A DNA stretch of 64,000 bases. It comes from Myxococcales bacterium (lineage in GTDB: Bacteria > Myxococcota > Myxococcia > Myxococcales > Anaeromyxobacteraceae). The stretch spans positions 1 to 64,000 of the forward strand of contig JAJZQX010000013.1 of NCBI GenBank assembly GCA_021806645.1, in the 5' to 3' direction. Below the pieces are notes generated by a model. The model worked only from the letters and a program-made list of their open reading frames with translations. It searched no databases and was not told the DNA's origin. Shown here one piece after another: positions 1 to 64,000 of the stretch (the first letter of the stretch is position 1; the number at the start of each line of letters is the position of its first letter). The position numbers and the translations under genes were made by a program.

Positions 1-36
1 AACGTCCATTCCGACCCACATCGTTGTAGTTTTCAT
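1..36 (-). CDS. IS110-type transposase, N-terminal start only (cut by window edge)
   Basis: Only the first 12 codons are inside the window. They read MKTTTMWVGMDV on the minus strand and run off the left edge. A good ribosome binding site (GAGGAG) lies about 8 bases before the ATG. IS110-family (DEDD) transposases typically begin with a short stretch ending in VGxDVH, where the Asp is the first catalytic acid, and this matches. The local sequence is less GC-rich than the neighbouring genes, as expected of a mobile element. Too little is visible to be certain; another small protein with a similar start is possible. Confidence 0.5.
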   Translation of the reverse strand, partial: MKTTTMWVGMDV

Positions 37-138
37 TCGATCGGCTCCTCGTTTGCGGCTCTGGCCGCGGCCTTGCCGAGGCTAACCCGCGCTCAACGAG
101 TGAGCCGGTCGTTCCATACTGTCTAGGCCGGGCGCCCC

Positions 139-894
139 GTGCGGAACCTCGCCCTCGCCTCGCTGCTGGCCGCGCTCCCCGCCCTCGGCCTGGCGCGCGA
201 CGTCCCGCCGCTCACCGGCCCGGTGGTGGACGAGGCCGGCGTCCTCTCCGGCGCCGAGGTGCGCCGGCTCGACTCGCTGGCCCGGGCGGCCCGCGACCTC
301 GACGGCCGCCGCGGCGTCCAGCTCCAGTACCTGCTGGTGCAGGGGCTGGACGGCGAGCCGATCGAGGAGTTCGCCATCCGCGTCGCCGAGGCCTGGAAGC
401 TGGGAGATTCGGCCCGCGGCGACGGCGTGCTGCTGGTGGTGGCGGTGGGCGATCGGAAGGCCCGCATCGAGGTGGGGAACGGCGTCGAGGGTAAGCTCAC
501 CGACGCTCAGTCCTCGCGGATCATCCGCAACGTGCTCACCCCGGCCTTCCGCGCCGGGCGGTACGGCGACGGGCTCTACGAGGGCGGCGTGCAGGTGCTG
601 GCGGCGCTCGGGTCGCTGCCGGGCGGCGTCCAGGCCCGGCCGGAGCCCCGCGCCAGACGCACCAGCGGCCGGTTCGGTGGCCTGCTGATGGCCGGGCTGG
701 TGATCATCTTCATCGTGATCCGGGCCGTCTTCGGCCTGGGGCGCCGCGGTTTCCGGGGCGGCGGCTGGGGTGGCGGCGGCTGGGGTGGTGGGGCTGGCTT
801 CGGAGGCGGCGGTTTCGGCGGTGGGAGTGGTGGCGGGGGCTGGAGCGGCGGCGGTGGCGGGTTCTCCGGCGGCGGCGCATCGGGCAGCTGGTAG
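139..894 (+). CDS. Secreted TPM-domain protein with Gly-rich tail
   Basis: 251 aa with a GTG start. Residues 1-20 form a signal peptide (basic start, Leu/Ala-rich core). Residues about 22-155 match the TPM domain (Psb32/YgcG type): VPPLTGPVVDEAG at the start and GDGVLLVVAVGDRKARIEVGNG in the middle. A single hydrophobic segment follows at about 183-200, then a tail made almost wholly of Gly, Trp, Phe and Ser. This architecture (signal, TPM, one membrane span, glycine tail) is typical of YgcG-like proteins of unknown biochemical role. It is followed after 8 bases by a second TPM gene, so the two probably form one operon and may act together at the membrane. Confidence 0.85.
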   Translation: MRNLALASLLAALPALGLARDVPPLTGPVVDEAGVLSGAEVRRLDSLARAARDLDGRRGVQLQYLLVQGLDGEPIEEFAIRVAEAWKLGDSARGDGVLLVVAVGDRKARIEVGNGVEGKLTDAQSSRIIRNVLTPAFRAGRYGDGLYEGGVQVLAALGSLPGGVQARPEPRARRTSGRFGGLLMAGLVIIFIVIRAVFGLGRRGFRGGGWGGGGWGGGAGFGGGGFGGGSGGGGWSGGGGGFSGGGASGSW

Positions 895-902
895 GAGGCG
901 GC

Positions 903-1544
903 ATGGTCCTGGATCGGAGCTTCGACGAGGCGGCGCGCGCCCGGGTGGCCGAGGCGGTCCGGGTGGCCGAGGCCGGCTCGCGCGGGCAGGTGGTCCCGGT
1001 GGTGGTGGCGAGGAGCGACGCCTACCCGGAGGCCCGGCTGCGCGGGGCGCTGCTGGGAGGGGCGCTGGCCACGGCCGTACTGCTGCTCTGGCCGCTCCCG
1101 TTCCAGTTGACGCCTGGCGAGCTGCCGCTGGCGCAGCTGGCCGGGGCGCTGCTCGGCTGGGGGATCTCCTGGCTCGGCCCGGTGGAGCGCTTCCTGGTCG
1201 GGCGGCACCACCTCGACCGGGAGGTGCGGGCCCGGGCCATGCGCGCCTTCCTCGAGCACGGCCTGCACCAGACCACCGAGGGGACCGGCGTGCTCATCTT
1301 CGCCTCCCTGATGGAGCGAGAGGCGGTGGTGCTGGGCGACCACGGCATCCACGCCCGGGTGGGCGACGGCGAGTGGCAGGCGACCGTCGATGCGCTGGTG
1401 GCCGGCATGAAGCGCGGCGCGCCGGCCGACGGCTTCGTCGAGGCGGTGGCCCGCTGTGGCGCCCGGCTGGCCGAGCACTTCCCGCGGAGCGGCGCCCCGG
1501 TGGCCAACGAGCTGCCTGACGCCCTCAAGCTCGACCGCGGCTGA
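903..1544 (+). CDS. Membrane TPM-domain protein
   Basis: 213 aa with an ATG start preceded by GGAGG, 8 bases after the first TPM gene. It begins with FDEAARARVAEAVRVAEAGSRGQVVPVVVARSDAYPEAR-type sequence, the short TPM variant. Two hydrophobic segments lie at about 45-65 and 70-90, and the rest of the domain follows (GTGVLIFASLMEREAVVLGDHGI). Pairs consisting of a Gly-tailed TPM protein plus a shorter membrane TPM protein are common and often sit with a LemA gene; no LemA gene is visible here. The molecular function is unknown; the assignment to the TPM family is by motif. Confidence 0.8.
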   Translation: MVLDRSFDEAARARVAEAVRVAEAGSRGQVVPVVVARSDAYPEARLRGALLGGALATAVLLLWPLPFQLTPGELPLAQLAGALLGWGISWLGPVERFLVGRHHLDREVRARAMRAFLEHGLHQTTEGTGVLIFASLMEREAVVLGDHGIHARVGDGEWQATVDALVAGMKRGAPADGFVEAVARCGARLAEHFPRSGAPVANELPDALKLDRG

Positions 1545-1549
1545 GGAGT

Positions 1550-3013
1550 TCAGGGCCCCGGTTCGAACCGGCCGCCCGCGAGCCGGGCACGTCGAGTGAC
1601 CAGCCCCTCGAGTTCGTCCTCGTGGTGGCTCACCAGCACCAGCGTCGTGCCTCCGCGGCGCAGGCCCGCGAGCGTCTCGCGCAGTGCTCGCCGGGCCTCG
1701 GGGGCAAGCCCGGCGAGCGGCTCGTCGAGCAGCAGCGCCTCCGGGCGGGACACCAGCGCCCGGGCCAGCAGGAGCAGCCGCCGCTCCCCGTAGGAGCAGG
1801 AGAGGAAGCGCCGTTCGCGCAGTCGGGCCAGGCCGAGCCGCTCCAGCAGCGCCGCGGCCTCTTCCCGCCGAGGCCCGGTGGGGGGCTCGGCCAGCCCCAC
1901 CGTGCCGAGGAAGCCGGAGAGGACCACCGACTCGCCGGAGGCGTCGAAGCGGTGGCGGGCCTGCAGCTCGGGCGAGACCTGGCCGACGCGGCGCCGGACC
2001 TGGCCGGCGTCGGCGCGGGGACCGAGATCGAGCCGGTGGATGGCTCCGGTGGCGGGCTGCTCCTCGCCGGCCAGCAGCCGCAGCAGCGTGGACTTGCCCG
2101 CGCCATTGGGGCCGGTGACGCCCCAGGCCTCGCCGGCGCGGACCGACCAGGTGATCCGGTCGAGCACGGGACGGCCGTCCACCAGGACGGTCACGTCGCG
2201 CAGGTCGAAGAGGAGCGGACCGGTCGCGGCACGGCCGGTCGCGGCACGGCCGGACGCCGCTCGACCGGACGCCGCTCGACCGGACGCCGCTCGACCGGAC
2301 GCGCGGGGGTCGTCCGCCGACACCCGTCCGCCCTCCAGCCGGAGGACCCGCTCCACCCCGGGGAAGATCTCCTCCTCGCGGTGCGTCGCCGTCACCACCG
2401 TCACCCCGGCGGCCACGCCGGTGAGGCGTGCCAGCAGCGCCTCTCGAGAGGCGAGGTCGAGCCCGTCGCAGACCTCGTCGAGCAGCAGCACCTCGGGGCC
2501 TGGCGCCAGCGCCCGGGCCACCAGCACCCGGCGCGCCTCTCCGCGCGACAGCGAGAGGAACCGGCGCCGCAGCAGTGGGGCCACGCCCAGGGCCTCGGCC
2601 GCCTCCTCCACCAGCGCCGTCCGTGGCGGCGAGGCCGGGTGGACCGGGTACCGCTCGCCGTCGAGCCCGGAGCGGATCACCGCCTCCACCGGCAGGTCCA
2701 GGTCGGCCCGCGCGTACTCGTCCTGCCCCTCCGGTCCGACCAGCGCCATCCGCTCGCGCGCGCCGATGGGGCTCGCCGAGGGCTCACCGTCCCCGGACCA
2801 GAAGCGCCGGCGCCCGGGCCGCAGCGGATCGAGCCACTGGTCGCCGCGCAGCAGCCGCAGCAGCGTGGACTTGCCCGAGCCGTTGGCGCCGACCACGGCC
2901 CAGCGGTCCCCGGCGGAGAGCGTCAGCGTCACGTCGCGCAGCACCGGCACCCCGCCGAGGGTCACCCAGGCGCGCTCCAGCGCCACCAGCGGCCGTGACT
3001 CGCGCATCGCCAC
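1550..3013 (-). CDS. Double ABC ATPase, ModF-like
   Basis: 487 aa with two complete ABC nucleotide-binding domains and no membrane segment. Domain 1 has Walker A GANGSGKST, signature LSRGEARR and Walker B VLLLDEVCDGLD. Domain 2 has GPNGAGKST, CSYGERRL and ALLLDEPLAGLAP. Length and layout match ModF (PhrA), a soluble ABC protein of about 490 aa linked to molybdate uptake in enterobacteria; whether it serves molybdate here is not shown. No modABC genes are adjacent. The linker between the domains carries a low-complexity ASGRA/ATGRA repeat encoded by 15-bp tandem repeats. Start is GTG at 3013 or ATG at 3007. It converges with the TPM genes. Confidence 0.8.
   Translation of the reverse strand: MAMRESRPLVALERAWVTLGGVPVLRDVTLTLSAGDRWAVVGANGSGKSTLLRLLRGDQWLDPLRPGRRRFWSGDGEPSASPIGARERMALVGPEGQDEYARADLDLPVEAVIRSGLDGERYPVHPASPPRTALVEEAAEALGVAPLLRRRFLSLSRGEARRVLVARALAPGPEVLLLDEVCDGLDLASREALLARLTGVAAGVTVVTATHREEEIFPGVERVLRLEGGRVSADDPRASGRAASGRAASGRAASGRAATGRAATGPLLFDLRDVTVLVDGRPVLDRITWSVRAGEAWGVTGPNGAGKSTLLRLLAGEEQPATGAIHRLDLGPRADAGQVRRRVGQVSPELQARHRFDASGESVVLSGFLGTVGLAEPPTGPRREEAAALLERLGLARLRERRFLSCSYGERRLLLLARALVSRPEALLLDEPLAGLAPEARRALRETLAGLRRGGTTLVLVSHHEDELEGLVTRRARLAGGRFEPGP
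2221..2302. repeat. 15-bp tandem repeats in the ABC linker
   Basis: Five head-to-tail 15-bp units plus a partial one: two copies of CGGTCGCGGCACGGC, then three of CGGACGCCGCTCGAC. They keep the reading frame of the ABC protein and encode a run of (A/S/T)GRAA pentapeptides between its two ATPase domains. Copy number could vary without breaking the gene. Confidence 0.85.
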
Positions 3014-3218
3014 GGTCAGCGGTCCCGCTTCACGAAGGTGGCTGGTGGCTTCCGCGAAGCCAGCGATGCTCTCCAGGCCATGCGTCCCGCCAGGGTATCA
3101 CGCCGCCGCTGTCACACCGGAGCGGGTCGCGCCTCCGGAATGGGATGGTGAGAACAGGTCGCGCGACCTGCCCATCGAGCCTACAATCCTCAGGTCCTGC
3201 ACCAAGAAGGAGCACCGA

Positions 3219-5969
3219 ATGACCGTGCGCACCGCGCTCGCGCTCGTCCTCGCCCTGTCCGCCACCGCGGTCACCGCCCAGGACGTCCCCGAGATCCCCT
3301 CCACCCGCTACGTCCTCAAGAACGGCCTGACGCTGGTGGTCCACGAGGACCACAAGGCCCCCATCGTCGCCGTCAACGTCTGGTACCACGTCGGCTCCAA
3401 GAACGAGAAGCCGGGCCGGACCGGGTTCGCCCACCTCTTCGAGCACCTGATGTTCCAGCCCTCGGAGCACATGAAGGGCGACGTCATCAAGACGCTCGAG
3501 GCGCTCGGCGCCACCGACCTGAACGGCACCACCGACCAGGACCGGACCAACTACTTCGAGAACGTCCCGGTCTCGGCGCTCGACACCGCGCTCTTCATCG
3601 AATCCGACCGGATGGGCCACCTGGTGGGCGCCATCGACCAGAAGAAGCTCGACCTGCAGCGGGGCGTGGTCCAGAACGAGAAGCGGCAGGGCGAGAACCA
3701 GCCCTACGGCCTGGTGGACGAGGTGCTGCAGCCGGTCCTCTATCCAAGGGGGCACCCGTACTCGTGGACGGTGATCGGCTCGATGACCGATCTCAACGCC
3801 GCCTCGCTCGACGACGTCAAGGAGTGGTTCAAGACCTACTACGGCCCGTCCAACGCCACGCTGGTGGTGGCCGGCGACGTGAAGCCCGAGGACGTGAAGG
3901 CGCGCGTCGAGAGGTTCTTCGGCCACATCCCACCCGGGCCGCCCGTCGAGCGGCCGGTGGCGTGGGTGGCCAGGCGGAGCGGCGAGCAGCGGCTGGAGCT
4001 GCAGGATCGCGTGCCGCAAGCGCGCGTCTACCTGGTCTGGAACACGCCGCAGTGGGGCACCCAGGACGACACGCTGCTCGCCCTCGGCGCGCAGGTGCTC
4101 TCCAGCGGCAAGAGCTCGCGCCTCTTCAAGCGGCTGGTCTACGACGAGCAACTGGCCACCGACGTGATGGCCTACCAGGGGACCGCCGAGCTCGGCTCCA
4201 ACTTCGCCATCGTGGCCACGGTCCGGCCCGGCGGCGACGCCGCCAAGGTCGAGGCCGCCATCAAGCAGGAGCTGGCGCGGTTCGTCGAGAAGGGACCGAC
4301 CGCCGACGAGCTGGTGCGGGCCCGCACCGCGCGGCTGGCCGCCTTCATCCGCGGCGTCGAGCGGATCGGCGGGTTCGGCGGCAAGTCGGACGTGCTGGCG
4401 CAGGGGCAGGTCTACGGCGGCGATCCGGCCAGCTACAGGAAGTCCACCGGCTGGACGCGCACCGCCACGCCCGCGCAGGTGCGGGACGCCGCCAGGCGCT
4501 GGCTCGGCGACGGCCTCGCCGTCCTCACGGTCCGCCCGTTCCCATCCATGGAGGCCTTCGCCCCCGACGTCGACCGGAGCAAGCTGCCGGTGCCCGGGCC
4601 CCAGGCCGACGCCAGGTTCCCCGCCATCCACCGCGCCACGCTCTCGAACGGCCTGCGGCTGGTGGTGGTGGAGCGCCACGCCGTGCCGGTCGTCAACTTC
4701 GACCTGCTGGTCGACGCCGGCTACGCCTCCGACGCCGGCGGCGCGGCCGGTACCGCCAAGCTGGCCTCGGCGATGCTCGACGAGGGCACCGCCACGCGCG
4801 GCTCGCTCCAGATCAGCGACGAGCTGCAGCGGCTCGGCGCCACGCTCACCACCGGCTCCAACCTCGACCAGAGCCAGGTCTCGCTCAACGCGCTCAAGGC
4901 CAACCTCGACGCGTCGCTGGCCGTCTACGCCGACGTGGTCCTCCACCCGAGCTTCCCCGTGGCCGACTTCCAGCGCCTGCAGAAGCAGCAGCTGGCCGCC
5001 ATCGAGCAGGAGCAGGCCCAGCCGCAGGGGGTGGCCTTGCGGCTGGTGCCGGGGTTGATCTTCGGCGCCGGGCACCCCTATGGCAACCCGCTCACCGGCT
5101 CGGGCTTCGCCGGGGCGGTGAAGAAGCTGACCCGCGACGACATGGTGAAGTGGTGGAGCACCTGGTTCAAGCCCAACGCCGCCACGCTGCTGGTGGTTGG
5201 CGACACCACGCTCGCCGAGGTGAAGCCGAAGCTGGAGAAGGCCTTCTCCGGCTGGAAGAAGGGGGTGGTGCCGAAGGAGACCTTCGGCGCCGGAACAGAG
5301 GCCGCGCCGGGCCTTGGCGGCCCGGCCGCGCCGGGGATTTACCTCGTCGATCGCCCCGGGGCGCAGCAGTCGCTCATCCTCATGGGCACCGTGGCGCCGC
5401 CGCGCAACAACCCCAAGGCCATCGACCAGGAGGTGATGAACAACATCTTCGGCGGCCAGTTCTCGGCGCGGCTCAACATGGACCTGCGCGAGGACAAGCA
5501 CTGGTCGTACGGCGCGTACACCTACCTGGTGGCGGCGCGGGGCCCGCGCCCCTACCTCGGCATCGCCCCGGTCCAGACCGACAAGACCAGCGAGGCGCTC
5601 GGCGAGTTCATCAAGGAGGCGAAGGGGATCCGCGGCGAGAGGCCGGTCACCGCCGCCGAGCTGGCCGCGGCGCAGGCCTCCATGACGCTGGCGCTCCCCG
5701 GTGAGTGGGAGACGGCGCGTGCCGTGGCCCGCTCCACCGCCGAGCTGATCCGCTTCGGACTCGACGACCGGTACTGGGACGGCTACGCCGCCAAGGTGCG
5801 GGCCGTCGATCTCGCGGCGGTGACCGACGCGGCGCAGATCGTCGATCCCGCCAAGCTGATCTGGGTGGTGGTGGGCGACCGCGCCAAGGTGGAGGCCGGG
5901 CTGAAGGAACTCGGGCTCGGCGCCCCGAAGCTGATCGACGGCGAGGGGCGGCCGGTGCCGGGGAAGTAG
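3219..5969 (+). CDS. Secreted two-domain M16 zinc peptidase
   Basis: 916 aa from the ATG at 3219, which has AAGGAG 6 bases upstream. Residues 1-20 are a signal peptide ending at AVTAQ. The first M16 unit (about 25-450) has the inverted zinc motif HxxEH (H72-L-F-E75-H76) and the downstream VVQNEKRQGENQPYG stretch with the third zinc ligand. The second unit (about 465-905) starts with the same kind of strand (LSNGLRLVVVERHAVPVVNFDLLVDAG) but has no HxxEH, so it is a non-catalytic partner. One active and one inactive half in a single chain is usual for bacterial pitrilysin/PqqL-like proteins of the envelope. Substrate unknown. Reading farther upstream in this frame overlaps the ABC gene antisense and is not coding. 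Confidence 0.9.
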   Translation: MTVRTALALVLALSATAVTAQDVPEIPSTRYVLKNGLTLVVHEDHKAPIVAVNVWYHVGSKNEKPGRTGFAHLFEHLMFQPSEHMKGDVIKTLEALGATDLNGTTDQDRTNYFENVPVSALDTALFIESDRMGHLVGAIDQKKLDLQRGVVQNEKRQGENQPYGLVDEVLQPVLYPRGHPYSWTVIGSMTDLNAASLDDVKEWFKTYYGPSNATLVVAGDVKPEDVKARVERFFGHIPPGPPVERPVAWVARRSGEQRLELQDRVPQARVYLVWNTPQWGTQDDTLLALGAQVLSSGKSSRLFKRLVYDEQLATDVMAYQGTAELGSNFAIVATVRPGGDAAKVEAAIKQELARFVEKGPTADELVRARTARLAAFIRGVERIGGFGGKSDVLAQGQVYGGDPASYRKSTGWTRTATPAQVRDAARRWLGDGLAVLTVRPFPSMEAFAPDVDRSKLPVPGPQADARFPAIHRATLSNGLRLVVVERHAVPVVNFDLLVDAGYASDAGGAAGTAKLASAMLDEGTATRGSLQISDELQRLGATLTTGSNLDQSQVSLNALKANLDASLAVYADVVLHPSFPVADFQRLQKQQLAAIEQEQAQPQGVALRLVPGLIFGAGHPYGNPLTGSGFAGAVKKLTRDDMVKWWSTWFKPNAATLLVVGDTTLAEVKPKLEKAFSGWKKGVVPKETFGAGTEAAPGLGGPAAPGIYLVDRPGAQQSLILMGTVAPPRNNPKAIDQEVMNNIFGGQFSARLNMDLREDKHWSYGAYTYLVAARGPRPYLGIAPVQTDKTSEALGEFIKEAKGIRGERPVTAAELAAAQASMTLALPGEWETARAVARSTAELIRFGLDDRYWDGYAAKVRAVDLAAVTDAAQIVDPAKLIWVVVGDRAKVEAGLKELGLGAPKLIDGEGRPVPGK

Positions 5970-6159
5970 GCGGGAGGTCCGAGCCACGGGGGCGCGGGCG
6001 CCCTGACGGCCGGGATGCCGCGGTTCGATGACCGTGGCTTCCCGGCCCTCGTCTCGGCCAACGAGGCGGCCACGGAGCTGGATGCCGGGCTGAGCTGGAA
6101 CCGGGCTGAGCTGCGGCAGGTGCAGGTCGAGCGGCGCCGTCACTTCAGGCCCAGTCGGC

Positions 6160-7031
6160 TCAGGAGCCGTCAGGTCGCGTCGCTCCCATGCTGGAGCGGG
6201 CGTACCGCGCCATGCACCGCGCGCCGAAGGCCTGCCGGGCCGCCAAGCCGTTGTGAGTTCCGCACACGATCCGGAGGTCATCGACCCTCTCGTCGCCCCA
6301 GCGCGCCCACGGGACGATGTGGTCGAGTTCCAGCCGGTGGGTCGAGCCGCAGACACCGCCCGAGTCGAGCGGCCAGGAGCAGCGGCCGCCGTCGCGTCGC
6401 CAGACGGCGCGGTAGACCGCGGCGGGGATGTGCTGGCGCGGGCTGGTGCGGCGATGGCGATGTCCGGCCGGGGTCGGGGCCGGGGCCGTGTTCGGGATCG
6501 CGGTCGCGATAACCTTCCGCGGCTTCTTGACCAGCCCGCGCGCCCTGGCCTGCTTCTCGAGCAAGAGATCCAGCGCCGCCTCCAGCACCTGCTCGGTGCT
6601 CGCGCGAGGGATCGAGTGCGAGAGGCCGCTCCGGGCGGCGTCGAGCTTCTTCAGGAACCGCTTGCTCACCGTCATGCCCAGGCGGCGCAGGTCTGCGGTC
6701 AGCGGCTCTACCTCGTCGCGGCGCTCGACGGCCCGTACGGGGTGGGTCAATTCTACTTCTGACGTCAGAAGTAACCCTGCGTACGTGTCGCCCGAACCAG
6801 CTTCGGAAGGGGCGGGCGACCGCAGCGCCGGCGCCGGCAGTCCCAGCCGCGGCGGCGGTCGAAGTCGGACAGCGCCACCAAGAAGTCGGCCATGGCGACC
6901 TGTTCCCGGCGGAGGAGGGCGGAGAGCGCGTCGCGGGCCCGGCGTGCTTCGAGGAGTTCAAGGGAGGGGGAGCCCGCAGCGTACTGCGAGGCCGCGGCCG
7001 AGGAGGAGATCGGGTTTGCGGTGGCGATCAT
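6160..7031 (-). pseudogene. Decayed HNH endonuclease (DUF222-type)
   Basis: Two pieces of one gene in different states. The upstream piece (7031 to about 6830) encodes LLRREQVAMADFLVALSDFDRRR, the usual N-terminal helix of the multicopy HNH endonucleases of high-GC soil bacteria, and then runs into out-of-family sequence and a stop at 6765. The downstream piece (6750-6160) carries a helical region and a complete HNH domain: CSWPLDSGGVC, LELDHIVPWARWG and the final H-N pair in VCGTHN. The middle of the usual protein (roughly the FDRRRLWxxLGHxSLFxFL region and beyond) is missing. A 20-bp palindrome lies between the pieces. The C-terminal piece could still be translated from 6750, but the family-length protein cannot. 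Confidence 0.7.
6754..6773. repeat. 20-bp perfect palindrome
   Basis: TACTTCTGACGTCAGAAGTA is perfectly self-complementary and AT-richer than its surroundings. It sits exactly between the two fragments of the decayed HNH gene. It could be a deletion scar, a transcription-factor site, or part of a dispersed repeat; nothing here decides. Confidence 0.7.
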
Positions 7032-7518
7032 TCACGTACAGTCGCATGCGGGTCTGACATTCCCGGGGTCGCGGAAGTGAAGGAAACCCAAGAGGGACGC
7101 CGATTCTGCGCGCTCGGCAGCCAACGACTCGGCGGCGCCCGCACGCCCGCACGCCCGATTCGTTCCTTCGATGGTCGAAATAGTTCGGGCGTCAGAACCG
7201 CACGGAGAGTACGTGCTGCGACCCGTCCCGGATCCCGACTCCCAGCGCAAGCGCGACCGCCGCCCACGCCGGCCTCCGCCCGCGCCACTGCCGCCCGCCA
7301 GCACGCCCCCTCGCTGCGCTTCTCGCCTCGGCAGCGGTACCGATCGCCCGCACGCCCGCCCCTCCCAGGCCGCCCGTCTGGCCGCCCCGGTCCTCCGTCT
7401 GGATTCCCCGACAAACTGCACCCCAACCCCTCGGAATCCCGCCCGCCACGGGCTGGCAAGGCCGGTGCAAGTAGATGCTTCGGGTGCCGATGAACGGGCC
7501 CACGCAGGGGAGGACGCC
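7032..7518. other. Intergenic stretch without recognisable gene
   Basis: About 490 bases between the HNH remnant and the next gene. Open frames here are short or GC-driven, with no family resemblance. The last 20 bases carry the Shine-Dalgarno sequence of the gene at 7519. No RNA gene or clear promoter was recognised. Confidence 0.4.
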
Positions 7519-7854
7519 ATGACCACCACTCGCAGGAACACCAGCAAGAACTTCACGCTCGTCGGCGCCGGCATCGGCCTCGCCATCTTCCTGGCCGTGG
7601 GCCTGCTCCCCTCCATCCTCTACGGCGGCTACGCCGGCGTCCTCCTGGCCGGCGGCATCTTCGGGATGCCGGTGGAGGCCACCTTCGCGGTCCGCGCCTT
7701 CGTCGTCGGCGGCATGGTGATCGGTGTCGCCGCCGCGGCCTCCCTCTTCGCGGTCCTCGGCGCCGTGGCCGGCGCGGCCGTCGCCGCCCTGACCCGGTCC
7801 CACAGGGCCGTGTCGGCGGCCGAGGCCCCCGCTCCGGTCGAACCGAAGGCGTAA
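7519..7854 (+). CDS. Small membrane protein of unknown function
   Basis: 111 aa from an ATG preceded by GGGGAGGA at a good distance. After a short basic start (TTTRRNTSKN) it has three hydrophobic stretches at about 14-35, 38-60 and 62-90, rich in Gly and Ala, and ends in an acidic, Pro-rich tail. There are no catalytic-looking residues and I do not recognise a family. It stands alone between the HNH remnant and the pseudouridine synthase, and is followed by a strong hairpin. Confidence 0.65.
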   Translation: MTTTRRNTSKNFTLVGAGIGLAIFLAVGLLPSILYGGYAGVLLAGGIFGMPVEATFAVRAFVVGGMVIGVAAAASLFAVLGAVAGAAVAALTRSHRAVSAAEAPAPVEPKA

Positions 7855-7885
7855 GCCGCCCACCGGCCACCACCGGCGACCTCGC

Positions 7886-7909
7886 GGCGCCCCGGGTAAC
7901 CGGGGCGCC
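7886..7909 (+). terminator. Hairpin, possible terminator
   Basis: A perfect 10-bp GC stem (GGCGCCCCGG / CCGGGGCGCC) with a four-base loop GTAA, 32 bases after the stop of the small membrane protein. The following sequence has only a weak T-run (GGCGTTTGCG), so intrinsic termination is plausible but not textbook. Confidence 0.5.
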
Positions 7910-7963
7910 TGGCGTTTGCGTCAGGGCGCTCCGCTTTTCCGGGCGCCGTGGTAGAGCCGGGCC

Positions 7964-8857
7964 GTGTCCGAGGAACCGATCATCGTCCCCTTCTCCGACG
8001 CCGGCGCCCGGCTCGATCGCTGGCTGGCGGCGCGAACCGGGCAGACGCTGGAGCGGTCGCGCTGGCTCATCGACCAGGGGCGGGTCCGGATCCGGGGCAA
8101 GACCTGCTCGCCGGTCCGCAAGCTCTTCGGCGGCGAGGAGGTGGCGGTGGAGCTGCCGCCGCCGCGCACCATCCGGCCAGGCGACGCCGCCGGCCCCGAC
8201 CTGCCCGTCCTCCACGACGACGCGGCCTGCCTGGTGGTGGACAAGGTGGCGGGGCTGCCGGTGCAGCCGGCCAGGCTGGCCGGCCCGTCGGTGGTCTCGG
8301 CGGTGAGCCGGCTCGGCGGGTTCGACGTGGCCGGCCGGACGCTGCCCGGCCTGGTCCACCGGCTCGACAAGGAGACCAGCGGCTGCCTGATGCTGGCCCG
8401 CACCGACCTGGCGCTGCAGGCGCTCAAGCGGGCCTTCGAGGAGGGGCAGGTGGAGAAGGAGTACCTGGCCCTGGTGGCCGGGGCGCCGCCCGACCAGCAG
8501 TCGCTCGACACGCCCTACGGCCGCGATCCTCGCGACGCCCGGCGCTTCACCACCCGGGTCCGCTCGGCCCGGCGGGCGCGCCTCTCCTGGCGGTTGGAGC
8601 GCCGGCTGCGCGACGCCGCCCTGCTGCGGGTCACGCTCGACACCGGGCGGACCCACCAGATCCGGGTCCAGCTGGCCGAGGCCGGCTTCCCGGTGCTGGG
8701 CGACCTGGTCTACGGGGTGGCCTCGGAGCTGCTCCCGCGGCAGGGGCTCCACGCCTCGCGGCTGGCCTTCCCGTCGCCGGCCGGCGGTCGGGTCGACGTG
8801 ACCGCGCCGCTCCCCAGGGACCTGGCCGCGGCGCTGGCGGCGCTGGCGGGCCACTAG
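7964..8857 (+). CDS. RNA pseudouridine synthase, RluA/RluD family
   Basis: 297 aa with a GTG start. An S4-like RNA-binding region at about 10-65 (ARLDRWLAARTG...SRWLIDQGRVRIRG) precedes the catalytic domain. The domain has the family motif HRLDKETSG, whose Asp135 is the catalytic residue that attacks the uridine. It also has the C-terminal TGRTHQIRVQLAEAGFPVLGDLVYG block. This is the normal size and order for RluD-type enzymes, which modify 23S rRNA or tRNA uridines; the exact target cannot be read from sequence. The next gene, a helicase, begins 2 bases after its stop. Confidence 0.9.
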   Translation: MSEEPIIVPFSDAGARLDRWLAARTGQTLERSRWLIDQGRVRIRGKTCSPVRKLFGGEEVAVELPPPRTIRPGDAAGPDLPVLHDDAACLVVDKVAGLPVQPARLAGPSVVSAVSRLGGFDVAGRTLPGLVHRLDKETSGCLMLARTDLALQALKRAFEEGQVEKEYLALVAGAPPDQQSLDTPYGRDPRDARRFTTRVRSARRARLSWRLERRLRDAALLRVTLDTGRTHQIRVQLAEAGFPVLGDLVYGVASELLPRQGLHASRLAFPSPAGGRVDVTAPLPRDLAAALAALAGH

Positions 8858-8859
8858 CC

Positions 8860-10887
8860 ATGTTCGACCTCTCCACCCTCAACCCGCCCCAGCTCGAGGC
8901 GGTCAAGACCACCGAGGGGCCGCTGCTGGTGCTGGCCGGCGCCGGCTCCGGCAAGACCCGCGTCATCGCCCACCGGATCGCCTGGCTCATCCAGCGTGGC
9001 CACGACCCGCGCGCCATCCTCGCCGTCACCTTCACCAACAAGGCTGCCACCGAGATGCGGGAGCGGGTGGCCCACCTGGCCGGCCACGCCGGGACCGAGG
9101 TGCGGGTCGCCACCTTCCACGCCTTCGGCCTCTGGCTGCTGGGCGAGGAGCACACCGCCGCCGGGCTGCCCAGGCGGTTCGCCATCGCCGACGCCGGCGA
9201 CCAGCAGGCCCTGGTGAAGCGGTGCATGCGCGAGGTGAAGGTGGACGACCGGGCCTTCGACCCGCGCCGCGTCCTCTGGCAGATCTCCAAGGCCAAGAAC
9301 GCGCTCAAGAAGAGGATCGCGCCGAAGCCGGAAGGGCAGGGGGACGACTACGACCTGATCGCCGCCGAGGTCTTCCCGCGCTACCAGCAGGCGCTCCGCG
9401 CCCAGCGCGCCGTCGACTTCGACGACCTGATCGCCCGCCCCGTCGAGCTGCTCAAGAAGGACCCGGCCCTGCGGGCGAAGTACCAGGCCCGCTTCAGCCA
9501 CCTGCTGGTGGACGAGTACCAGGACACCAACGCCTGCCAGCTCGAGCTGCTCAAGCTGCTGGCCGGCGAGCGCAAGAACGTCTGCGCGGTGGGCGACGAC
9601 GACCAGGCAATCTACGGCTGGCGCGGCGCCGAGGTGAAGAACATCCTCCGCTTCGAGCGCCACTTCCCGGGGGCCGTGGAGGTGCGGCTGGAGCAGAACT
9701 ACCGCTCCACCGGCCACATCCTGGCCTGCGCCAACGGCGTCATCGCGAGGAACGCGGCCCGCAAGCCGAAGAAGCTCTGGACCAGCGCCGGCCCCGGCGA
9801 GCTGGTCCGGGTGGTGGCCTGCGAGAGCGAGGAGGAGGAGGCCCGCTTCGTCGCCTCCGAGATCTCGCGGCTGCGCGGGGAGGGGCGCCCGTGGGGCGAC
9901 TTCGCCGTGCTCTACCGGCTCAACGCGCAGTCGCGGCCGGTGGAGGAGGCGCTGCGCGAGACGCAGATGCCGCACCAGGTCCACGGCGGCTCCGCCTTCT
10001 TCGACCGGTCCGAGGTGCGCGACCTGCTCGCCTACCTGAAGATCGTGGCCGCGCCCGACGACGAGACCTCGCTGGCCCGGATCGTCAACGTGCCGCCGCG
10101 CGGGATCGGCGACGCCAGCGTGGAGAAGGTCCACGCCCACGCCGTGGCCCACGGCCTGCCGCTGCTGGAGGCCCTCCGGCAGGCCGACCGCGTCGGCGGC
10201 CTGACCCGCGGCGCCCCCGAGAAGATCGCCGACTTCGTCGCCCTCGTCGATCGGACCCGGGCCGCCTTCCGTGGCGGCGACCTGCTGGCGGCGGCGCGCC
10301 GCCTGGTCGAGGAGCTCGACCTCTACGCCTACGCGCGCGGCGCGGTGGCCTCGGCCGTCGCCGGCCAGCGCAAGGTGGACGGCATCGACGGGATCTTGCG
10401 CTCGCTGGAGTGGTACCAGGGGCGCAACGCCCGCGGCTCGCTGGCCACCTGGCTGCAGCGGCTGGCGCTCGACAGCCGCGAGGAGGAGGACCCGGCGGCC
10501 GAGCAGGGCATCTCGCTGATGACGCTCCACGCCTCCAAGGGGCTGGAGTACCCGGTGGTCTTCCTGGTCGGCGCCGAGGAGGACCTGCTCCCCTGCGCCG
10601 GGATCCAGGGCGAGGCCAGCGACCTCGACGAGGAGCGGCGGCTGGCCTACGTCGGCATCACCCGCGCCCGCGAGCTGCTCTACCTGACCCGCGCCACCCA
10701 GCGGCTCAAGCGGGGCAAGGTGCTGCCGCGGACGCCGTCCCGCTTCCTCGAGGAGCTGCCCCCCGGGGCGCACGAGAAGATCGACCCGAACGCCATGGCG
10801 GCCACCCCAGAGGAGCTGGCGGTCCACACCTCGAGCGGGATGGCGGAGCTGCGGGCCCGGCTGGCGGCGGCCGGCGGCTCGACCTGA
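8860..10887 (+). CDS. UvrD/Rep/PcrA-type ATP-dependent DNA helicase
   Basis: 675 aa, ATG start, superfamily 1A helicase. All key motifs are present: motif I LVLAGAGSGKTRVI, motif II VDEYQDTN, motif III GDDDQAIYGWRGA, motif IV EQNYRS, motif V TLHASKGLEYPVVF and motif VI RRLAYVGITRAR. It is closest in style to Rep/PcrA, which unwind DNA 3' to 5' in repair and replication restart. At 675 aa it lacks the long C-terminal tail of UvrD, which favours a Rep-like protein. It is probably cotranscribed with the pseudouridine synthase. Confidence 0.92.
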   Translation: MFDLSTLNPPQLEAVKTTEGPLLVLAGAGSGKTRVIAHRIAWLIQRGHDPRAILAVTFTNKAATEMRERVAHLAGHAGTEVRVATFHAFGLWLLGEEHTAAGLPRRFAIADAGDQQALVKRCMREVKVDDRAFDPRRVLWQISKAKNALKKRIAPKPEGQGDDYDLIAAEVFPRYQQALRAQRAVDFDDLIARPVELLKKDPALRAKYQARFSHLLVDEYQDTNACQLELLKLLAGERKNVCAVGDDDQAIYGWRGAEVKNILRFERHFPGAVEVRLEQNYRSTGHILACANGVIARNAARKPKKLWTSAGPGELVRVVACESEEEEARFVASEISRLRGEGRPWGDFAVLYRLNAQSRPVEEALRETQMPHQVHGGSAFFDRSEVRDLLAYLKIVAAPDDETSLARIVNVPPRGIGDASVEKVHAHAVAHGLPLLEALRQADRVGGLTRGAPEKIADFVALVDRTRAAFRGGDLLAAARRLVEELDLYAYARGAVASAVAGQRKVDGIDGILRSLEWYQGRNARGSLATWLQRLALDSREEEDPAAEQGISLMTLHASKGLEYPVVFLVGAEEDLLPCAGIQGEASDLDEERRLAYVGITRARELLYLTRATQRLKRGKVLPRTPSRFLEELPPGAHEKIDPNAMAATPEELAVHTSSGMAELRARLAAAGGST

Positions 10888-10896
10888 TACGCCGGC

Positions 10897-11472
10897 TCAG
10901 CCCAGCACGCGCAGCGCCGGGCCGATGGCCCTGGCCCGGCAGAGCGGCACGCAGCTCCCGCAGCCGGTGCAGGTGGCCGCCTCGATCACCATCGCCTCCC
11001 CGCCCGGATCGCCGATGGCCGGGCAGCCGAGCGTGAGGCAGCCACCGCACCGGTTGCAGCGAGCCTCGGCGACGGCCAGCGGCGGCAGCCGCGGCGCGGC
11101 CAGGACGCAGGGCGTGACCGCGACGAAGAGCGTGTCGCCCGGGTGGGTGAGGGCCCGCCAGAGCGCCTTCTCGACCGCCGCCAGGTCGGCGGGATCGATC
11201 CGGACCACCTCGGCGTCCGCCGGGAGCCGCAGCGGATGGGGCTCGGACGGCCCCGCCACCACGCGCACCCGTGCCTCACCCCGGGTCACGTCGGCCAGCA
11301 GCGGCGCCCGGCCCGGCTCGCAGCCTAGCCGCCCGGTGGCCTCGACCCCGCAGCGCCGCAGCCCGCGCAGCAGCCCGAGCTGCGGGCAGCCGGCGCAGGC
11401 CGGGTCCACCTCTGGCCGGTGGGGCGTGATCGGCCGGGCGCGCTTGCGGGGGAGGGTCACGCAGGCGTACAT
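10897..11472 (-). CDS. Small iron-sulfur protein resembling the IorA ferredoxin domain
   Basis: 191 aa from the ATG at 11472. Early in the chain is CAGCPQLGLLRGL, like the CxGCPHR element of indolepyruvate:ferredoxin oxidoreductase. The C-terminal third has two 4Fe-4S sites: CNRCGGCLTLGCP (Cx2Cx2Cx4CP, the spacing found in the alpha subunit IorA) and CTGCGSCVPLCRARAI. The large thiamine-diphosphate domains of IorA are absent, so this is a free-standing electron-transfer module or a remnant of a larger enzyme, not the oxidoreductase itself. No iorB partner is adjacent. Role unknown. Confidence 0.7.
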   Translation of the reverse strand: MYACVTLPRKRARPITPHRPEVDPACAGCPQLGLLRGLRRCGVEATGRLGCEPGRAPLLADVTRGEARVRVVAGPSEPHPLRLPADAEVVRIDPADLAAVEKALWRALTHPGDTLFVAVTPCVLAAPRLPPLAVAEARCNRCGGCLTLGCPAIGDPGGEAMVIEAATCTGCGSCVPLCRARAIGPALRVLG

Positions 11473-11517
11473 AGCGGGCTGGACGGGCTGCCGCCAAGGG
11501 GAGGGAGCCAACGACCC

Positions 11518-11546
11518 TTGACAAGGGCTCGTCGTTCCTCTAGAAC
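11518..11546 (+). promoter_or_regulatory. Sigma-70 promoter of rplM-rpsI
   Basis: TTGACA, a 17-base spacer, then TAGAAC. The -35 is perfect and the spacing ideal. It lies 37 bases before the rplM start, so the leader is short. Confidence 0.8.
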
Positions 11547-11582
11547 GCGCCTTCCAAATTCCCGGGAAAAGCAGGTCCTTCC

Positions 11583-12029
11583 ATGCCCAGAACGACACAC
11601 AGCGCCACCCGCGACGAGGCCCTCCAGGGCCGCGCCTGGTGGGTCGTGGACGCCAGCGGCCAGACCGTCGGCCGCCTCGCCACCCGCCTCGCCACCATCT
11701 TGAAGGGCAAGCACAAGCCCATCTACACGCCCTCGCTCGACACCGGCGACTTCGTGGTGGTGGTGAACGCCGACAAGGTCCGCTTCACCGGCAAGAAGGA
11801 GACGGACAAGGTCTACTTCACGCACACCATGCACCCGGGTGGCGAGAAGCTGACGCCGCCGGACAAGCTCCGGCAGAAGCACCCCACCGGGCCGCTGGTC
11901 AACGCCGTCAAGCGCATGCTGCCCCGCAGCGCGCTGGGCCGTCAGATGATGACGAAGCTCAAGGTCTACGCGGGCGAGACCCACCCGCACGCCGCGCAGA
12001 AGCCGCAGGCGCTCGTCCTTTCGAAGTGA
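11583..12029 (+). CDS. rplM: 50S ribosomal protein L13
   Basis: 148 aa, the normal length. It contains [16 protein letters not shown] near the start, [26 protein letters not shown] in the middle, and the [21 protein letters not shown] block. L13 binds 23S rRNA early in assembly of the large subunit. It is followed after 7 bases by rpsI, the universal bacterial pair, and is driven by the strong promoter at 11518. Confidence 0.97.
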
Positions 12030-12036
12030 GGAACTG

Positions 12037-12429
12037 ATGGCCACCCAGGTCCAGATCAACGTCGGCCGCCGCAAGGAGTCCGTGGCGCGCGTCCGGCTCG
12101 TCCCCGGCACCGGCAACGTCACCATCAACGGCCGGCCCATGGACGAGTACTTCGGCCGCGAGACCTCAAAGATGATCCTCATCGAGCCGCTCAAGCTCGT
12201 GGATCAGCTCGGCAAGGTGGACGTCCTGGTCAACGCCAACGGCGGTGGGCTCTCCGGCCAGGCCGGCGCCATCCGCCACGGCATCAGCCGCGCCCTCGTG
12301 AAGATGAACGAGGAGTACCGGCCGGTCCTGAAGAAGGCCGGCTTCCTCACCCGCGACGCCCGCGCGGTCGAGCGCAAGAAGTACGGCCGCCCCGGCGCCC
12401 GCAAGCGGTTCCAGTTCTCGAAGCGCTAG
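12037..12429 (+). CDS. rpsI: 30S ribosomal protein S9
   Basis: 130 aa. It has the usual [23 protein letters not shown] start and the C-terminal [25 protein letters not shown], whose Lys-Arg tail reaches the P-site tRNA in the ribosome. Second gene of the rplM-rpsI operon; GAGGA lies just before the ATG. Confidence 0.97.
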
Positions 12430-12491
12430 CCGCCTCGCCAGCCCCCTACATTGGACCACGGCCGGATCAGGGTGTTACCCTCGCCGGTGCG

Positions 12492-13778
12492 ATGGAACTG
12501 AACGAGATCCTGCAGGTCGCCCTCCGCGCCGGCGCCAGCGACATCCACCTCAAGGCCGGCCTGCCACCCATGTTCCGGGTGGACGGTGGCCTGATGCCGC
12601 TCAAGGACGCCCGGAGGCTGCCGCCCGAGGAGATCCAGCGGATGGCGCTCGGGATCATGAACGAGTACCAGCGCGAGAAGTACAAGCAGACCAACGAGGT
12701 GGACCTGGCCTACGGCGTGCCCGGGCTGGGGCGCTTCCGCGTCAACATCTTCCAGCAGCGCGGCACCATCGGCGTCGTGCTCCGCGTCATCCCCTTCAAG
12801 ATCCAGTCGATCGAGCAGCTCATGCTGCCCAAGGTGCTGGAGAAGCTCGCGGGCGAGCAGCGCGGCCTGGTGCTGGTCACCGGGACCACCGGCTCCGGCA
12901 AGTCGACGACGCTGGCGGCCATGATCGACCACGTCAACGCCACCGAGACCTGCCACATCATGACCATCGAGGATCCGATCGAGTTCCTCATCCGCGACAA
13001 GCGGTCGATCGTGAACCAGCGCGAGGTCGGCGTCGACACCATGAGCTTCGGGCAGGCGTTGAAGAGCGCCCTGCGCCAGGACCCCGACGTCATCCTGGTG
13101 GGCGAGATGCGCGACCTTGAGACCATCGAGACCGCCCTCACCGCCGCCGAGACCGGCCACCTGGTGATGTCCACGCTCCACACCCTCGACGCCACCGAGA
13201 CCGTCAACCGGATCATCTCCGCCTTCCCCCCGTACCAGCAGAAGCAGGTGCGGCTGCAGCTCGGCTCGGTCCTGCGCGGCGTCATCTCGCAGCGGCTGGT
13301 GCCGCGCGCCGACGGCAAGGGGCGCGTGCCGGCCATCGAGGTGCTGCTCTGCACCAGCCGCGTGCGCGAGATGATCGAGGACAAGGACCGGACCAAGGAG
13401 ATTCCGGACGCCATCTCGCAGGGGCACGTCAGCTACGGGATGCAGACCTTCGACCAGTCGCTGATGTTCCTGCTAAAGTCGAACCTCATCACCTACGAGG
13501 AGGCGCTGCGGCAGGCCACCAACCCGGACGACTTCGCGCTGCGCGTCTCCGGCATCAGCGGCACCAGCGACTCGAAGTGGGACGGGTTCGAGACCAAGGC
13601 CGAGCCGGTGGCGCCCGCCGGCGCCCCGCGCGCCGCGCCGCCGCGCCCCGCCCCCGGCCCTCCGGCCCAGCCCGGCATCGCGCTGGGGCGGGTCCAGACC
13701 GCCAAGGCGCCGGCCCCGGAGAGCCCCGGCGGCGGAGCTGCCGGTGGCGACGACGACTTCCAGATCGAGCGGTTCTAG
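12492..13778 (+). CDS. pilT: Type IV pilus retraction ATPase PilT
   Basis: 428 aa, ATG start. The N-terminal PilT domain (ILQVALRAGASDIHLKAGLPPMFRVDGGLMPL) is followed by a RecA-like ATPase domain. That domain has Walker A GTTGSGKST, an Asp box at IMTIEDPIEF, Walker B VILVGEMRDLET and a His box at HLVMSTLHTLDA. These are the secretion-ATPase motifs of PilT, the hexamer that powers pilus retraction. The last 60 residues are an Ala/Pro-rich, likely disordered extension beyond the usual length of about 370 aa. No other pilus genes are adjacent, so this may be one of several PilT paralogues. Confidence 0.93.
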   Translation: MELNEILQVALRAGASDIHLKAGLPPMFRVDGGLMPLKDARRLPPEEIQRMALGIMNEYQREKYKQTNEVDLAYGVPGLGRFRVNIFQQRGTIGVVLRVIPFKIQSIEQLMLPKVLEKLAGEQRGLVLVTGTTGSGKSTTLAAMIDHVNATETCHIMTIEDPIEFLIRDKRSIVNQREVGVDTMSFGQALKSALRQDPDVILVGEMRDLETIETALTAAETGHLVMSTLHTLDATETVNRIISAFPPYQQKQVRLQLGSVLRGVISQRLVPRADGKGRVPAIEVLLCTSRVREMIEDKDRTKEIPDAISQGHVSYGMQTFDQSLMFLLKSNLITYEEALRQATNPDDFALRVSGISGTSDSKWDGFETKAEPVAPAGAPRAAPPRPAPGPPAQPGIALGRVQTAKAPAPESPGGGAAGGDDDFQIERF

Positions 13779-14298
13779 GGCTCCCGCCGCCTTGCGGACC
13801 AAGGCCGGCGAGCAGCCGCTGCAGCGGGCCCGGGCGGTGGCGCTCCGCTACCTGGCCGCCGCCGCGCGCACCGAGGCCCAGCTCCGGGCCAGGCTGAAGA
13901 AGGCCGAGCTCGCCGAGCAGGCCGACGCGGTGGTCGAGTGGCTGCGCCAGCTGCGCTACCTCGACGACGGGGCCTATGCGAGCGGCCGGGCCCGCACCCT
14001 GGTCGCCTCCGGCCGGCTCGGCCCGCGCGTCGCCGAGCGGCGGCTCCAGAAGGCCGGGATCGACGCCGGCGCGGCCCGGGCGGCGGTGGCCGGGGCGCTG
14101 GCGGAGGAGGCGCCGGGCGGGGAGGCCGAGCTCTGCCGCGCGCTGGCGGAGCGGCGGGCCCGGGGCATGCCGCTCGACCGGCTGGACGCCCGGGCGCGCG
14201 GCCGGCTGGCCCGCTTCCTCCGCGGCCGGGGCTTCTCGGGCGCCGCGGTGGCGACGACGCTGGGGGGCTTCGACGACCGGGACCTGGACGAGGGCTGA
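13744..14298 (+). CDS. recX: RecX-like regulatory protein
   Basis: 184 aa from the ATG at 13744, which overlaps the end of pilT by 35 bases. A TTG at 13792 would give 168 aa with no overlap and is also possible. The protein is a series of three-helix repeats (ALRYLAAAARTEAQLRARLKKAEL..., WLRQLRYLDDGAYASGRARTLVASGRLGPRVAERRLQKAGID) typical of RecX, which binds RecA filaments and limits recombination. recA is not in the window. The C-terminal third is more diverged but keeps the family pattern (RARGRLARFLRGRGFSGAAV). Confidence 0.75.
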   Translation: MATTTSRSSGSRAPAALRTKAGEQPLQRARAVALRYLAAAARTEAQLRARLKKAELAEQADAVVEWLRQLRYLDDGAYASGRARTLVASGRLGPRVAERRLQKAGIDAGAARAAVAGALAEEAPGGEAELCRALAERRARGMPLDRLDARARGRLARFLRGRGFSGAAVATTLGGFDDRDLDEG

Positions 14299-14348
14299 CC
14301 CTCCGATCGATGCGCGGTCGCCGGTTCTACGCTATGTTCCGCCCCCTC

Positions 14349-15125
14349 ATGCGAACCCGGGTCCTCCTCTTCGCCCTGCTCCCGCTGCTGGCCTGCGCCA
14401 GCGGCCGCGTCTCCTTCACCGGCGAGATCCGGTACGCCAAGACCGCCGAGGAGAACTACCGGGCGGGGCTCGACGAGATGAAGCACGAGAACTGGGTCGA
14501 GGCCGGCAAGTTCTACGAGCACGTCCGGGTCAAGTACCCCTTCTCCAGGTTCGCCGCGCTGGCCGAGCTGCGCCAGGCCGACTCCAAGTTCCTGCAGGGC
14601 CGCTTCCTGGAGGCGGCCGAGTCCTACACGGCCTTCGTCACGGCCCACCCGACGCACGAGGAGGCCGACTACGCCGCCTTCCGCGCCGCGCTCTCGCGCT
14701 ACGACGACGCGCCCACCGACTTCGTCCTCTTCCCGCCCGCCTACGAGAAGGACCAGAAGGAGCTGCGCGCGACGGCGGAGCTCCTCCGCGCGTTCGTCAA
14801 GGAGCGTCCCGGCGCCAAGCAACTGCCCGAGGCCAGGAAGCTGCTGGTCGAGGTGCAGGGGAAGCTGGCGGCCCACGAGGCCTACGTCGGCGACTTCTAC
14901 TGGAAGCGCGAGCGCTGGGCCGGCGCGGCCATGCGTTACCAGGGGCTGGTGCGCGACTTCCCCGGCTCGTCGCAGGAGCCCGAGGCGCTGCTGCGGATGG
15001 GGAAGGCGTACGCCAGGCTGGACGAGAAGTTCCAGGCCCAGCAGGCGCTGCAGAAGCTGCTCGCCCGCTACCCGCGGGATCCGCGGCGGGCCGAGGCGGA
15101 GAAGCTGCTTGGGAAGCTCCGGTAG
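14349..15125 (+). CDS. BamD-like outer-membrane assembly lipoprotein
   Basis: 258 aa from the ATG at 14349; ATGs at 14334 and 14310 in the same frame are alternatives. The start MRTRVLLFALLPLLAC is a lipoprotein signal with Cys after LLA. The rest is tetratricopeptide-like: YAKTAEENYRAGLDEMKHENWVEAGKFYEHVRVKYPFSRFAALAELRQADSKFLQGRFLEAAESYTAFVTAHPTHEEADYAAFRAALSRYDD follows the BamD (YfiO) pattern. BamD helps the BAM complex insert beta-barrel proteins in the outer membrane. Confidence is high for family, moderate for exact role because myxobacteria carry several such proteins. Confidence 0.8.
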   Translation: MRTRVLLFALLPLLACASGRVSFTGEIRYAKTAEENYRAGLDEMKHENWVEAGKFYEHVRVKYPFSRFAALAELRQADSKFLQGRFLEAAESYTAFVTAHPTHEEADYAAFRAALSRYDDAPTDFVLFPPAYEKDQKELRATAELLRAFVKERPGAKQLPEARKLLVEVQGKLAAHEAYVGDFYWKRERWAGAAMRYQGLVRDFPGSSQEPEALLRMGKAYARLDEKFQAQQALQKLLARYPRDPRRAEAEKLLGKLR

Positions 15126-15882
15126 CGGCAGGCGCGCCCTCGGCCGGCTGCTCCAGGCGCGGCAGGGAGCCCCGTACCTCTTCCCGCTGCTGCTGGTGCT
15201 GCTGGTGCTCGGCGCCGGCTGGTGGCTCCGCGACGCCACGCCGCGGCTGGCCGGTGCCGTGGCCGACCCCGACACCCAGGTCCGCGCCGCGCTGGCGCGC
15301 CAGGGCAGCCTCCACCTCTCCGACGTCTACGGCTTCGACGCCGGCGGCACGCTGGAGCTGGCGCCGGTCCGCTTCGGTGACCTCGCCATCACCGTCGACG
15401 GTGAGCGGGCGCGGGTGGTGGCGATGGTGGAGGGGGAGGGGGTCATCGACTGGCGCCGCGGCAGGATCCGCGTCGGCTACATCGGCCGCGAGAGGTTCTC
15501 CATGACCCCGTGCGACCTCGGCGGCTGGTGCGCCGACGGCCGGCAGCTGGACGAGCTGAGGCGGGTGCTGCCGCTCCTCTTCCGGCGGATCGACGCCTTC
15601 AACGCCCGCGACGCGGCCGCCTACGGGCGGCTGGTGGGCGAGGGTTATCGGGGCGCCGGTGGCAAGGCGGCCGTGCTGGCCCAGCTGGCCCGCGACTTCG
15701 GGCCGGGCCCCGCCGCCACGCTGACCGTCACCGCCTGGCAGCTGCGGGTGGAGCCGGGCCGGGTGGTGGTGGGCGAGGACGAGCGGGTGCGGGTGGGCGA
15801 GGGCCCGGAGACCTCGCTGCGGGCCCGGCTCGAGCTGAAGGAGGAGAGCGGCCGCTGGGTCATCGTGGACGGGCTGAGGTAG
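15109..15882 (+). CDS. Membrane-anchored protein of unknown function
   Basis: 257 aa with a TTG start inside the last codons of the BamD-like gene (17-base overlap), which suggests translational coupling. One transmembrane helix at about 22-42 ([18 protein letters not shown]) is followed by an extracytoplasmic part. The C-terminal 110 residues ([24 protein letters not shown]... through ...[20 protein letters not shown]) have the shape of an NTF2/SnoaL-like fold; this is inferred from the final ESGRWVIV-type strand. Two Cys residues lie at the CDLGGWC motif. I do not recognise a specific family. Confidence 0.6.
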
Positions 15883-15911
15883 AGTCGGCCATCATGGGAG
15901 GAACGGCCGAC

Positions 15912-16616
15912 ATGGACGACACCCTGAAGCAGGCCCTCACGCTCGGGCGCGGCTATTACCTGAAGCGCGAGTACGCGCTCGCCGAGCAGTACCTCACCGA
16001 GGTGGTCGAGAAGAACCAGTCGTTCGCCGACGTCTACAACATGCTCGGCGTCATCTACCACGACCAGGGGCAGTACCAGAAGGCGCAGCGCTCCTTCGAG
16101 GCGGCGCTCCGGCTCAACCCCGGCTACACCGACGCCGCGCTCAACCTCGCCGTCACCTACAACGACACCGGCCGGTACCAGGACGCGCAGGAGACCTACC
16201 GCCACGCGCTCTCCCGCTCCGGCGCCACCGAGACCAAGCTCGACCGGTTCGTGGCCGGCAAGCTGGCCAACATGTACTCCGACATCGCCGACGTCTACCT
16301 CTCGGCCGGCCTCTACCAGGAGGCGGTGGCCGAGTACCGCCGGGCGCTGGCGCTCGGCCCTGGCTTCGCCGACATCCGGGCCCGGCTGGCGGGCGCGCTG
16401 CGCGACGCCGGCGAGCGCGACGCGGCCATGACCGAGTACCTGGAGGTCATCAAGCAGAACCCCACCTACGTGCCGGCCCGGCTCAACCTGGGCCTGAGCC
16501 TGCTGGCCGCCGGGCGCAAGGCCGAGGCGGTCGAGCAGTGGCAGGCGGTGCTGGCCATCAGCCCGGGCAACAAGAACGCCGCCCTCTACCTGGAGCTGGG
16601 CGAGGGGAAGCCTTAG
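15912..16616 (+). CDS. Tetratricopeptide-repeat protein
   Basis: 234 aa. The ATG at 15912 is preferred because GGGAGG lies 9 bases upstream; the ATG at 15894 would add six residues. The protein consists of about six TPR units, for example [32 protein letters not shown] followed by [29 protein letters not shown]. There is no signal peptide and no other domain. TPR proteins are scaffolds for protein complexes; the partner is unknown. It sits between the membrane protein at 15109 and selD with small gaps. Confidence 0.8.
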
Positions 16617-16646
16617 GGCCCGCCCATCGGGGCTCTCGCGAACGCC

Positions 16647-17696
16647 ATGAGCGAGCAGGAGAAGACCGTCCGGCTCACCACGCTGAGCCACGGCGCCGGT
16701 TGAGCCTGCAAGCTCCGCCCCGCGGACCTGGCGCACGTGCTGCGCCACCTCGAGCCCGTGCATGATCCCAACGTCCTGGTCGGCCACGAGACCCGCGACG
16801 ACGCGGCCGTCTATCGCCTCTCGCCCGACCAGGCGGTGGTGGAGACGGCCGACTTCTTCACGCCGGTGGTGGACGACCCCTACTGGTTCGGCCGGATCGC
16901 CGCCGCCAACGCCTTCTCCGACATCTGGGCCATGGGGGCCAGGCCGCTCTTCGCCCTCAACCTGGTCGGCTGGCCGGTGAAGACGCTCTCCCTGGACATC
17001 CTGGCCGAGGTGCTGCGAGGCGGCGCCGAGGCGGCCGCGCTGGCCGGCGCGCCGGTGCTGGGCGGCCACTCCATCGACGACCCCGAGCCGAAGTACGGCA
17101 TGGCGGTCACCGGCCTGGTCCACCCCGACCGGATCCTGCGCAACGTGGGGGCGAGGCCGGGCGACCGGCTGCTGCTCACCAAGCCGCTCGGCTCCGGCAT
17201 CGTCACCACCGCCATCAAGCGGGGCCTGGCGCTGGGGAGCCTGCAGGAGGCGGTGACGCGGCTCATGGCCGAGCTGAACCGGGCCGCGGGCGAGGCGCTG
17301 GCGCAGTCGGGCGCCGTCCACGCGCTCACCGACGTGACCGGCTTCGGCCTGCTCGGCCACGCCTGGGAGATGGCGGAGGGCTCGGGCGTGGGGCTGCGGA
17401 TCCGCTCGCAGGCGGTGCCGGTGCTCGACGGCGTGGTGGACCTGGCGGCCGCCGACGTGGTGCCGGGCGGCTCGCGCGCCAACCTGGCCTGGGTGCAGCC
17501 CCACCTGCGCGCCGACCCCGACGCGGCGCTGCCGCTCATCGTGCTGGCCGACGCCCAGACCAACGGCGGGCTGCTGGCGGCGGTGGCGCCGGAGCGGTCG
17601 GCCGGCGTGCTGGCGGCGCTGGTGGCCGCCGGCGTGAACGCGGCCGACATCGGCGAGGTGCTGCCCGGCCCGCCGGCGCGCATCGAGGTGGTGTAG
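16647..17696 (+). CDS. selD: Selenophosphate synthase containing selenocysteine (in-frame UGA)
   Basis: 349 aa if the TGA at 16701-16703 is read as selenocysteine. Upstream of it the frame gives MSEQEKTVRLTTLSHGAG from the ATG at 16647, then U19-A-C-K. This aligns with the SHGAGCGCK active site of E. coli SelD, so U19 replaces the catalytic Cys17 and K22 matches Lys20. Downstream, GHETRDDAAVYRL, the Asp-rich ATP/Mg site and GGHSIDDPEPKYGMAVTG are normal SelD. The enzyme makes selenophosphate from selenide and ATP for selenocysteine synthesis. Starting the protein after the TGA would remove the active site. A possible SECIS stem lies in the following 40 bases (CGCC...GGCG with a 10-base loop). 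Confidence 0.92.
16701..16703 (+). other. selD: UGA selenocysteine codon in selD
   Basis: In frame with both the upstream ATG and the long downstream frame, and exactly at the catalytic position of the SelD family. The start-side residues are conserved, so it is not a stop or a sequencing-error frameshift. Confidence 0.88.
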
Positions 17697-18476
17697 GTGG
17701 GACGCGCCCCCATGCTCGCCTCGCTCCTCGCCGCCGCCCTGACGCTCGCCGCCCCGGCGCCGCCCAGGGCGCCGCCCAGCCCGCCGCCCTTCGTGGTGGT
17801 GGTCGATCCCGGCCACGGCGGCGACCAGGACGGGGCCATCTCGCCCGGCGGAGTGAAGGAGAAGGACGTGGTGCTGCAGATCGCCCGCCGGCTGCGGCCG
17901 AAGCTGGAGCGGCTCGGTGCCAGGGTGGTGCTGACCCGCACCGGCGACATCGGCGTGCCGCTCACCACGCGCGCGGCGGTGGCCAACGGCCTCAAGGCCG
18001 ACCTCTTCGTCTCCATCCACCTCAACTCGATGGCCACCGCCGCGGGGCGGCGGACCTCGGCGGGGGTCGAGACCTACTTCCTCTCCGCCGACGCCAGCGA
18101 CGCCAACGCCGCTGCCGCCGCCGCGCGCGAGAACGCCGACCGGATGGCGGGGGAGCCGCTGCCCGACCCGGGTGACCCGGTGGCCGGGATCCTCCAGGAC
18201 CTCGAGCAGACCGCGGCGCTGGCCGGCTCCTCACGCCTGGCCTACGCGCTCCACGAGCGGCTCATCGCCGCGCTCGGCTCGGAGGACCGCGGCGTCAAGC
18301 AGGCGCCCTTCTACGTGCTGGCGGGGGCCCGCATGCCGGCGGTGCTGCTGGAGGTGGGCTTCATCTCCAACGGCGCGGAGTCGAGGCAGCTCCTGAGCGC
18401 CGCGTACCAGGAGAAGATCGCCAGGGCCATCGCCGCCGGCGTTGCGGCCTGGCGGGCGGCGGAGAGGCGCAGGTAG
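17697..18476 (+). CDS. N-acetylmuramoyl-L-alanine amidase (Amidase_3)
   Basis: 259 aa from the GTG at 17697, which directly follows the selD stop; the ATG at 17712 is an alternative and would begin the signal peptide LASLLAAALTLAA. After a Pro-rich linker the Amidase_3 domain starts at VVVVDPGHGGDQDG (zinc ligand His). It has the KEKDVVLQIARRL helix with a zinc-binding Glu, LFVSIHLNS with the second His, and the catalytic Glu in VLLEVGFISN near the end. It is a zinc enzyme that cuts the peptide stem from peptidoglycan in the periplasm. There is no AMIN or peptidoglycan-binding domain. Confidence 0.9.
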   Translation: MGRAPMLASLLAAALTLAAPAPPRAPPSPPPFVVVVDPGHGGDQDGAISPGGVKEKDVVLQIARRLRPKLERLGARVVLTRTGDIGVPLTTRAAVANGLKADLFVSIHLNSMATAAGRRTSAGVETYFLSADASDANAAAAAARENADRMAGEPLPDPGDPVAGILQDLEQTAALAGSSRLAYALHERLIAALGSEDRGVKQAPFYVLAGARMPAVLLEVGFISNGAESRQLLSAAYQEKIARAIAAGVAAWRAAERRR

Positions 18477-18521
18477 CCCGGCTGGCGCCCCCGGGCACAC
18501 ACGATTAGGATGCCGGCCCCT

Positions 18522-19235
<714 letters not shown>

Positions 19236-19260
19236 GGGCGGGGCCCCGGGGGTCCTTCGG

Positions 19261-19908
19261 GTGGAGCTCTTCTTCGGCACCGGCAACGAGGGCAAGCTGC
19301 GCGAGCTGCGGCGGCTGGTGGCGGGGCTGCCGGTGACGGTGGTGACGCCGGAGGCGCTCGGCGCGCCGCTCCCCGAGGTGCTGGAGGACGGCGCCACCTT
19401 CCGCGAGAACGCCGAGAAGAAGGCCCGGGCCTTCGCGCTGGCCTCGGGGCGCCTGGCGCTGGCCGACGACTCCGGCCTACGCGTTGACGCGCTCGGCGGC
19501 GCCCCCGGCGTGGTCTCGGCCCGCTGGTCGGAGCCGGAGGCCCCGGGAGCGCTCGACCGGCTCGAGCGCGACCAGCGCAACAACCAGAAGCTGCTGGCCG
19601 AGCTGGCCGGCGTGCCCAAGGAGCGGCGGGGGGCCGAATACGTGGCCGTGCTCTCGCTGGCCGGGCCCGACGGCCGCATCCTCGCCAGCGTCGAGGGGCG
19701 CTGCCGCGGCCGCATCCTGAAGGCGCCGCGCGGCGGCGGCGGCTTCGGCTACGACCCCCTATTCGTGGCCGAGGGGCGGGCGCTCACCATGGCCGAGCTG
19801 CCGCCGGAGGAGAAGGACGCCCTGTCGCACCGGGGGGCCGCCTTCAGGGCCCTGCGGCCGGTCCTGGCGCGGCTCGCCGCTCTTGACGAACCGGAGGGGA
19901 ACCGCTAG
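19261..19908 (+). CDS. rdgB: XTP/dITP pyrophosphatase (RdgB/HAM1)
   Basis: 215 aa with a GTG start. It has FGTGNEGKLRELRRL at the start (substrate-binding SxNxxK-like loop), FRENAEKKARAFALASGRLALADDSGLRVDALGGAPGVVSARW, and GGGGFGYDPLFVAEG with SHRGAAFRAL near the end. The enzyme hydrolyses non-canonical purine triphosphates such as dITP and XTP. It lies downstream of rph in the same orientation with a 25-base gap, so cotranscription is likely. Confidence 0.94.
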   Translation: MELFFGTGNEGKLRELRRLVAGLPVTVVTPEALGAPLPEVLEDGATFRENAEKKARAFALASGRLALADDSGLRVDALGGAPGVVSARWSEPEAPGALDRLERDQRNNQKLLAELAGVPKERRGAEYVAVLSLAGPDGRILASVEGRCRGRILKAPRGGGGFGYDPLFVAEGRALTMAELPPEEKDALSHRGAAFRALRPVLARLAALDEPEGNR

Positions 19909-19911
19909 TTA
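19883..19911 (+). promoter_or_regulatory. Probable promoter of the tRNA cluster
   Basis: TTGACG, 17 bases, TAGTTA, overlapping the rdgB stop codon. The spacing is ideal and transcription would start about 38 bases before tRNA-Pro. Confidence 0.5.
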
Positions 19912-19955
19912 CCACCCCCTCGGAGTGATCGGCTCGCCCGGTCAGCCACTGTTTC

Positions 19956-20029
19956 CGGGGCGTAGCGCAGCCTGGTAGCGCGCCTGCCTTGGGCGCAGGA
20001 GGTCGCCGGTCCGAATCCGGCCGCCCCGA
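19956..20029 (+). tRNA. tRNA-Pro (anticodon TGG)
   Basis: The acceptor stem CGGGGCG pairs with CGCCCCG and the discriminator is A. The anticodon arm CCTGC-CTTGGGC-GCAGG gives TGG; the T-arm GCCGG-TCCGAAT-CCGGC is intact. The 3' CCA is not encoded. Confidence 0.93.
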
Positions 20030-20107
20030 CTCTTTGACAGCACTGGTGATGGCCGGGCCGCGGGTCAAACCCGGCGCCGGGGCAGCGACGAAGCCGCCTT
20101 ATTTTAC

Positions 20108-20184
20108 GGTGAGTATAGCTCAGTCGGCAGAGCACTGGACTGTGGATCCGGGGGTCAAGGGTTCGAACCCCTTTACTCACCCCA
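20108..20184 (+). tRNA. tRNA-His (anticodon GTG)
   Basis: It carries the extra G at -1 (20108) opposite the discriminator C, diagnostic of tRNA-His. The acceptor GTGAGTA pairs with TACTCAC. The anticodon arm CTGGA-CTGTGGA-TCCGG gives GTG. The CCA end is encoded (20182-20184). Confidence 0.93.
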
Positions 20185-20199
20185 ACTTTTCGAAGTGAA

Positions 20200-20276
20200 G
20201 CGCCCGTAGCTCAGCTGGACAGAGCAGCGGCCTTCTAAGCCGCTGGTCGGGGGTTCGACTCCCTCCGGGCGCGCCA
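20200..20276 (+). tRNA. tRNA-Arg (anticodon TCT)
   Basis: The acceptor GCGCCCG pairs with CGGGCGC, discriminator G, CCA encoded at 20274-20276. The anticodon arm GCGGC-CTTCTAA-GCCGC gives TCT, which reads AGA/AGG. Confidence 0.93.
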
Positions 20277-20307
20277 CAAGGCGCTGGCCCGCCGGCGCGG
20301 CGGCACG

Positions 20308-20336
20308 TTGACAGCCCGGTCGGGCGCTGGTAGATC
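20308..20336 (+). promoter_or_regulatory. Promoter of tRNA-Lys
   Basis: TTGACA, 17 bases, TAGATC, located between tRNA-Arg and tRNA-Lys. The expected start point is about 25 bases before the tRNA, so tRNA-Lys appears to have its own promoter. Confidence 0.65.
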
Positions 20337-20369
20337 CGCGCCCCTTCGGCCATCCCGAAGTAGTTCTTC

Positions 20370-20442
20370 GGGCGCGTAGCTCAACTGGCAGAGCAATGGA
20401 CTCTTAATCCATAGGTTGAAGGTTCGATTCCTTCCGCGCTCA
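20370..20442 (+). tRNA. tRNA-Lys (anticodon CTT)
   Basis: The acceptor GGGCGCG pairs with CGCGCTC (one G-T pair), discriminator A, CCA not encoded. The anticodon arm ATGGA-CTCTTAA-TCCAT gives CTT. The T-arm GAAGG-TTCGATT-CCTTC is intact. Confidence 0.93.
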
Positions 20443-20475
20443 CAACGTAAGCAGCAGCAAGTACGGCAGAATCCG

Positions 20476-20506
20476 AGGCCTCTCTGGACACCCCAGGGAG
20501 GCCTTT
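20476..20506 (+). terminator. Terminator after the tRNA cluster
   Basis: A 12-bp stem (AGGCCTCTCTGG / CCAGGGAGGCCT, one wobble pair) with a five-base loop, followed by TT. It lies 34 bases after tRNA-Lys. Confidence 0.65.
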
Positions 20507-20736
20507 CCCATTCTCTCTCCCCAGATGCTCCCCGCTCAGGAGCGAAGGGGGACGAGGATGACCTCCGAAGCGCCGCAGAAACGCGCCTCCAGGAGCCCTG
20601 GCAGGGCCGCAGGGCCGCGCAACACGTGGTGGCCCCGCCCACGGAGAGGCCGAAGACCGGCACCGGCAAGCTCTCGCTCGCGGCTTGGCTCCGTAGCGCA
20701 TGGGAGGTCTGTGAACGGCGTCGGCCGCGCAGCGAC

Positions 20737-21105
20737 TCAACGGGCGTGTCGCGCCAAGCGTGCGTGCGACGCGACGGGCCGCCGGGCGACCACCTTCGTT
20801 CCGGTCCTTCTCTTGCTGCCGGCCACGAGCCGGACCTCGGCGCCGAGCGCGCGGGCGATCACGGAGATGGTGCCCATCGTCGGGTTGGCGTGGGCCGCCT
20901 CGATCCGGCTGATCTCGCTCTGCTGGATCCCGGTCCGCTCCGAGAGCTGCCGCTGCGTGAGGCCGCGCGCCTTCCGGAGGGCGAGGACCTGGCCGGCAAC
21001 CCGGAAGTGGGCGTCGAACGCGGCGAGTTCCGCGACGGCCTTCGGCCCCTCGCGCTTCGCCTCGGCCTCCACCTCGCGCATGAAGTCCTGGAACTTGCGG
21101 GTCAT
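20737..21105 (-). CDS. XRE-family antitoxin (HigA-like)
   Basis: 122 aa from the ATG at 21105, with AGGAGA upstream. A helix-turn-helix of the XRE type lies at about 50-105: VLALRKARGLTQRQLSERTGIQQSEISRIEAAHANPTMGTISVIARALGAEVRLV. The first 45 residues are helical and acidic, and the tail is basic. It follows a RelE/HigB-like toxin gene by 47 bases, the toxin-first order of HigBA systems. The HTH antitoxin is expected to bind both the toxin and the promoter upstream of the pair. Confidence 0.82.
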   Translation of the reverse strand: MTRKFQDFMREVEAEAKREGPKAVAELAAFDAHFRVAGQVLALRKARGLTQRQLSERTGIQQSEISRIEAAHANPTMGTISVIARALGAEVRLVAGSKRRTGTKVVARRPVASHARLARHAR

Positions 21106-21152
21106 CTGGCTCTCCTGGAACGTCCCCAATATGGGCTTTGGCCCATCAGGTG

Positions 21153-21584
21153 TCAACCCGGCCGCCGGCGCTGCCGCTGCCGCCAGTCGGTGAGCCGTTT
21201 CCGGGCCACGGCGATCTCCTTGTCCTGCCGCTTCGGCGAGGTGTCCTCGCCCTTGTCGTAGCCGCCCAGAAGGAGGATGAGCTTGTCGCCGTGCGCGTGG
21301 CAGAACACGCGGAGGAGCAGCTTCGCCTCGGAGGGGTCGCCCGCAGCGGTGCCAGGAACGATCTTGGCGAGGTCCACGCCCCGCAGCCTGAACTCGAACA
21401 GCCCCTTCCCGAGGGACCTGCCGAACTCCGTACCGCAAACGCCGACGCCGAGCACCTGGAGCACGTTGTTCATCGCCGTGCCGAGGGCGCGACGCTTCCG
21501 GGGCGAGAGCTCCTCCCGCAGCCACCGGAGCACGGGTGCGTCGCCGTGCTCGTCCTCGTAGAACTCGAGTTCATACTCGGCCAC
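21153..21584 (-). CDS. RelE/HigB-family toxin (phage Gp49-like)
   Basis: 143 aa from a GTG at 21584 (VAEYELEFYEDEHGDAPVLRWL). Typical Gp49/HigB features: LSPRKRRALGTAMNNVLQVLG, then GLFEFRLR, LLLRVFCHAHGDKLILLLGGYDKGEDTSPKRQDKEIAVARKRLTDW. The basic residues after the LRVFC strand are those used by this family to cut mRNA at the ribosome. It is upstream of its XRE antitoxin. The start is uncertain; a longer version from 21662 is possible but has no family match there. Confidence 0.8.
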   Translation of the reverse strand: MAEYELEFYEDEHGDAPVLRWLREELSPRKRRALGTAMNNVLQVLGVGVCGTEFGRSLGKGLFEFRLRGVDLAKIVPGTAAGDPSEAKLLLRVFCHAHGDKLILLLGGYDKGEDTSPKRQDKEIAVARKRLTDWRQRQRRRPG

Positions 21585-21715
21585 GGCGTGGATACCACCA
21601 CGCCGCCCTGTCAGCAGCGAGCGAATCCCTCCTTTGCTCGACCAGCCTGCGCGCCGGCGCATCGAGGAGCGCGGTTACATCGCCCAGGACCTGGCCGACC
21701 TCACGGCCGGCCTGC

Positions 21716-22909
21716 GTGGTCGCGGAAGGGGTGCGAAGTGACCCCATCCGCTTCGACGAGGTGAAGGACCGGGAGAGCGCCACCATCGCGCTCGGGAACC
21801 TCTCGCGCGCCGAGGTGGGCGAGGGGGTTCGCCAGGCCCTCCTCAAGCCGATCCACGATGCCATCCAGTCGTCGCTCCGCGCCACCAAGGCCGACATCGA
21901 GGAGCGCCGGGCGTCGCGGATCAGCGGCTACCAGGCGCTCAAGCAGGGGGTGCTGGAGGACCTCAAGAAGTCGCCCTTCCAGCGGCTGGCCGGCACCAAC
22001 CCCGAGGAGCAGCGGCTGGCCGTGCTGCTGGAGGACTCGCGGGACGTGGTTGGCTGGGTCTTCAACCACCGCCACGGCGTCGGCTACGCCATCCCCTACG
22101 ACTGGCAGGGGCACACCGCCCACTACTTCCCCGACTTCGTGGTGCGGGCCAAGTTCGGCGAGGTCTTCCACAACTTCATCATCGAGGTGAAGGGCCGGCT
22201 CGACGACAAGGACAAGGCGAAGGCGCTGCGCGGCCGGCGCTGGTGCGAGATCCTCACCGAGAACGACATCGAGCCGTGGCACTACCTGATGCTGCTGGAG
22301 AATGACGCGCTCGGCCGCCAGGACATCACCTGGTGGCAGACGCTGGCGGGCCATGCCATCGAGGAGCTGCTCCGGCATCACGAGGGTCTCCCCCTCGTCC
22401 CGCTGCCGATCGCGGAGCAGGGTGGGCTCCAGCAGGTGCTCCCCACGGTCGGCGCGGAGGAGCAGTTCCAGACCGCGCTGCCGGTATACGACCTCGCCGT
22501 GAAGGCGGGGAGCTGGGGCAGCGACGTGGAGCCGGCCGTGGTGGGCTGGGCCCGGGTCGCCCGGCGACCGCTCGAGGTGGACATGTTCGTGGCCAAGGTG
22601 GTCGGGCACTCGATGGAGCCGGGCGTTCCCGACGGCGCCTGGGGCCTGTTCCGGTCCTTCCCGGCCAACGGCCAGCCCTCGCCGACCTCGCTCGACGGGC
22701 GGCGCGTGGTGGCGCGGCTGGCGTCCAGGGCCGATCCGGAGACCGGGGCCTACACGCTGAAGAGGTGGAAGGTGACCAAGGTCGCGGCCGGGGGAGAGAT
22801 CCTGGAGGTGACGCTGCGGCCGGACAACAAGGCGCTCCAACCGCTGTTGGTCACGCCGGCCGACGGCGACGTGCGGGTGGTGGCGGAGTACCTGGAGACG
22901 GTGGGGTGA
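21716..22909 (+). CDS. C-terminal part of a type III-like restriction nuclease fused to an S24 (LexA-like) domain
   Basis: 397 aa from the GTG at 21716. Residues about 1-190 match the end of large Res-type (DEAD helicase plus nuclease) restriction proteins: D140 in YFPDFVV with E157 and K159 in IIEVKG form a PD-(D/E)xK site, followed by KALRGRRWCEIL. Residues about 255-397 are an S24/LexA-type domain with the Ser in VVGHSMEP (S299), PDGAWGLFRSF, and the Lys in YTLKRWKV (K349), the normal 50-residue spacing. The helicase half is missing. Just upstream, 21658-21715 encodes RIEERGYIAQDLADLTAGLR in the +1 frame, so the gene looks truncated and frameshifted at its 5' side next to the toxin-antitoxin pair. 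It may still be expressed as this short form. Confidence 0.6.
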   Translation: MVAEGVRSDPIRFDEVKDRESATIALGNLSRAEVGEGVRQALLKPIHDAIQSSLRATKADIEERRASRISGYQALKQGVLEDLKKSPFQRLAGTNPEEQRLAVLLEDSRDVVGWVFNHRHGVGYAIPYDWQGHTAHYFPDFVVRAKFGEVFHNFIIEVKGRLDDKDKAKALRGRRWCEILTENDIEPWHYLMLLENDALGRQDITWWQTLAGHAIEELLRHHEGLPLVPLPIAEQGGLQQVLPTVGAEEQFQTALPVYDLAVKAGSWGSDVEPAVVGWARVARRPLEVDMFVAKVVGHSMEPGVPDGAWGLFRSFPANGQPSPTSLDGRRVVARLASRADPETGAYTLKRWKVTKVAAGGEILEVTLRPDNKALQPLLVTPADGDVRVVAEYLETVG

Positions 22910-23010
22910 TGGCGCTGTCCCCATCCCAGGTCGAGTGCCTGCTCATGGCGGTCCTGTCAGTCAACAACTTCTCGTTGGAGGACTCGTGGAGGCTGATGAA
23001 GCTGTTGTAG
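22909..23010 (+). CDS. Tiny coupled ORF, 33 aa
   Basis: The ATG overlaps the stop of the nuclease-S24 gene (TGATG), a layout that favours translational coupling. The protein is ALSPSQVECLLMAVLSVNNF followed by SLEDSWRLMKLL, one or two amphipathic helices. Codon use is less GC-rich than the neighbours. It ends 27 bases before the Mrr-like gene. No family recognised; it may be a remnant of a longer protein. Confidence 0.4.
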   Translation: MALSPSQVECLLMAVLSVNNFSLEDSWRLMKLL

Positions 23011-23037
23011 CGTGCTGGTCCGGATCGCGAGGTTCGA

Positions 23038-23952
23038 ATGGGCGACACGAGTAGGAAGCGGCTGGGTGAGTTGGTGCGGAAGCTGTTCGAGATCTTGATC
23101 GAGAAGCCTGACGGGTTGCCCGCCAAGGATGCGCTGAGTGCCGTGGCCTCGGCGGTCCAGATGACCGACTGGGAGCAGGGCTCCTACGCCAACGGCGCCC
23201 GCCGGTTCGAGAAGAACATCCGGTTCGCCACGGTGGACACCGTAAAGGCCGGATGGCTGCTGAAGTCCAAGGGCACCTGGGTGGTGACCGAGGCCGGCAA
23301 GGCGGCCTTCAAGAAGTTCCAGGACCCGGAGGCCTTCTACCGGGAGGCCGTACGCCTTTACCACCTTTGGAAGAAGTCCCGTCCCGACGCCGAGGAGCAG
23401 CCAACGGTCGAGGACCAAGCTGGCGAGGCTGAGCAGCCGGTGGGCGACGGTGGCAGGAGCACGGCCGAGACCTACGAGGAGGCCGAGGAGGCCGCTTGGA
23501 GTGGCGTCGAGCAGTTCCTCCAGGCCATGAACCCCTACGAGCTCCAGGAACTGGTGGCCGACCTCCTCCGCGCCATGGACTACCACGTGGTCTGGGTGGC
23601 GCCACCGGGCAAGGACGGGGGCGTGGACATCCTGGCCTTTACAGACCCGCTCGGCACAAGGCCGCCGCGGGTCAAGGTGCAGGTGAAGCGCCTCGAGCGC
23701 AAGGTCGATGTGGACGGCCTCCGCTCGTTCATGGCCGTGCTCGGGGACGAGGACGTGGGACTCTTCGTCAACACGGGTGGCTTCACGCGGGACGCGCAGG
23801 ACGAGGCCAGGACCCAGGAGAAGCGGCGGATCTCGCTGCTCGACCTGGAGAAGCTGTTCGACCTGTGGGTTGAGCACTACGAGAAGCTGGGCGACACCGC
23901 GAGGCGCAGGATGCCGCTCAAGCCCATCTACTTCATGGCGCCGGCGGAGTAG
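23038..23952 (+). CDS. Mrr-like restriction endonuclease
   Basis: 304 aa, ATG start. The N-terminal part (about 1-105) is a winged-helix Mrr_N-like domain (LVRKLFEILIEKPDGLPAKDAL... ending TGWLL-type sequence and WVVTEAGKAAF). An acidic linker is followed by the catalytic domain at about 160-300: MNPYELQELVADLLRAMDYHVVWVAPPGKDGGVDILAF, then VKVQVKRL. The Asp of GGVD and the QxK give the Mrr version of the PD-(D/E)xK nuclease site. Mrr enzymes cut modified or foreign DNA. Its position beside the nuclease-S24 gene supports a defence role. Confidence 0.85.
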   Translation: MGDTSRKRLGELVRKLFEILIEKPDGLPAKDALSAVASAVQMTDWEQGSYANGARRFEKNIRFATVDTVKAGWLLKSKGTWVVTEAGKAAFKKFQDPEAFYREAVRLYHLWKKSRPDAEEQPTVEDQAGEAEQPVGDGGRSTAETYEEAEEAAWSGVEQFLQAMNPYELQELVADLLRAMDYHVVWVAPPGKDGGVDILAFTDPLGTRPPRVKVQVKRLERKVDVDGLRSFMAVLGDEDVGLFVNTGGFTRDAQDEARTQEKRRISLLDLEKLFDLWVEHYEKLGDTARRRMPLKPIYFMAPAE

Positions 23953-23962
23953 GGCTCTCTCC

Positions 23963-24673
23963 ATGAAGAACCCTTGGCTTCGGACCCCGGCACAGCCGCC
24001 CTTCATTCAGCCGCTCGACGAGGAGCCGCTCCGGGAGCGTTACCCGTACCGCGACACAGAGAAGATGCTGCACCTGGAGTGCCTTCCGGAGCCCTTCCAG
24101 GGGCGGGTGGACGCGCCCATCGTCGTGCTCGGGCTGAAGCCGGGGTTCCACCCGGGCGACCCAGCCGCGCATGGTGATCCAGTCTTCGCCGAGGCGGCCC
24201 GACGTTCCCTGGCGCACGAGCCGCTGCCGTATCCCGTCTACCTGCTTGACCCGCGCTTCGCTGCCACGCCGGGCGGTCAGTACTACCGGGAGGCGTTGAA
24301 GGCCCTGGCTGGCGAGCTCGGCGCCGGGCCCGGTGACCTGGACCACCCGGCCTGGAAGGCCATCGCGAACGAAGTCCTCTTCGTGAGCTTCTTCCCGTAC
24401 CACTCGGTAGAGACCAAGCTGCACCAGACGCCGGTGACGTCGCAGATGTACGGGTTCCACCTCGCCAGGGCGGCCATCGCCAGGTCGGCCCTCATCCTGG
24501 CGGTGCTCGGTAAGACCTGGTGGAGCCGCGCGGTCCCAGAGATCGCAAGCGCAGCACGGGTCTTCAATGCCCGGAACATGCGCTCGTGGACGCTCTCGGC
24601 GAACAACGTCCCAGGCGGCTTCGAGGAGGCGGTGCTCCACCTTCGCGACTACCTGGCCGCACAGCGCGCCTAG
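23963..24673 (+). CDS. Uracil-DNA-glycosylase-like protein, function unassigned
   Basis: 236 aa from the ATG at 23963, 10 bases after the Mrr-like gene. The pattern resembles the uracil-DNA-glycosylase superfamily: a strand ending in VVLGLKPGFHPGD (compare GLNPG of motif 1), VLFVSFFPYHS in the middle, a strand at ALILAVLGKTWW, and NARNMRSWTLSANNV near the end where the family has its second loop. This is an inference from pattern, not a firm match. Some UDG-like proteins accompany restriction systems, which fits the neighbours. Confidence 0.5.
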   Translation: MKNPWLRTPAQPPFIQPLDEEPLRERYPYRDTEKMLHLECLPEPFQGRVDAPIVVLGLKPGFHPGDPAAHGDPVFAEAARRSLAHEPLPYPVYLLDPRFAATPGGQYYREALKALAGELGAGPGDLDHPAWKAIANEVLFVSFFPYHSVETKLHQTPVTSQMYGFHLARAAIARSALILAVLGKTWWSRAVPEIASAARVFNARNMRSWTLSANNVPGGFEEAVLHLRDYLAAQRA

Positions 24674-24688
24674 GCCGCCATTGCCACC

Positions 24689-25041
24689 CTACGACTCCCG
24701 ACTCCGCCGAGGCGACTCCGGACGGATCACCACCCGGTCCCGGCCGTCCGACTTGGCCGAGTAGAGCGCGCGGTCGGCCGCCTCGATCAGGTTGCCGGGC
24801 GACGCCCCGTGATCGGGATAGCCGCCACGCCGGCCGAGCTGGTGACGGGCCCGCTGGCCGCCCCGGCATGGCACAGGCGACGCCGCCCGAAGGCGTTGAC
24901 GATCCCCATGGTCCGCTGCTGCGCGAAGCCGGGCGGGCAGTCGGGAAGGAGGAGACAGAACTCCTCGCCACCGTACCGGCAGGCCTCGATGAAGAGGACC
25001 CGGATCGTGGTCCTGGTGACGGCGGGCTCCACCGGCATCAC
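24689..25041 (-). pseudogene. Truncated, frameshifted GGDEF (diguanylate cyclase) remnant
   Basis: From 25041 downward one frame gives IEACRYGGEEFCLLLPDCPPGF and later PVTSSAGVAAIP; the frame then changes to SPGNLIEAADRALYSAKSDGRDRVV, ending at 24689. Together these are the second half of a GGDEF domain, including the GGEEF active loop. The first half of the domain and any sensory part are missing, and there is at least one frameshift. It directly follows the response regulator at 25038, so it may once have been part of that operon. Confidence 0.8.
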
Positions 25042-25453
25042 GGGACCTCGCTGGTGGCCCAGTACTCGTCGATGGTCCGGATCATCTCGACGAAGTCCTG
25101 GTAGTCCGCAGGCCTGATCATGTAACCCGCCACGTCCAGCCCGAAGCTCTCGACCTTGTCCCGCTCCTCCTTCGACGAGGTGAGCACCACCACGGGCAGC
25201 ATCTTCAGCGCTTCGTCCTTCCTCAGCTCCCGGAGGAACTCGAGCCCGTTCATCTTGGGCATGTTCAGGTCGAGCAGGATCAGGAACGGGCGTGCGGCGC
25301 TCTCGTCCCGCAGGTGCGCGAGCGCCTCCCCGCCGTTCTCCTTGATCCCGAGCCGGTGGACGATCTTCAGGTCCTCGAAGGAGCGCCGGACGCTCATCTG
25401 GTCCACCACGTCGTCCTCCACCAGCAGGATCGAGCCTCGCTCGGCTCTCTCGC

Positions 25454-25457
<4 letters not shown>
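25038..25457 (-). CDS. Single-domain response regulator
   Basis: 139 aa: one receiver domain and nothing else. It has the acidic pair in SILLVEDDVVDQ, the phosphoacceptor Asp in FLILLDLNMPKMNGLEFL, the switch Thr in VVVLTSSKEERD, and Arg in YMIRPADY at the position where Lys is usual. This is the Rcp1/CheY-like type paired with hybrid or phytochrome-style kinases. Its ATG overlaps the stop of the kinase gene by 4 bases, so the two are translated together and the regulator is probably the kinase's target. The Lys-to-Arg change could alter the phosphorylation response. Confidence 0.88.
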
Positions 25458-27480
<2,023 letters not shown>

Positions 27481-27484
<4 letters not shown>

Positions 27485-27705
27485 GCGCGCTTCCCGCCGG
27501 GGAGACTGACGATGGTGAGCCAGAGGTCCTCGATGGACCGGACCGCCTTGATGAACTCGCCGAGGTCGATCGGCTTGGAGATGAAGCAGCTGGCGTGGAG
27601 GTCGCAGGACTTGAGCACGTCGGCCTCGTCCCGCGAGGTGGTGAGGACCACCACCGGGATGCGCTTCAAGGTGTCGTCCGACTTGATCTCGGCCAGCCCG
27701 CCAAC
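27481..27705 (-). pseudogene. C-terminal half of a response-regulator receiver
   Basis: The sequence GLAEIKSDDTLKRIPVVVLTTSRDEADVLKSC, then FISKPIDLGEFIKAV and IEDLWLTIVSLP, is the second half of a receiver domain with the switch Thr and the Lys of the KP motif. The first half, including the phosphoacceptor Asp, is absent; upstream residues do not fit the family. The end overlaps the start of the kinase gene (TGA/ATG), as in an intact operon, so the gene was truncated at its 5' side, probably by the event that joined it to the 27711-27981 stretch. Confidence 0.75.
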
Positions 27706-27981
27706 CAGGCGCGCCGCGATCCAGGGCGTCCGGCGCGACCTCTCCACCAAGTCCATCGTGCGGTCCCCCGGCGCCGGCAATCGGGTGCGCCGCCTCGACC
27801 CGCCCCGGGAACCGATGACCGGCAATTCCACGAGTGGGGATCGAGCCCGACGCGGAGTATGACAGCACCCATGGAAGATGCACGCTCCCGCCACGCTGCA
27901 ACCCCTTTGGAGAGGCTGTCACATTGGCGGTGCCCTGTCGGGGGGTGACTGCGGCGCAGGAGACCACCGCGACGCCGAGAA

Positions 27982-30723
27982 CTAGTGCCCCTGGCCGGGG
28001 TCCGCGTCGGCCAGCGCGGCGATCCCCCGAAGCAGGTCGGCGCGGTCGACCACGCCGACCAGCCGGCCGGCGCCGTCGACCACCGCGAGGATCTTCCGCT
28101 CGTTCTCGATCATCTTGGCGATGGCCTGCCCGATGGGAACCTCCTGGTTCACCGAGGGAACGCCCTGGAGCATGAGATCGGCGGCGTGGCGCGCCTGGGC
28201 CTGGAGCGCGGCCCGCGGAGCCCCGGACTCGGCGTGGGCGAAGGGCAACCGCTGCGCCAGCGAGCGCAGCAGGCCCGGACGCAGCGCCGGGGCCATGCGG
28301 GCCATCAACTCGGCGTCGGTGATGAGCCCGACCACGCGCCGGTTGTCGTCCACCACGAACGCCTTGTTGAGGCGGGTGGAGATCACCGCCTTGAGGACCT
28401 CGGCCAGCGGAGCGTCGTGCCTCACCGTCGGGATGTCGGTGCGCATGATCCGCGACACCGCCGCTCCGGAGGGAACCGGCGCCATGAGACGGGAGGGCTC
28501 CCCCGGGCGAGCGAGGCCGACCGCGGCCCGCAGCAGGTCTACCCGGCTGACCATGCCCACCAGCGTGCCGCCCGCGTCCAGGACCGGCAACCGCTTGAGG
28601 TGCCGCTTCGCCATGAGGTTGGCGGCGCGGCGCGCCTGCGCCGAGGCCTGCACCGTCTCCGGACTGGCGGTCATGATGTCGGCCGCCGTCCTGGCCTCAC
28701 CGGTCAACCCATCGAGGAGCCCGTGGACGTCGGCCCAGCCGAGCCCGCGGAGGAGCTCGATCCGGACACCGAGCCCCCCCCGCAGCATCAAGTCGCCGTT
28801 GGTGATGATCCCCACCAGCCGCCCGCCCTCCACCACGGGGAGCGCCCGGTGCCCCCCCAGGAGCATCGTCTCCACGACCTGGCGCAGCCCCGCCGACGGC
28901 GCCACGATCTCGACCTCCCTGCTCATCACCTCGGAGACCAGCAGCCGGGCCGGAATGGGGCCGAGGCCATCGGCCTCCCGGGCCGCCAGCTCGCCGGCGA
29001 GCCGGAGGGTGGTGGCGGCGTCGTCGGAGGCGATCACGCCGGGCTGGGCGAGGAGTCCGGAGCGGTCCACGACCTGGCGCGGTTGCGGCCGCAGGCCGTG
29101 GAGGATGGCCGTGGCGCCGGCGGCCCGGAGCCTGCCGATGGCGCTCTCCAGGGCGACCATGCCGGTCGAGTCCATGGCCGGGACCTGCTCCAGCCAGAAG
29201 ATCACGACCCGGTCACGCTCGGCGATGGCGCTCAAGGCGCCCATGGCCTTCTGGGCGGCGCCGAAGAAGAGCGGTCCGGAGACCCGGTAGACGGCCACGC
29301 CGGCGGGGAGCGGCCCGGGCAGCGGCGTCTCGGTCTCGCCCATGAGGCCCGCCTCGGTCACCACCGCCATGCGCCGCATGAACAGCAGGGCCGCGAGCCC
29401 CATGCCCACCCCCACGCCGATGACCATGTCAGTGAAGACGGTGAGGCCGAAGCAGGTCAGGAGCACGGCCACGTCGCTGCGGGGCGCCACCTTGACGGTG
29501 TGCACGAAGTGCTTCGCCTCGGACATGTTCCAGGCGACCAGGATCAGGAGGGCGGCGAGCGAGGTCATCGGCAGGAAGCCGAGCGCCGGAGCCAGGAGGA
29601 GGACGGCCGCCAGGATGGTGAGAGCGTGAATCACCGCCGAGATGGGCGTGCGCCCCCCCGACCTGATGTTCGTCGCCGTGCGGGCGATGGCGCCGGTGGC
29701 CGGGATCCCGCCGAAGAAGGGCGTGACCAGGTTGCCGATGCCGATCGCGAGCAGCTCGGCGTCCGGATCGTGGCGGGTGCGCGCCATGCCGTCGGCGACC
29801 ACCGCCGAGAGCAGCGACTCGATGGCGCCGAGGACGGCGATGGCGAAGGCGCTCGGCAGGAGCGCCCGGAGGGTGGCCAGCGAGAGCTGGAGCGGCTGCC
29901 CCCCCGGGCCGGGCGCTAGCCAGGGCAGCAGGGGGAGGGGCGGCAGCTGGGGGATCCCGTCGATCAGCCGGCCTCCGATCTCGGCATGGAAGCGGCTGGC
30001 GATGGTGGAGATCTCCACGCCGCCGAAGCGCGACAGGGCGGCCGCGAGGACGGCCGCGGCCGACAGCGCCAGGAGCGGGGCCGGCACCCGCCGCGTCAGG
30101 CGCGGGATGACGAGGAGGAGCAGCAAGGTGAAGAGCCCCACGCCGAGTTCCCAGGGCGAGACCGTTCCGCCGGCCTCGATCATCGCCTTGACCTGCTCGG
30201 CGAAGTGCGCGGGGTTGTGGGCCAGGCGGAGCCCCAGCAGGTCCTTGAGCTGCAGGACGGCGATGACGAGGGCGATGCCGGCGGTGAAGCCGGTGGTGAC
30301 CGGGTGCGGGATGAACTCGATGAGCTTCCCCATCCGGAACAGCCCCATGGCGACGAGGACCAGCCCCGCGAGCAGGCCGGAGAGCAGGAGACCGGCGACG
30401 CCGAAGCGGACCACGATGGGCGCCAGGATGACGACGAAGGCCGCGGTGGGTCCCGTCACCTGGGTGCGCGAACCGCCCAGCACGGCGACCAGTCCGCCCG
30501 CCACGATGGCGGTGTAGATGCCGTGCTGCGGCGGAACGCCGACCGCGATGGCGAGCGCCATGGACAGTGGCAGGGCGACCATGCCCACCACCAGGCCGGC
30601 CATCAGGTCGGCGCGGAAGGTCGCGAGCGTGTAGCCCTCCCGCAGCGCGGCGCGGAGCGCTCCGGCGGGGAGGTCGCGCAGCGGGACGTCGTGCGCTGGG
30701 CCTGCGTATCTGGTTCTTGCCAC
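27982..30723 (-). CDS. SulP-family anion transporter with STAS and four CBS domains
   Basis: 913 aa. Residues about 35-430 are the SulP membrane domain (about 10-14 spans) with LPLSMALAIAVGVPPQHGIYTAIVAG near the start and the family block GNLVTPFFGGIPATGAIARTATNIRSGGRTPISAV. A STAS domain follows at about 455-565 (VYRVSGPLFFGAAQKAM, VPAMDSTGMVALESAI). The last 310 residues hold four CBS units, each with an xxDIM/SEVM start and an LVGIITNGDLM-type end, making two Bateman modules that usually bind adenine nucleotides. SulP proteins import sulfate, bicarbonate or other anions. The CBS extension suggests gating by cellular energy or nucleotide state; this is inference. Confidence 0.88.
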   Translation of the reverse strand: MARTRYAGPAHDVPLRDLPAGALRAALREGYTLATFRADLMAGLVVGMVALPLSMALAIAVGVPPQHGIYTAIVAGGLVAVLGGSRTQVTGPTAAFVVILAPIVVRFGVAGLLLSGLLAGLVLVAMGLFRMGKLIEFIPHPVTTGFTAGIALVIAVLQLKDLLGLRLAHNPAHFAEQVKAMIEAGGTVSPWELGVGLFTLLLLLVIPRLTRRVPAPLLALSAAAVLAAALSRFGGVEISTIASRFHAEIGGRLIDGIPQLPPLPLLPWLAPGPGGQPLQLSLATLRALLPSAFAIAVLGAIESLLSAVVADGMARTRHDPDAELLAIGIGNLVTPFFGGIPATGAIARTATNIRSGGRTPISAVIHALTILAAVLLLAPALGFLPMTSLAALLILVAWNMSEAKHFVHTVKVAPRSDVAVLLTCFGLTVFTDMVIGVGVGMGLAALLFMRRMAVVTEAGLMGETETPLPGPLPAGVAVYRVSGPLFFGAAQKAMGALSAIAERDRVVIFWLEQVPAMDSTGMVALESAIGRLRAAGATAILHGLRPQPRQVVDRSGLLAQPGVIASDDAATTLRLAGELAAREADGLGPIPARLLVSEVMSREVEIVAPSAGLRQVVETMLLGGHRALPVVEGGRLVGIITNGDLMLRGGLGVRIELLRGLGWADVHGLLDGLTGEARTAADIMTASPETVQASAQARRAANLMAKRHLKRLPVLDAGGTLVGMVSRVDLLRAAVGLARPGEPSRLMAPVPSGAAVSRIMRTDIPTVRHDAPLAEVLKAVISTRLNKAFVVDDNRRVVGLITDAELMARMAPALRPGLLRSLAQRLPFAHAESGAPRAALQAQARHAADLMLQGVPSVNQEVPIGQAIAKMIENERKILAVVDGAGRLVGVVDRADLLRGIAALADADPGQGH

Positions 30724-30745
30724 GGACCGGTCCTCCCTCGTACTC

Positions 30746-30765
30746 CAGTTCAGTTCAGTTCAGTT
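30746..30765. repeat. Four CAGTT repeats
   Basis: Four tandem CAGTT units between the SulP start and the end of the pseudo-receiver gene. The stop codon of the latter (minus strand, 30760-30762) lies inside the repeat. Confidence 0.8.
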
Positions 30766-31176
30766 CCCGCGCCCCGCCAGCCCCAGCACCACGTCCACCG
30801 AGCGGCTCAGCGCCTCGGGCAGGAGCGGGCAGCGCAGGACGCCGACGCCGCCCCGCGCCCAGGCGTCGGGCTCGTCGGCCTGGCGGTTGCGGATGACCAG
30901 CACCGGGACCCCCGGCTGCAGGCGATCCTTCGACGCGAGGAGCTGCGTCACCTCGGCCGCGGGGATCTCGGGCGCGGCTATCAGCAGCGCCACGGGCGCC
31001 CCCGCCAGCGCCCGGCTCGCGTCCCCGACGCTGCCGGCATAGCGCAGCAGGTAGCCGGCGCGGGCGGCCAGCTCGCTGAAGAGGGCCTCCCGGTCGGTCC
31101 CGCCAGGCGCCACGACGAGCAGCGAGCGCGCCACCGTGGCGTCGCGGGCGGCCCTTGGCGGCTTCTCTCTCGGCAT
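30760..31176 (-). CDS. Receiver-like protein lacking the phosphorylation site
   Basis: 138 aa from the ATG at 31176. The alternation of strands and helices (SLLVVAPGGTDREALFSELAARAGYLLRYAGSV, PVALLIAAPEIPAAEVTQLLASK, PGVPVLVIRNR, GVGVLRCPLLPEALSRSVDVVL) follows a CheY-like receiver. However, the position of the phosphoacceptor Asp reads LLIAAPE, and the acidic pair after strand 1 is missing. It is therefore a pseudo-receiver. It follows the sigma-54 activator, whose own receiver is also degenerate, on the same strand with a 122-base gap. Confidence 0.6.
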   Translation of the reverse strand: MPREKPPRAARDATVARSLLVVAPGGTDREALFSELAARAGYLLRYAGSVGDASRALAGAPVALLIAAPEIPAAEVTQLLASKDRLQPGVPVLVIRNRQADEPDAWARGGVGVLRCPLLPEALSRSVDVVLGLAGRGN

Positions 31177-31298
31177 CACGCGCTGGACTACAGCACGAAC
31201 CGGGCCAGCCGGCTGGCGGCGCGCTGGCCTGAGATCGGGCCACCCGGATCGCCGGAGGCGGGGGCGGGCACGGCCGGAGTCGCGCCGATTCGGCGACG

Positions 31299-32711
31299 TC
31301 ATGCCGAATCGGCATTGGGCCGCGGAGGCCTCCGCGCCCGGTACCCGCTCAGCTTGGTGTAGAGCGTCCGCAGGCCGATGCCGAGCACCCGGGCGGCCTC
31401 GCGCTTGCCGGGGTGGCGTCGAAGGGTGGCGAGGATGAGTTCCCGCTCCGCGGTGGCCAGGCTGCAACCCACCGGGAAAGAGAGCTCGCCGCTCCCGGCC
31501 GCGTCCTCGCCGGGGCGGGGGGTCCGGCCACCGCGGAGCGGCAGGTCGGTGAAGCCGTCCAGGCCGATGGTGTCCCCGGAAGCCAGGATGGAGGCGCTCT
31601 CCACCGCGTTCTTCAGCTCCCGCACGTTCCCCGGCCAGTCGTAGTCCATGATGGCCCTGAGCGCCGTCGGGGAGATCCCCAGGATCTTCTGGCCATTGCG
31701 CCGGTTGAAGTCGGCGATGAAGGAGTCGATGAGGGCCGGGATGTCCTCCTTGCGCTCGCGGAGCGGGGGGACGACCAGCGTGACCACCTTGAGCCGGTAG
31801 TAGAGGTCCTCGCGGAACGTCCCGGTCCGGATGGCGTCGTCGATCTTCCGGTTGGTGGCGGCGAGGACGCTCAGGTCCACCTTGACCTTGCCCGTTCCTC
31901 CAACCCGCCGGAACTCGTTGCGCTCCAGGACGCGGAGGAGCTTGGCCTGGGTGGCCGGGTCCATCTCGCCGATCTCGTCGAGGAAGAGGGTGCCGCCGTC
32001 CGCCAGCTCGAAGAGCCCCTTCTTCCGCTCCGCCGCGCCGGTGAACGCGCCCCGCTCGTGGCCGAACAGCTCGTTCTCCAGCAGTTCGCGCCCCAGGGTG
32101 GCGCAGTTGATCGGCACGAAGAGCTGCTGCCGGCGCGGTCCCCGGGAGTGCAAGGCGCGGGCGATGAGCTCCTTGCCGGTGCCGCTCTCGCCGAGGATCA
32201 GGACATTGGTCTTGTAGCGCGCGATCTTGTCGATGGTGGCGAGGACGCCGCGGATGCTCGCGGAGGTCCCGACCAGGCCGGCCAAGGCAGCGGATGGGCC
32301 CGGCGGCGGTTCCTCCGGGCGCGCCGCCCGCTCCAGCAAACGCCCGAGCCGCGCCAGCAGGGTCTCGGCGTCGAGCGGCGGCGCCAGGTAGTCGGCCGCG
32401 CCCTGCTGCATGGCGTCCACCGCCTCCTGGACCGTGCCCGAGGTCCCGAGCACGATCACCGGCACCTCCGGGCGCTGGTGGCCGGCCCGCGCCACCAGGC
32501 TGGTTATGGCCACCGGGCCGAAGGACTGCGGGATGAGCGCCGCGGCCAGCGTCTCGCGGCCGAGGGCGGCCAGCGCCTCGGCCTCGCTCGACACGACGAC
32601 GGTGGTGAAGCCCACCGACGAGAGGTGGCGCGAGAGCGGCGGCCCGGCCCCTCCGGCGGACCTCAGCACCAGGCACCTGTACCCGCTCCCCCAGCTCCTG
32701 CTCTTCGGCAC
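31299..32711 (-). CDS. Sigma-54-dependent activator with degenerate receiver
   Basis: 470 aa from the GTG at 32711 with GGGAGG upstream. The N-terminal receiver-like domain (about 12-125) has AALIPQSFG where the Asp strand should be, so it is probably not phosphorylated. The AAA+ domain (about 140-370) has Walker A GESGTGKE, the sigma-54 contact loop GAFTGA, Walker B GGTLFLDEIGEM and the Arg-finger region. A C-terminal Fis-type helix-turn-helix (HPGKREAARVLGIGLRTLYTKL) binds DNA. It is divergent from the hydrogenase-like operon that begins with a sigma-54-type promoter, so it is the likely activator of that operon, as HyfR and FhlA are for hydrogenase-4 and -3. Confidence 0.92.
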   Translation of the reverse strand: MPKSRSWGSGYRCLVLRSAGGAGPPLSRHLSSVGFTTVVVSSEAEALAALGRETLAAALIPQSFGPVAITSLVARAGHQRPEVPVIVLGTSGTVQEAVDAMQQGAADYLAPPLDAETLLARLGRLLERAARPEEPPPGPSAALAGLVGTSASIRGVLATIDKIARYKTNVLILGESGTGKELIARALHSRGPRRQQLFVPINCATLGRELLENELFGHERGAFTGAAERKKGLFELADGGTLFLDEIGEMDPATQAKLLRVLERNEFRRVGGTGKVKVDLSVLAATNRKIDDAIRTGTFREDLYYRLKVVTLVVPPLRERKEDIPALIDSFIADFNRRNGQKILGISPTALRAIMDYDWPGNVRELKNAVESASILASGDTIGLDGFTDLPLRGGRTPRPGEDAAGSGELSFPVGCSLATAERELILATLRRHPGKREAARVLGIGLRTLYTKLSGYRARRPPRPNADSA

Positions 32712-32857
32712 CGTGGACCTCCCGCGGACCCGCCGCAGTCTAGTGCCGTTCCGGCACGCCAGCCAGCCACCTCTCGCCGGCCGCTCCGGCGACGCCCTGC
32801 TGGAGGAATGGCCGCCCGCGCCCGTCATCCCGGCCTTTCTCGCGCCCGTCTCGATAA

Positions 32858-32873
32858 TGGCGCGCCCGCTGCA
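32858..32873 (+). promoter_or_regulatory. Candidate sigma-54 promoter of the hyf-like operon
   Basis: TGGCGCGCCCGCTGCA matches the -24/-12 consensus (TGGCACG-N4-TTGCA) at 14 of 16 positions, counting the four free positions as matches. The GG and GC cores are exactly 10 bases apart. Start of transcription would fall near 32884. The divergent neighbour encodes a sigma-54 activator. Confidence 0.6.
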
Positions 32874-32887
32874 GGTCCGGTAGCGTC

Positions 32888-34927
32888 GTGGCCTGGAACC
32901 AGACGATCCTGGGGACCGGCAAAGACCCGATACCGACCTTGAGCCTCCTCCTGATCATCGCCGCCTCCTGCCTGGCCGCCACCAGCGGTGGCTGGGCCCT
33001 GGCGCTGCGCCGCCGGCCGGCGCTGGCCCAGCGGGTGGCCACCGCGGTGCTGGTCCTCGGCGCCGTCCTGGGGATGGCCGGCGCGGTGCTGGCGCTGGCG
33101 GGGCAGGGGGCGGCCTGGACGTCGGACTGGCCGACCCCGCGCGCCTCGCTCTCGATGAAGGTGGACGGCCTCTCGGCGTTCTTCCTGCTTCCGGTGCTCG
33201 GCCTGCCGGCGCTCGCCTCGGTCTACGGGCTCGGCTACTGGCCCCAGGTGGAGCGCGGCGCGCAGTCGATCCGGCTCCAGCTCTACTTCGGCCTGGTGAC
33301 CGGGGCCATGGCGATGGTCTGCGTGGCCGCCAACGGCATCCTCTTCCTGGCGGCGTGGGAGGTCATGGCGCTGGCCGGCTTCTTCCTGGTGTTCACCGAG
33401 CACGAGAAGCCCGAGGTCCAGCGCGCGGCGTTCGTCTACCTGGCCGCCGCGCATGCCGGGAACCTGGCGCTCTTCGCGCTCTTCGCGCTGCTCGGCCGGA
33501 TGGCCGGCTCGTTCGAGTTCGCCGCCATGAGCGGGCTCGACGGCGGCGCGCCGCTGGCCGGCTGGGTCTTCGGCCTGGCCCTGTTCGGCTTCGGGCTCAA
33601 GGCCGGCCTGGTGCCGCTCCACTTCTGGCTGCCGGGCGCCCACGCCGCGGCGCCCAGCCACGTCTCGGCGCTCATGTCGGGCGTCCTGCTCAAGACCGGG
33701 ATCTACGGGATCCTCCGGGTCACCGGCTTCTTCGAGGCGGTGCCCCCGGCCTGGGGTGGCACGCTGCTCCTCATGGGCACCGCGTCGGCCGTGCTCGGGG
33801 TGGCCTTCGCGCTGGCCCAGCACGACGTGAAGCGGCTGCTGGCGTACCACTCGGTCGAGAACATCGGCATCATCGCCATGGGCGCGGGGCTGGCGCTGCT
33901 CGGCCGCGCCAGCGGGAACCCGGCCCTGGTGGTGCTCGGCTTCTCCGGCGCGGTCCTCCACGTGGTGAACCACGCCACCTTCAAGGGGCTGCTCTTCCTC
34001 GGCGCCGGGGCCGTCCACCACGCCACCGGGACCAGGGAGCTGGATCACCTCGGGGGCCTGGGTCGGACCATGCCGGTCACCGCGGCGCTCTTCCTGGTCG
34101 GCGCGGCCGCCATCTCGGGCCTCCCGCCGCTCAACGGCTTCGCCTCGGAGTGGCTGGTCTTCCTGGCCTCGTTCCAGGCCGTCGTCGGCCACGGTGCGGG
34201 GTCGACGCCGCTGGCCGGCCTGGCCGCGCCCGCGCTGGCCCTGGTCGGCGGGCTGGCCGCCGCCTGCTTCGCCAAGGTGTTCGGCACGGTCTTCCTCGGC
34301 CACGCCCGCTCCAGCCACGCCGAGCACGGCCACGAGGCGGCGCGCACCATGCTCGTTCCCATGGCGGCGCTGGCGCTGGTCTGTGCCGCCATCGGCCTCT
34401 TCCCGGTGGCCTGGGTGCCGTCGCTCACCCGGGCGGCCGGCGAGTGGTCCGGGCTTCCGGCCGCCTCGCTCGCGGGAGCGGCAGGTGAGGCGGCGCACGG
34501 GGCCTGGCGGGTGAGCCTGGTCGCGCTGGCGCTACTGGCCGGCGTGGGGCTCCTGGCCGGGTGGCGCCGCCGGCGGCTGGGAAGCGTCCAGCCGGCCGCG
34601 CCGACCTGGGGCTGCGGGTTCGCCCGCCCGTCGCCCCGCATGCAGTACACCGGCTCCTCCTTCGCCGACCAGCTGGTCCTCCGCTTCGGCTGGGTCTTCT
34701 TCCCGCGAACCCGGGTCGAGCCGCCCACCGGCCTCTTCCCGCGCCGCGCCGCCTTCGGCTCGCACATGCCCGACACGGTCCTCGACCTGGCCATCCTCCC
34801 CGCGCTCGGCTCGGGCGTCCGGGTCGCCGATCGGCTGCGCGCCCAGTTCGGTGGCCGGGTCCAGTCGAAGGTGCTGCTGGTCCTGCTCGGGGTCCTCGGC
34901 CTGCTCGCGTGGCTGGGACTGCGGTGA
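32888..34927 (+). CDS. HyfB-like antiporter/proton-pump membrane subunit
   Basis: 679 aa from a GTG at 32888. If transcription starts near 32884, the TTG at 32939 may be the real start (662 aa). It is an NuoL/M-type protein with about 15 membrane spans. It keeps the charged residues of the proton path: Glu in LAAWEVMALAGFF, Lys in FGLKAGLVPLHFWLPGAHAAAPSHVSALMSGV, and HDVKRLLAYHSVENIGII. The C-terminal part has the HyfB-type soluble stretch RMQYTGSSFADQL and a last span. It is the first gene of the operon, and its stop overlaps the start of the next. Confidence 0.88.
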   Translation: MAWNQTILGTGKDPIPTLSLLLIIAASCLAATSGGWALALRRRPALAQRVATAVLVLGAVLGMAGAVLALAGQGAAWTSDWPTPRASLSMKVDGLSAFFLLPVLGLPALASVYGLGYWPQVERGAQSIRLQLYFGLVTGAMAMVCVAANGILFLAAWEVMALAGFFLVFTEHEKPEVQRAAFVYLAAAHAGNLALFALFALLGRMAGSFEFAAMSGLDGGAPLAGWVFGLALFGFGLKAGLVPLHFWLPGAHAAAPSHVSALMSGVLLKTGIYGILRVTGFFEAVPPAWGGTLLLMGTASAVLGVAFALAQHDVKRLLAYHSVENIGIIAMGAGLALLGRASGNPALVVLGFSGAVLHVVNHATFKGLLFLGAGAVHHATGTRELDHLGGLGRTMPVTAALFLVGAAAISGLPPLNGFASEWLVFLASFQAVVGHGAGSTPLAGLAAPALALVGGLAAACFAKVFGTVFLGHARSSHAEHGHEAARTMLVPMAALALVCAAIGLFPVAWVPSLTRAAGEWSGLPAASLAGAAGEAAHGAWRVSLVALALLAGVGLLAGWRRRRLGSVQPAAPTWGCGFARPSPRMQYTGSSFADQLVLRFGWVFFPRTRVEPPTGLFPRRAAFGSHMPDTVLDLAILPALGSGVRVADRLRAQFGGRVQSKVLLVLLGVLGLLAWLGLR

Positions 34928-35844
34928 ACGGCATGCTCTTCACGGCCCTCCAGCTCGCCGCCTTCCTGGTCCTGCCGCCGCTCCTGCTCGGCGTCATCGG
35001 GCGGGTCAAGTCCCGGGTCGCCGGCCGCGAGGGACCGCCCCTGCTGCAGCCCTGGCGCGACCTGCTCAGGCTGGCCGGCAAGGGGGCGGTCTACAGCCGG
35101 ACCACCACCTGGGTCTTCCGCGCCGGCCCGGTGGTCGGCCTGGCGGCGATCCTCGCGGCGGGGCTGCTCATGCCCCTCGGGGCGCCTTCGGCGACCGTCG
35201 CCTTCGCCGGGGACTTCGCCCTGCTGGCCTCCCTGCTCGGCCTGGCCCGCTTCGTCACCGTCGTGGCCGCGCTCGACACCGGCTCGTCCTTCGAGGGCAT
35301 GGGGGCCGCCCGCGAGGTCACCTTCTCGGCGCTGGCCGAGCCGGCGCTCTTCCTGGGGCTGGTCTCGCTGGCGCGCTCCACCGGCGGCCTCGACCTGACG
35401 CACCTCCTTGGCGACGGACTTGCGGTCGCATGGAGGAGCGACGCCTCGTCGCTCCTCCTGGTGGCGCTGTCGATCTTCGTGGTGGCTCTGGCCGAGAACG
35501 CCCGCATCCCGGTGGACGATCCCGCCACGCACCTGGAGCTCACCATGATCCACGAGGTCATGGTGCTCGATCACTCCGGCCCCGACCTGGCGCTCATCCA
35601 GTACGGCGCCGCGCTCAAGCTCTACCTGTTCGGCGCGCTGGTGGTGAAGCTGGCGCTGGGCGCCCGCCTCGCCGATCCGGCGGCGGCGTTCGCCGCCTTC
35701 CTGGCCGGGCAGCTCGCCTTCGCGGCGGCCATCGGCCTGGTGGAGGCGACCATGGCCCGGCTCCGGCTGGTGCGGGTCCCGCAGCTCCTCATCGGCGCGT
35801 CGGTCCTCTCCGGCTTCGCGCTGGTGCTGCTCCTGAGGACCTGA
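34924..35844 (+). CDS. HyfC/HycD-like membrane subunit (NuoH homologue)
   Basis: 306 aa. The GTG at 34924 overlaps the hyfB stop by 4 bases (GTGA); the ATG at 34933 is the alternative. About eight membrane spans. Family blocks: GRVKSRVAGREGPPLLQPWRDLLRL after the first span and the conserved acidic loop RIPVDDPATHLELTMIHEVMVLDHSGPDLALIQYGAALKLYLF. In complex I and group 4 hydrogenases this subunit joins the membrane arm to the Fe-S module and is thought to couple electron transfer to ion movement. Confidence 0.9.
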   Translation: MNGMLFTALQLAAFLVLPPLLLGVIGRVKSRVAGREGPPLLQPWRDLLRLAGKGAVYSRTTTWVFRAGPVVGLAAILAAGLLMPLGAPSATVAFAGDFALLASLLGLARFVTVVAALDTGSSFEGMGAAREVTFSALAEPALFLGLVSLARSTGGLDLTHLLGDGLAVAWRSDASSLLLVALSIFVVALAENARIPVDDPATHLELTMIHEVMVLDHSGPDLALIQYGAALKLYLFGALVVKLALGARLADPAAAFAAFLAGQLAFAAAIGLVEATMARLRLVRVPQLLIGASVLSGFALVLLLRT

Positions 35845-35851
35845 CCGGACC

Positions 35852-36499
35852 ATGACCACCTGGGCCGACCTCCTGTTCCTCCTGGTCCTCGTGCTCGACC
35901 TGTTCGTGCTCGCCTCGTCGCGCCTGCGCGCCGGCATCCGCGCCGTGGCCGCCCAGGGCGGGCTGCTGGCGCTGCTGCCGGTGGTGCTGGCGGGCCCGGC
36001 CACCGAGACGCGCCACGTGGTGGCGCTGGCGCTCGGCGCGCTGGCGGTGAAGGGCGTGGGCATCCCCTGGCTGCTGGCCAGGGCCACCCGGGAATCGACG
36101 GTGAACCGGGAGGTGGCGCCGCTGGTCGGCTTCGCGCCCAGCATGGTGCTCGGCGCCCTCGGCATCGTGGTGGCCGTCTGGTACGCGGGGCCCATCCCGC
36201 TCCCGGTTCCCGGCAAGCACCCGCTGCTGGTGCCGACCGCCATCGGGACCGCCTGGACCGGCCTCCTCCTCATCGTCACCAGGCGCAAGGCCGTCGGCCA
36301 GGTGCTCGGCTTCCTGGTCCTCGAGAACGGGGTCTTCGTGCTCGGCCTGCTCCTCTCCGACTTCATGCCCGCCATGGTCGAGGTGGGGGTGCTGCTCGAT
36401 CTCTTCGCGGCGGTCTTCGTGATGGGGCTGGTGATGTTCGACATCCAGCGCGCCTTCAGCTCGCTCGACACCGAGAAGCTGGCGTCGCTCAAGGACTGA
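35852..36499 (+). CDS. HyfE-like membrane subunit
   Basis: 215 aa, ATG start, about seven membrane spans. The C-terminal half has the NuoK-like core (ARKAVGQVLGFLVLENGVFVLGLLLSDFMPAMVEVGVLLDLFAAVFVMGLVMFDI-type arrangement) with Glu in the span VLENGVF. The chain ends SLDTEKLASLKD, as in HyfE. It is the small proton-channel subunit of hydrogenase-4-type complexes, fourth-last in the operon and 7 bases after hyfC. Confidence 0.88.
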   Translation: MTTWADLLFLLVLVLDLFVLASSRLRAGIRAVAAQGGLLALLPVVLAGPATETRHVVALALGALAVKGVGIPWLLARATRESTVNREVAPLVGFAPSMVLGALGIVVAVWYAGPIPLPVPGKHPLLVPTAIGTAWTGLLLIVTRRKAVGQVLGFLVLENGVFVLGLLLSDFMPAMVEVGVLLDLFAAVFVMGLVMFDIQRAFSSLDTEKLASLKD

Positions 36500-36503
36500 T
36501 CCC

Positions 36504-37931
36504 GTGCTCCTCCTGGTCGCCGCCCCGCTCCTGCTCGCCGCCGTCGCCTTCGCGGCGCCGTGGAGCCGGCTGCGACCGCCGGTGCTGCTGGCCGGCGCGC
36601 TGGTCCACTTCGGGACGGTGGCGTGGCTCTGGGCGGCGCCGCCCGCGCCGGCGTTCGGCGGGTGGCTGGCCATCGACGCCGCCGGCCAGCTCGTCCTCCT
36701 GCTGGTCAGCACGCTCTTCCTGGTCTGCGCCGTCTACGCCCAGGGCTACCTGGCCCGGCGCCGCGACCGCGACAACCGCGCCTTCGTGGGTGGTCTCCTC
36801 GTGCTGCTGGCCGCCATCTCCGCGGTGGCCATGGCGCAGCACCTCGGCCTGCTCTGGGTGGCCATCGAGATCACCACGCTGGCGACGGCCCCGCTCATCT
36901 ACTTCAACCAGAACGAGCTCGCGCTCGAGGCGGCCTGGAAGTACCTGGTGGTCTGCTCGGTCGGCATCGCCATGGCGCTCCTCGGGACCTTCCTGCTGGC
37001 GCTGGCCTCGGCCGGTCCGGGTGGCCCCCGCTCGCTGCTGCTGGCCGACCTGGTGGCCGCCGGCCCCGGCCTGGCGCGTCCCTGGGTCCGCTTCGCCTAC
37101 GTCTTCCTGCTGGCCGGCTACGGCACCAAGATGGGGCTGGCCCCCTTCCACGCCTGGAAGCCGGACGTCTACGGCGAGGCCCCCGGCCTCCTCGGGGCCC
37201 TGCTCTCCGGCGGCGTCACCAGCGTGGCCTTCCTGGGCATCATCCGCGTGCTCCAGGTCTGCCTCGCCGCCGGGGAGGGTGGTTTCGCTCGCCAGGCGCT
37301 GGTGGCGCTGGGGCTGCTCTCCATCGGCCTGGCGGCCGTCTTCCTGATCCGGCAGCGCGACCTGAAGCGCATGCTGGCCTACTCCAGCGTGGAGCACATG
37401 GGCATCCTGGTGCTCGGCGTCGGGCTCGGCGGCGCGGCGGCCACCGGCGCCTTCCTGCACCTCCTCTACAACGGCCTCACCAAGGGGGCGCTCTTCCTCA
37501 CCGCCGGGAACATCCACCGCGCCTTCGGCACCAAGGACATCGACAAGCTGCGGGGCGCGGCGCGGGTCCTGCCGGTCTCCGGTCCGGTCTTCCTGGCGGC
37601 CTTCCTCGCCATCACCGGCTCGCCGCCGTTCGCCCCGTTCTTCAGCGAGTTCGCCATCCTCGACGGGGCCGTGCAGGCCGGGGCCTGGGGCCCGGCCGCG
37701 GCCTACCTGGTCGGCCTCGCGGTCATCTTCGTCGGCATGGGGGCCACGGTGCTGCGCGTCGTGCAGGGGGTTCCACCCGAGGAGGCGAGATCGACGGCCA
37801 TGGGCGACACGCTGCTGACCGCCGGTCCGCCGCTGGCGCTCCTGGCGGCGATCCTGGCGCTCGGCCTCTGGGTGCCGGCGCCGCTGCGCACGCTGGTCGG
37901 CGCGGCGGCGGCGCTGGTGGGGGGCGGGTGA
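36504..37931 (+). CDS. HyfF-like antiporter/proton-pump membrane subunit
   Basis: 475 aa with a GTG start 4 bases after hyfE. About 14 spans, NuoM/N type. Conserved charges: Glu in LLWVAIEITTLATAPLIY, Lys in GYGTKMGLAPFHAWKPDVYGEAPGLLGALLSGG and RQRDLKRMLAYSSVEHMGILVLGVGL. HyfF together with HyfB gives the complex two antiporter-like pumps. A separate HyfD is not present. The stop overlaps the start of the large subunit by one base. Confidence 0.88.
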   Translation: MLLLVAAPLLLAAVAFAAPWSRLRPPVLLAGALVHFGTVAWLWAAPPAPAFGGWLAIDAAGQLVLLLVSTLFLVCAVYAQGYLARRRDRDNRAFVGGLLVLLAAISAVAMAQHLGLLWVAIEITTLATAPLIYFNQNELALEAAWKYLVVCSVGIAMALLGTFLLALASAGPGGPRSLLLADLVAAGPGLARPWVRFAYVFLLAGYGTKMGLAPFHAWKPDVYGEAPGLLGALLSGGVTSVAFLGIIRVLQVCLAAGEGGFARQALVALGLLSIGLAAVFLIRQRDLKRMLAYSSVEHMGILVLGVGLGGAAATGAFLHLLYNGLTKGALFLTAGNIHRAFGTKDIDKLRGAARVLPVSGPVFLAAFLAITGSPPFAPFFSEFAILDGAVQAGAWGPAAAYLVGLAVIFVGMGATVLRVVQGVPPEEARSTAMGDTLLTAGPPLALLAAILALGLWVPAPLRTLVGAAAALVGGG

Positions 37932-39457
37932 TGCCGGGGCGGGTCCTGCTGGTCGCCAATGGCCAGGCGGTGGACGCCGCGGCCGTCCCGCGCCTCCCGC
38001 CGGAGGAGTTCCAGCAGATCCTCTCGGACGCGGTCACCGCCGGGGCCAGGGTGTCGGCCTATTACGGCCAGGCCCTGCCCGGGCAGCCCGAGGCGGTGCT
38101 GGTGACCGCGGTCCTGGCCAACGACGCGGAGGGGCGGCTCGGCCTGCTGGCCACCGTGGCCGGGGAGTCCCTCCCGTCCCTCGCCGAGGAGTGCCCGTCG
38201 CTGCAGCTCTTCGAGCGGGAGCTGGCCGAGCAGTTCGGCGTGGTGCCGCTCGGCCATCCGTGGTTGAAGCCGGTGCGGTACGAGCATCCGATGGGCGGTA
38301 AGGGCGCGGCGCGAGGGACGGCCGCCGCTCGCCCCACCATCCCGGGCGACACGCCCTTCTTCGCCGTCACCGGCGAGGAGGTCCACGAGGTGGCGGTGGG
38401 CCCGGTGCACGCCGGCATCATCGAGCCGGGCCACTTCCGCTTCCAGTGTCACGGCGAGCACGTCTTCCACCTCGAGATCTCGCTCGGCTACCAGCACCGC
38501 GCCATCGAGCGGATGCTGCTGGGTGGCCCCTCGCGCCGCACCACCGTGCTGGTGGAGTCGATCGCCGGCGACACCGCGGTGGGCCACGCCGTGGCGTCGG
38601 CGCGGGCCGTCGAGGGGCTGGCGGGCGTGGAGGCGCCCCCGCGCGCCGCGGCGTTGCGGGCCGTGGCGCTCGAGCTGGAGCGGCTGGCCAACCACGTCGG
38701 CGACCTCGGCGCGCTGGCGGGCGACGTCGGCTACCTGCCGGCGGCCAGCTTCTGCGGGGCGCTGCGGGCCGACTACCTCAACGCCCTCGCCGAGATCTGC
38801 GGCAACCGGTTCGGCCGTGGCCTGGTGGTGCCGGGCGGGGTTCGCTTCGACCTCCCGGCGGAGGCCGGCGTGCGGCTCGCCGTCCGGCTGGCGCTCACCT
38901 GGGAGAAGGTGGAGGAGGCCGCCGGGCTCTTCTTCGAGTCGGCGTCGGTCAGGAACAGGACCGACGGGACCGGCCTCCTCGGCAAGGAGGTGGCCGTGCA
39001 GCTCGGGATGGTCGGCCCCGCCGCGCGTGGCTCGGGCCTGACGGTGGACGTCCGGCGCAGCCACCCGTTCCCGCCGTACACGGCCACCCGGGTGCCGGCG
39101 GTGACCGCCTCGAGCGGCGACGTCTTCGCGCGGGCCTGGGTCCGGCTCGAGGAGGCCCGCCACTCGGCGCGCCTGGTGGGCGAGTGGCTGCGTGCCCTCC
39201 CGCCCGGAGAGGTGCGTTCCGAGCTCCCGGCGCTGGCGCCGCACCGGCTGGCCGTCTCGCTGGTCGAGGGCTGGCGCGGCGAGCTCTGCCACGCCGTCAC
39301 CACCGGCGGCGACGGCCGGTTCGACCGCTACAAGGTGGTGGACGCCTCGTTCCACGACTGGATGGGGCTCCAGCAGGCGCTGCGCGCCGAGCAGATCTCC
39401 GACTTCCCGCTCTGCAACAAGAGCTTCAACCTCTCCTACTGCGGACACGACCTGTGA
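37931..39457 (+). CDS. HyfG/HycE-like large subunit lacking the NiFe ligands
   Basis: 508 aa: an N-terminal NuoC-like domain (about 1-125, ending ERELAEQFGVVPLGHPWLKPVRYEH) fused to a NuoD/hydrogenase-large domain. The N-terminal metal motif, normally ExxCGxCxxxH, reads E209-SIAGDTAVGHA with no Cys. The C-terminal motif, normally DPCxxC, reads C495-NKSFNLSY-C504-GHDL: two Cys but eight residues apart, four residues from the natural end. Hydrogenases carry a C-terminal peptide removed by a maturation protease; none is present here. The subunit therefore should not bind a NiFe centre and resembles the Ehr (energy-converting hydrogenase-related) group. Its reaction partner is unknown. Confidence 0.9.
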   Translation: MPGRVLLVANGQAVDAAAVPRLPPEEFQQILSDAVTAGARVSAYYGQALPGQPEAVLVTAVLANDAEGRLGLLATVAGESLPSLAEECPSLQLFERELAEQFGVVPLGHPWLKPVRYEHPMGGKGAARGTAAARPTIPGDTPFFAVTGEEVHEVAVGPVHAGIIEPGHFRFQCHGEHVFHLEISLGYQHRAIERMLLGGPSRRTTVLVESIAGDTAVGHAVASARAVEGLAGVEAPPRAAALRAVALELERLANHVGDLGALAGDVGYLPAASFCGALRADYLNALAEICGNRFGRGLVVPGGVRFDLPAEAGVRLAVRLALTWEKVEEAAGLFFESASVRNRTDGTGLLGKEVAVQLGMVGPAARGSGLTVDVRRSHPFPPYTATRVPAVTASSGDVFARAWVRLEEARHSARLVGEWLRALPPGEVRSELPALAPHRLAVSLVEGWRGELCHAVTTGGDGRFDRYKVVDASFHDWMGLQQALRAEQISDFPLCNKSFNLSYCGHDL

Positions 39458-40272
39458 AGGGACTCCTGCGAACCCGGCTCCACCTGGGCCGCCAGACCAT
39501 CGCCTATCCGGACGGGCCGGCCCGCTTCCCGGAGCGCTTCCGTGGCCGGCCGGCGCTCGCCCCGGAGCGCTGCGCCGAGGGCTGCCAGCGCTGCGAGGCG
39601 GTCTGCCCCACCGAGGCGATCAGCGGCGCGGCGCTGAAGGCGCTCGCCCTCGACACCGGCGCCTGCACCTTCTGCGGGCTCTGCGAGGAGGCGTGCCCCG
39701 AGCAGGCCATCGTCTTCACGCGCGACTACCGGCTCGCCATGCGGAGCCGCGACGAGCTGGTGATCCGGGGCGACCTGCCCCAGCTGGCCGCCGCGCTCGA
39801 CGCCAGGATGAAGCGGCTCTTCGGCCGCTCGCTGAAGCTGCGGCAGGTGTCGGCCGGCGGGTGCAACGGCTGCGAGGCCGAGCTCAACGCGGCCGGAAAC
39901 GTCCAGTTCGACCTCTCCCGCTTCGGGATCCAGTTCGTGGCCTCGCCGCGCCACGCCGACGGCCTGGTGGTGACCGGGCCGGTGACGGAGAACATGCGGG
40001 ACGCGCTCCTCGCCACCTGGGAGGCGACGCCCGCCCCGCGGCTGCTCATCGCGGTGGGGGCGTGCGCCTGCTCCGGCGGTCCGGTGGCGGGGAGCCCGGT
40101 CTGCGCCGGGGGGCTGGCCGGGGTCATCCCGGGTGCCCAGGTCGATCTCTGGATCCCCGGCTGCCCGCCGCACCCGGTCACCCTGCTCGACGGCCTGCTC
40201 CGGCTGCTGGGGCAGATCGAGGGCGACGACCTGCGGCTCGAAGGGACAGGGGTGATCGAGCCGCCGGCGTGA
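39454..40272 (+). CDS. Fused HyfH-HyfI: 2x[4Fe-4S] ferredoxin plus NuoB-like small subunit
   Basis: 272 aa from the GTG at 39454, overlapping the large-subunit stop by 4 bases. Residues about 38-95 hold two 4Fe-4S motifs ([13 protein letters not shown] and [12 protein letters not shown]). Residues about 125-255 are the small subunit with its proximal cluster Cys: [15 protein letters not shown] and PGCPPHP. In E. coli these are two proteins (HyfH and HyfI); here they are one chain. All cluster ligands are kept, in contrast to the large subunit, so electrons can still be relayed through the complex. Last gene of the operon. Confidence 0.9.
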
Positions 40273-40320
40273 CGCGCCAACGGCGCGGAAGGGGCTGGGA
40301 GGGGGCGCCGGGTGTCCCCT

Positions 40321-40355
40321 GGACACGGGACACGGGACACGGGACACGGGACTCG
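40321..40355. repeat. 7-bp tandem repeat
   Basis: Four perfect GGACACG units and one variant (GGACTCG), located between the hyf-like operon and the collagen-like gene. A preceding GTGTCC can pair with the first GGACAC. No coding role. Confidence 0.85.
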
Positions 40356-40456
40356 GATTCCCGGTCACAGACGATTCGCTCGTAGGTCAACCTCTTGGGT
40401 TGTTACATTCAGTCGCACCACGTCTCACCCCCCCCCCACACGTTCCAGGAGACACC

Positions 40457-41131
40457 ATGTCGCGTATCGCCAAGCTGGCTTCAATCATGGCTGGACTGAC
40501 TCTTCTCGCCGGTTGCTCCGGTTCCAAGGGCGCGGACGGAGCGGTCGGTCCCACTGGCCCCACCGGTGCCACGGGCGCCACCGGTCCCACCGGTCCCGCG
40601 GGCACGGACGGAGCGGTCGGTCCCGCGGGTCCTGCTGGTCCCACCGGCGCGACCGGCCTAACCGGAGCGACCGGTCCCGCTGGCGCGACCGGTCCCGCTG
40701 GCGCGACCGGCCCGCAGGGCATCTCGGGCGTGGTCAACACGCGGTATGTCAACACCGCCACCGGGAGCGCGGCCTTCGTCGGCAGCGCCTTCCAGTACTT
40801 CTGCAAGACCCCCGCTTACGTCGCCGGAGTCAATGAGCGCGCCGTGATCATCGTCCAGGCCTCGGTAGAGTTCCTGCCGGTCGGCTCCGGCCTCGGCGTG
40901 CGGCCCGGCTACAACGTGAACGGCGGCGCAGACATCAACTTCGGCGTTTGGCACTATCAGAAGAACAACGGTAACGGCGCGGCCGGCGTCACCAACGGCA
41001 TGAGCGGCGTGCTCAACCTGACGGCCGGTTCCACCTACATCTTCTCGGCGGCCGTGAACGATTCGGAATCCGTCGGGTTCCCGGCGACCTTCGTCTACTG
41101 CAACACCCTGGTGACGGTCGTCAAGATCTAG
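40457..41131 (+). CDS. Lipoprotein with collagen-like Gly-X-Y repeats
   Basis: 224 aa from the ATG at 40457 with AGGAGA upstream. Residues 1-20 are a lipoprotein signal with lipobox LAGC (Cys20). Residues 25-91 are 22 uninterrupted G-x-y triplets (mostly GPT, GAT, GPA, with GAD and GTD), a bacterial collagen-like stalk expected to form a triple helix. The C-terminal 130 residues are beta-rich with several Cys and aromatic residues ([31 protein letters not shown]) and look like a trimeric head domain; no family recognised. The protein is probably displayed at the cell surface. The repetitive codons (ACCGGTCCC-type) make the gene prone to length change. Confidence 0.85.
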
Positions 41132-41197
41132 AGGCAAGCTGGTCAGGACTCGGCGCGAGGCGCGGGGCAGCAAGGCCCGCGCCCCCGCCTCCTCATC

Positions 41198-41788
41198 ATG
41201 GCCCCTCCCTCCCATCCTCCCGCCGCGCGCCGGTCGACCCCCTGGCGCCTCGCGCTCGGGGCCCTGCTGGTCGCCGGGCTCTCCTTTCTGGCTGGCCGCG
41301 CCTCGATCGACGAGTCGCCGCGCCAGGCCGGCGTGAGCGGGCCCGAGGCGCCGGAGCGCCAGCCCGAGCCGTGGAACGGTCCGCCGCAGCAGCCGGGCGC
41401 ACAGCAGCCGGCACCGGCACAAGCACAGGCACCGGCAGAGGCCGGCGCCGTGGCGCCATCGACCCCGACCCCGGCGCCACGGTTCGCGTCGCCGGCCCTC
41501 ATCGAGCGGGTCCAGCAGGAGACCACGGTGGCGCTTCAGGCGCAGCGGGAGGTCATCTCGTCGCGCTGCTGGCCAGAGCAGCCCGGTCACACCGTCGCTC
41601 GTCCACGCAGCGTGACCTTTCAGGTGGTCTTCGACGGGCAGGGTCAGGAGATGTCCCGCAGCCTCGCCGAAGAGAGCGGCGACCTCCCTCCCAGCGTCCA
41701 GGCCTGCTTGATCAACATGGGCGAGGCGGTGCGGATCCAACCGCCCGGCCTGGATCTCTCCGTCACCGCCACCGTCGAGCTGCGCTGA
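41198..41788 (+). CDS. Membrane-anchored protein, TonB-like layout, function unknown
   Basis: 196 aa with an ATG start. One transmembrane helix at about 17-34 (LALGALLVAGLSFLAG) is followed by a Pro/Ala/Gln-rich linker to residue 90 and a C-terminal globular part (about 100-196) with VTFQVVFDGQGQEMSRSLAEESGDLPPSVQACLINMGEAVRIQPPG and a closing VTATVEL strand. The strand pattern and two Cys residues resemble the AgmX/PglI or TonB C-terminal folds common in myxobacteria, which is a loose comparison. No neighbours suggest a partner. Confidence 0.6.
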   Translation: MAPPSHPPAARRSTPWRLALGALLVAGLSFLAGRASIDESPRQAGVSGPEAPERQPEPWNGPPQQPGAQQPAPAQAQAPAEAGAVAPSTPTPAPRFASPALIERVQQETTVALQAQREVISSRCWPEQPGHTVARPRSVTFQVVFDGQGQEMSRSLAEESGDLPPSVQACLINMGEAVRIQPPGLDLSVTATVELR

Positions 41789-41790
41789 CG

Positions 41791-43566
<1,776 letters not shown>

Positions 43567-44214
43567 CTACCGCTTGCCGAGCGCCGCCTTGGCCCACCTC
43601 CAGAGGCGGCGCGGCGTCGGCGAGAGGCGGAAGGCCAGCCGCCGGGCTCGCCACAGCACGGCGCCACCGGCGCGCGGGTCGAGGGCGTCGAGCAGCGGCA
43701 GGGCCTCGGCCTTGCGCCCGCAGCGGGCCAGCAGGCGGGCCAGCAGGAGGGTCACCTCGACGTGACCGGGTTCGATCTCGAGCGCGCGGCGCAGCACCTG
43801 GACGCCGACCTCCCGGTGGCGCGAGTGGAGCAGCTCCTGGCCTCCGGCGCGCAGGGCGGCGACGGCGTCGGCGCGCCGGTCGCGCAGCAGGTGGAGGCGG
43901 GTGAGCTCCTGCCAGAGCGGATACTCCTCCGGGAAGGTTTCCGCCGCCTGGCGCCGGAGCGAGACGGCGCGATCGATGAAGCCGGCCTTGAGCTGACCGT
44001 CGGCGGCCAGCGCGAAGCTCTCCAGCGCCTCCGCCTTCAGGCCCCGCCGGGCCAGCAGCGGCGCCAGCTTGGCGTGGATGGCGAGGTCGCCGGGGGCGAC
44101 CTCCAGCGCCTTGCGGTAGCCGGCCACCGCCTGCTTGACGCGGCCGCGCGAGCGGGCCCGATCCGCCACGGCCACCAGCTCGGTGCGGTTCTTGGGACGA
44201 CGGCGCCAGAACAA
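43567..44214 (-). CDS. Tetratricopeptide-repeat protein
   Basis: 215 aa with an ATG start. After a very basic start (FWRRRPKNRTEL) it contains about five degenerate TPR units (VKQAVAGYRKALEVAPGDLAIHAKLAPLLARRGLKAEALESFALA, VGVQVLRRALEIEPGHVEVTLLLARLLARCGRKAEALPLLDAL) and ends in a basic helix. It is 3 bases after the SspB-like gene on the same strand, so the two form an operon. Function unknown. Confidence 0.7.
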   Translation of the reverse strand: MFWRRRPKNRTELVAVADRARSRGRVKQAVAGYRKALEVAPGDLAIHAKLAPLLARRGLKAEALESFALAADGQLKAGFIDRAVSLRRQAAETFPEEYPLWQELTRLHLLRDRRADAVAALRAGGQELLHSRHREVGVQVLRRALEIEPGHVEVTLLLARLLARCGRKAEALPLLDALDPRAGGAVLWRARRLAFRLSPTPRRLWRWAKAALGKR

Positions 44215-44217
44215 TCT

Positions 44218-44634
44218 CTAGTCCCTTCGCCCGCCCTCGATGACCGCGAAGCGCGGCCTGGGGCGCACCGGGGCGGCCAGGATGCCGCCCATGACCGCCT
44301 CCCACGGGAAGGCGCAGTCGCGGCGCCGGCCGCGGAAGGTGAGGGCGACGCGGACGCCCCACTCGTCGAGCATCACCTCGGGGCAGTCGCGCCCCACCAC
44401 CAGGTTGAGCCGGACCAGCGGCTCCTCGGCCAGGTAGTCGGGCAGCTCGGCGCCGGGCGTCTCGGGGGCCACGATGAGGCACTCCACGTGGGCGGCGGCG
44501 CGGCAGGCGGCCAGCATGTCTTCGTAGCGGCGCTGCAGCGCGAAGAGCTCGAGGGCGCCCTCGGACCAGGACGGGCAGGCCGGTGTGCAGGGGCCCTCGG
44601 GCGGGTGATCGTGGGCGCTCATCCGGGCTCCCAT
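44218..44634 (-). CDS. SspB-like protein (possible ClpXP adaptor)
   Basis: 138 aa with an ATG start. The C-terminal two thirds read VRLNLVVGRDCPEVMLDEWGVRVALTFRGRRRDCAFPWEAVMGGI, the strand and loop pattern of SspB, in which a substrate-tag groove is followed by a PWEAV-type helix. SspB delivers ssrA-tagged proteins to ClpXP. The short Cys/His-containing N-terminus differs from E. coli SspB, and the flexible C-terminal ClpX-binding tail is short here (FAVIEGGRRD). clpX and clpP lie less than 3 kb away, divergently. The assignment is by pattern. Confidence 0.5.
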   Translation of the reverse strand: MGARMSAHDHPPEGPCTPACPSWSEGALELFALQRRYEDMLAACRAAAHVECLIVAPETPGAELPDYLAEEPLVRLNLVVGRDCPEVMLDEWGVRVALTFRGRRRDCAFPWEAVMGGILAAPVRPRPRFAVIEGGRRD

Positions 44635-44696
44635 CTACCACCCCGCGCGCGAGTCGTCAGGTCCGGTCGTGTGGTAAAGCTCCGTCGCCCCCACTC

Positions 44697-44778
44697 GGGC
44701 GGGTGGCGGAACTGGCAGACGCGCGGGACTTAGGATCCCGTGCCGAAAGGCGTGAGGGTTCGACCCCCTCCCCGCCCA
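44697..44778 (+). tRNA. tRNA-Leu (anticodon TAG)
   Basis: 82 bases. The acceptor GGGCGGG pairs with CCCGCCC, discriminator A, CCA not encoded. The anticodon arm CGGGA-CTTAGGA-TCCCG gives TAG. It has the long variable arm of class II tRNAs (TGCCGAAAGGCG) and a T-arm GAGGG/CCCTC. Confidence 0.93.
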
Positions 44779-44845
44779 TTTGGCCTTGACCCGGCCAGTC
44801 GCGCCGCGTACCTCTACCCCCCTTCAACGCATCCGAAGGAAAGCC

Positions 44846-46138
44846 ATGAAGATCAACGTCGAAACCGTCTCCCCCGTCGAGCGCAAGCTCACCGTCGAGG
44901 TCCCGCCCGAGCGCGTCGCCAGGGAGCTCGACAAGGCCTACGTGGGCGTGGGTCGCCGCGCCAAGCTGCCGGGCTTCCGCCCGGGCCACATCCCCCGCGC
45001 CGTGCTGGAGCGCAACTTCAGGTCCGAGGTGGAGCGCGACGTGGCCGAGCGGCTGGTCAACCTCACCTTCGTGGAGGCGGCGGCGGAGAAGGGGATCGAA
45101 CCGGTGGCCACGCCCAACGTGTCGCTGGACGGCCCGCTCGTCCCCGGGACCACCTTCAAGTACTCCGCCAAGGTGGAGGTCCGGCCCGCCATCGCCCCCA
45201 GGGACTACCGCGGCCTGGCCGTCACGCGGACCGCGCCGGTGGTGAACGACGACGCGGTCGGCGCCGAGCTGGAGAAGCTGCGCGAGCGCTTCGGCTCCCT
45301 GCAGCCGCTCGAGGGGCGCGAGGTGGCCGCCGAGGGGGACTGGGCGGTCATCGACCACGCCGGGACCATCGACGGGAAGCCGTTCGAGGGGAACGAGGCC
45401 CAGGGCGTGAGCGTCCGGGCCGCCCAGGGGAAGGTCGAGGAGGGGAACATCGCGCAGCTTATCGGCAAGAAGGTGGGCGACACCGTCGAGCTCGACGAGC
45501 CGTTCGCCGCCGACCACCGGAACGAGCAGCTGCGCGGCAAGACCGCCCACATGAAGATGACGCTGCGCGGCCTGCGGGTCCGCCAGCTGCCGGCGCTCGA
45601 CGACGACTTCGCCCGGATGGTCGGGGTCGAGGGGCTGGAGACGCTGGAGGCGCTCAAGGGGCGCATCCGGGGCGACCTGGAGCGGCGCGAGAAGCGGAAG
45701 TCGGACGGCGAGTTCAAGGACGCGCTCATCAAGGCGGCGCTGGCCAGGAACGACTTCGAGGTGCCGCCCTCGATGGTGGAGCGGACCATCGACAACATGC
45801 TGGAGTCCACCGTCGAGCGGTTCTCCCGCATGGGGCTCGACGTCGCCCAGCTCGATCTCGACGTGGCCCGGCTGCGGGCCGACCTGCGCGAGCAGGCACT
45901 GCTGCAGGTGCGCGGCAGCCTGTTGCTGGACGCGGTGGCCGAGGCGGAGAAGATCGAGATCGGGGCGGAGGACGTCCAGGCCGAGCTGGCCCGGCTGGCC
46001 GAGGAGGCCGGGGTCCCGCTCGCCAACCTGCAGCAGCAGATGCGCAGCGCCGAGGCCCGGTCTGCGCTACATAGCAGGGTGCGGGAGGAGAAGGCCCTCT
46101 CGCTGCTCGCCGAGGCGGCGAGCATCACGGCCGGGTAG
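44846..46138 (+). CDS. tig: Trigger factor
   Basis: 430 aa from the ATG at 44846, with GAAGGA upstream. The N-terminal ribosome-binding domain contains the signature ([23 protein letters not shown], equivalent to the GFRxGKxP loop). The middle PPIase domain starts near 150 ([21 protein letters not shown]), and the long helical C-terminal domain runs from about 260. It is the ribosome-bound chaperone that meets nascent chains, here with unusual FRPGHIP instead of FRPGKVP. tig-clpP-clpX in this order is a widespread bacterial cluster. Confidence 0.95.
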
Positions 46139-46158
46139 GCCAGAGGAGCCAGCGCGCG

Positions 46159-46767
46159 ATGCCTTACATCCCCATGCCGTTCGTCGTCGAGCAGACCCAC
46201 CGCGGCGAGCGGAGCTACGACATCTACAGCCGGTTGCTGAAGGACCGGATCGTCTTCCTCGGCACCCCGGTGGACGACGACGTGGCCAACGTCATCATCG
46301 CGCAGCTCCTCTTCCTCGAGTCCGAGGACCCGGACAAGGACATCAGCCTCTACATCAACAGCCCGGGCGGCTCGGTCTCGTCCGGCCTGGCCATCTACGA
46401 CACCATGCAGTACGTGAAGCCGCAGGTGTCTACCATCTGCCTCGGGCTGGCCGCCTCCATGGGCGCCTTCCTGCTCGCCGGCGGCGCCAAGGGGAAGCGG
46501 TTCGCGCTCCCCAACGCCCGGGTCATGATCCACCAGCCCTCGGGCGGGGCGGGCGGGCAGGCCTCGGACATCGAGATCCAGGCCAAGGAGATCCTCAAGA
46601 CCAAGAAGCGGCTCAACGAACTGCTGGCGGCCAACACCGGACAGCCCTTCGAGCGGATCGAGAACGACGCCGAGCGCGACTACTGGATGAGCGGCGCCGA
46701 GGCCAAGGCCTATGGCCTCCTCGACGAGGTGATCGCCTCGAAGAAGGCGCTGGAGAAGAAGCCGTAA
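46159..46767 (+). CDS. clpP: ATP-dependent Clp protease proteolytic subunit
   Basis: 202 aa, ATG start. It has the catalytic Ser in [35 protein letters not shown] (GxxASMG) and the catalytic His in MIHQP. The Asp comes later, near [25 protein letters not shown]. ClpP forms the double-ring barrel that degrades proteins fed by ClpX. It lies 20 bases after tig and 42 bases before the clpX start. Confidence 0.97.
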
Positions 46768-46809
46768 TAGAGTCGTGCCGCGGTGAGCGGGCCCGGGGAG
46801 GCAAGCGTG

Positions 46810-48048
<1,239 letters not shown>

Positions 48049-48190
48049 GGGGCGTGGCGCGGGGCGCTCGCAAGCTCGGCGCGCGCGACCGCCCCAGCAC
48101 CCCCCCCCGAAATCCACTTTGGGCGCCCAAAGCTGCGAAGGGGGGACTCCGGTCGGGGCGGACGCCGCCGGTCGAGGGAGCCCCGCCGGC

Positions 48191-48451
48191 TCAGCCGCGC
48201 GCTGCAGCCTTCGGAGCGGATCGACCACGACGGGGGGCGCTCACGAGCGGGTACCGCGTCCGGTCGGCCATCCGCTCCAGATCCAGGTCGACGTCCAGCG
48301 CGGGCCAGCGCAGGTGCCTGGCATGGTGCACCTCGACCTCGTGGATCTGGGCGACCGTGGCGCCCCTGAACCAGGGGAACTGTTCGAAGTCGAGGAAGTA
48401 CTCCTTCCCGCCGACCAGGACCCAGATTCCGAACGGACTGATGTGGCTCAC
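48191..48451 (-). CDS. DUF2442-type small protein
   Basis: 86 aa with a GTG start. It has the short beta pattern of DUF2442: [55 protein letters not shown]. In many genomes this family sits directly downstream of a DUF4160 protein and the pair behaves like a toxin-antitoxin or accessory cassette. Here the upstream partner is only a remnant. The tail after RYPLV is basic and probably unstructured. Convergent with clpX. Confidence 0.65.
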
Positions 48452-48557
48452 CTAAGCCGAAGTGGCTCGCCCACGCGGCGGCGATTTCATGGTGTCGCTC
48501 CCTGATCTCTCGTTCGACGTGCGCAAGTTGGCGCGGCGTCAGCGACCGCTCGTGAAG
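48452..48557 (-). pseudogene. DUF4160 C-terminal remnant
   Basis: The minus-strand frame gives [20 protein letters not shown] and then [10 protein letters not shown], the characteristic last helix of DUF4160 proteins (xxxREIERLVxEHxxELLEAWxxFF). Nothing of the N-terminal part is present upstream, where unrelated aminotransferase-like sequence begins, and no in-frame stop ends it at the expected point. It directly precedes the DUF2442 gene, its usual partner. Confidence 0.45.
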
Positions 48558-48583
48558 ACCGTCGGGCTCACAACAGGGGGAGC

Positions 48584-48731
48584 CTACCCCGCCTGCACGT
48601 ACTTGAACCAGACCATCCCGTCGACGATGGCGTCGCCCGTCGGCGGGTTCCAGCGCGGCGGCGCCGCCCTCCTGCGCGCCTCCAGCCCGGCCGCCAGCGT
48701 CCTCGCCTCGTCCAGGTACCGGGCCCGCTCC
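48584..48731 (-). pseudogene. Stranded copy of the last 48 codons of the class V aminotransferase
   Basis: This 148-base stretch aligns without gaps to 49931-50078, the end of the aminotransferase gene, including the stop codon. It translates as [20 protein letters not shown] and then a tail ending [15 protein letters not shown], with scattered mostly conservative differences. The first 39 bases are identical in both copies. No upstream aminotransferase sequence precedes it. It is a remnant of a paralogous gene or an old partial duplication. Confidence 0.85.
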
Positions 48732-49032
48732 GCGGCGGCTTGCGAAGCGAAGCCGGACGCGACAGGTACCCAGAGTCATTTCGGGCGCCCGGACTAATTC
48801 GTTGGTCGAAGGAATTGCCCGCCCCCACGCGACCGCGCTCTTCGCTGGATCGTCCGTCCCGTTGCGCCGCCAGGTCCCCGGTGACACCGCTCACCAGGTT
48901 CCGCGTGATTCTGGACTCCTCGCCGTTGGCTTGAGGTCCAGCCGGGAACTGGCCGGGGTGACCGTTCACGGGTAGGCAGCAGGGTGGCGCCGCTCGACCA
49001 CGCGTGGCCGTGGTCGGCCCGGTCGCTCCATC
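48732..49032. other. Intergenic stretch, nothing recognised
   Basis: About 300 bases between the aminotransferase remnant and the toxin promoter. Slightly lower GC than its surroundings. No family-like frame was found on either strand. Confidence 0.4.
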
Positions 49033-49060
49033 TTGACATATGCCGAATCCGACATATCAT
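49033..49060 (+). promoter_or_regulatory. Promoter and direct repeats before the second toxin-antitoxin pair
   Basis: TTGACA, 16 bases, TATCAT. The heptamer GACATAT occurs twice (49035-49041 and 49051-49057), one copy overlapping each promoter box, as an autoregulatory operator would. The expected start of transcription is at or just before the GTG at 49068. Confidence 0.6.
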
Positions 49061-49067
49061 CTTCCAC

Positions 49068-49451
49068 GTGAGGCGCAAGCCACCGCCGGAGAGGCCACCG
49101 ACAGGCCGAGTCGTCGAAAAGCCTCTCGCCTGGATCTCCGGGGAACTGAAGACCCCGCCAATGTCCGCCGACGCTCGCATCGAGGGCGGAGTGCTGCTCC
49201 GAAGGCTTCAGCGGGGAGAGCAGCTCTCGATGCCGGAGTCGAGGCCGATGCCCGCCATCGGTCCACGCTGCCATGAGCTTCGGATTGACGACACGGTGCA
49301 AAAGAAGGAGTGGAGAATCATCTACTACGTGGGTCGGCTGGCCATTGCCGTGCTGGAGGTCTTTGCGAAAGACACCAGGGCGACGCCGGTCGAGGTGATC
49401 CGGCAGTGCAAGCGGCGGCTGACAGGATTCAGGAAGGTGGACGAGTCATGA
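49068..49451 (+). CDS. RelE/HigB-family toxin (Gp49-like)
   Basis: 127 aa from the GTG at 49068. The core is LAWISGELKTPPMSADARIEGGVLLRRLQRGEQLSMPESRPMPAIGPRCHELRIDD, then KKEWRIIYYVGRLAIAVLEVFAKDTRATPVEVIRQCKRRLTGF, the phage-derived Gp49/HigB mRNase fold with its basic strand and KxTRxTP motif. The stop overlaps the antitoxin start (ATGA). With the promoter at 49033 the message would have almost no leader, so translation may start leaderless or at a later codon. Confidence 0.82.
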   Translation: MRRKPPPERPPTGRVVEKPLAWISGELKTPPMSADARIEGGVLLRRLQRGEQLSMPESRPMPAIGPRCHELRIDDTVQKKEWRIIYYVGRLAIAVLEVFAKDTRATPVEVIRQCKRRLTGFRKVDES

Positions 49452-49804
49452 ACAAGGCGCAGAAGGCACGGTTCGCGAAGGACGGGTGGAAGGTCGGGTC
49501 GGCTGCCGAGGTCCTCGGGCTGAGTGACGCGGAGGCGGCGCTCGTCGAGGCCAAGCTCCGGCTTGGGGACGTGGTCCGGGCAGTGCGCCAGCGGCGCCAC
49601 CTCTCGCAGGCGGCGTTGGCGAAGCTCATGGGGTCGAGCCAGTCGCGTCTGGCCAAGGTCGAGAACCGGGACAGCGAGGTCTCCCTCGATCTCCAGATGA
49701 GGGCCATCTTCGCCGCCAACCCGGCCGCCTCGCTGGACTTCCAGCGGCTGATCAGGAAGTGGAGCCTGAACGGGCAGGGCTCCAAGGCCACGCCTGGTCG
49801 CTGA
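49448..49804 (+). CDS. XRE-family antitoxin (HigA-like)
   Basis: 118 aa, with an ATG that overlaps the toxin stop by 4 bases. The helix-turn-helix lies at about 40-90: GDVVRAVRQRRHLSQAALAKLMGSSQSRLAKVENRDSEVSLDLQMRAIFA. The first 35 residues form an acidic helical part. Toxin-first order and overlap are standard for this class. It differs clearly in sequence from the antitoxin at 20737, so the two pairs were acquired independently. Confidence 0.85.
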   Translation: MNKAQKARFAKDGWKVGSAAEVLGLSDAEAALVEAKLRLGDVVRAVRQRRHLSQAALAKLMGSSQSRLAKVENRDSEVSLDLQMRAIFAANPAASLDFQRLIRKWSLNGQGSKATPGR

Positions 49805-49930
49805 AGGCCGGTTCCCGCCGGAAGGTCAGTTCCGGGGCAGGTCGCCCTCGGAAACCATGGTCACCCCGGCGGTATCGATCCCCCCAGGAACGGCGACACC
49901 ACGAATCGATGAAATTCTCGGCGCCTGCGA

Positions 49931-51631
49931 CTACCCCGCCTGCACGTACTTGAACCAGACCATCCCGTCCACGAAGGCGTCGCCGGTGGGCGGGTTCCAG
50001 CGCGGCGGCTCGGCGCGCCAGCGCGCCTCGAGCTCGGTCGCCAGCTTCTTCGCCTGGTCCAGGTACCTGGCCCGTTCCAGGGCGGCGGCGTCGTCGTCGA
50101 GCGGCTGCTCGTACCCGCGCCACGGCGCGCGCCCGGCGGCCGCCTCCAGCAAGGCCTCGGGATCGAAGGTGAGCGGCACCGGGTCGGCCGGTTCGCCCTC
50201 GACGTGGTGCCAGACGCCGTCGCGCCAGCCGAGCCGGTAGAGGGGGACGAAGGCCTCGCCGTGGTCGGCGAGGAACTCCACCGCGGCCAGCAGGAACTCC
50301 ACCTCGTCCGGCGTGGCGTACCAGGGCAGCGAGAGCCGCACCCAGCCCGGCTTGAGCGCCAGGATGCCGGCCGCGATGGCCTTGCGGTGGAGCGCGCTCC
50401 GCTCTTCGCCCACGCCCAGCAACTTGTGGCCGTAGGGCCCGGCGCAGCCACAGCCGGCCCGGTTCTGGATGCCGAAGAGGTGGTCGAGCAGCACCGAGGC
50501 GAGGTCGTGGTGCAGCCCCTCGATGTTGAAGGAGAGGATGGGGAGGCGCGGACCGGTGGGGCCGTAGAGCCGGATGCGCGGGTGGCGGGCCAGCCGCTCC
50601 GCCGCCGGCGCGCCCAGCGCCAGGTCGTGCGCCAGGATCCGCTCCGGCCCGGCCGCCGCCTTCACCTGGAAGGCGAGCCCGGCGCGGATGTCGCCGAGGA
50701 TGTCGGGCGTGCCCCCCTCCTCGCGCTCGGCGAGGTGGGTCGTGTAGTCCACCGCCAGCTTGTCGAAGGCCGCCACGTAGTCGACCGTGCCGCCGCCCGG
50801 CCGCTCCGGCACGCGGCTGCGGAAGAGGTCGCGGTGGGCCACCAGCACCCCGGAACCCTCGCTGCCGCCCAGGAACTTGTGGGTGGAGACGGAGAGGGCG
50901 TCGAGCCGCCCGGCCGGATCGGCCGGGTGCATGTCGATGGGTACGTAGGGGCCGGCCGCCGCGTAGTCGGCGCAGGCCAGGAAGCCATGGGCGTGGAGGG
51001 TGCGGGCCACCGCGCCCACCTCGGTGATGGCCCCGGTGACGTTGGAGGCGGCGGAGAAGGCGCCGATCTTGAGCGGGCGGGCCGAGAAGCCGCGGGCCTT
51101 GCGCTCGAGGTCGGCGAGATCGAGCCGGCCGTCGGCGCCGAGCGCCACCTCCACCACCTCGGCCACGCTCTCCAGCCACGGCAGCTCGTTGGAGTGGTGC
51201 TCGTACGGCGAGACCAGCACCACCGGCCTCTCGCCGGCCGGGATGTGCCGGGAGAGCCGGTAGCGCCGCTCCAGTGGCTCGTCGATGCGCAGGCCGAGCA
51301 GCCCGACCAGCTTGTTGACGGCGGCGGTGGCGCCGCTGCCGGTGAAGAGCACCACGTCGTCGGGGCCGGCGTGGACGGCGGCGGCGATGGCGGCCCGGGC
51401 CTGCTCGCGCAGCCTGGTCATGACCCGCCCGGTGGTGGAGATGGCGGTGTGGGTGTTGGCGTACAGCGGCCGGACGCCGGCGATGGCGGCCTCGACGAAG
51501 GCGAGCGAGCGGCCGGTGGCGGTCTGGTCGGCGTAGGTGAGCAGCCTCCGGCCAAACGGGGTGGCCACGAAGGCGCGCCGCCCGGCCTCGGCCGACCGTA
51601 AGCGGGCCGTCACCTCGTCGAAGGGGAGCAT
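49931..51631 (-). CDS. Class V aminotransferase (cysteine desulfurase-like)
   Basis: 566 aa with an ATG start. The PLP fold runs from about 30 to 430. It includes [45 protein letters not shown], the His in [27 protein letters not shown] with the PLP-contact Asp, and the PLP Lys in [19 protein letters not shown] Cys-rich loop, [12 protein letters not shown], lies at the place where desulfurases hold their active Cys. A C-terminal extension of about 130 residues is unusual; its last 48 residues recur at 48584-48731. Substrate uncertain: selenocysteine/cysteine lyase-like enzymes are candidates. Confidence 0.85.
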
Positions 51632-51711
51632 GGCGGGCTTGTACCGGAAGGCGGCCGTCGATGGTAGATCTCGCCCACGCGGCGGAGTCGAGGCCGCAGC
51701 CAGGAGATATC

Positions 51712-54141
51712 GTGTCGCTCTTCTCGCGTGACGACGGCAAGCCGGGTCCGACGCTGCGCAGCCTGCCGCTGCTGCCGCTGCGCGACATCATCGTCTTCCC
51801 GCACATGGTGGTGCCGCTCTTCGTGGGCCGGCAGAAGTCGATCGCCGCGCTCGAGGAGGCCATGGCCGGCGACAAGGCGATCCTGCTCTGCGCCCAGAAG
51901 AAGGCCAAGACCAACGACCCGGGCGAGGAGGACATCTTCGCGGTCGGCACGGTCGGCACCATCATCCAGCTGCTGCGGCTCCCCGACGGCACCGTGAAGG
52001 TGCTGGTGGAGGGCAAGGAGCGGGCCCGGGTGCGGTCCTACCAGCCCAGAGAGAAGTTCCTGCTGGTGGAGACCGAGCCGCTCGACGACACCACCACCCC
52101 GACCGTCGAGCTGCAGGCGCTGATGCGCTCGGTCCAGTCCACCTTCGAGGCCTACGTCAAGCTCAACAAGCGGATCCCGCCGGAGATGCTCCAGTCGGTG
52201 GCCGCCATCGAGGATCCGAGCCGGCTGGCCGACACCATCGTGGCCCACCTCTCGCTCAAGCTCGACGACAAGCAGTCGATCCTGGAGCTCGAGTCGGCGG
52301 CGGCGCGGCTGGAGCGGCTCTACGAGCTGATGCAGGCCGAGATCGAGATCCTGCAGGTGGAGAAGAAGATCCGCTCGCGCGTCAAGAAGCAGATGGAGAA
52401 GACGCAGAAGGAGTACTACCTCACCGAGCAGATGCAGGCGATCCAGAAGGAGCTGGGCGACCGCGACGAGTTCAAGAACGAGATCGGCGAGCTGGAAGAG
52501 AAGATCAAGACCAGGAAGATGTCGAAGGAGGCCTCGCTCAAGGCGCGCAAGGAGCTCAAGAAGCTCAAGATGATGAGCCCGATGAGCGCCGAGGCCACCG
52601 TGGTCCGCAACTACATCGACTGGATCATCTCGCTCCCCTGGTACGAGTACACCGAGGACAAGCTGGAGATCGCCGGGGCCGAGAAGATCCTCGACGAGGA
52701 CCACTACGGCCTGAGGAAGGCCAAGGAGCGGATCCTCGAGTACCTGGCGGTGCAGAAGCTGGTGGACCGGATGAAGGGGCCCATCCTCTGCTTCGTCGGC
52801 CCCCCCGGCGTGGGCAAGACCTCGCTGGCCCGCTCCATCGCCCGCGCCATGGACCGGCGCTTCGTCCGCATCAGCCTGGGCGGCGTGCGCGACGAGGCGG
52901 AGATCCGCGGGCACCGCCGGACCTACATCGGCGCGCTGCCGGGCAAGCTGATCCAGTCGCTCAAGAAGGCCGCCAGCGGCAACCCGGTCATCCTGCTCGA
53001 CGAGGTGGACAAGATGTCCACCGACTTCCGCGGCGACCCGTCCTCGGCGTTGCTGGAGGTGCTCGACCCGGAGCAGAACCACGCCTTCGTAGACCACTAC
53101 CTCGACCTAGACTACGACCTCTCCAAGGTGATGTTCATCTGCACCGCCAACACCCTGGGCGGCATCCCGCTGCCGCTGCAGGACCGCATGGAGGTCATCA
53201 GGCTGGCCGGCTACACCGACCTGGAGAAGCGCTCCATAGCCAAGCGGTACCTGGTCCCCAAGCAGAAGGAGGCCAACGGCCTGGCCGGCACCACGGTCAC
53301 CTTCCGTGACTCGGCGCTCCGCTTCCTCGTGGACCGCTACACCAAGGAGTCGGGGGTCCGCTCGCTGGAGCGCGAGCTGGCCAGCATCTTCCGCAAGCTG
53401 GCCAAGGACCTGCTCGCGAAGGGGCAGCCGGAGGGGAAGGGGTACGTGGTCACCGTGAAGCGGGTGCAGAAGCTGCTCGGCCCGCCCAGGTTCCGCCACG
53501 GCGCCGCCGAGGCCGAGGACCAGGTCGGCCTCACCACCGGCCTGGCCTGGACCGAGCTGGGCGGCGAGCTGCTCACCGTCGAGGCCACCGTGATGCCCGG
53601 GAAGGGGAAGCTCACCATCACCGGCAAGCTGGGCGACGTCATGCAGGAGTCGGCGCAGGCGGCCATGAGCTACGTGCGCAGCCGCGCCGAGGTGCTCGGG
53701 CTGGAGAAGCGCTTCCTCGAGTCGATCGACATCCACGTCCACGTGCCGGAGGGCGCCATCCCCAAGGACGGCCCCAGCGCCGGTGTCACCATGGCCACCA
53801 CGCTGGTCTCGGCGCTCTGCAAGATCCCGGTGCGGCACGACGTGGCCATGACCGGCGAGATCACCCTGCGCGGGCGCGTGCTGCCCATCGGCGGCCTCAA
53901 GGAGAAGGTGCTGGCGGCCCACCGCGGCGGCATCACCAAGGTGCTGCTGCCGCGCGAGAACGCCAAGGACATCCGCGAGATCCCGCGGCGGGTGCGCGAG
54001 AAGCTGGAGTTCGTGCTGGTGGACTCGGCCGACGACGTGCTCCGCCACGCGCTGCGGCTGGAGCACCCCGAGGAGTTCCTCAGGCCGAAGCCGGTGCGCG
54101 TCCCGGAGACCCCGGGGGCCGAGGCCAGCCCGCATGCGTAG
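51712..54141 (+). CDS. lon: ATP-dependent protease La (Lon)
   Basis: 809 aa from the GTG at 51712, which has AGGAGA 6 bases before it; the ATG at 51661 would add 17 residues. The LON N-terminal domain starts at [22 protein letters not shown]. The coiled middle is followed by AAA+ with Walker [10 protein letters not shown] and Walker [13 protein letters not shown]. The protease domain has catalytic Ser in [13 protein letters not shown] and Lys in [14 protein letters not shown]. Lon removes damaged and regulatory proteins. In myxobacteria two lon genes occur (lonV, lonD); which one this is cannot be settled here. Confidence 0.95.
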
Positions 54142-54144
54142 GGC

Positions 54145-54936
54145 TCAGAGGGGCGCGATGCGACCGTAGTACCGGTGCGCCCCGCGCGCGCTCGGCAGCG
54201 GCGTGAGCCCGAGCCGGGAGAGATCCCACCCCGGCGCGCCGTCCTTCACCACCACCCAGCGGCGCGCCACCCGGCGGGCCTCCGCCACCGCCTCGGCGGC
54301 GAGCTGGCGGGCATCGGCCAGGGCGCGGACCAGGTCGAAGCCGCCCGGCTGGGGGCGGGCGTGACGGAACATCGGGTCGAAGGCCACCACGTCGAAGCTG
54401 CGCGAGGGCAGGGCGGTGAGCGCGGCGAGGTGCTCCACGGCCCGCACCTCGATGCGGCGCGCCGGCTCGACGTCGAGCCGCTTGAGCCCCTCGGCCACCC
54501 AGGCGGCCAGCACCGGCGACCCTTCCAGCGCCACCACCCGGCCGTCCGGGCCGCAGGCGGCGGCGGCCACCAGGGCGTCGGCGCCGAGGCCGAGCGTGGC
54601 GTCGAGCACTGCGTCGCCGGGCCGGACTCCGGCGGCCTCGAGGAACGGATCGCGGTCGGTGGGCGAGACCGGGCGGCCGCCCAGCCGGGCCAGGGTCCGG
54701 CGCATCCTGAGCAGCCCCATCCCGGCCGACCAGCGCCGGCTGGCGCCGCCGGCGGCGAGGACGGCGGCGGTGGAGGAGAGGACCAGCGCGCCCTCGGCTC
54801 CGGCCTCGGCGAGCGTCGCTTCCAGCGGGCCGTTCCCACGCGGCGCGAAGGGGAGGGCGTGCCGCGCGGCCGCCTCGCGGGCCTCCCGCTCATCCTCGGG
54901 CGACGGGCGGAGCGCGGTGGTGACGACGACGAGCAC
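54145..54936 (-). CDS. SAM-dependent methyltransferase, RsmJ-like
   Basis: 263 aa from the GTG at 54936. The N-terminal 85 residues are variable. The methyltransferase core begins with RDPFLEAAGVRPGDAVLDATLGLGADALVAAAA (SAM loop), then VVALEGSPVLAAWVAEGL (acidic ribose-binding end), SFDVVAFDPMFRHARPQPGGFDLVRALAD (DPMF motif) and RRWVVVKDGAPGWDL. The DxxFGxGxD-like loop and the DPMF motif are like RsmJ, which methylates G1516 of 16S rRNA. The match to RsmJ is by motif only. Confidence 0.7.
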   Translation of the reverse strand: MLVVVTTALRPSPEDEREAREAAARHALPFAPRGNGPLEATLAEAGAEGALVLSSTAAVLAAGGASRRWSAGMGLLRMRRTLARLGGRPVSPTDRDPFLEAAGVRPGDAVLDATLGLGADALVAAAACGPDGRVVALEGSPVLAAWVAEGLKRLDVEPARRIEVRAVEHLAALTALPSRSFDVVAFDPMFRHARPQPGGFDLVRALADARQLAAEAVAEARRVARRWVVVKDGAPGWDLSRLGLTPLPSARGAHRYYGRIAPL

Positions 54937-54998
54937 GGCGGCACGGTGCCTCGCAGCAGGGACGGGCGCAAGGGACCCATGATGGGAGAGGCCGATCG

Positions 54999-55910
54999 TC
55001 AGGCCGCGCGTCCCGACGAGGGGGTGACCTCGGCCGGGCTGGTGGCTGGATGAGCCGTCATGCCGACGAAGCGCGCCGCCTCGGCCGTCACCGCGTCGTC
55101 GCGCAGGATCCGCACGTGACCCAGCCCCTCGGTGGACACCAGGCGGGCGCCAGGCCAGGCGGCGGCGATGGCGGCCCCGTCGCTCCATGGCACCTCCGGA
55201 TCCTCGCGGTCGTGGACCACGAGGAGCGGCGCCCACATGGCGCCGGACATGCTCGGGAGGTCCAGCTCCTCGGGCGAGATGCCGAGCGTCCGCCGCAACC
55301 TCGCGCCCAGGGCCTCGCGGAGCGGGGCCCCCAGCGCCAGGGCCTCGCCGAACTTCACCACCCAGGCGGCAGGAGAGCGGGGCGGAGCCAGGAACACCGC
55401 CGCATCCATGGGCAGCCCGCGGATCATGGCGAGCGCCAGCCCGGCGGCGCCCATCGAATGGCCCATTGCCTGGCGGGCGCCCACCTGCGCGGCCACCGCG
55501 GCGACGGCCTCGGCGAAGTGCGGCACCGAGGCCAGGCGCCCGCTGGAGGCGCCGTGGGCCGGGCCGTCGAAGACCACCGCCGCCCGTCCGGCGGCGCGCA
55601 GCGCCGGCACCAGCGAGGTCATCTGGCCACCACGCCCGCCCCAGCCGTGGATCAGCAGTACCGGCGGCCCCTCGCCGAAGCGCCAGCAGCGGAGCCGGCC
55701 GGCGCCGAGCCGCACCTCGAACGGCTCGGCGGTGCCGAGCGCCTCTAGCTCGCGCGGCGGGGCCGGGTGGCGCGGCGGCGTGAGGAAGAGCCGTTCGGCG
55801 GCCCGGGCCGCCAGGCCGGGAGCGACCGCGCCGACGGTCCCCAGCCCGAGCCGCCAGGCGCGGAGCCCCAGGGATGGGCCGCTCGGTGGCCTGCGCTTGC
55901 GAGGCGTCAT
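54999..55910 (-). CDS. Alpha/beta hydrolase
   Basis: 303 aa from the ATG at 55910. After a basic start it has the oxyanion region VLLIHGWGGRGGQM, the nucleophile elbow AMGHSMGAAGLAL (GxSxG), an Asp in LVVHDREDPEVPW and the His in STEGLGHVRILRD, which complete the catalytic triad. The cap region is short. Substrate unknown. The TetR regulator lies just upstream on the same strand (36-base gap), so the regulator probably controls this gene together with itself. Confidence 0.87.
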   Translation of the reverse strand: MTPRKRRPPSGPSLGLRAWRLGLGTVGAVAPGLAARAAERLFLTPPRHPAPPRELEALGTAEPFEVRLGAGRLRCWRFGEGPPVLLIHGWGGRGGQMTSLVPALRAAGRAAVVFDGPAHGASSGRLASVPHFAEAVAAVAAQVGARQAMGHSMGAAGLALAMIRGLPMDAAVFLAPPRSPAAWVVKFGEALALGAPLREALGARLRRTLGISPEELDLPSMSGAMWAPLLVVHDREDPEVPWSDGAAIAAAWPGARLVSTEGLGHVRILRDDAVTAEAARFVGMTAHPATSPAEVTPSSGRAA

Positions 55911-55946
55911 GGCGTCACTCCTTGATCCTTCACGGTTCACGGTGGT

Positions 55947-56540
55947 TCAGGTGGTCCGCGACGTCGCCAGCAACCGCTCGAAGGCGGCGCGGGCCCGTGC
56001 CGGGGCGCTCGGATCCCGCAGCAGCCGGGAGGCGTGGTGAAAGGAGCGCGTGATCCCGTCGAGCTCGAAGGCGAACTGGTCCGGATCGACGGCCCGGCGG
56101 AAATGGCCCACCGTCCTGGCCAGCCTCACGGCGGCGGCGATGGTGCCGAGCCACTGGCGCTGCAGCTCGGCCAGCCGGTCGCGCACCGGACCGGGCCGAT
56201 CGTCGAGCTCGGCCGCGGCCGCGATGAAGAGGCACCCGCCGGGCTGGGGCACGGCCTGGGGCCAGCGCAACCACCGCTCGAAGAGGGCGCGCACGCGCGG
56301 CTCCCCCCTCGGCTCGGCCAGGGCGGGCCGGACCACCACCTCGGTGAAGCGCTCGGCGGCCCGGTTCAGGGTCTCCAACTGCAGCGCCTCCTTCGAGTCG
56401 AAGTGCGCGAAGAGGCCGCTCTTGGAGAGGTCGAGCGCCTCGGCGAGCCGGCCTATGCTCAGCCCTTCGATCCCCAGCCGGCTCCCCAGCAGGATGGCCC
56501 GGTCCAGGATCGCCTCCCGGGTCTGTTCGCCCTTGCCCAC
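55947..56540 (-). CDS. TetR-family transcriptional repressor
   Basis: 197 aa from the GTG at 56540. The helix-turn-helix lies near residues 5-55: TREAILDRAILLGSRLGIEGLSIGRLAEALDLSKSGLFAHFDSKEALQLETL. The ligand-binding part has a TetR_C pattern (QPGGCLFIAAAAELDDRPGPVRDRL) similar to regulators of fatty-acid or xenobiotic genes. A perfect 16-bp palindrome 13 bases upstream of the start is the likely operator, implying autorepression and control of the downstream hydrolase. Confidence 0.87.
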   Translation of the reverse strand: MGKGEQTREAILDRAILLGSRLGIEGLSIGRLAEALDLSKSGLFAHFDSKEALQLETLNRAAERFTEVVVRPALAEPRGEPRVRALFERWLRWPQAVPQPGGCLFIAAAAELDDRPGPVRDRLAELQRQWLGTIAAAVRLARTVGHFRRAVDPDQFAFELDGITRSFHHASRLLRDPSAPARARAAFERLLATSRTT

Positions 56541-56552
56541 CGGGACGAAATA

Positions 56553-56568
56553 GCACGACCGGTCGTGC
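56553..56568. promoter_or_regulatory. Palindromic operator for the TetR repressor
   Basis: GCACGACCGGTCGTGC is a perfect 16-bp inverted repeat with no spacer, placed 13-28 bases before the repressor start codon. Length, symmetry and position fit a TetR-family dimer site. Confidence 0.65.
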
Positions 56569-56729
56569 GTATCACGTCCCGCAAGGGGCGTCCGGACCGG
56601 TACTGGGACGGGCACGTCGGCGCCGGCGCCCAGGAGGCCCAAGGGTCCGATCAAGAACCTGCCGGCGGATCCGGGCTTGCACGTGCCTCACCACGGGACG
56701 GATACTCACCGCCCCCCGAGGTGCCCCGC

Positions 56730-57734
56730 ATGAACTTGCCCGTCAGCCCCATCCACGATCCGGTCGCCAACCCGGTCTCCGGGAGCGATCTCTCCCCAGC
56801 CGCGGTGGTCGAGCTGGTGGCGGAGATCCGCGCGCTGGCCAGGGAGCAGGACGCCGTCATCCTGGCGCACAACTACCAGCTCCCCGAGGTGCAGCAGGTC
56901 GCCGATCACGTGGGCGATTCGCTCCAGCTCGCCATCACCGGCCGGGAGGTGAAGCAGACGACCATCGTCTTCTGTGGCGTCCACTTCATGGCCGAGTCGG
57001 CCAAGGTGCTGGCCCCCGACAAGCGGGTGCTGCTGCCCAACCTCTCGGCGGGCTGCTCGCTGGCCGACTCGATCACCGCCGAGTCGCTGGAGGACTGGAA
57101 GGCCCGGTACCCCGGCCACGCCGTGGTCACCTACGTCAACTCGTCCGCCGAGGTGAAGGCGCTCTCCGACATCTGCTGCACCAGCGCCAACGCGGCCAGC
57201 GTGGTCCGCTCGCTGCCGCAGCAGAAGATCCTCTTCACGCCCGACAAGAACCTCGGGGCCTGGGTGAAGTCGAAGGTGCCGGAGAAGGAGATCGTGATCT
57301 ACGACGGCTGCTGCCCGGTGCACGACGTGCTGCGCGGCGCCAGCGTCAACAAGGTCAAGGGCGAGCGGCCGCTGGCGGTGGTGATCGCCCACCCGGAGTG
57401 CCGCGCCGACGTGCTGGAGATCGCCGACGAGATCTGCTCGACCACCGCCATGATCGGCGCGGTGGGCAGGCACCCCGAGGCCAGGACCTTCATCGTCGCC
57501 ACCGAGCACGGCATCGTCCACCAGATGAAGCAGAGGTGGCCGGGCAAGGAGTTCATCATCGCCGACGGCTGCATCGGCTGCCGCATGCACTGCCCGTACA
57601 TGAAGATGGTGGACCTTATGATGGTCCGCGACGCCCTGCAGCGCGGCAAGCACGAGATCACCGTGCCGGCCGACGTGGCCGACGGAGCCCGCCGGGCCCT
57701 CGAGCGGATGATCGCCGTGCCGCGCGACGCGTGA
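56730..57734 (+). CDS. nadA: Quinolinate synthase
   Basis: 334 aa from the ATG at 56730. It has the substrate-binding AHNYQLPEVQQVADHVGDSLQLA and VFCGVHFMAESAKVL motifs. Three Cys hold the 4Fe-4S cluster: one in LPNLSAGCSLADSI, one in VIAHPECRADVLEIADEICSTTAMI, and one in GCIGCRMHCPYMKM. The enzyme condenses iminoaspartate with dihydroxyacetone phosphate to make quinolinate for NAD synthesis. nadB and nadC are not adjacent. A GGGCCCGG hairpin follows the gene. Confidence 0.94.
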   Translation: MNLPVSPIHDPVANPVSGSDLSPAAVVELVAEIRALAREQDAVILAHNYQLPEVQQVADHVGDSLQLAITGREVKQTTIVFCGVHFMAESAKVLAPDKRVLLPNLSAGCSLADSITAESLEDWKARYPGHAVVTYVNSSAEVKALSDICCTSANAASVVRSLPQQKILFTPDKNLGAWVKSKVPEKEIVIYDGCCPVHDVLRGASVNKVKGERPLAVVIAHPECRADVLEIADEICSTTAMIGAVGRHPEARTFIVATEHGIVHQMKQRWPGKEFIIADGCIGCRMHCPYMKMVDLMMVRDALQRGKHEITVPADVADGARRALERMIAVPRDA

Positions 57735-57790
57735 GCGTCGGGCACGGCGCCGCCGTCCGCCGTGCCGCGCGATTCTTGAGCGTCGAGGCA

Positions 57791-57847
57791 CCCTGGAACG
57801 AGAAGGGCCCGGCCACCTCGCGGCGACCGGGCCCTCGTGCTCCAGGG
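57791..57847. terminator. Two-layer hairpin between convergent genes
   Basis: The outer stem CCCTGGA/TCCAGGG (57791-57797 with 57841-57847) encloses a stronger inner stem AGGGCCCGG/CCGGGCCCT (57804-57812 with 57827-57835). It lies between the ends of nadA and the S46 peptidase gene and probably serves both. T-runs are absent. Confidence 0.6.
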
Positions 57848-57858
57848 GTCCAGGACGG

Positions 57859-59913
57859 CTACTTGCCCGGCTTCAGCTCGTCCACGATCCGCTGCGCCCC
57901 GTAGATCTTCTGGAGCGCCTCGACGAGCGCGGAGGAGTGGACCGCCACCGTGCGGTTCACCGCCGGATCGAAGCCGTAGTCACCGCCCAGCGACTGGATG
58001 TTGCCGTCGAAGACCAGCCCCACCACCTCGCCCCGGGCGTTGATCACCGGCGAGCCGGAGTTGCCGCCGATGATGTCGTTGCTGGTGACGAAGTTGAACG
58101 GCGTCTTCGGGTCGATCTTGCCCTTGGCGTCGAGCCAGGTCTTGGGCAGCGCGAACGGCTCGCGGCCGGTGGCGCGCAGGTAGGCTCCGCCCATGGTGGT
58201 GAAGGGCGCGATCCACTTGCCGTTCTCCTCGTACCCCCGCACCGCGCCGTAGGAGAGGCGCGGCGTGAAGGTGGCGTCCGGATAGGCGCTGGTCCCCTCG
58301 ACCGCGAAGTGGGCCTGGGCGATCAGCTCCTGGTTCTTCACCAGCACCGGCTGGATGGTGTCCTCGTACTGCTTGCGGACCGCCCGGCCGTCGTCGTCGA
58401 TCGACCTGGCGAAGGCCAGCATGGCGTCGGTCTTGGCGGCCTCCTCGAGCGCGGCCGGACCGCCGTCCCAGAGCTTCTTGCGGACCGAGACGTCGGCCAG
58501 CCGGGTGCCCTTGACCAGTTCCTCGGCCAGCTCGGCCGGCGCCTTCTGGCCCAGCGCCTTCTTGACGAACGGATCGTCGGCGCCCAGCTTCTCGCGCATC
58601 TTGGTGAGGAGGTGGGTGAGCTCGAAGACCTCGAACTCCGGGAAGACCGGCGCGGGGGAGAACAGCCCCTGCGTCAACTGCGGCAAGGCCGCGTCGGAGT
58701 ACTCACGGAGCCGCTCCGCGTTCGGCTTGGCGCGCTCGGCGGCGGCGCGCACCAGGACGCGCGCCACGCCCAGCAGCTCGCCGGCGCGGAGCCTCTCCTT
58801 GAACTCGAGCTGCCGCCGGAGCTTCTTGGCGTCGGCCACGGCCCTCGCGACCGCGTCGAAGGCCCCCAGGTACTGCTTGCCCTTCTCGCCGTCCCGGGCC
58901 AGCGCCGCCTTGAACTCGGCCTCGGCCTTCACCTTGGTCTCGAAGAAGGCCTTGTCCTGCAGCGCCTCGAGCCGGCCGGTCAGCGCCTTCAGGCTGTTCT
59001 CGACGTAGAAGAGCGTGGCGTTGGAGTGGCGGGCCTGCTCGGCGCCGCGGTGGGCGTACTCGGTCAGCTTGCCGCGCAGCTCGGACAGGGCCACCAGCCG
59101 CTCGGGCAGCGCCGTGTCGCGCAGGTACTCGAGCTGCGCCACGGTGAGCTTCCGGTCGGTGCCGCCCGGGTTGCCTGAGACGAAGGTCAGCTCACCGTCC
59201 TTGGCCCCGGCCGCGGACCAGCGGAGCCAGTCCTTCATCGCGGCCGGCTTGCCGTCCTGGTAGACGCGGATGAAGGCGACGTCCAGGTCGTAGCGCGGGA
59301 ACGTGAAGTTGTCTGGGTCGCCGCCGAAGAAGGCGATGGCGAACTCGGGGGCGAAGACCAGGCGGACGTCCTGGAAGCGCCGGTACCTGTAGAGGTTGTA
59401 GATGCCGCCGCGGTAGAGGCTCACCACCTCGCAGCGGAGCGTGTCGGCGGTCTGGCACTCCTTCTCGATGGCCGCCTGCGCCCCGCGCTGGGCCAGGAAG
59501 AAGTCACGGCCGCTCTTTCCCGCGGTCGCCTTGCTCATCCGCGCGGTGACGTCGGAGATGCCGACCAGCTGGTTCACCTCCAGCTCGGGGCACTTCACCT
59601 CGTCGGACGGCGCCTTGGCGAGGAAGCCGCTCTTCACGAAGTCCTTCTCCCCGGTGGAGAGCTGCTCGATGCAGGAGTGGGCGCAGTGGTGGTTGGTCAT
59701 CACCAGGCCGCGATCCGAGACGAAGCTGGCCGAGCAGCCCTGCGCGAGGCGGGCCGAGGAGAGCCGGACGTGGTCGAGCCAGCCGTCGGTGACCTTGAAG
59801 CCGTAGGCCTTCTCGACCGCGGCCTTGGGGAAGTTGTTGAAGGTCCACATCCCTTCGTCGGCGCCGGCGAGCGCCGGGGCGACGAGGAGGGTGACGATGA
59901 GCAGTCGCTTCAT
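57859..59913 (-). CDS. S46-family dipeptidyl peptidase (DPP7/DPP11-like)
   Basis: 684 aa from the ATG at 59913. Signal peptide KRLLIVTLLVAPALAGADEGMW. The trypsin-like triad is split around a large helical insertion: His in LVMTNHHCAHSC, Asp in FPRYDLDVAFIRVY, and Ser in GGNSGSPVINARGEVVGLVFDGN. The family start GMWTFNNFP is present. S46 enzymes remove dipeptides from peptide N-termini in the periplasm and allow growth on peptides. Whether it prefers acidic or hydrophobic residues cannot be told from motifs alone. Confidence 0.93.
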   Translation of the reverse strand: MKRLLIVTLLVAPALAGADEGMWTFNNFPKAAVEKAYGFKVTDGWLDHVRLSSARLAQGCSASFVSDRGLVMTNHHCAHSCIEQLSTGEKDFVKSGFLAKAPSDEVKCPELEVNQLVGISDVTARMSKATAGKSGRDFFLAQRGAQAAIEKECQTADTLRCEVVSLYRGGIYNLYRYRRFQDVRLVFAPEFAIAFFGGDPDNFTFPRYDLDVAFIRVYQDGKPAAMKDWLRWSAAGAKDGELTFVSGNPGGTDRKLTVAQLEYLRDTALPERLVALSELRGKLTEYAHRGAEQARHSNATLFYVENSLKALTGRLEALQDKAFFETKVKAEAEFKAALARDGEKGKQYLGAFDAVARAVADAKKLRRQLEFKERLRAGELLGVARVLVRAAAERAKPNAERLREYSDAALPQLTQGLFSPAPVFPEFEVFELTHLLTKMREKLGADDPFVKKALGQKAPAELAEELVKGTRLADVSVRKKLWDGGPAALEEAAKTDAMLAFARSIDDDGRAVRKQYEDTIQPVLVKNQELIAQAHFAVEGTSAYPDATFTPRLSYGAVRGYEENGKWIAPFTTMGGAYLRATGREPFALPKTWLDAKGKIDPKTPFNFVTSNDIIGGNSGSPVINARGEVVGLVFDGNIQSLGGDYGFDPAVNRTVAVHSSALVEALQKIYGAQRIVDELKPGK

Positions 59914-60073
59914 GAGGTGGTTCTCCAGGGATGTGGCCAGGCGGGCCCCGCCGCGACTGGACCTGTTGTCCGCTGGGAAACAGAGGCGGGGCGCCCCGAT
60001 TCGTGACAGGAGGACGTGGAACTTCGGCCCGTTGCTCGCCCCACGGCCCAACGTGGGCTAAAATGGTCAATTC

Positions 60074-61744
60074 ATGAACCGGAACCGGCTCAAGCTCTGG
60101 CTCTACATGCTCCTGTTCGCGGTCGCTGGGGCGGCCAACCTCCTTGGGCTCACCGGTGAACTGGCGGCCCGGGCGCTGCGTGGGGCCGATGACGGGCTCC
60201 AGGTCGGCGCGGCCCAGGTGCGTGGCGCCGAGCGGCTCATGGCCAGCGAGGCGGCCGCCGTCACCGGGCTGGCGGTCAAGAACGCCGAGCTGCTGGAGGC
60301 GCTCTTCGCCGCGCCGCCCCGCTCGATCCAGGCCGGCAGGAAGAAGGGCCAGGCGACGGGCCAGGACGAGGCGGCCGGGAGCGAGGCCCGCTGGGCGGCC
60401 ACCGAGGCGGCGGCCCGGACGGCGGTCGAGGAGGCCGCCAGCCGGCTCGGCATCACGTTGCCGCCCAACGCCTTCTGGGCGGTGGCCAACCAGGAGTGGC
60501 TCGAGAAGAAGATGCCCGGGGCCTTGCAGGACCCCCAGCGCAAGGAGGCGGCCAGCTTCCTGCGCGACGCCGCTTCCGGCACGCCGCGTCGCGGGTACGT
60601 GCGGGTCAACGACGGGCTCTGGTACGGCGTCGCCTATCCGGCCGGGGAGGGGGCGGCGCTGGTGCTCTTCCTTCCGCTCGATCTCGCCTGGGCGAAGAGC
60701 ATGGCGCTGGCCAGCGGCGTCGACGTCACGCTCGACGTCGGCACCCCGCAGCTGGTGACCACCGTCCGGCCCGACCTGGCCAGGCGGCTGGTCAAGAGCG
60801 CCACCGTCACCCCGAAGGTGCCGGTCAGCGAGGGGACCGTGCCGCCGGTGCTGCTGGAGCAACCGTTCAAGGTCCGCGTGCCGGTGCTCTTCGTGAAGGC
60901 ACCGGCGGCGCGGGCGCTGGCCGTGCCGCTGGCCGGCCTCTCCAGGGGCTTCCTGGTCCTCTCGGTCCCGACGGTCAGCTACTTCAGCGACCTGGCGCGC
61001 TACCAGTGGACCCTGCTCACCATCCTCGCGGCGCTGTTGCTGGTCGGGCTGCTGCTCGGCGTGCTGGTCAAGACCGAGGTGCTCCCGCAGGTCCCGGCGA
61101 CGCTGGTCTCGGCGGCCACCAAGATCGAGCGGGGCGACTTCTCCGCCCGGGCCCCGGAGTTCCTCGGCGCCCTCGGGACGGTGGCCGGCGCGCTCAACAA
61201 GGCCGCCGCCGCCGCCGAGGCCGCGGCCGTCCGGCTCGCCACCGGCGATCCCTTCTCTTCCGGCCAGGGCGGACAGAAGTTCAACCTGCCGGCGGAGCCA
61301 AGCTTCACCTTCCCGCCGTCCGGCCCCGGGCCGGCCCCAGCGGCGATCGAGGCGCGCGACAGCACGGCGAAGATCACCGGTGGAACGACGGGCTTCCCGC
61401 TCTCGGCCTTCGAGGCCACGCCGCCGCCCGCGCCGGCCCCCGCCCTGGACTCCACCCAGGCGCCGCCGCAGCGCCCGACCTCCACCTCCCTGTTCCAGGC
61501 GGTCACGCCGCCGGCGGCCGCCGAGGAGAGCGACGAGGAGCACTGGCTCAACGTCCACGCCGAGTTCCTGCGCGTCCGGGCCCAGTGCGGTGAGCCGGTC
61601 GACGGGCTGGGCTACGAGCGGTTCCGACCCAAGCTGGAGAAGAACAAGCAGCAGCTGATGGAGAAGCACGGCTGCCGGACCGTCCGCTTCAGCGTCTACG
61701 TGAAGGACGGCAAGGCGGCGCTGCGGGCCACGCCGGTCAAGTAG
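60074..61744 (+). CDS. Two-span membrane protein with sensor-like periplasmic domain
   Basis: 556 aa with an ATG start. Membrane spans at about 8-28 and 314-338 flank a periplasmic region of about 285 residues (with NDGLWYGVAYPAGEGAALVLFLPLDLAW, cache-like). After the second span comes a HAMP-like stretch (LVSAATKIERGDFSARAPEFLGALGTVAGALNKA), then a long Pro/Ala-rich linker. A conserved C-terminal module follows (HWLNVHAEFLRVRAQCGEPVDGLGYERFRPKLEKNKQQLMEK, then VRFSVYVKDGKAALRATPV). That last module is of a kind seen in myxobacterial proteins of unknown function (MXAN_5187-like, from memory). No kinase or methyl-accepting domain is present. Confidence 0.7.
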   Translation: MNRNRLKLWLYMLLFAVAGAANLLGLTGELAARALRGADDGLQVGAAQVRGAERLMASEAAAVTGLAVKNAELLEALFAAPPRSIQAGRKKGQATGQDEAAGSEARWAATEAAARTAVEEAASRLGITLPPNAFWAVANQEWLEKKMPGALQDPQRKEAASFLRDAASGTPRRGYVRVNDGLWYGVAYPAGEGAALVLFLPLDLAWAKSMALASGVDVTLDVGTPQLVTTVRPDLARRLVKSATVTPKVPVSEGTVPPVLLEQPFKVRVPVLFVKAPAARALAVPLAGLSRGFLVLSVPTVSYFSDLARYQWTLLTILAALLLVGLLLGVLVKTEVLPQVPATLVSAATKIERGDFSARAPEFLGALGTVAGALNKAAAAAEAAAVRLATGDPFSSGQGGQKFNLPAEPSFTFPPSGPGPAPAAIEARDSTAKITGGTTGFPLSAFEATPPPAPAPALDSTQAPPQRPTSTSLFQAVTPPAAAEESDEEHWLNVHAEFLRVRAQCGEPVDGLGYERFRPKLEKNKQQLMEKHGCRTVRFSVYVKDGKAALRATPVK

Positions 61745-61784
61745 GCGCCGCCCGCGGCGGCCTCGGGCCCGCCGGGAGCGCTCG

Positions 61785-64000
61785 TCAGCGGTCGTCGAGG
61801 AAGAAGTTCTGCGGCGGGCTGACCGGCCTGTCGCTCACCGCCTCGGTCGGAGCCGTGCCGGCCACGAACGACATCGGCTCCGCCTCCGGCTGCCCCGGCT
61901 TCGGCTCCGCCGCCAGCAGGCCGGTGGCCGGGTCGATGCGGGCGAACTGGACGCCCTCGGGCGCCAGGAACGGGACGACCGGCTCGCCGCCGAGCGCCCC
62001 CTTCATGAAGGCGAGCCACGCGGGCAGCGCCGCCGCGGCGCCCGTCTCCCTGGGGCCGAGCGGGGCGTGGTCGTCGAAGCCGATCCAGACGCCGGCCACC
62101 AGGTCGGGGGTGTAACCCACGAACCAGGCGTCGCGGTGTTCCTGCGCCGTGCCGGTCTTGGCGGCGGTCGGCCGGGCCAGGGCCTTGGCGCCGATGCCGG
62201 TGCCGTGCTCGACCACGTCGCGCAGCATGTCGGTGAGCACGAAGGCCACCTCGGGCCGGGTGCCGGTGGGGGGGATGGTGAAGTCGGGGGGCCGCGGCGA
62301 CGATCCGGCTTCCGCGCCGGCCTCCGCGGGAGCCGGCCCGTCGAGGCGCAGCGGCGCCACCGGGATGGGGAGCGGGGCCGGGGCCTCGGTCGGCGGCAGC
62401 CAGCTCTCCAGCACCTCGCCATTGCGGTCGCTCACCTCCAGGACGAAGGCCGGCGGCAGGAAGCGCCCCTGCGCCGCGATGCTGGCGTAGGCGTTGGTCA
62501 GCTCGAGCGGCGTCACCTCGCCGGTGCCGAGCGCCAGCGTCAGGTTGCGAGGCAGGTCGCTCTCGATCCCCATGCGGCGGGCGAAGGCGATCACCGCGTC
62601 GGGTCCAAGCGCGTCGGTCAGCTTCACCGACACCGTGTTCTTGGAGTGGGCCAGCGCGCTCTCCAGCAGCATCGGTCCGTCGAACTGGTCGCGCTCGTAG
62701 TTGCGCGGCTTCCACTCCTTGCCGGTCCACGGGTCGCGGTAGAGGTCGGGCGTGTCGTAGACCAGCGTGGACGGCGTGAAGCGGCGCGACTCGATGGCCG
62801 CGCCCCAGACGAACGCCTTGAACGAGCTTCCCGGCTGGCGCCTGGCCTGCGTGGCCCGGTTGAACTGCGAGCGGAGCGCGCCCAGGCCACCGACCAGCGC
62901 CCGCACCTGCCGCGAGACCGGTTCGATGGCCACCAGCGCCCCCTGCACCCTGGGGCGCTGCTCCAGCGAGAGGGCCAGCGGCCTCCCGGCGCGCGCCAGC
63001 GCCTCCGGCGGCGTGGCGGACGGCAGCACCCGGGTCAGCACCACGTCCCCCACCGCCAGCACCTGCTTCACGCTGCGCGGCGCGGCGGTGCCGCTGGTCG
63101 GGTTCCACTTCCGGGCCCAGCCAAGGTCGGAGAACGGGATCGTCCCGGTGGCGCCGCCGAGGTCGAGCGTGGCCTTCTTGCCGTCGACGGCGGTGACCAG
63201 CGCGGCCTGGAGGCCGTCGGCCGCGAGCGGCCGGACCCGGATCATCCTGCGCAGGTCGGCCGAGGCCGGGTCGGTCCCGGGATCGAGCTCGTCGGGATCG
63301 ACCGAGGCGAGATCCCAGACCAGCACCTGCCCGCCGCGCGCCGCGGCCGCGTCCAGCCGCTCGCGCCAGGCGGGCAGGGCGGCGGCCAGTTGTTCGGGCG
63401 TGAGCCTGAGCAGCGGCCCACGCCAGCCCTGGCGCCGGTCCACCAGGCGCAGGTCGGCCTCCAGCGCCGCCTCGGCCTGCCGCTGCATGGCGGGATCCAT
63501 GGCCACCTTGACCACCAGGCCATCGGTCTCGACCCGCTCGGCGCCGTAGCGGGTGTCGAGGTAGTCGCGGACCACGTCGGCGTAGGAGGCGCCGGGCGGC
63601 TCGGGCTCGGGCGGCGCCACGGCGATGGGGCGGGCGATCTCGGCCTCGGCCTGCTCGGCGGTGATGTGCCCGTCCGCGGCCATGCGCTTCAGCACGTAGA
63701 TCTGGCGGGCCTTGGCGGCCTTGGGATGCGCCACCGGCGAGAGGCGCGCCGGCGACTGGATGGTCCCGGCCAGCGCGGCCGCCTCGCCCAGCGTCAACTC
63801 GGTGACCGGCTTCCCGAAGTAGTAACGACTGGCCTCCTCGACGCCGTAGCGCCGGTGGCCGAAGTAGATCTGGTTCAGGTAGAGCCAGAGGATCTCGTCC
63901 TTCTCCAGGTTCTGCTCGAGGCGGGGGGCGAGGACCAGCTCCTTCACCTTGCGCTTGTACTTCCAGTCGTTCGACAGCAGGAAGGTCTTGACCACCTGCT
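61785..64000 (-). CDS. Class A penicillin-binding protein (PBP1-like), N-terminus beyond window
   Basis: The C-terminal 738 residues are visible; the start lies past the right edge. The glycosyltransferase end is seen (LVLAPRLEQNLEKDEILWLYLNQIYFGHRRYGVEEASRYYFGK). The transpeptidase has SxxK in PGSSFKAFVWG, SxN in AHSKNTVSVKL and KTG in AAKTGTAQEH. An inserted domain of about 150 residues sits between the two catalytic parts (around residues 180-300 of the visible part), as in PBP1A. The tail after the transpeptidase is Pro-rich. The enzyme polymerises and crosslinks peptidoglycan on the periplasmic face. Confidence 0.94.
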   Translation of the reverse strand, partial: QVVKTFLLSNDWKYKRKVKELVLAPRLEQNLEKDEILWLYLNQIYFGHRRYGVEEASRYYFGKPVTELTLGEAAALAGTIQSPARLSPVAHPKAAKARQIYVLKRMAADGHITAEQAEAEIARPIAVAPPEPEPPGASYADVVRDYLDTRYGAERVETDGLVVKVAMDPAMQRQAEAALEADLRLVDRRQGWRGPLLRLTPEQLAAALPAWRERLDAAAARGGQVLVWDLASVDPDELDPGTDPASADLRRMIRVRPLAADGLQAALVTAVDGKKATLDLGGATGTIPFSDLGWARKWNPTSGTAAPRSVKQVLAVGDVVLTRVLPSATPPEALARAGRPLALSLEQRPRVQGALVAIEPVSRQVRALVGGLGALRSQFNRATQARRQPGSSFKAFVWGAAIESRRFTPSTLVYDTPDLYRDPWTGKEWKPRNYERDQFDGPMLLESALAHSKNTVSVKLTDALGPDAVIAFARRMGIESDLPRNLTLALGTGEVTPLELTNAYASIAAQGRFLPPAFVLEVSDRNGEVLESWLPPTEAPAPLPIPVAPLRLDGPAPAEAGAEAGSSPRPPDFTIPPTGTRPEVAFVLTDMLRDVVEHGTGIGAKALARPTAAKTGTAQEHRDAWFVGYTPDLVAGVWIGFDDHAPLGPRETGAAAALPAWLAFMKGALGGEPVVPFLAPEGVQFARIDPATGLLAAEPKPGQPEAEPMSFVAGTAPTEAVSDRPVSPPQNFFLDDR

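Follow-up and report, generated by a model that had tools for sequence, protein, structure and literature searches.

An Ehr-type complex with a hydrogenase-like large subunit that lacks the NiFe-binding cysteines in a Myxococcales bacterium

The operon at 32888-40272 (forward strand) of the window, i.e. the whole stretch of 64,000 nucleotides of Myxococcales DNA that was analysed, encodes a member of the Ehr ("Ech-hydrogenase-related") complexes, and thus not a new type of complex. Its large subunit resembles that of the group 4 hydrogenases, and sequence comparison supports the view that it is unable to hold a standard NiFe centre. The Ehr/Hyq-type complexes are built like hydrogenases and complex I, yet the cysteines that would bind the metal are missing, so they probably pump ions by means of another redox reaction.

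The operon and its surroundings

The operon contains six tightly packed genes, the fifth of which encodes the large subunit. Judged by its gene content, it specifies what is a complete complex I-like machine with a ferredoxin-type subunit feeding it. The features are as follows (residue numbers refer to the respective protein).

31299..32828, reverse strand: divergently transcribed sigma-54-dependent regulator
32888..34927, forward strand: HyfB/EhrA-like antiporter subunit, 679 aa (Pfam Proton_antipo_M, 3.9e-50)
34933..35844, forward strand: HyfC/NuoH-like membrane anchor, EhrB (Pfam NADHdh, 1.9e-29)
35515..35574, forward strand: family-specific chamber loop of the anchor, residues 195-214 DDPATHLELTMIHEVMVLDH, with HLELTM.HE, 3 residues longer than in HyfC/HycD
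35852..36499, forward strand: HyfE-like subunit, EhrC, with a NuoK-like part (NCBIfam hydrogenase 4 membrane subunit, 8e-26, under the cutoff)
36504..37931, forward strand: HyfF-like antiporter subunit, EhrD (Pfam Proton_antipo_M, 2e-50), with conserved E122, K209 and K327
37931..39457, forward strand: large subunit of the EhrL/HyqG type, a NuoC-NuoD fusion of 508 aa without NiFe ligands, ATG at 37931
38399..38443, forward strand: beta1-beta2 loop of the large subunit, residues 157-171 GPVHAGIIEPGHFRF, hydrogenase Glu kept, complex I His absent
38555..38590, forward strand: former first CxxC region, residues 209-220 ESIAGDTAVGHA, G213-D214 invariant in 70 close relatives
39395..39454, forward strand: former second CxxC region and C-terminus, residues 489-508, cleavable tail absent
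39454..40272, forward strand: small subunit, EhrS, a HyfH-like ferredoxin domain fused to a NuoB/HyfI-like domain
39571..39696, forward strand: small-subunit ligands of two [4Fe-4S] clusters, C40, C44, C47, C81 and C71, C74, C77, C51
39862..40164, forward strand: small-subunit ligands of the proximal [4Fe-4S] cluster, C137, C140, C204 and C237, CxxC of hydrogenase type

The membrane subunits have retained the charged residues that are linked to proton transfer, both in the antiporter-like parts and in the E-channel. The HyfB-like subunit, for which hydrogenase 4 subunit B is the best NCBIfam match (under its cutoff), keeps the conserved residues E158, K238, H245, K269, H358, E421 and C576, the last of which lies in an ND3-like C-terminal loop and corresponds to HycC Cys537. 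The NADH module (NuoEFG) is absent from the six-gene operon.

The set of a NuoL/HyfB-type subunit, HyfC, HyfE, HyfF and a large and a small subunit is that of the Ehr complexes, which lack the NiFe ligands and whose function is given as unknown in the literature (PMC6349859, PMC10284858, PMC4378227, PMC3569383). Named examples are those of Geobacter sulfurreducens (GSU0739-0745), Sulfobacillus, Nitrospira and Desulfotomaculum. The likeness extends to subunit types, gene order and loss of the NiFe ligands; the comparison used two Geobacteraceae MAG loci (L053 and L060) in place of the GSU sequences of G. sulfurreducens. There are differences as well: many relatives, and Geobacter, have seven genes including a second HyfB-like antiporter, and the EhrL of D. 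ruminis was reported to retain the four cysteines (PMC3569383). The initial annotation had used the Ehr complexes as an outside comparison for the gene; the shared lack of CxxC pairs was seen correctly, but the gene itself belongs to Ehr.

The sigma-54-dependent regulator likely controls the operon. Within the family, 11 of 24 genomes, representing two of six genera, carry an ortholog of it, and in two relatives (G022 and G021) this ortholog sits between two Ehr operons. The second of these, which is diverged and transcribed in the opposite direction, lies beyond the regulator (L096 1828-8944 and L097 1235-8448, respectively). A GG-N10-GC match close to the operon start (32858-32873) is not claimed as a sigma-54 box, as it was not seen in two relatives and as shuffled sequence yields matches of this kind at least as often as the window does. 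Further out, the regulator adjoins a gene for a large protein that resembles SulP-type transporters with CBS repeats (27982-30723, reverse strand), and a collagen-like Gly-X-Y repeat protein is encoded immediately downstream of the operon (40400-41128).

The large subunit and its lost NiFe ligands

Alignment with E. coli HycE places the four NiFe ligands C241, C244, C531 and C534 at A212, T215, S502 and G505. The absence of Cys from residues 209-220 and the two Cys at 495 and 504, with eight residues between them, had been read correctly from the sequence, but given these ligand columns C495 and C504 are not shifted ligands. Similarly, the reported lack of a cleavable C-terminal peptide holds: the protein terminates at the point where HycE and HyfG are cleaved, and since its last residue, L508, aligns with HycE R537, the final residue ahead of the cleaved peptide, the gene directly encodes the mature length. 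The four Cys ligands and the processed tail that mark a group 4 [NiFe] hydrogenase are thus absent. The ligands are likewise missing at all four columns in 70 of 70 close sequences, save for one stray Cys at 212, and because these sequences also share the replacement motifs around the lost ligands, a sequencing error does not explain the loss.

Other hydrogenase features have been kept. Residue E165 of the beta1-beta2 loop equals HycE E193 and MbhL E21, and H255, E408, R366 and R449 equal HycE H284, E437, R395 and R478, whose roles in the proton path were taken from PMC9474812. In 65 of the 70 close relatives Asn takes the place of the canopy Asp (HycE D529), and the quinone head-group pair of complex I, Nqo4 H38 and Y87, is replaced by I164 and G213. 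The best solved structural match is 7z0s_E, a hydrogenase-3/4 subunit (TM 0.79/0.76). The AlphaFold model, a monomer, has pLDDT values below 50 in two segments of the chamber, residues 130-188 and residues 489-508, and chamber distances were therefore not drawn from it.

Compared with hydrogenase-3/4 (HycE, HyfG), the complex thus keeps the loop Glu and the proton path, whereas the NiFe ligands, the cleaved tail and a formate dehydrogenase-linked subunit are absent and the anchor loop is remodelled. With the MBS and MBH complexes of Pyrococcus and with complex I it shares the architecture, the three-loop chamber and the Fe-S relay, but it has neither the quinone pair nor the NADH module of complex I. 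The chamber fits none of these three types: a hydrogenase would have the Cys, complex I would not have I164 and G213, and MBS would have neither four proximal Cys nor the loop Glu. The last comparison bears on the idea that a sulfur substrate such as polysulfide is reduced in the chamber at the proximal cluster, as in Pyrococcus MBS, which likewise has neither NiFe ligands nor quinone residues (PMC7684303). MBS, however, has a shortened proximal motif with three usable Cys and no loop Glu, whereas here there are four ligands with hydrogenase spacing and E165, and we consider sulfur reduction very improbable.

Conserved residues of the chamber

In solved relatives one chamber is enclosed by the anchor loop and the beta1-beta2 loop together with the site of the metal or the quinone (PMC9474812, PMC7684303). 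In the family studied here this chamber carries the motifs GPxHAxIIEPGHF, GD and NKSxNxSYxGxDL of the large subunit and HLELTM(I/V/L)HE of the membrane anchor, four elements that, including the lengthened anchor loop, are jointly family-specific. The two NuoH genes of the window genome lack the anchor signature. When the window protein is compared with eight distant relatives carried on plasmids, the invariant residues include H160, E165, G213, H255, R366, E408, R449, N496, K497, S498, S502, Y503, G505, D507 and L508. As the peptides with which the collection loci were retrieved exclude residues 209-220 and 489-508, the conservation in these two regions is no search artefact. C173, in contrast, seemed invariant among the close relatives but was covered by a search peptide and varies in plasmid-borne relatives, and was rejected as an invariant residue.

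The new site built from C495, C504, E209 and H219 that was proposed originally does not hold for the family, be it as a metal or as a disulfide site. The two Cys occur together in 51 of the 70 close relatives and all four residues in 44; in the Hyq branch E209 and C504 are absent and H219 mostly so, and the foursome is complete in none of the Hyq sequences examined. Alternatively, the conserved chamber might be a catalytic site in its own right, at which H2 or some other small substrate is turned over in the absence of NiFe. We regard this as quite improbable; if true, it would reconcile the Hyq genetics (see below) with the missing ligands.

The small subunit and the electron donor

The ligands of the proximal cluster follow the CxxC pattern of hydrogenases, as opposed to the adjacent-Cys type of complex I. 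The assignment of the ferredoxin-domain ligands is supported by their pattern of loss: six relatives from two lineages have lost the ligands of the first cluster as a set of four, while the second set is never lost.

A partner formate or CO dehydrogenase, encoded elsewhere, might dock on the ferredoxin domain as feeder. A pairing of formate dehydrogenase and Ehr was proposed in other phyla (PMC6349859), Ehr subunits are more abundant in Geobacter grown on formate (PMC7894505), a CO dehydrogenase is adjacent in one comammox Nitrospira (PMC5596200), and the window genome has five molybdopterin-oxidoreductase matches. Nevertheless, the window operon holds no dehydrogenase gene and no conserved neighbouring enzyme that could act as donor or acceptor was found in the compared Ehr loci, which makes such a feeder unlikely. 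By eye, the large clusters of flanking ORFs resembled antisense or shadow frames of genes of the operon. Four matches to POR_N, of the 2-oxoacid:ferredoxin oxidoreductase type, are present in the genome, and such enzymes could supply reduced ferredoxin.

Several other genes of the same genome are relevant. There is a single Ehr large subunit; the other matches to it are two NuoD-type genes and one Cys-bearing NiFe hydrogenase, which carries RICGVC and DPCLAC. Hence no second large subunit that could assemble with these subunits and rescue a NiFe site, one of the findings that were to overturn the initial annotation, is evident. The two NuoD genes are of the complex I type, with matching surroundings, and lie on one contig in opposite orientation (G000:C23:72734-78125). 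HypD is also encoded elsewhere, and with the Cys-bearing hydrogenase this means that NiFe maturation is available, although the window large subunit cannot use it in the usual way. A molybdopterin oxidoreductase gene (G000:C22:121505-122947) has one in-frame TGA and is possibly a selenocysteine formate dehydrogenase.

Distribution of the family

In genomes of bacteria and archaea, a scan turned up 56 loci, mostly with about 50-75% identity to the query, from Planctomycetota, Verrucomicrobiota, Kiritimatiellota, Acidobacteriota, Elusimicrobiota, Thermodesulfobacteriota, Pseudomonadota and others. Nearly all have the same operon, with one gene order across many phyla. The loci L047 and L042 have the genes for the large and small subunits and no membrane-arm genes within reach on the contig. 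Within the Myxococcota, 31 of 149 near-complete genomes have Ehr, and so does every one of the 24 genomes searched from the family of the window bacterium. Plasmid-borne relatives with 35-44% identity occur in rhizobia, Azospirillum, Cupriavidus, Variovorax, Rhodococcus and Allomeiothermus.

In a tree with few outgroups (two E. coli hydrogenases and three complex I sequences) the 70 Cys-less sequences share a single branch (100/100), separate from HyfG/HycE and complex I. Within it, a Hyq-type branch without the ferredoxin domain is separated from a larger branch that includes the window gene; the Geobacteraceae members fall inside the same Cys-less clade, and Rhodococcus and Allomeiothermus sit on long branches. 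A Variovorax plasmid (L101 4893-21416) has two Ehr/Hyq operons in tandem, the first large subunit of which groups with the ferredoxin-fused branch, whereas the second, a partial sequence, looks Hyq-like.

This distribution speaks to the suggestion, made for Geobacter KN400, that the complex is a decayed hydrogenase without function. The NiFe ligands have indeed been lost, and a 2026 paper called the Geobacter Ehr nonfunctional (PMC13194489). Yet the operon is open, the chamber, cluster and membrane residues are strictly conserved across many phyla and not one of the family genomes searched lacks Ehr, so that decay is scarcely credible.

Relation to the Hyq "endo-hydrogenase"

The hyqRBCEFGI operon of Azorhizobium, with an ortholog in Rhizobium 3841, was named a hydrogenase on genetic grounds (PMC2650096, PMC2930871). 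It shares with the window operon the order B-C-E-F-G-I, a large subunit without CxxC and the chamber signature. It differs in sequence (~35% identity), in the HyqI subunit, which lacks the ferredoxin domain that the window small subunit has, and in its control by NifA. Already in 2012 HyqG was stated to lack both CxxC motifs, and the authors doubted a NiFe site (PMC3357923). In the literature searched we found no work that joins the Ehr and Hyq literatures.

The Hyq genetics, which claim hydrogen turnover without a NiFe site, are in open conflict with the missing ligands. Hydrogen turnover by the purified complex was also to overturn the initial annotation, and such turnover has thus been claimed for a homologue. 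The complex could be a hydrogenase nonetheless, with H2 or protons turned over at a site without NiFe that the new conserved residues form, as claimed in vivo for Hyq. In A. caulinodans nodules the hup hyq double mutant evolves H2 and the single mutants do not (PMC2930871), growth of the hyq mutant on N2 is slower (PMC2650096), H2 production was attributed to Hyq (PMC3357923), and the window large subunit retains the hydrogenase Glu and proton path. On the other hand, the growth deficit remains when 20% H2 is added (PMC2650096), and no purified enzyme was found in the literature searched. Two of the HyqG cysteines that were called conserved, C491 and C497, align with C495 and L501 of the window protein; a single one is thus shared, and C495 does not occur throughout the family. 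The window genome has a separate Cys-bearing hydrogenase and no nitrogenase match above the cutoff; the claimed role of Hyq in nitrogen fixation therefore does not transfer to this bacterium. Altogether we consider hydrogen turnover improbable.

Proposed function

We give nearly even chances to the reading that the operon product is a ferredoxin:quinone oxidoreductase coupled to ion translocation. A membrane complex is well supported, and the operon, the cluster ligands, the loss of the NiFe ligands, the membrane charges and the chamber signature are evident from the sequence. We infer the ferredoxin donor, the direction, the ion and the quinone acceptor, the last by elimination and from the architecture. 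Reduced ferredoxin, or a low-potential donor of a similar kind, would deliver electrons to the fused ferredoxin domain, whose two [4Fe-4S] clusters would hand them on to the proximal one, also a [4Fe-4S] cluster. A substrate would then be reduced in the chamber, at the place of the NiFe centre in hydrogenases and of the quinone in complex I; this is likely to be a membrane quinone held by the family-specific residues. The reaction would drive ion translocation via the two antiporter-like subunits, and run in reverse it may yield reduced ferredoxin.

In MBS and complex I the loss of NiFe opens the chamber to hydrophobic substrates (PMC7684303). Nevertheless, because Nqo4 H38 and Y87 are replaced and the canopy Asp is mostly Asn, quinone binding would need a new mode. 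The hydrogenase-type proximal cluster and the Hyq genetics, read as hydrogen turnover, also count against a ferredoxin:quinone reaction. The donor may moreover differ in the Hyq branch, since this branch has no ferredoxin domain. The more general proposal of the initial annotation, ion pumping driven by another redox reaction, is what an intact operon with conserved charges in its antiporter-like subunits naturally suggests, and is also the published reading for Ehr; the new cysteine site that accompanied it was not borne out.

Significance

The finding is a sound reading of an already known kind of complex. Ehr-type complexes are widespread, and the Hyq branch has been published as a hydrogenase despite its missing metal ligands. 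The link between Ehr and Hyq, together with the list of truly conserved residues, provides concrete targets for mutagenesis. If H2 turnover were real, a hydrogenase site without NiFe would exist; if the ferredoxin:quinone reaction is true, it would be an overlooked coupling site in many aerobes and anaerobes.
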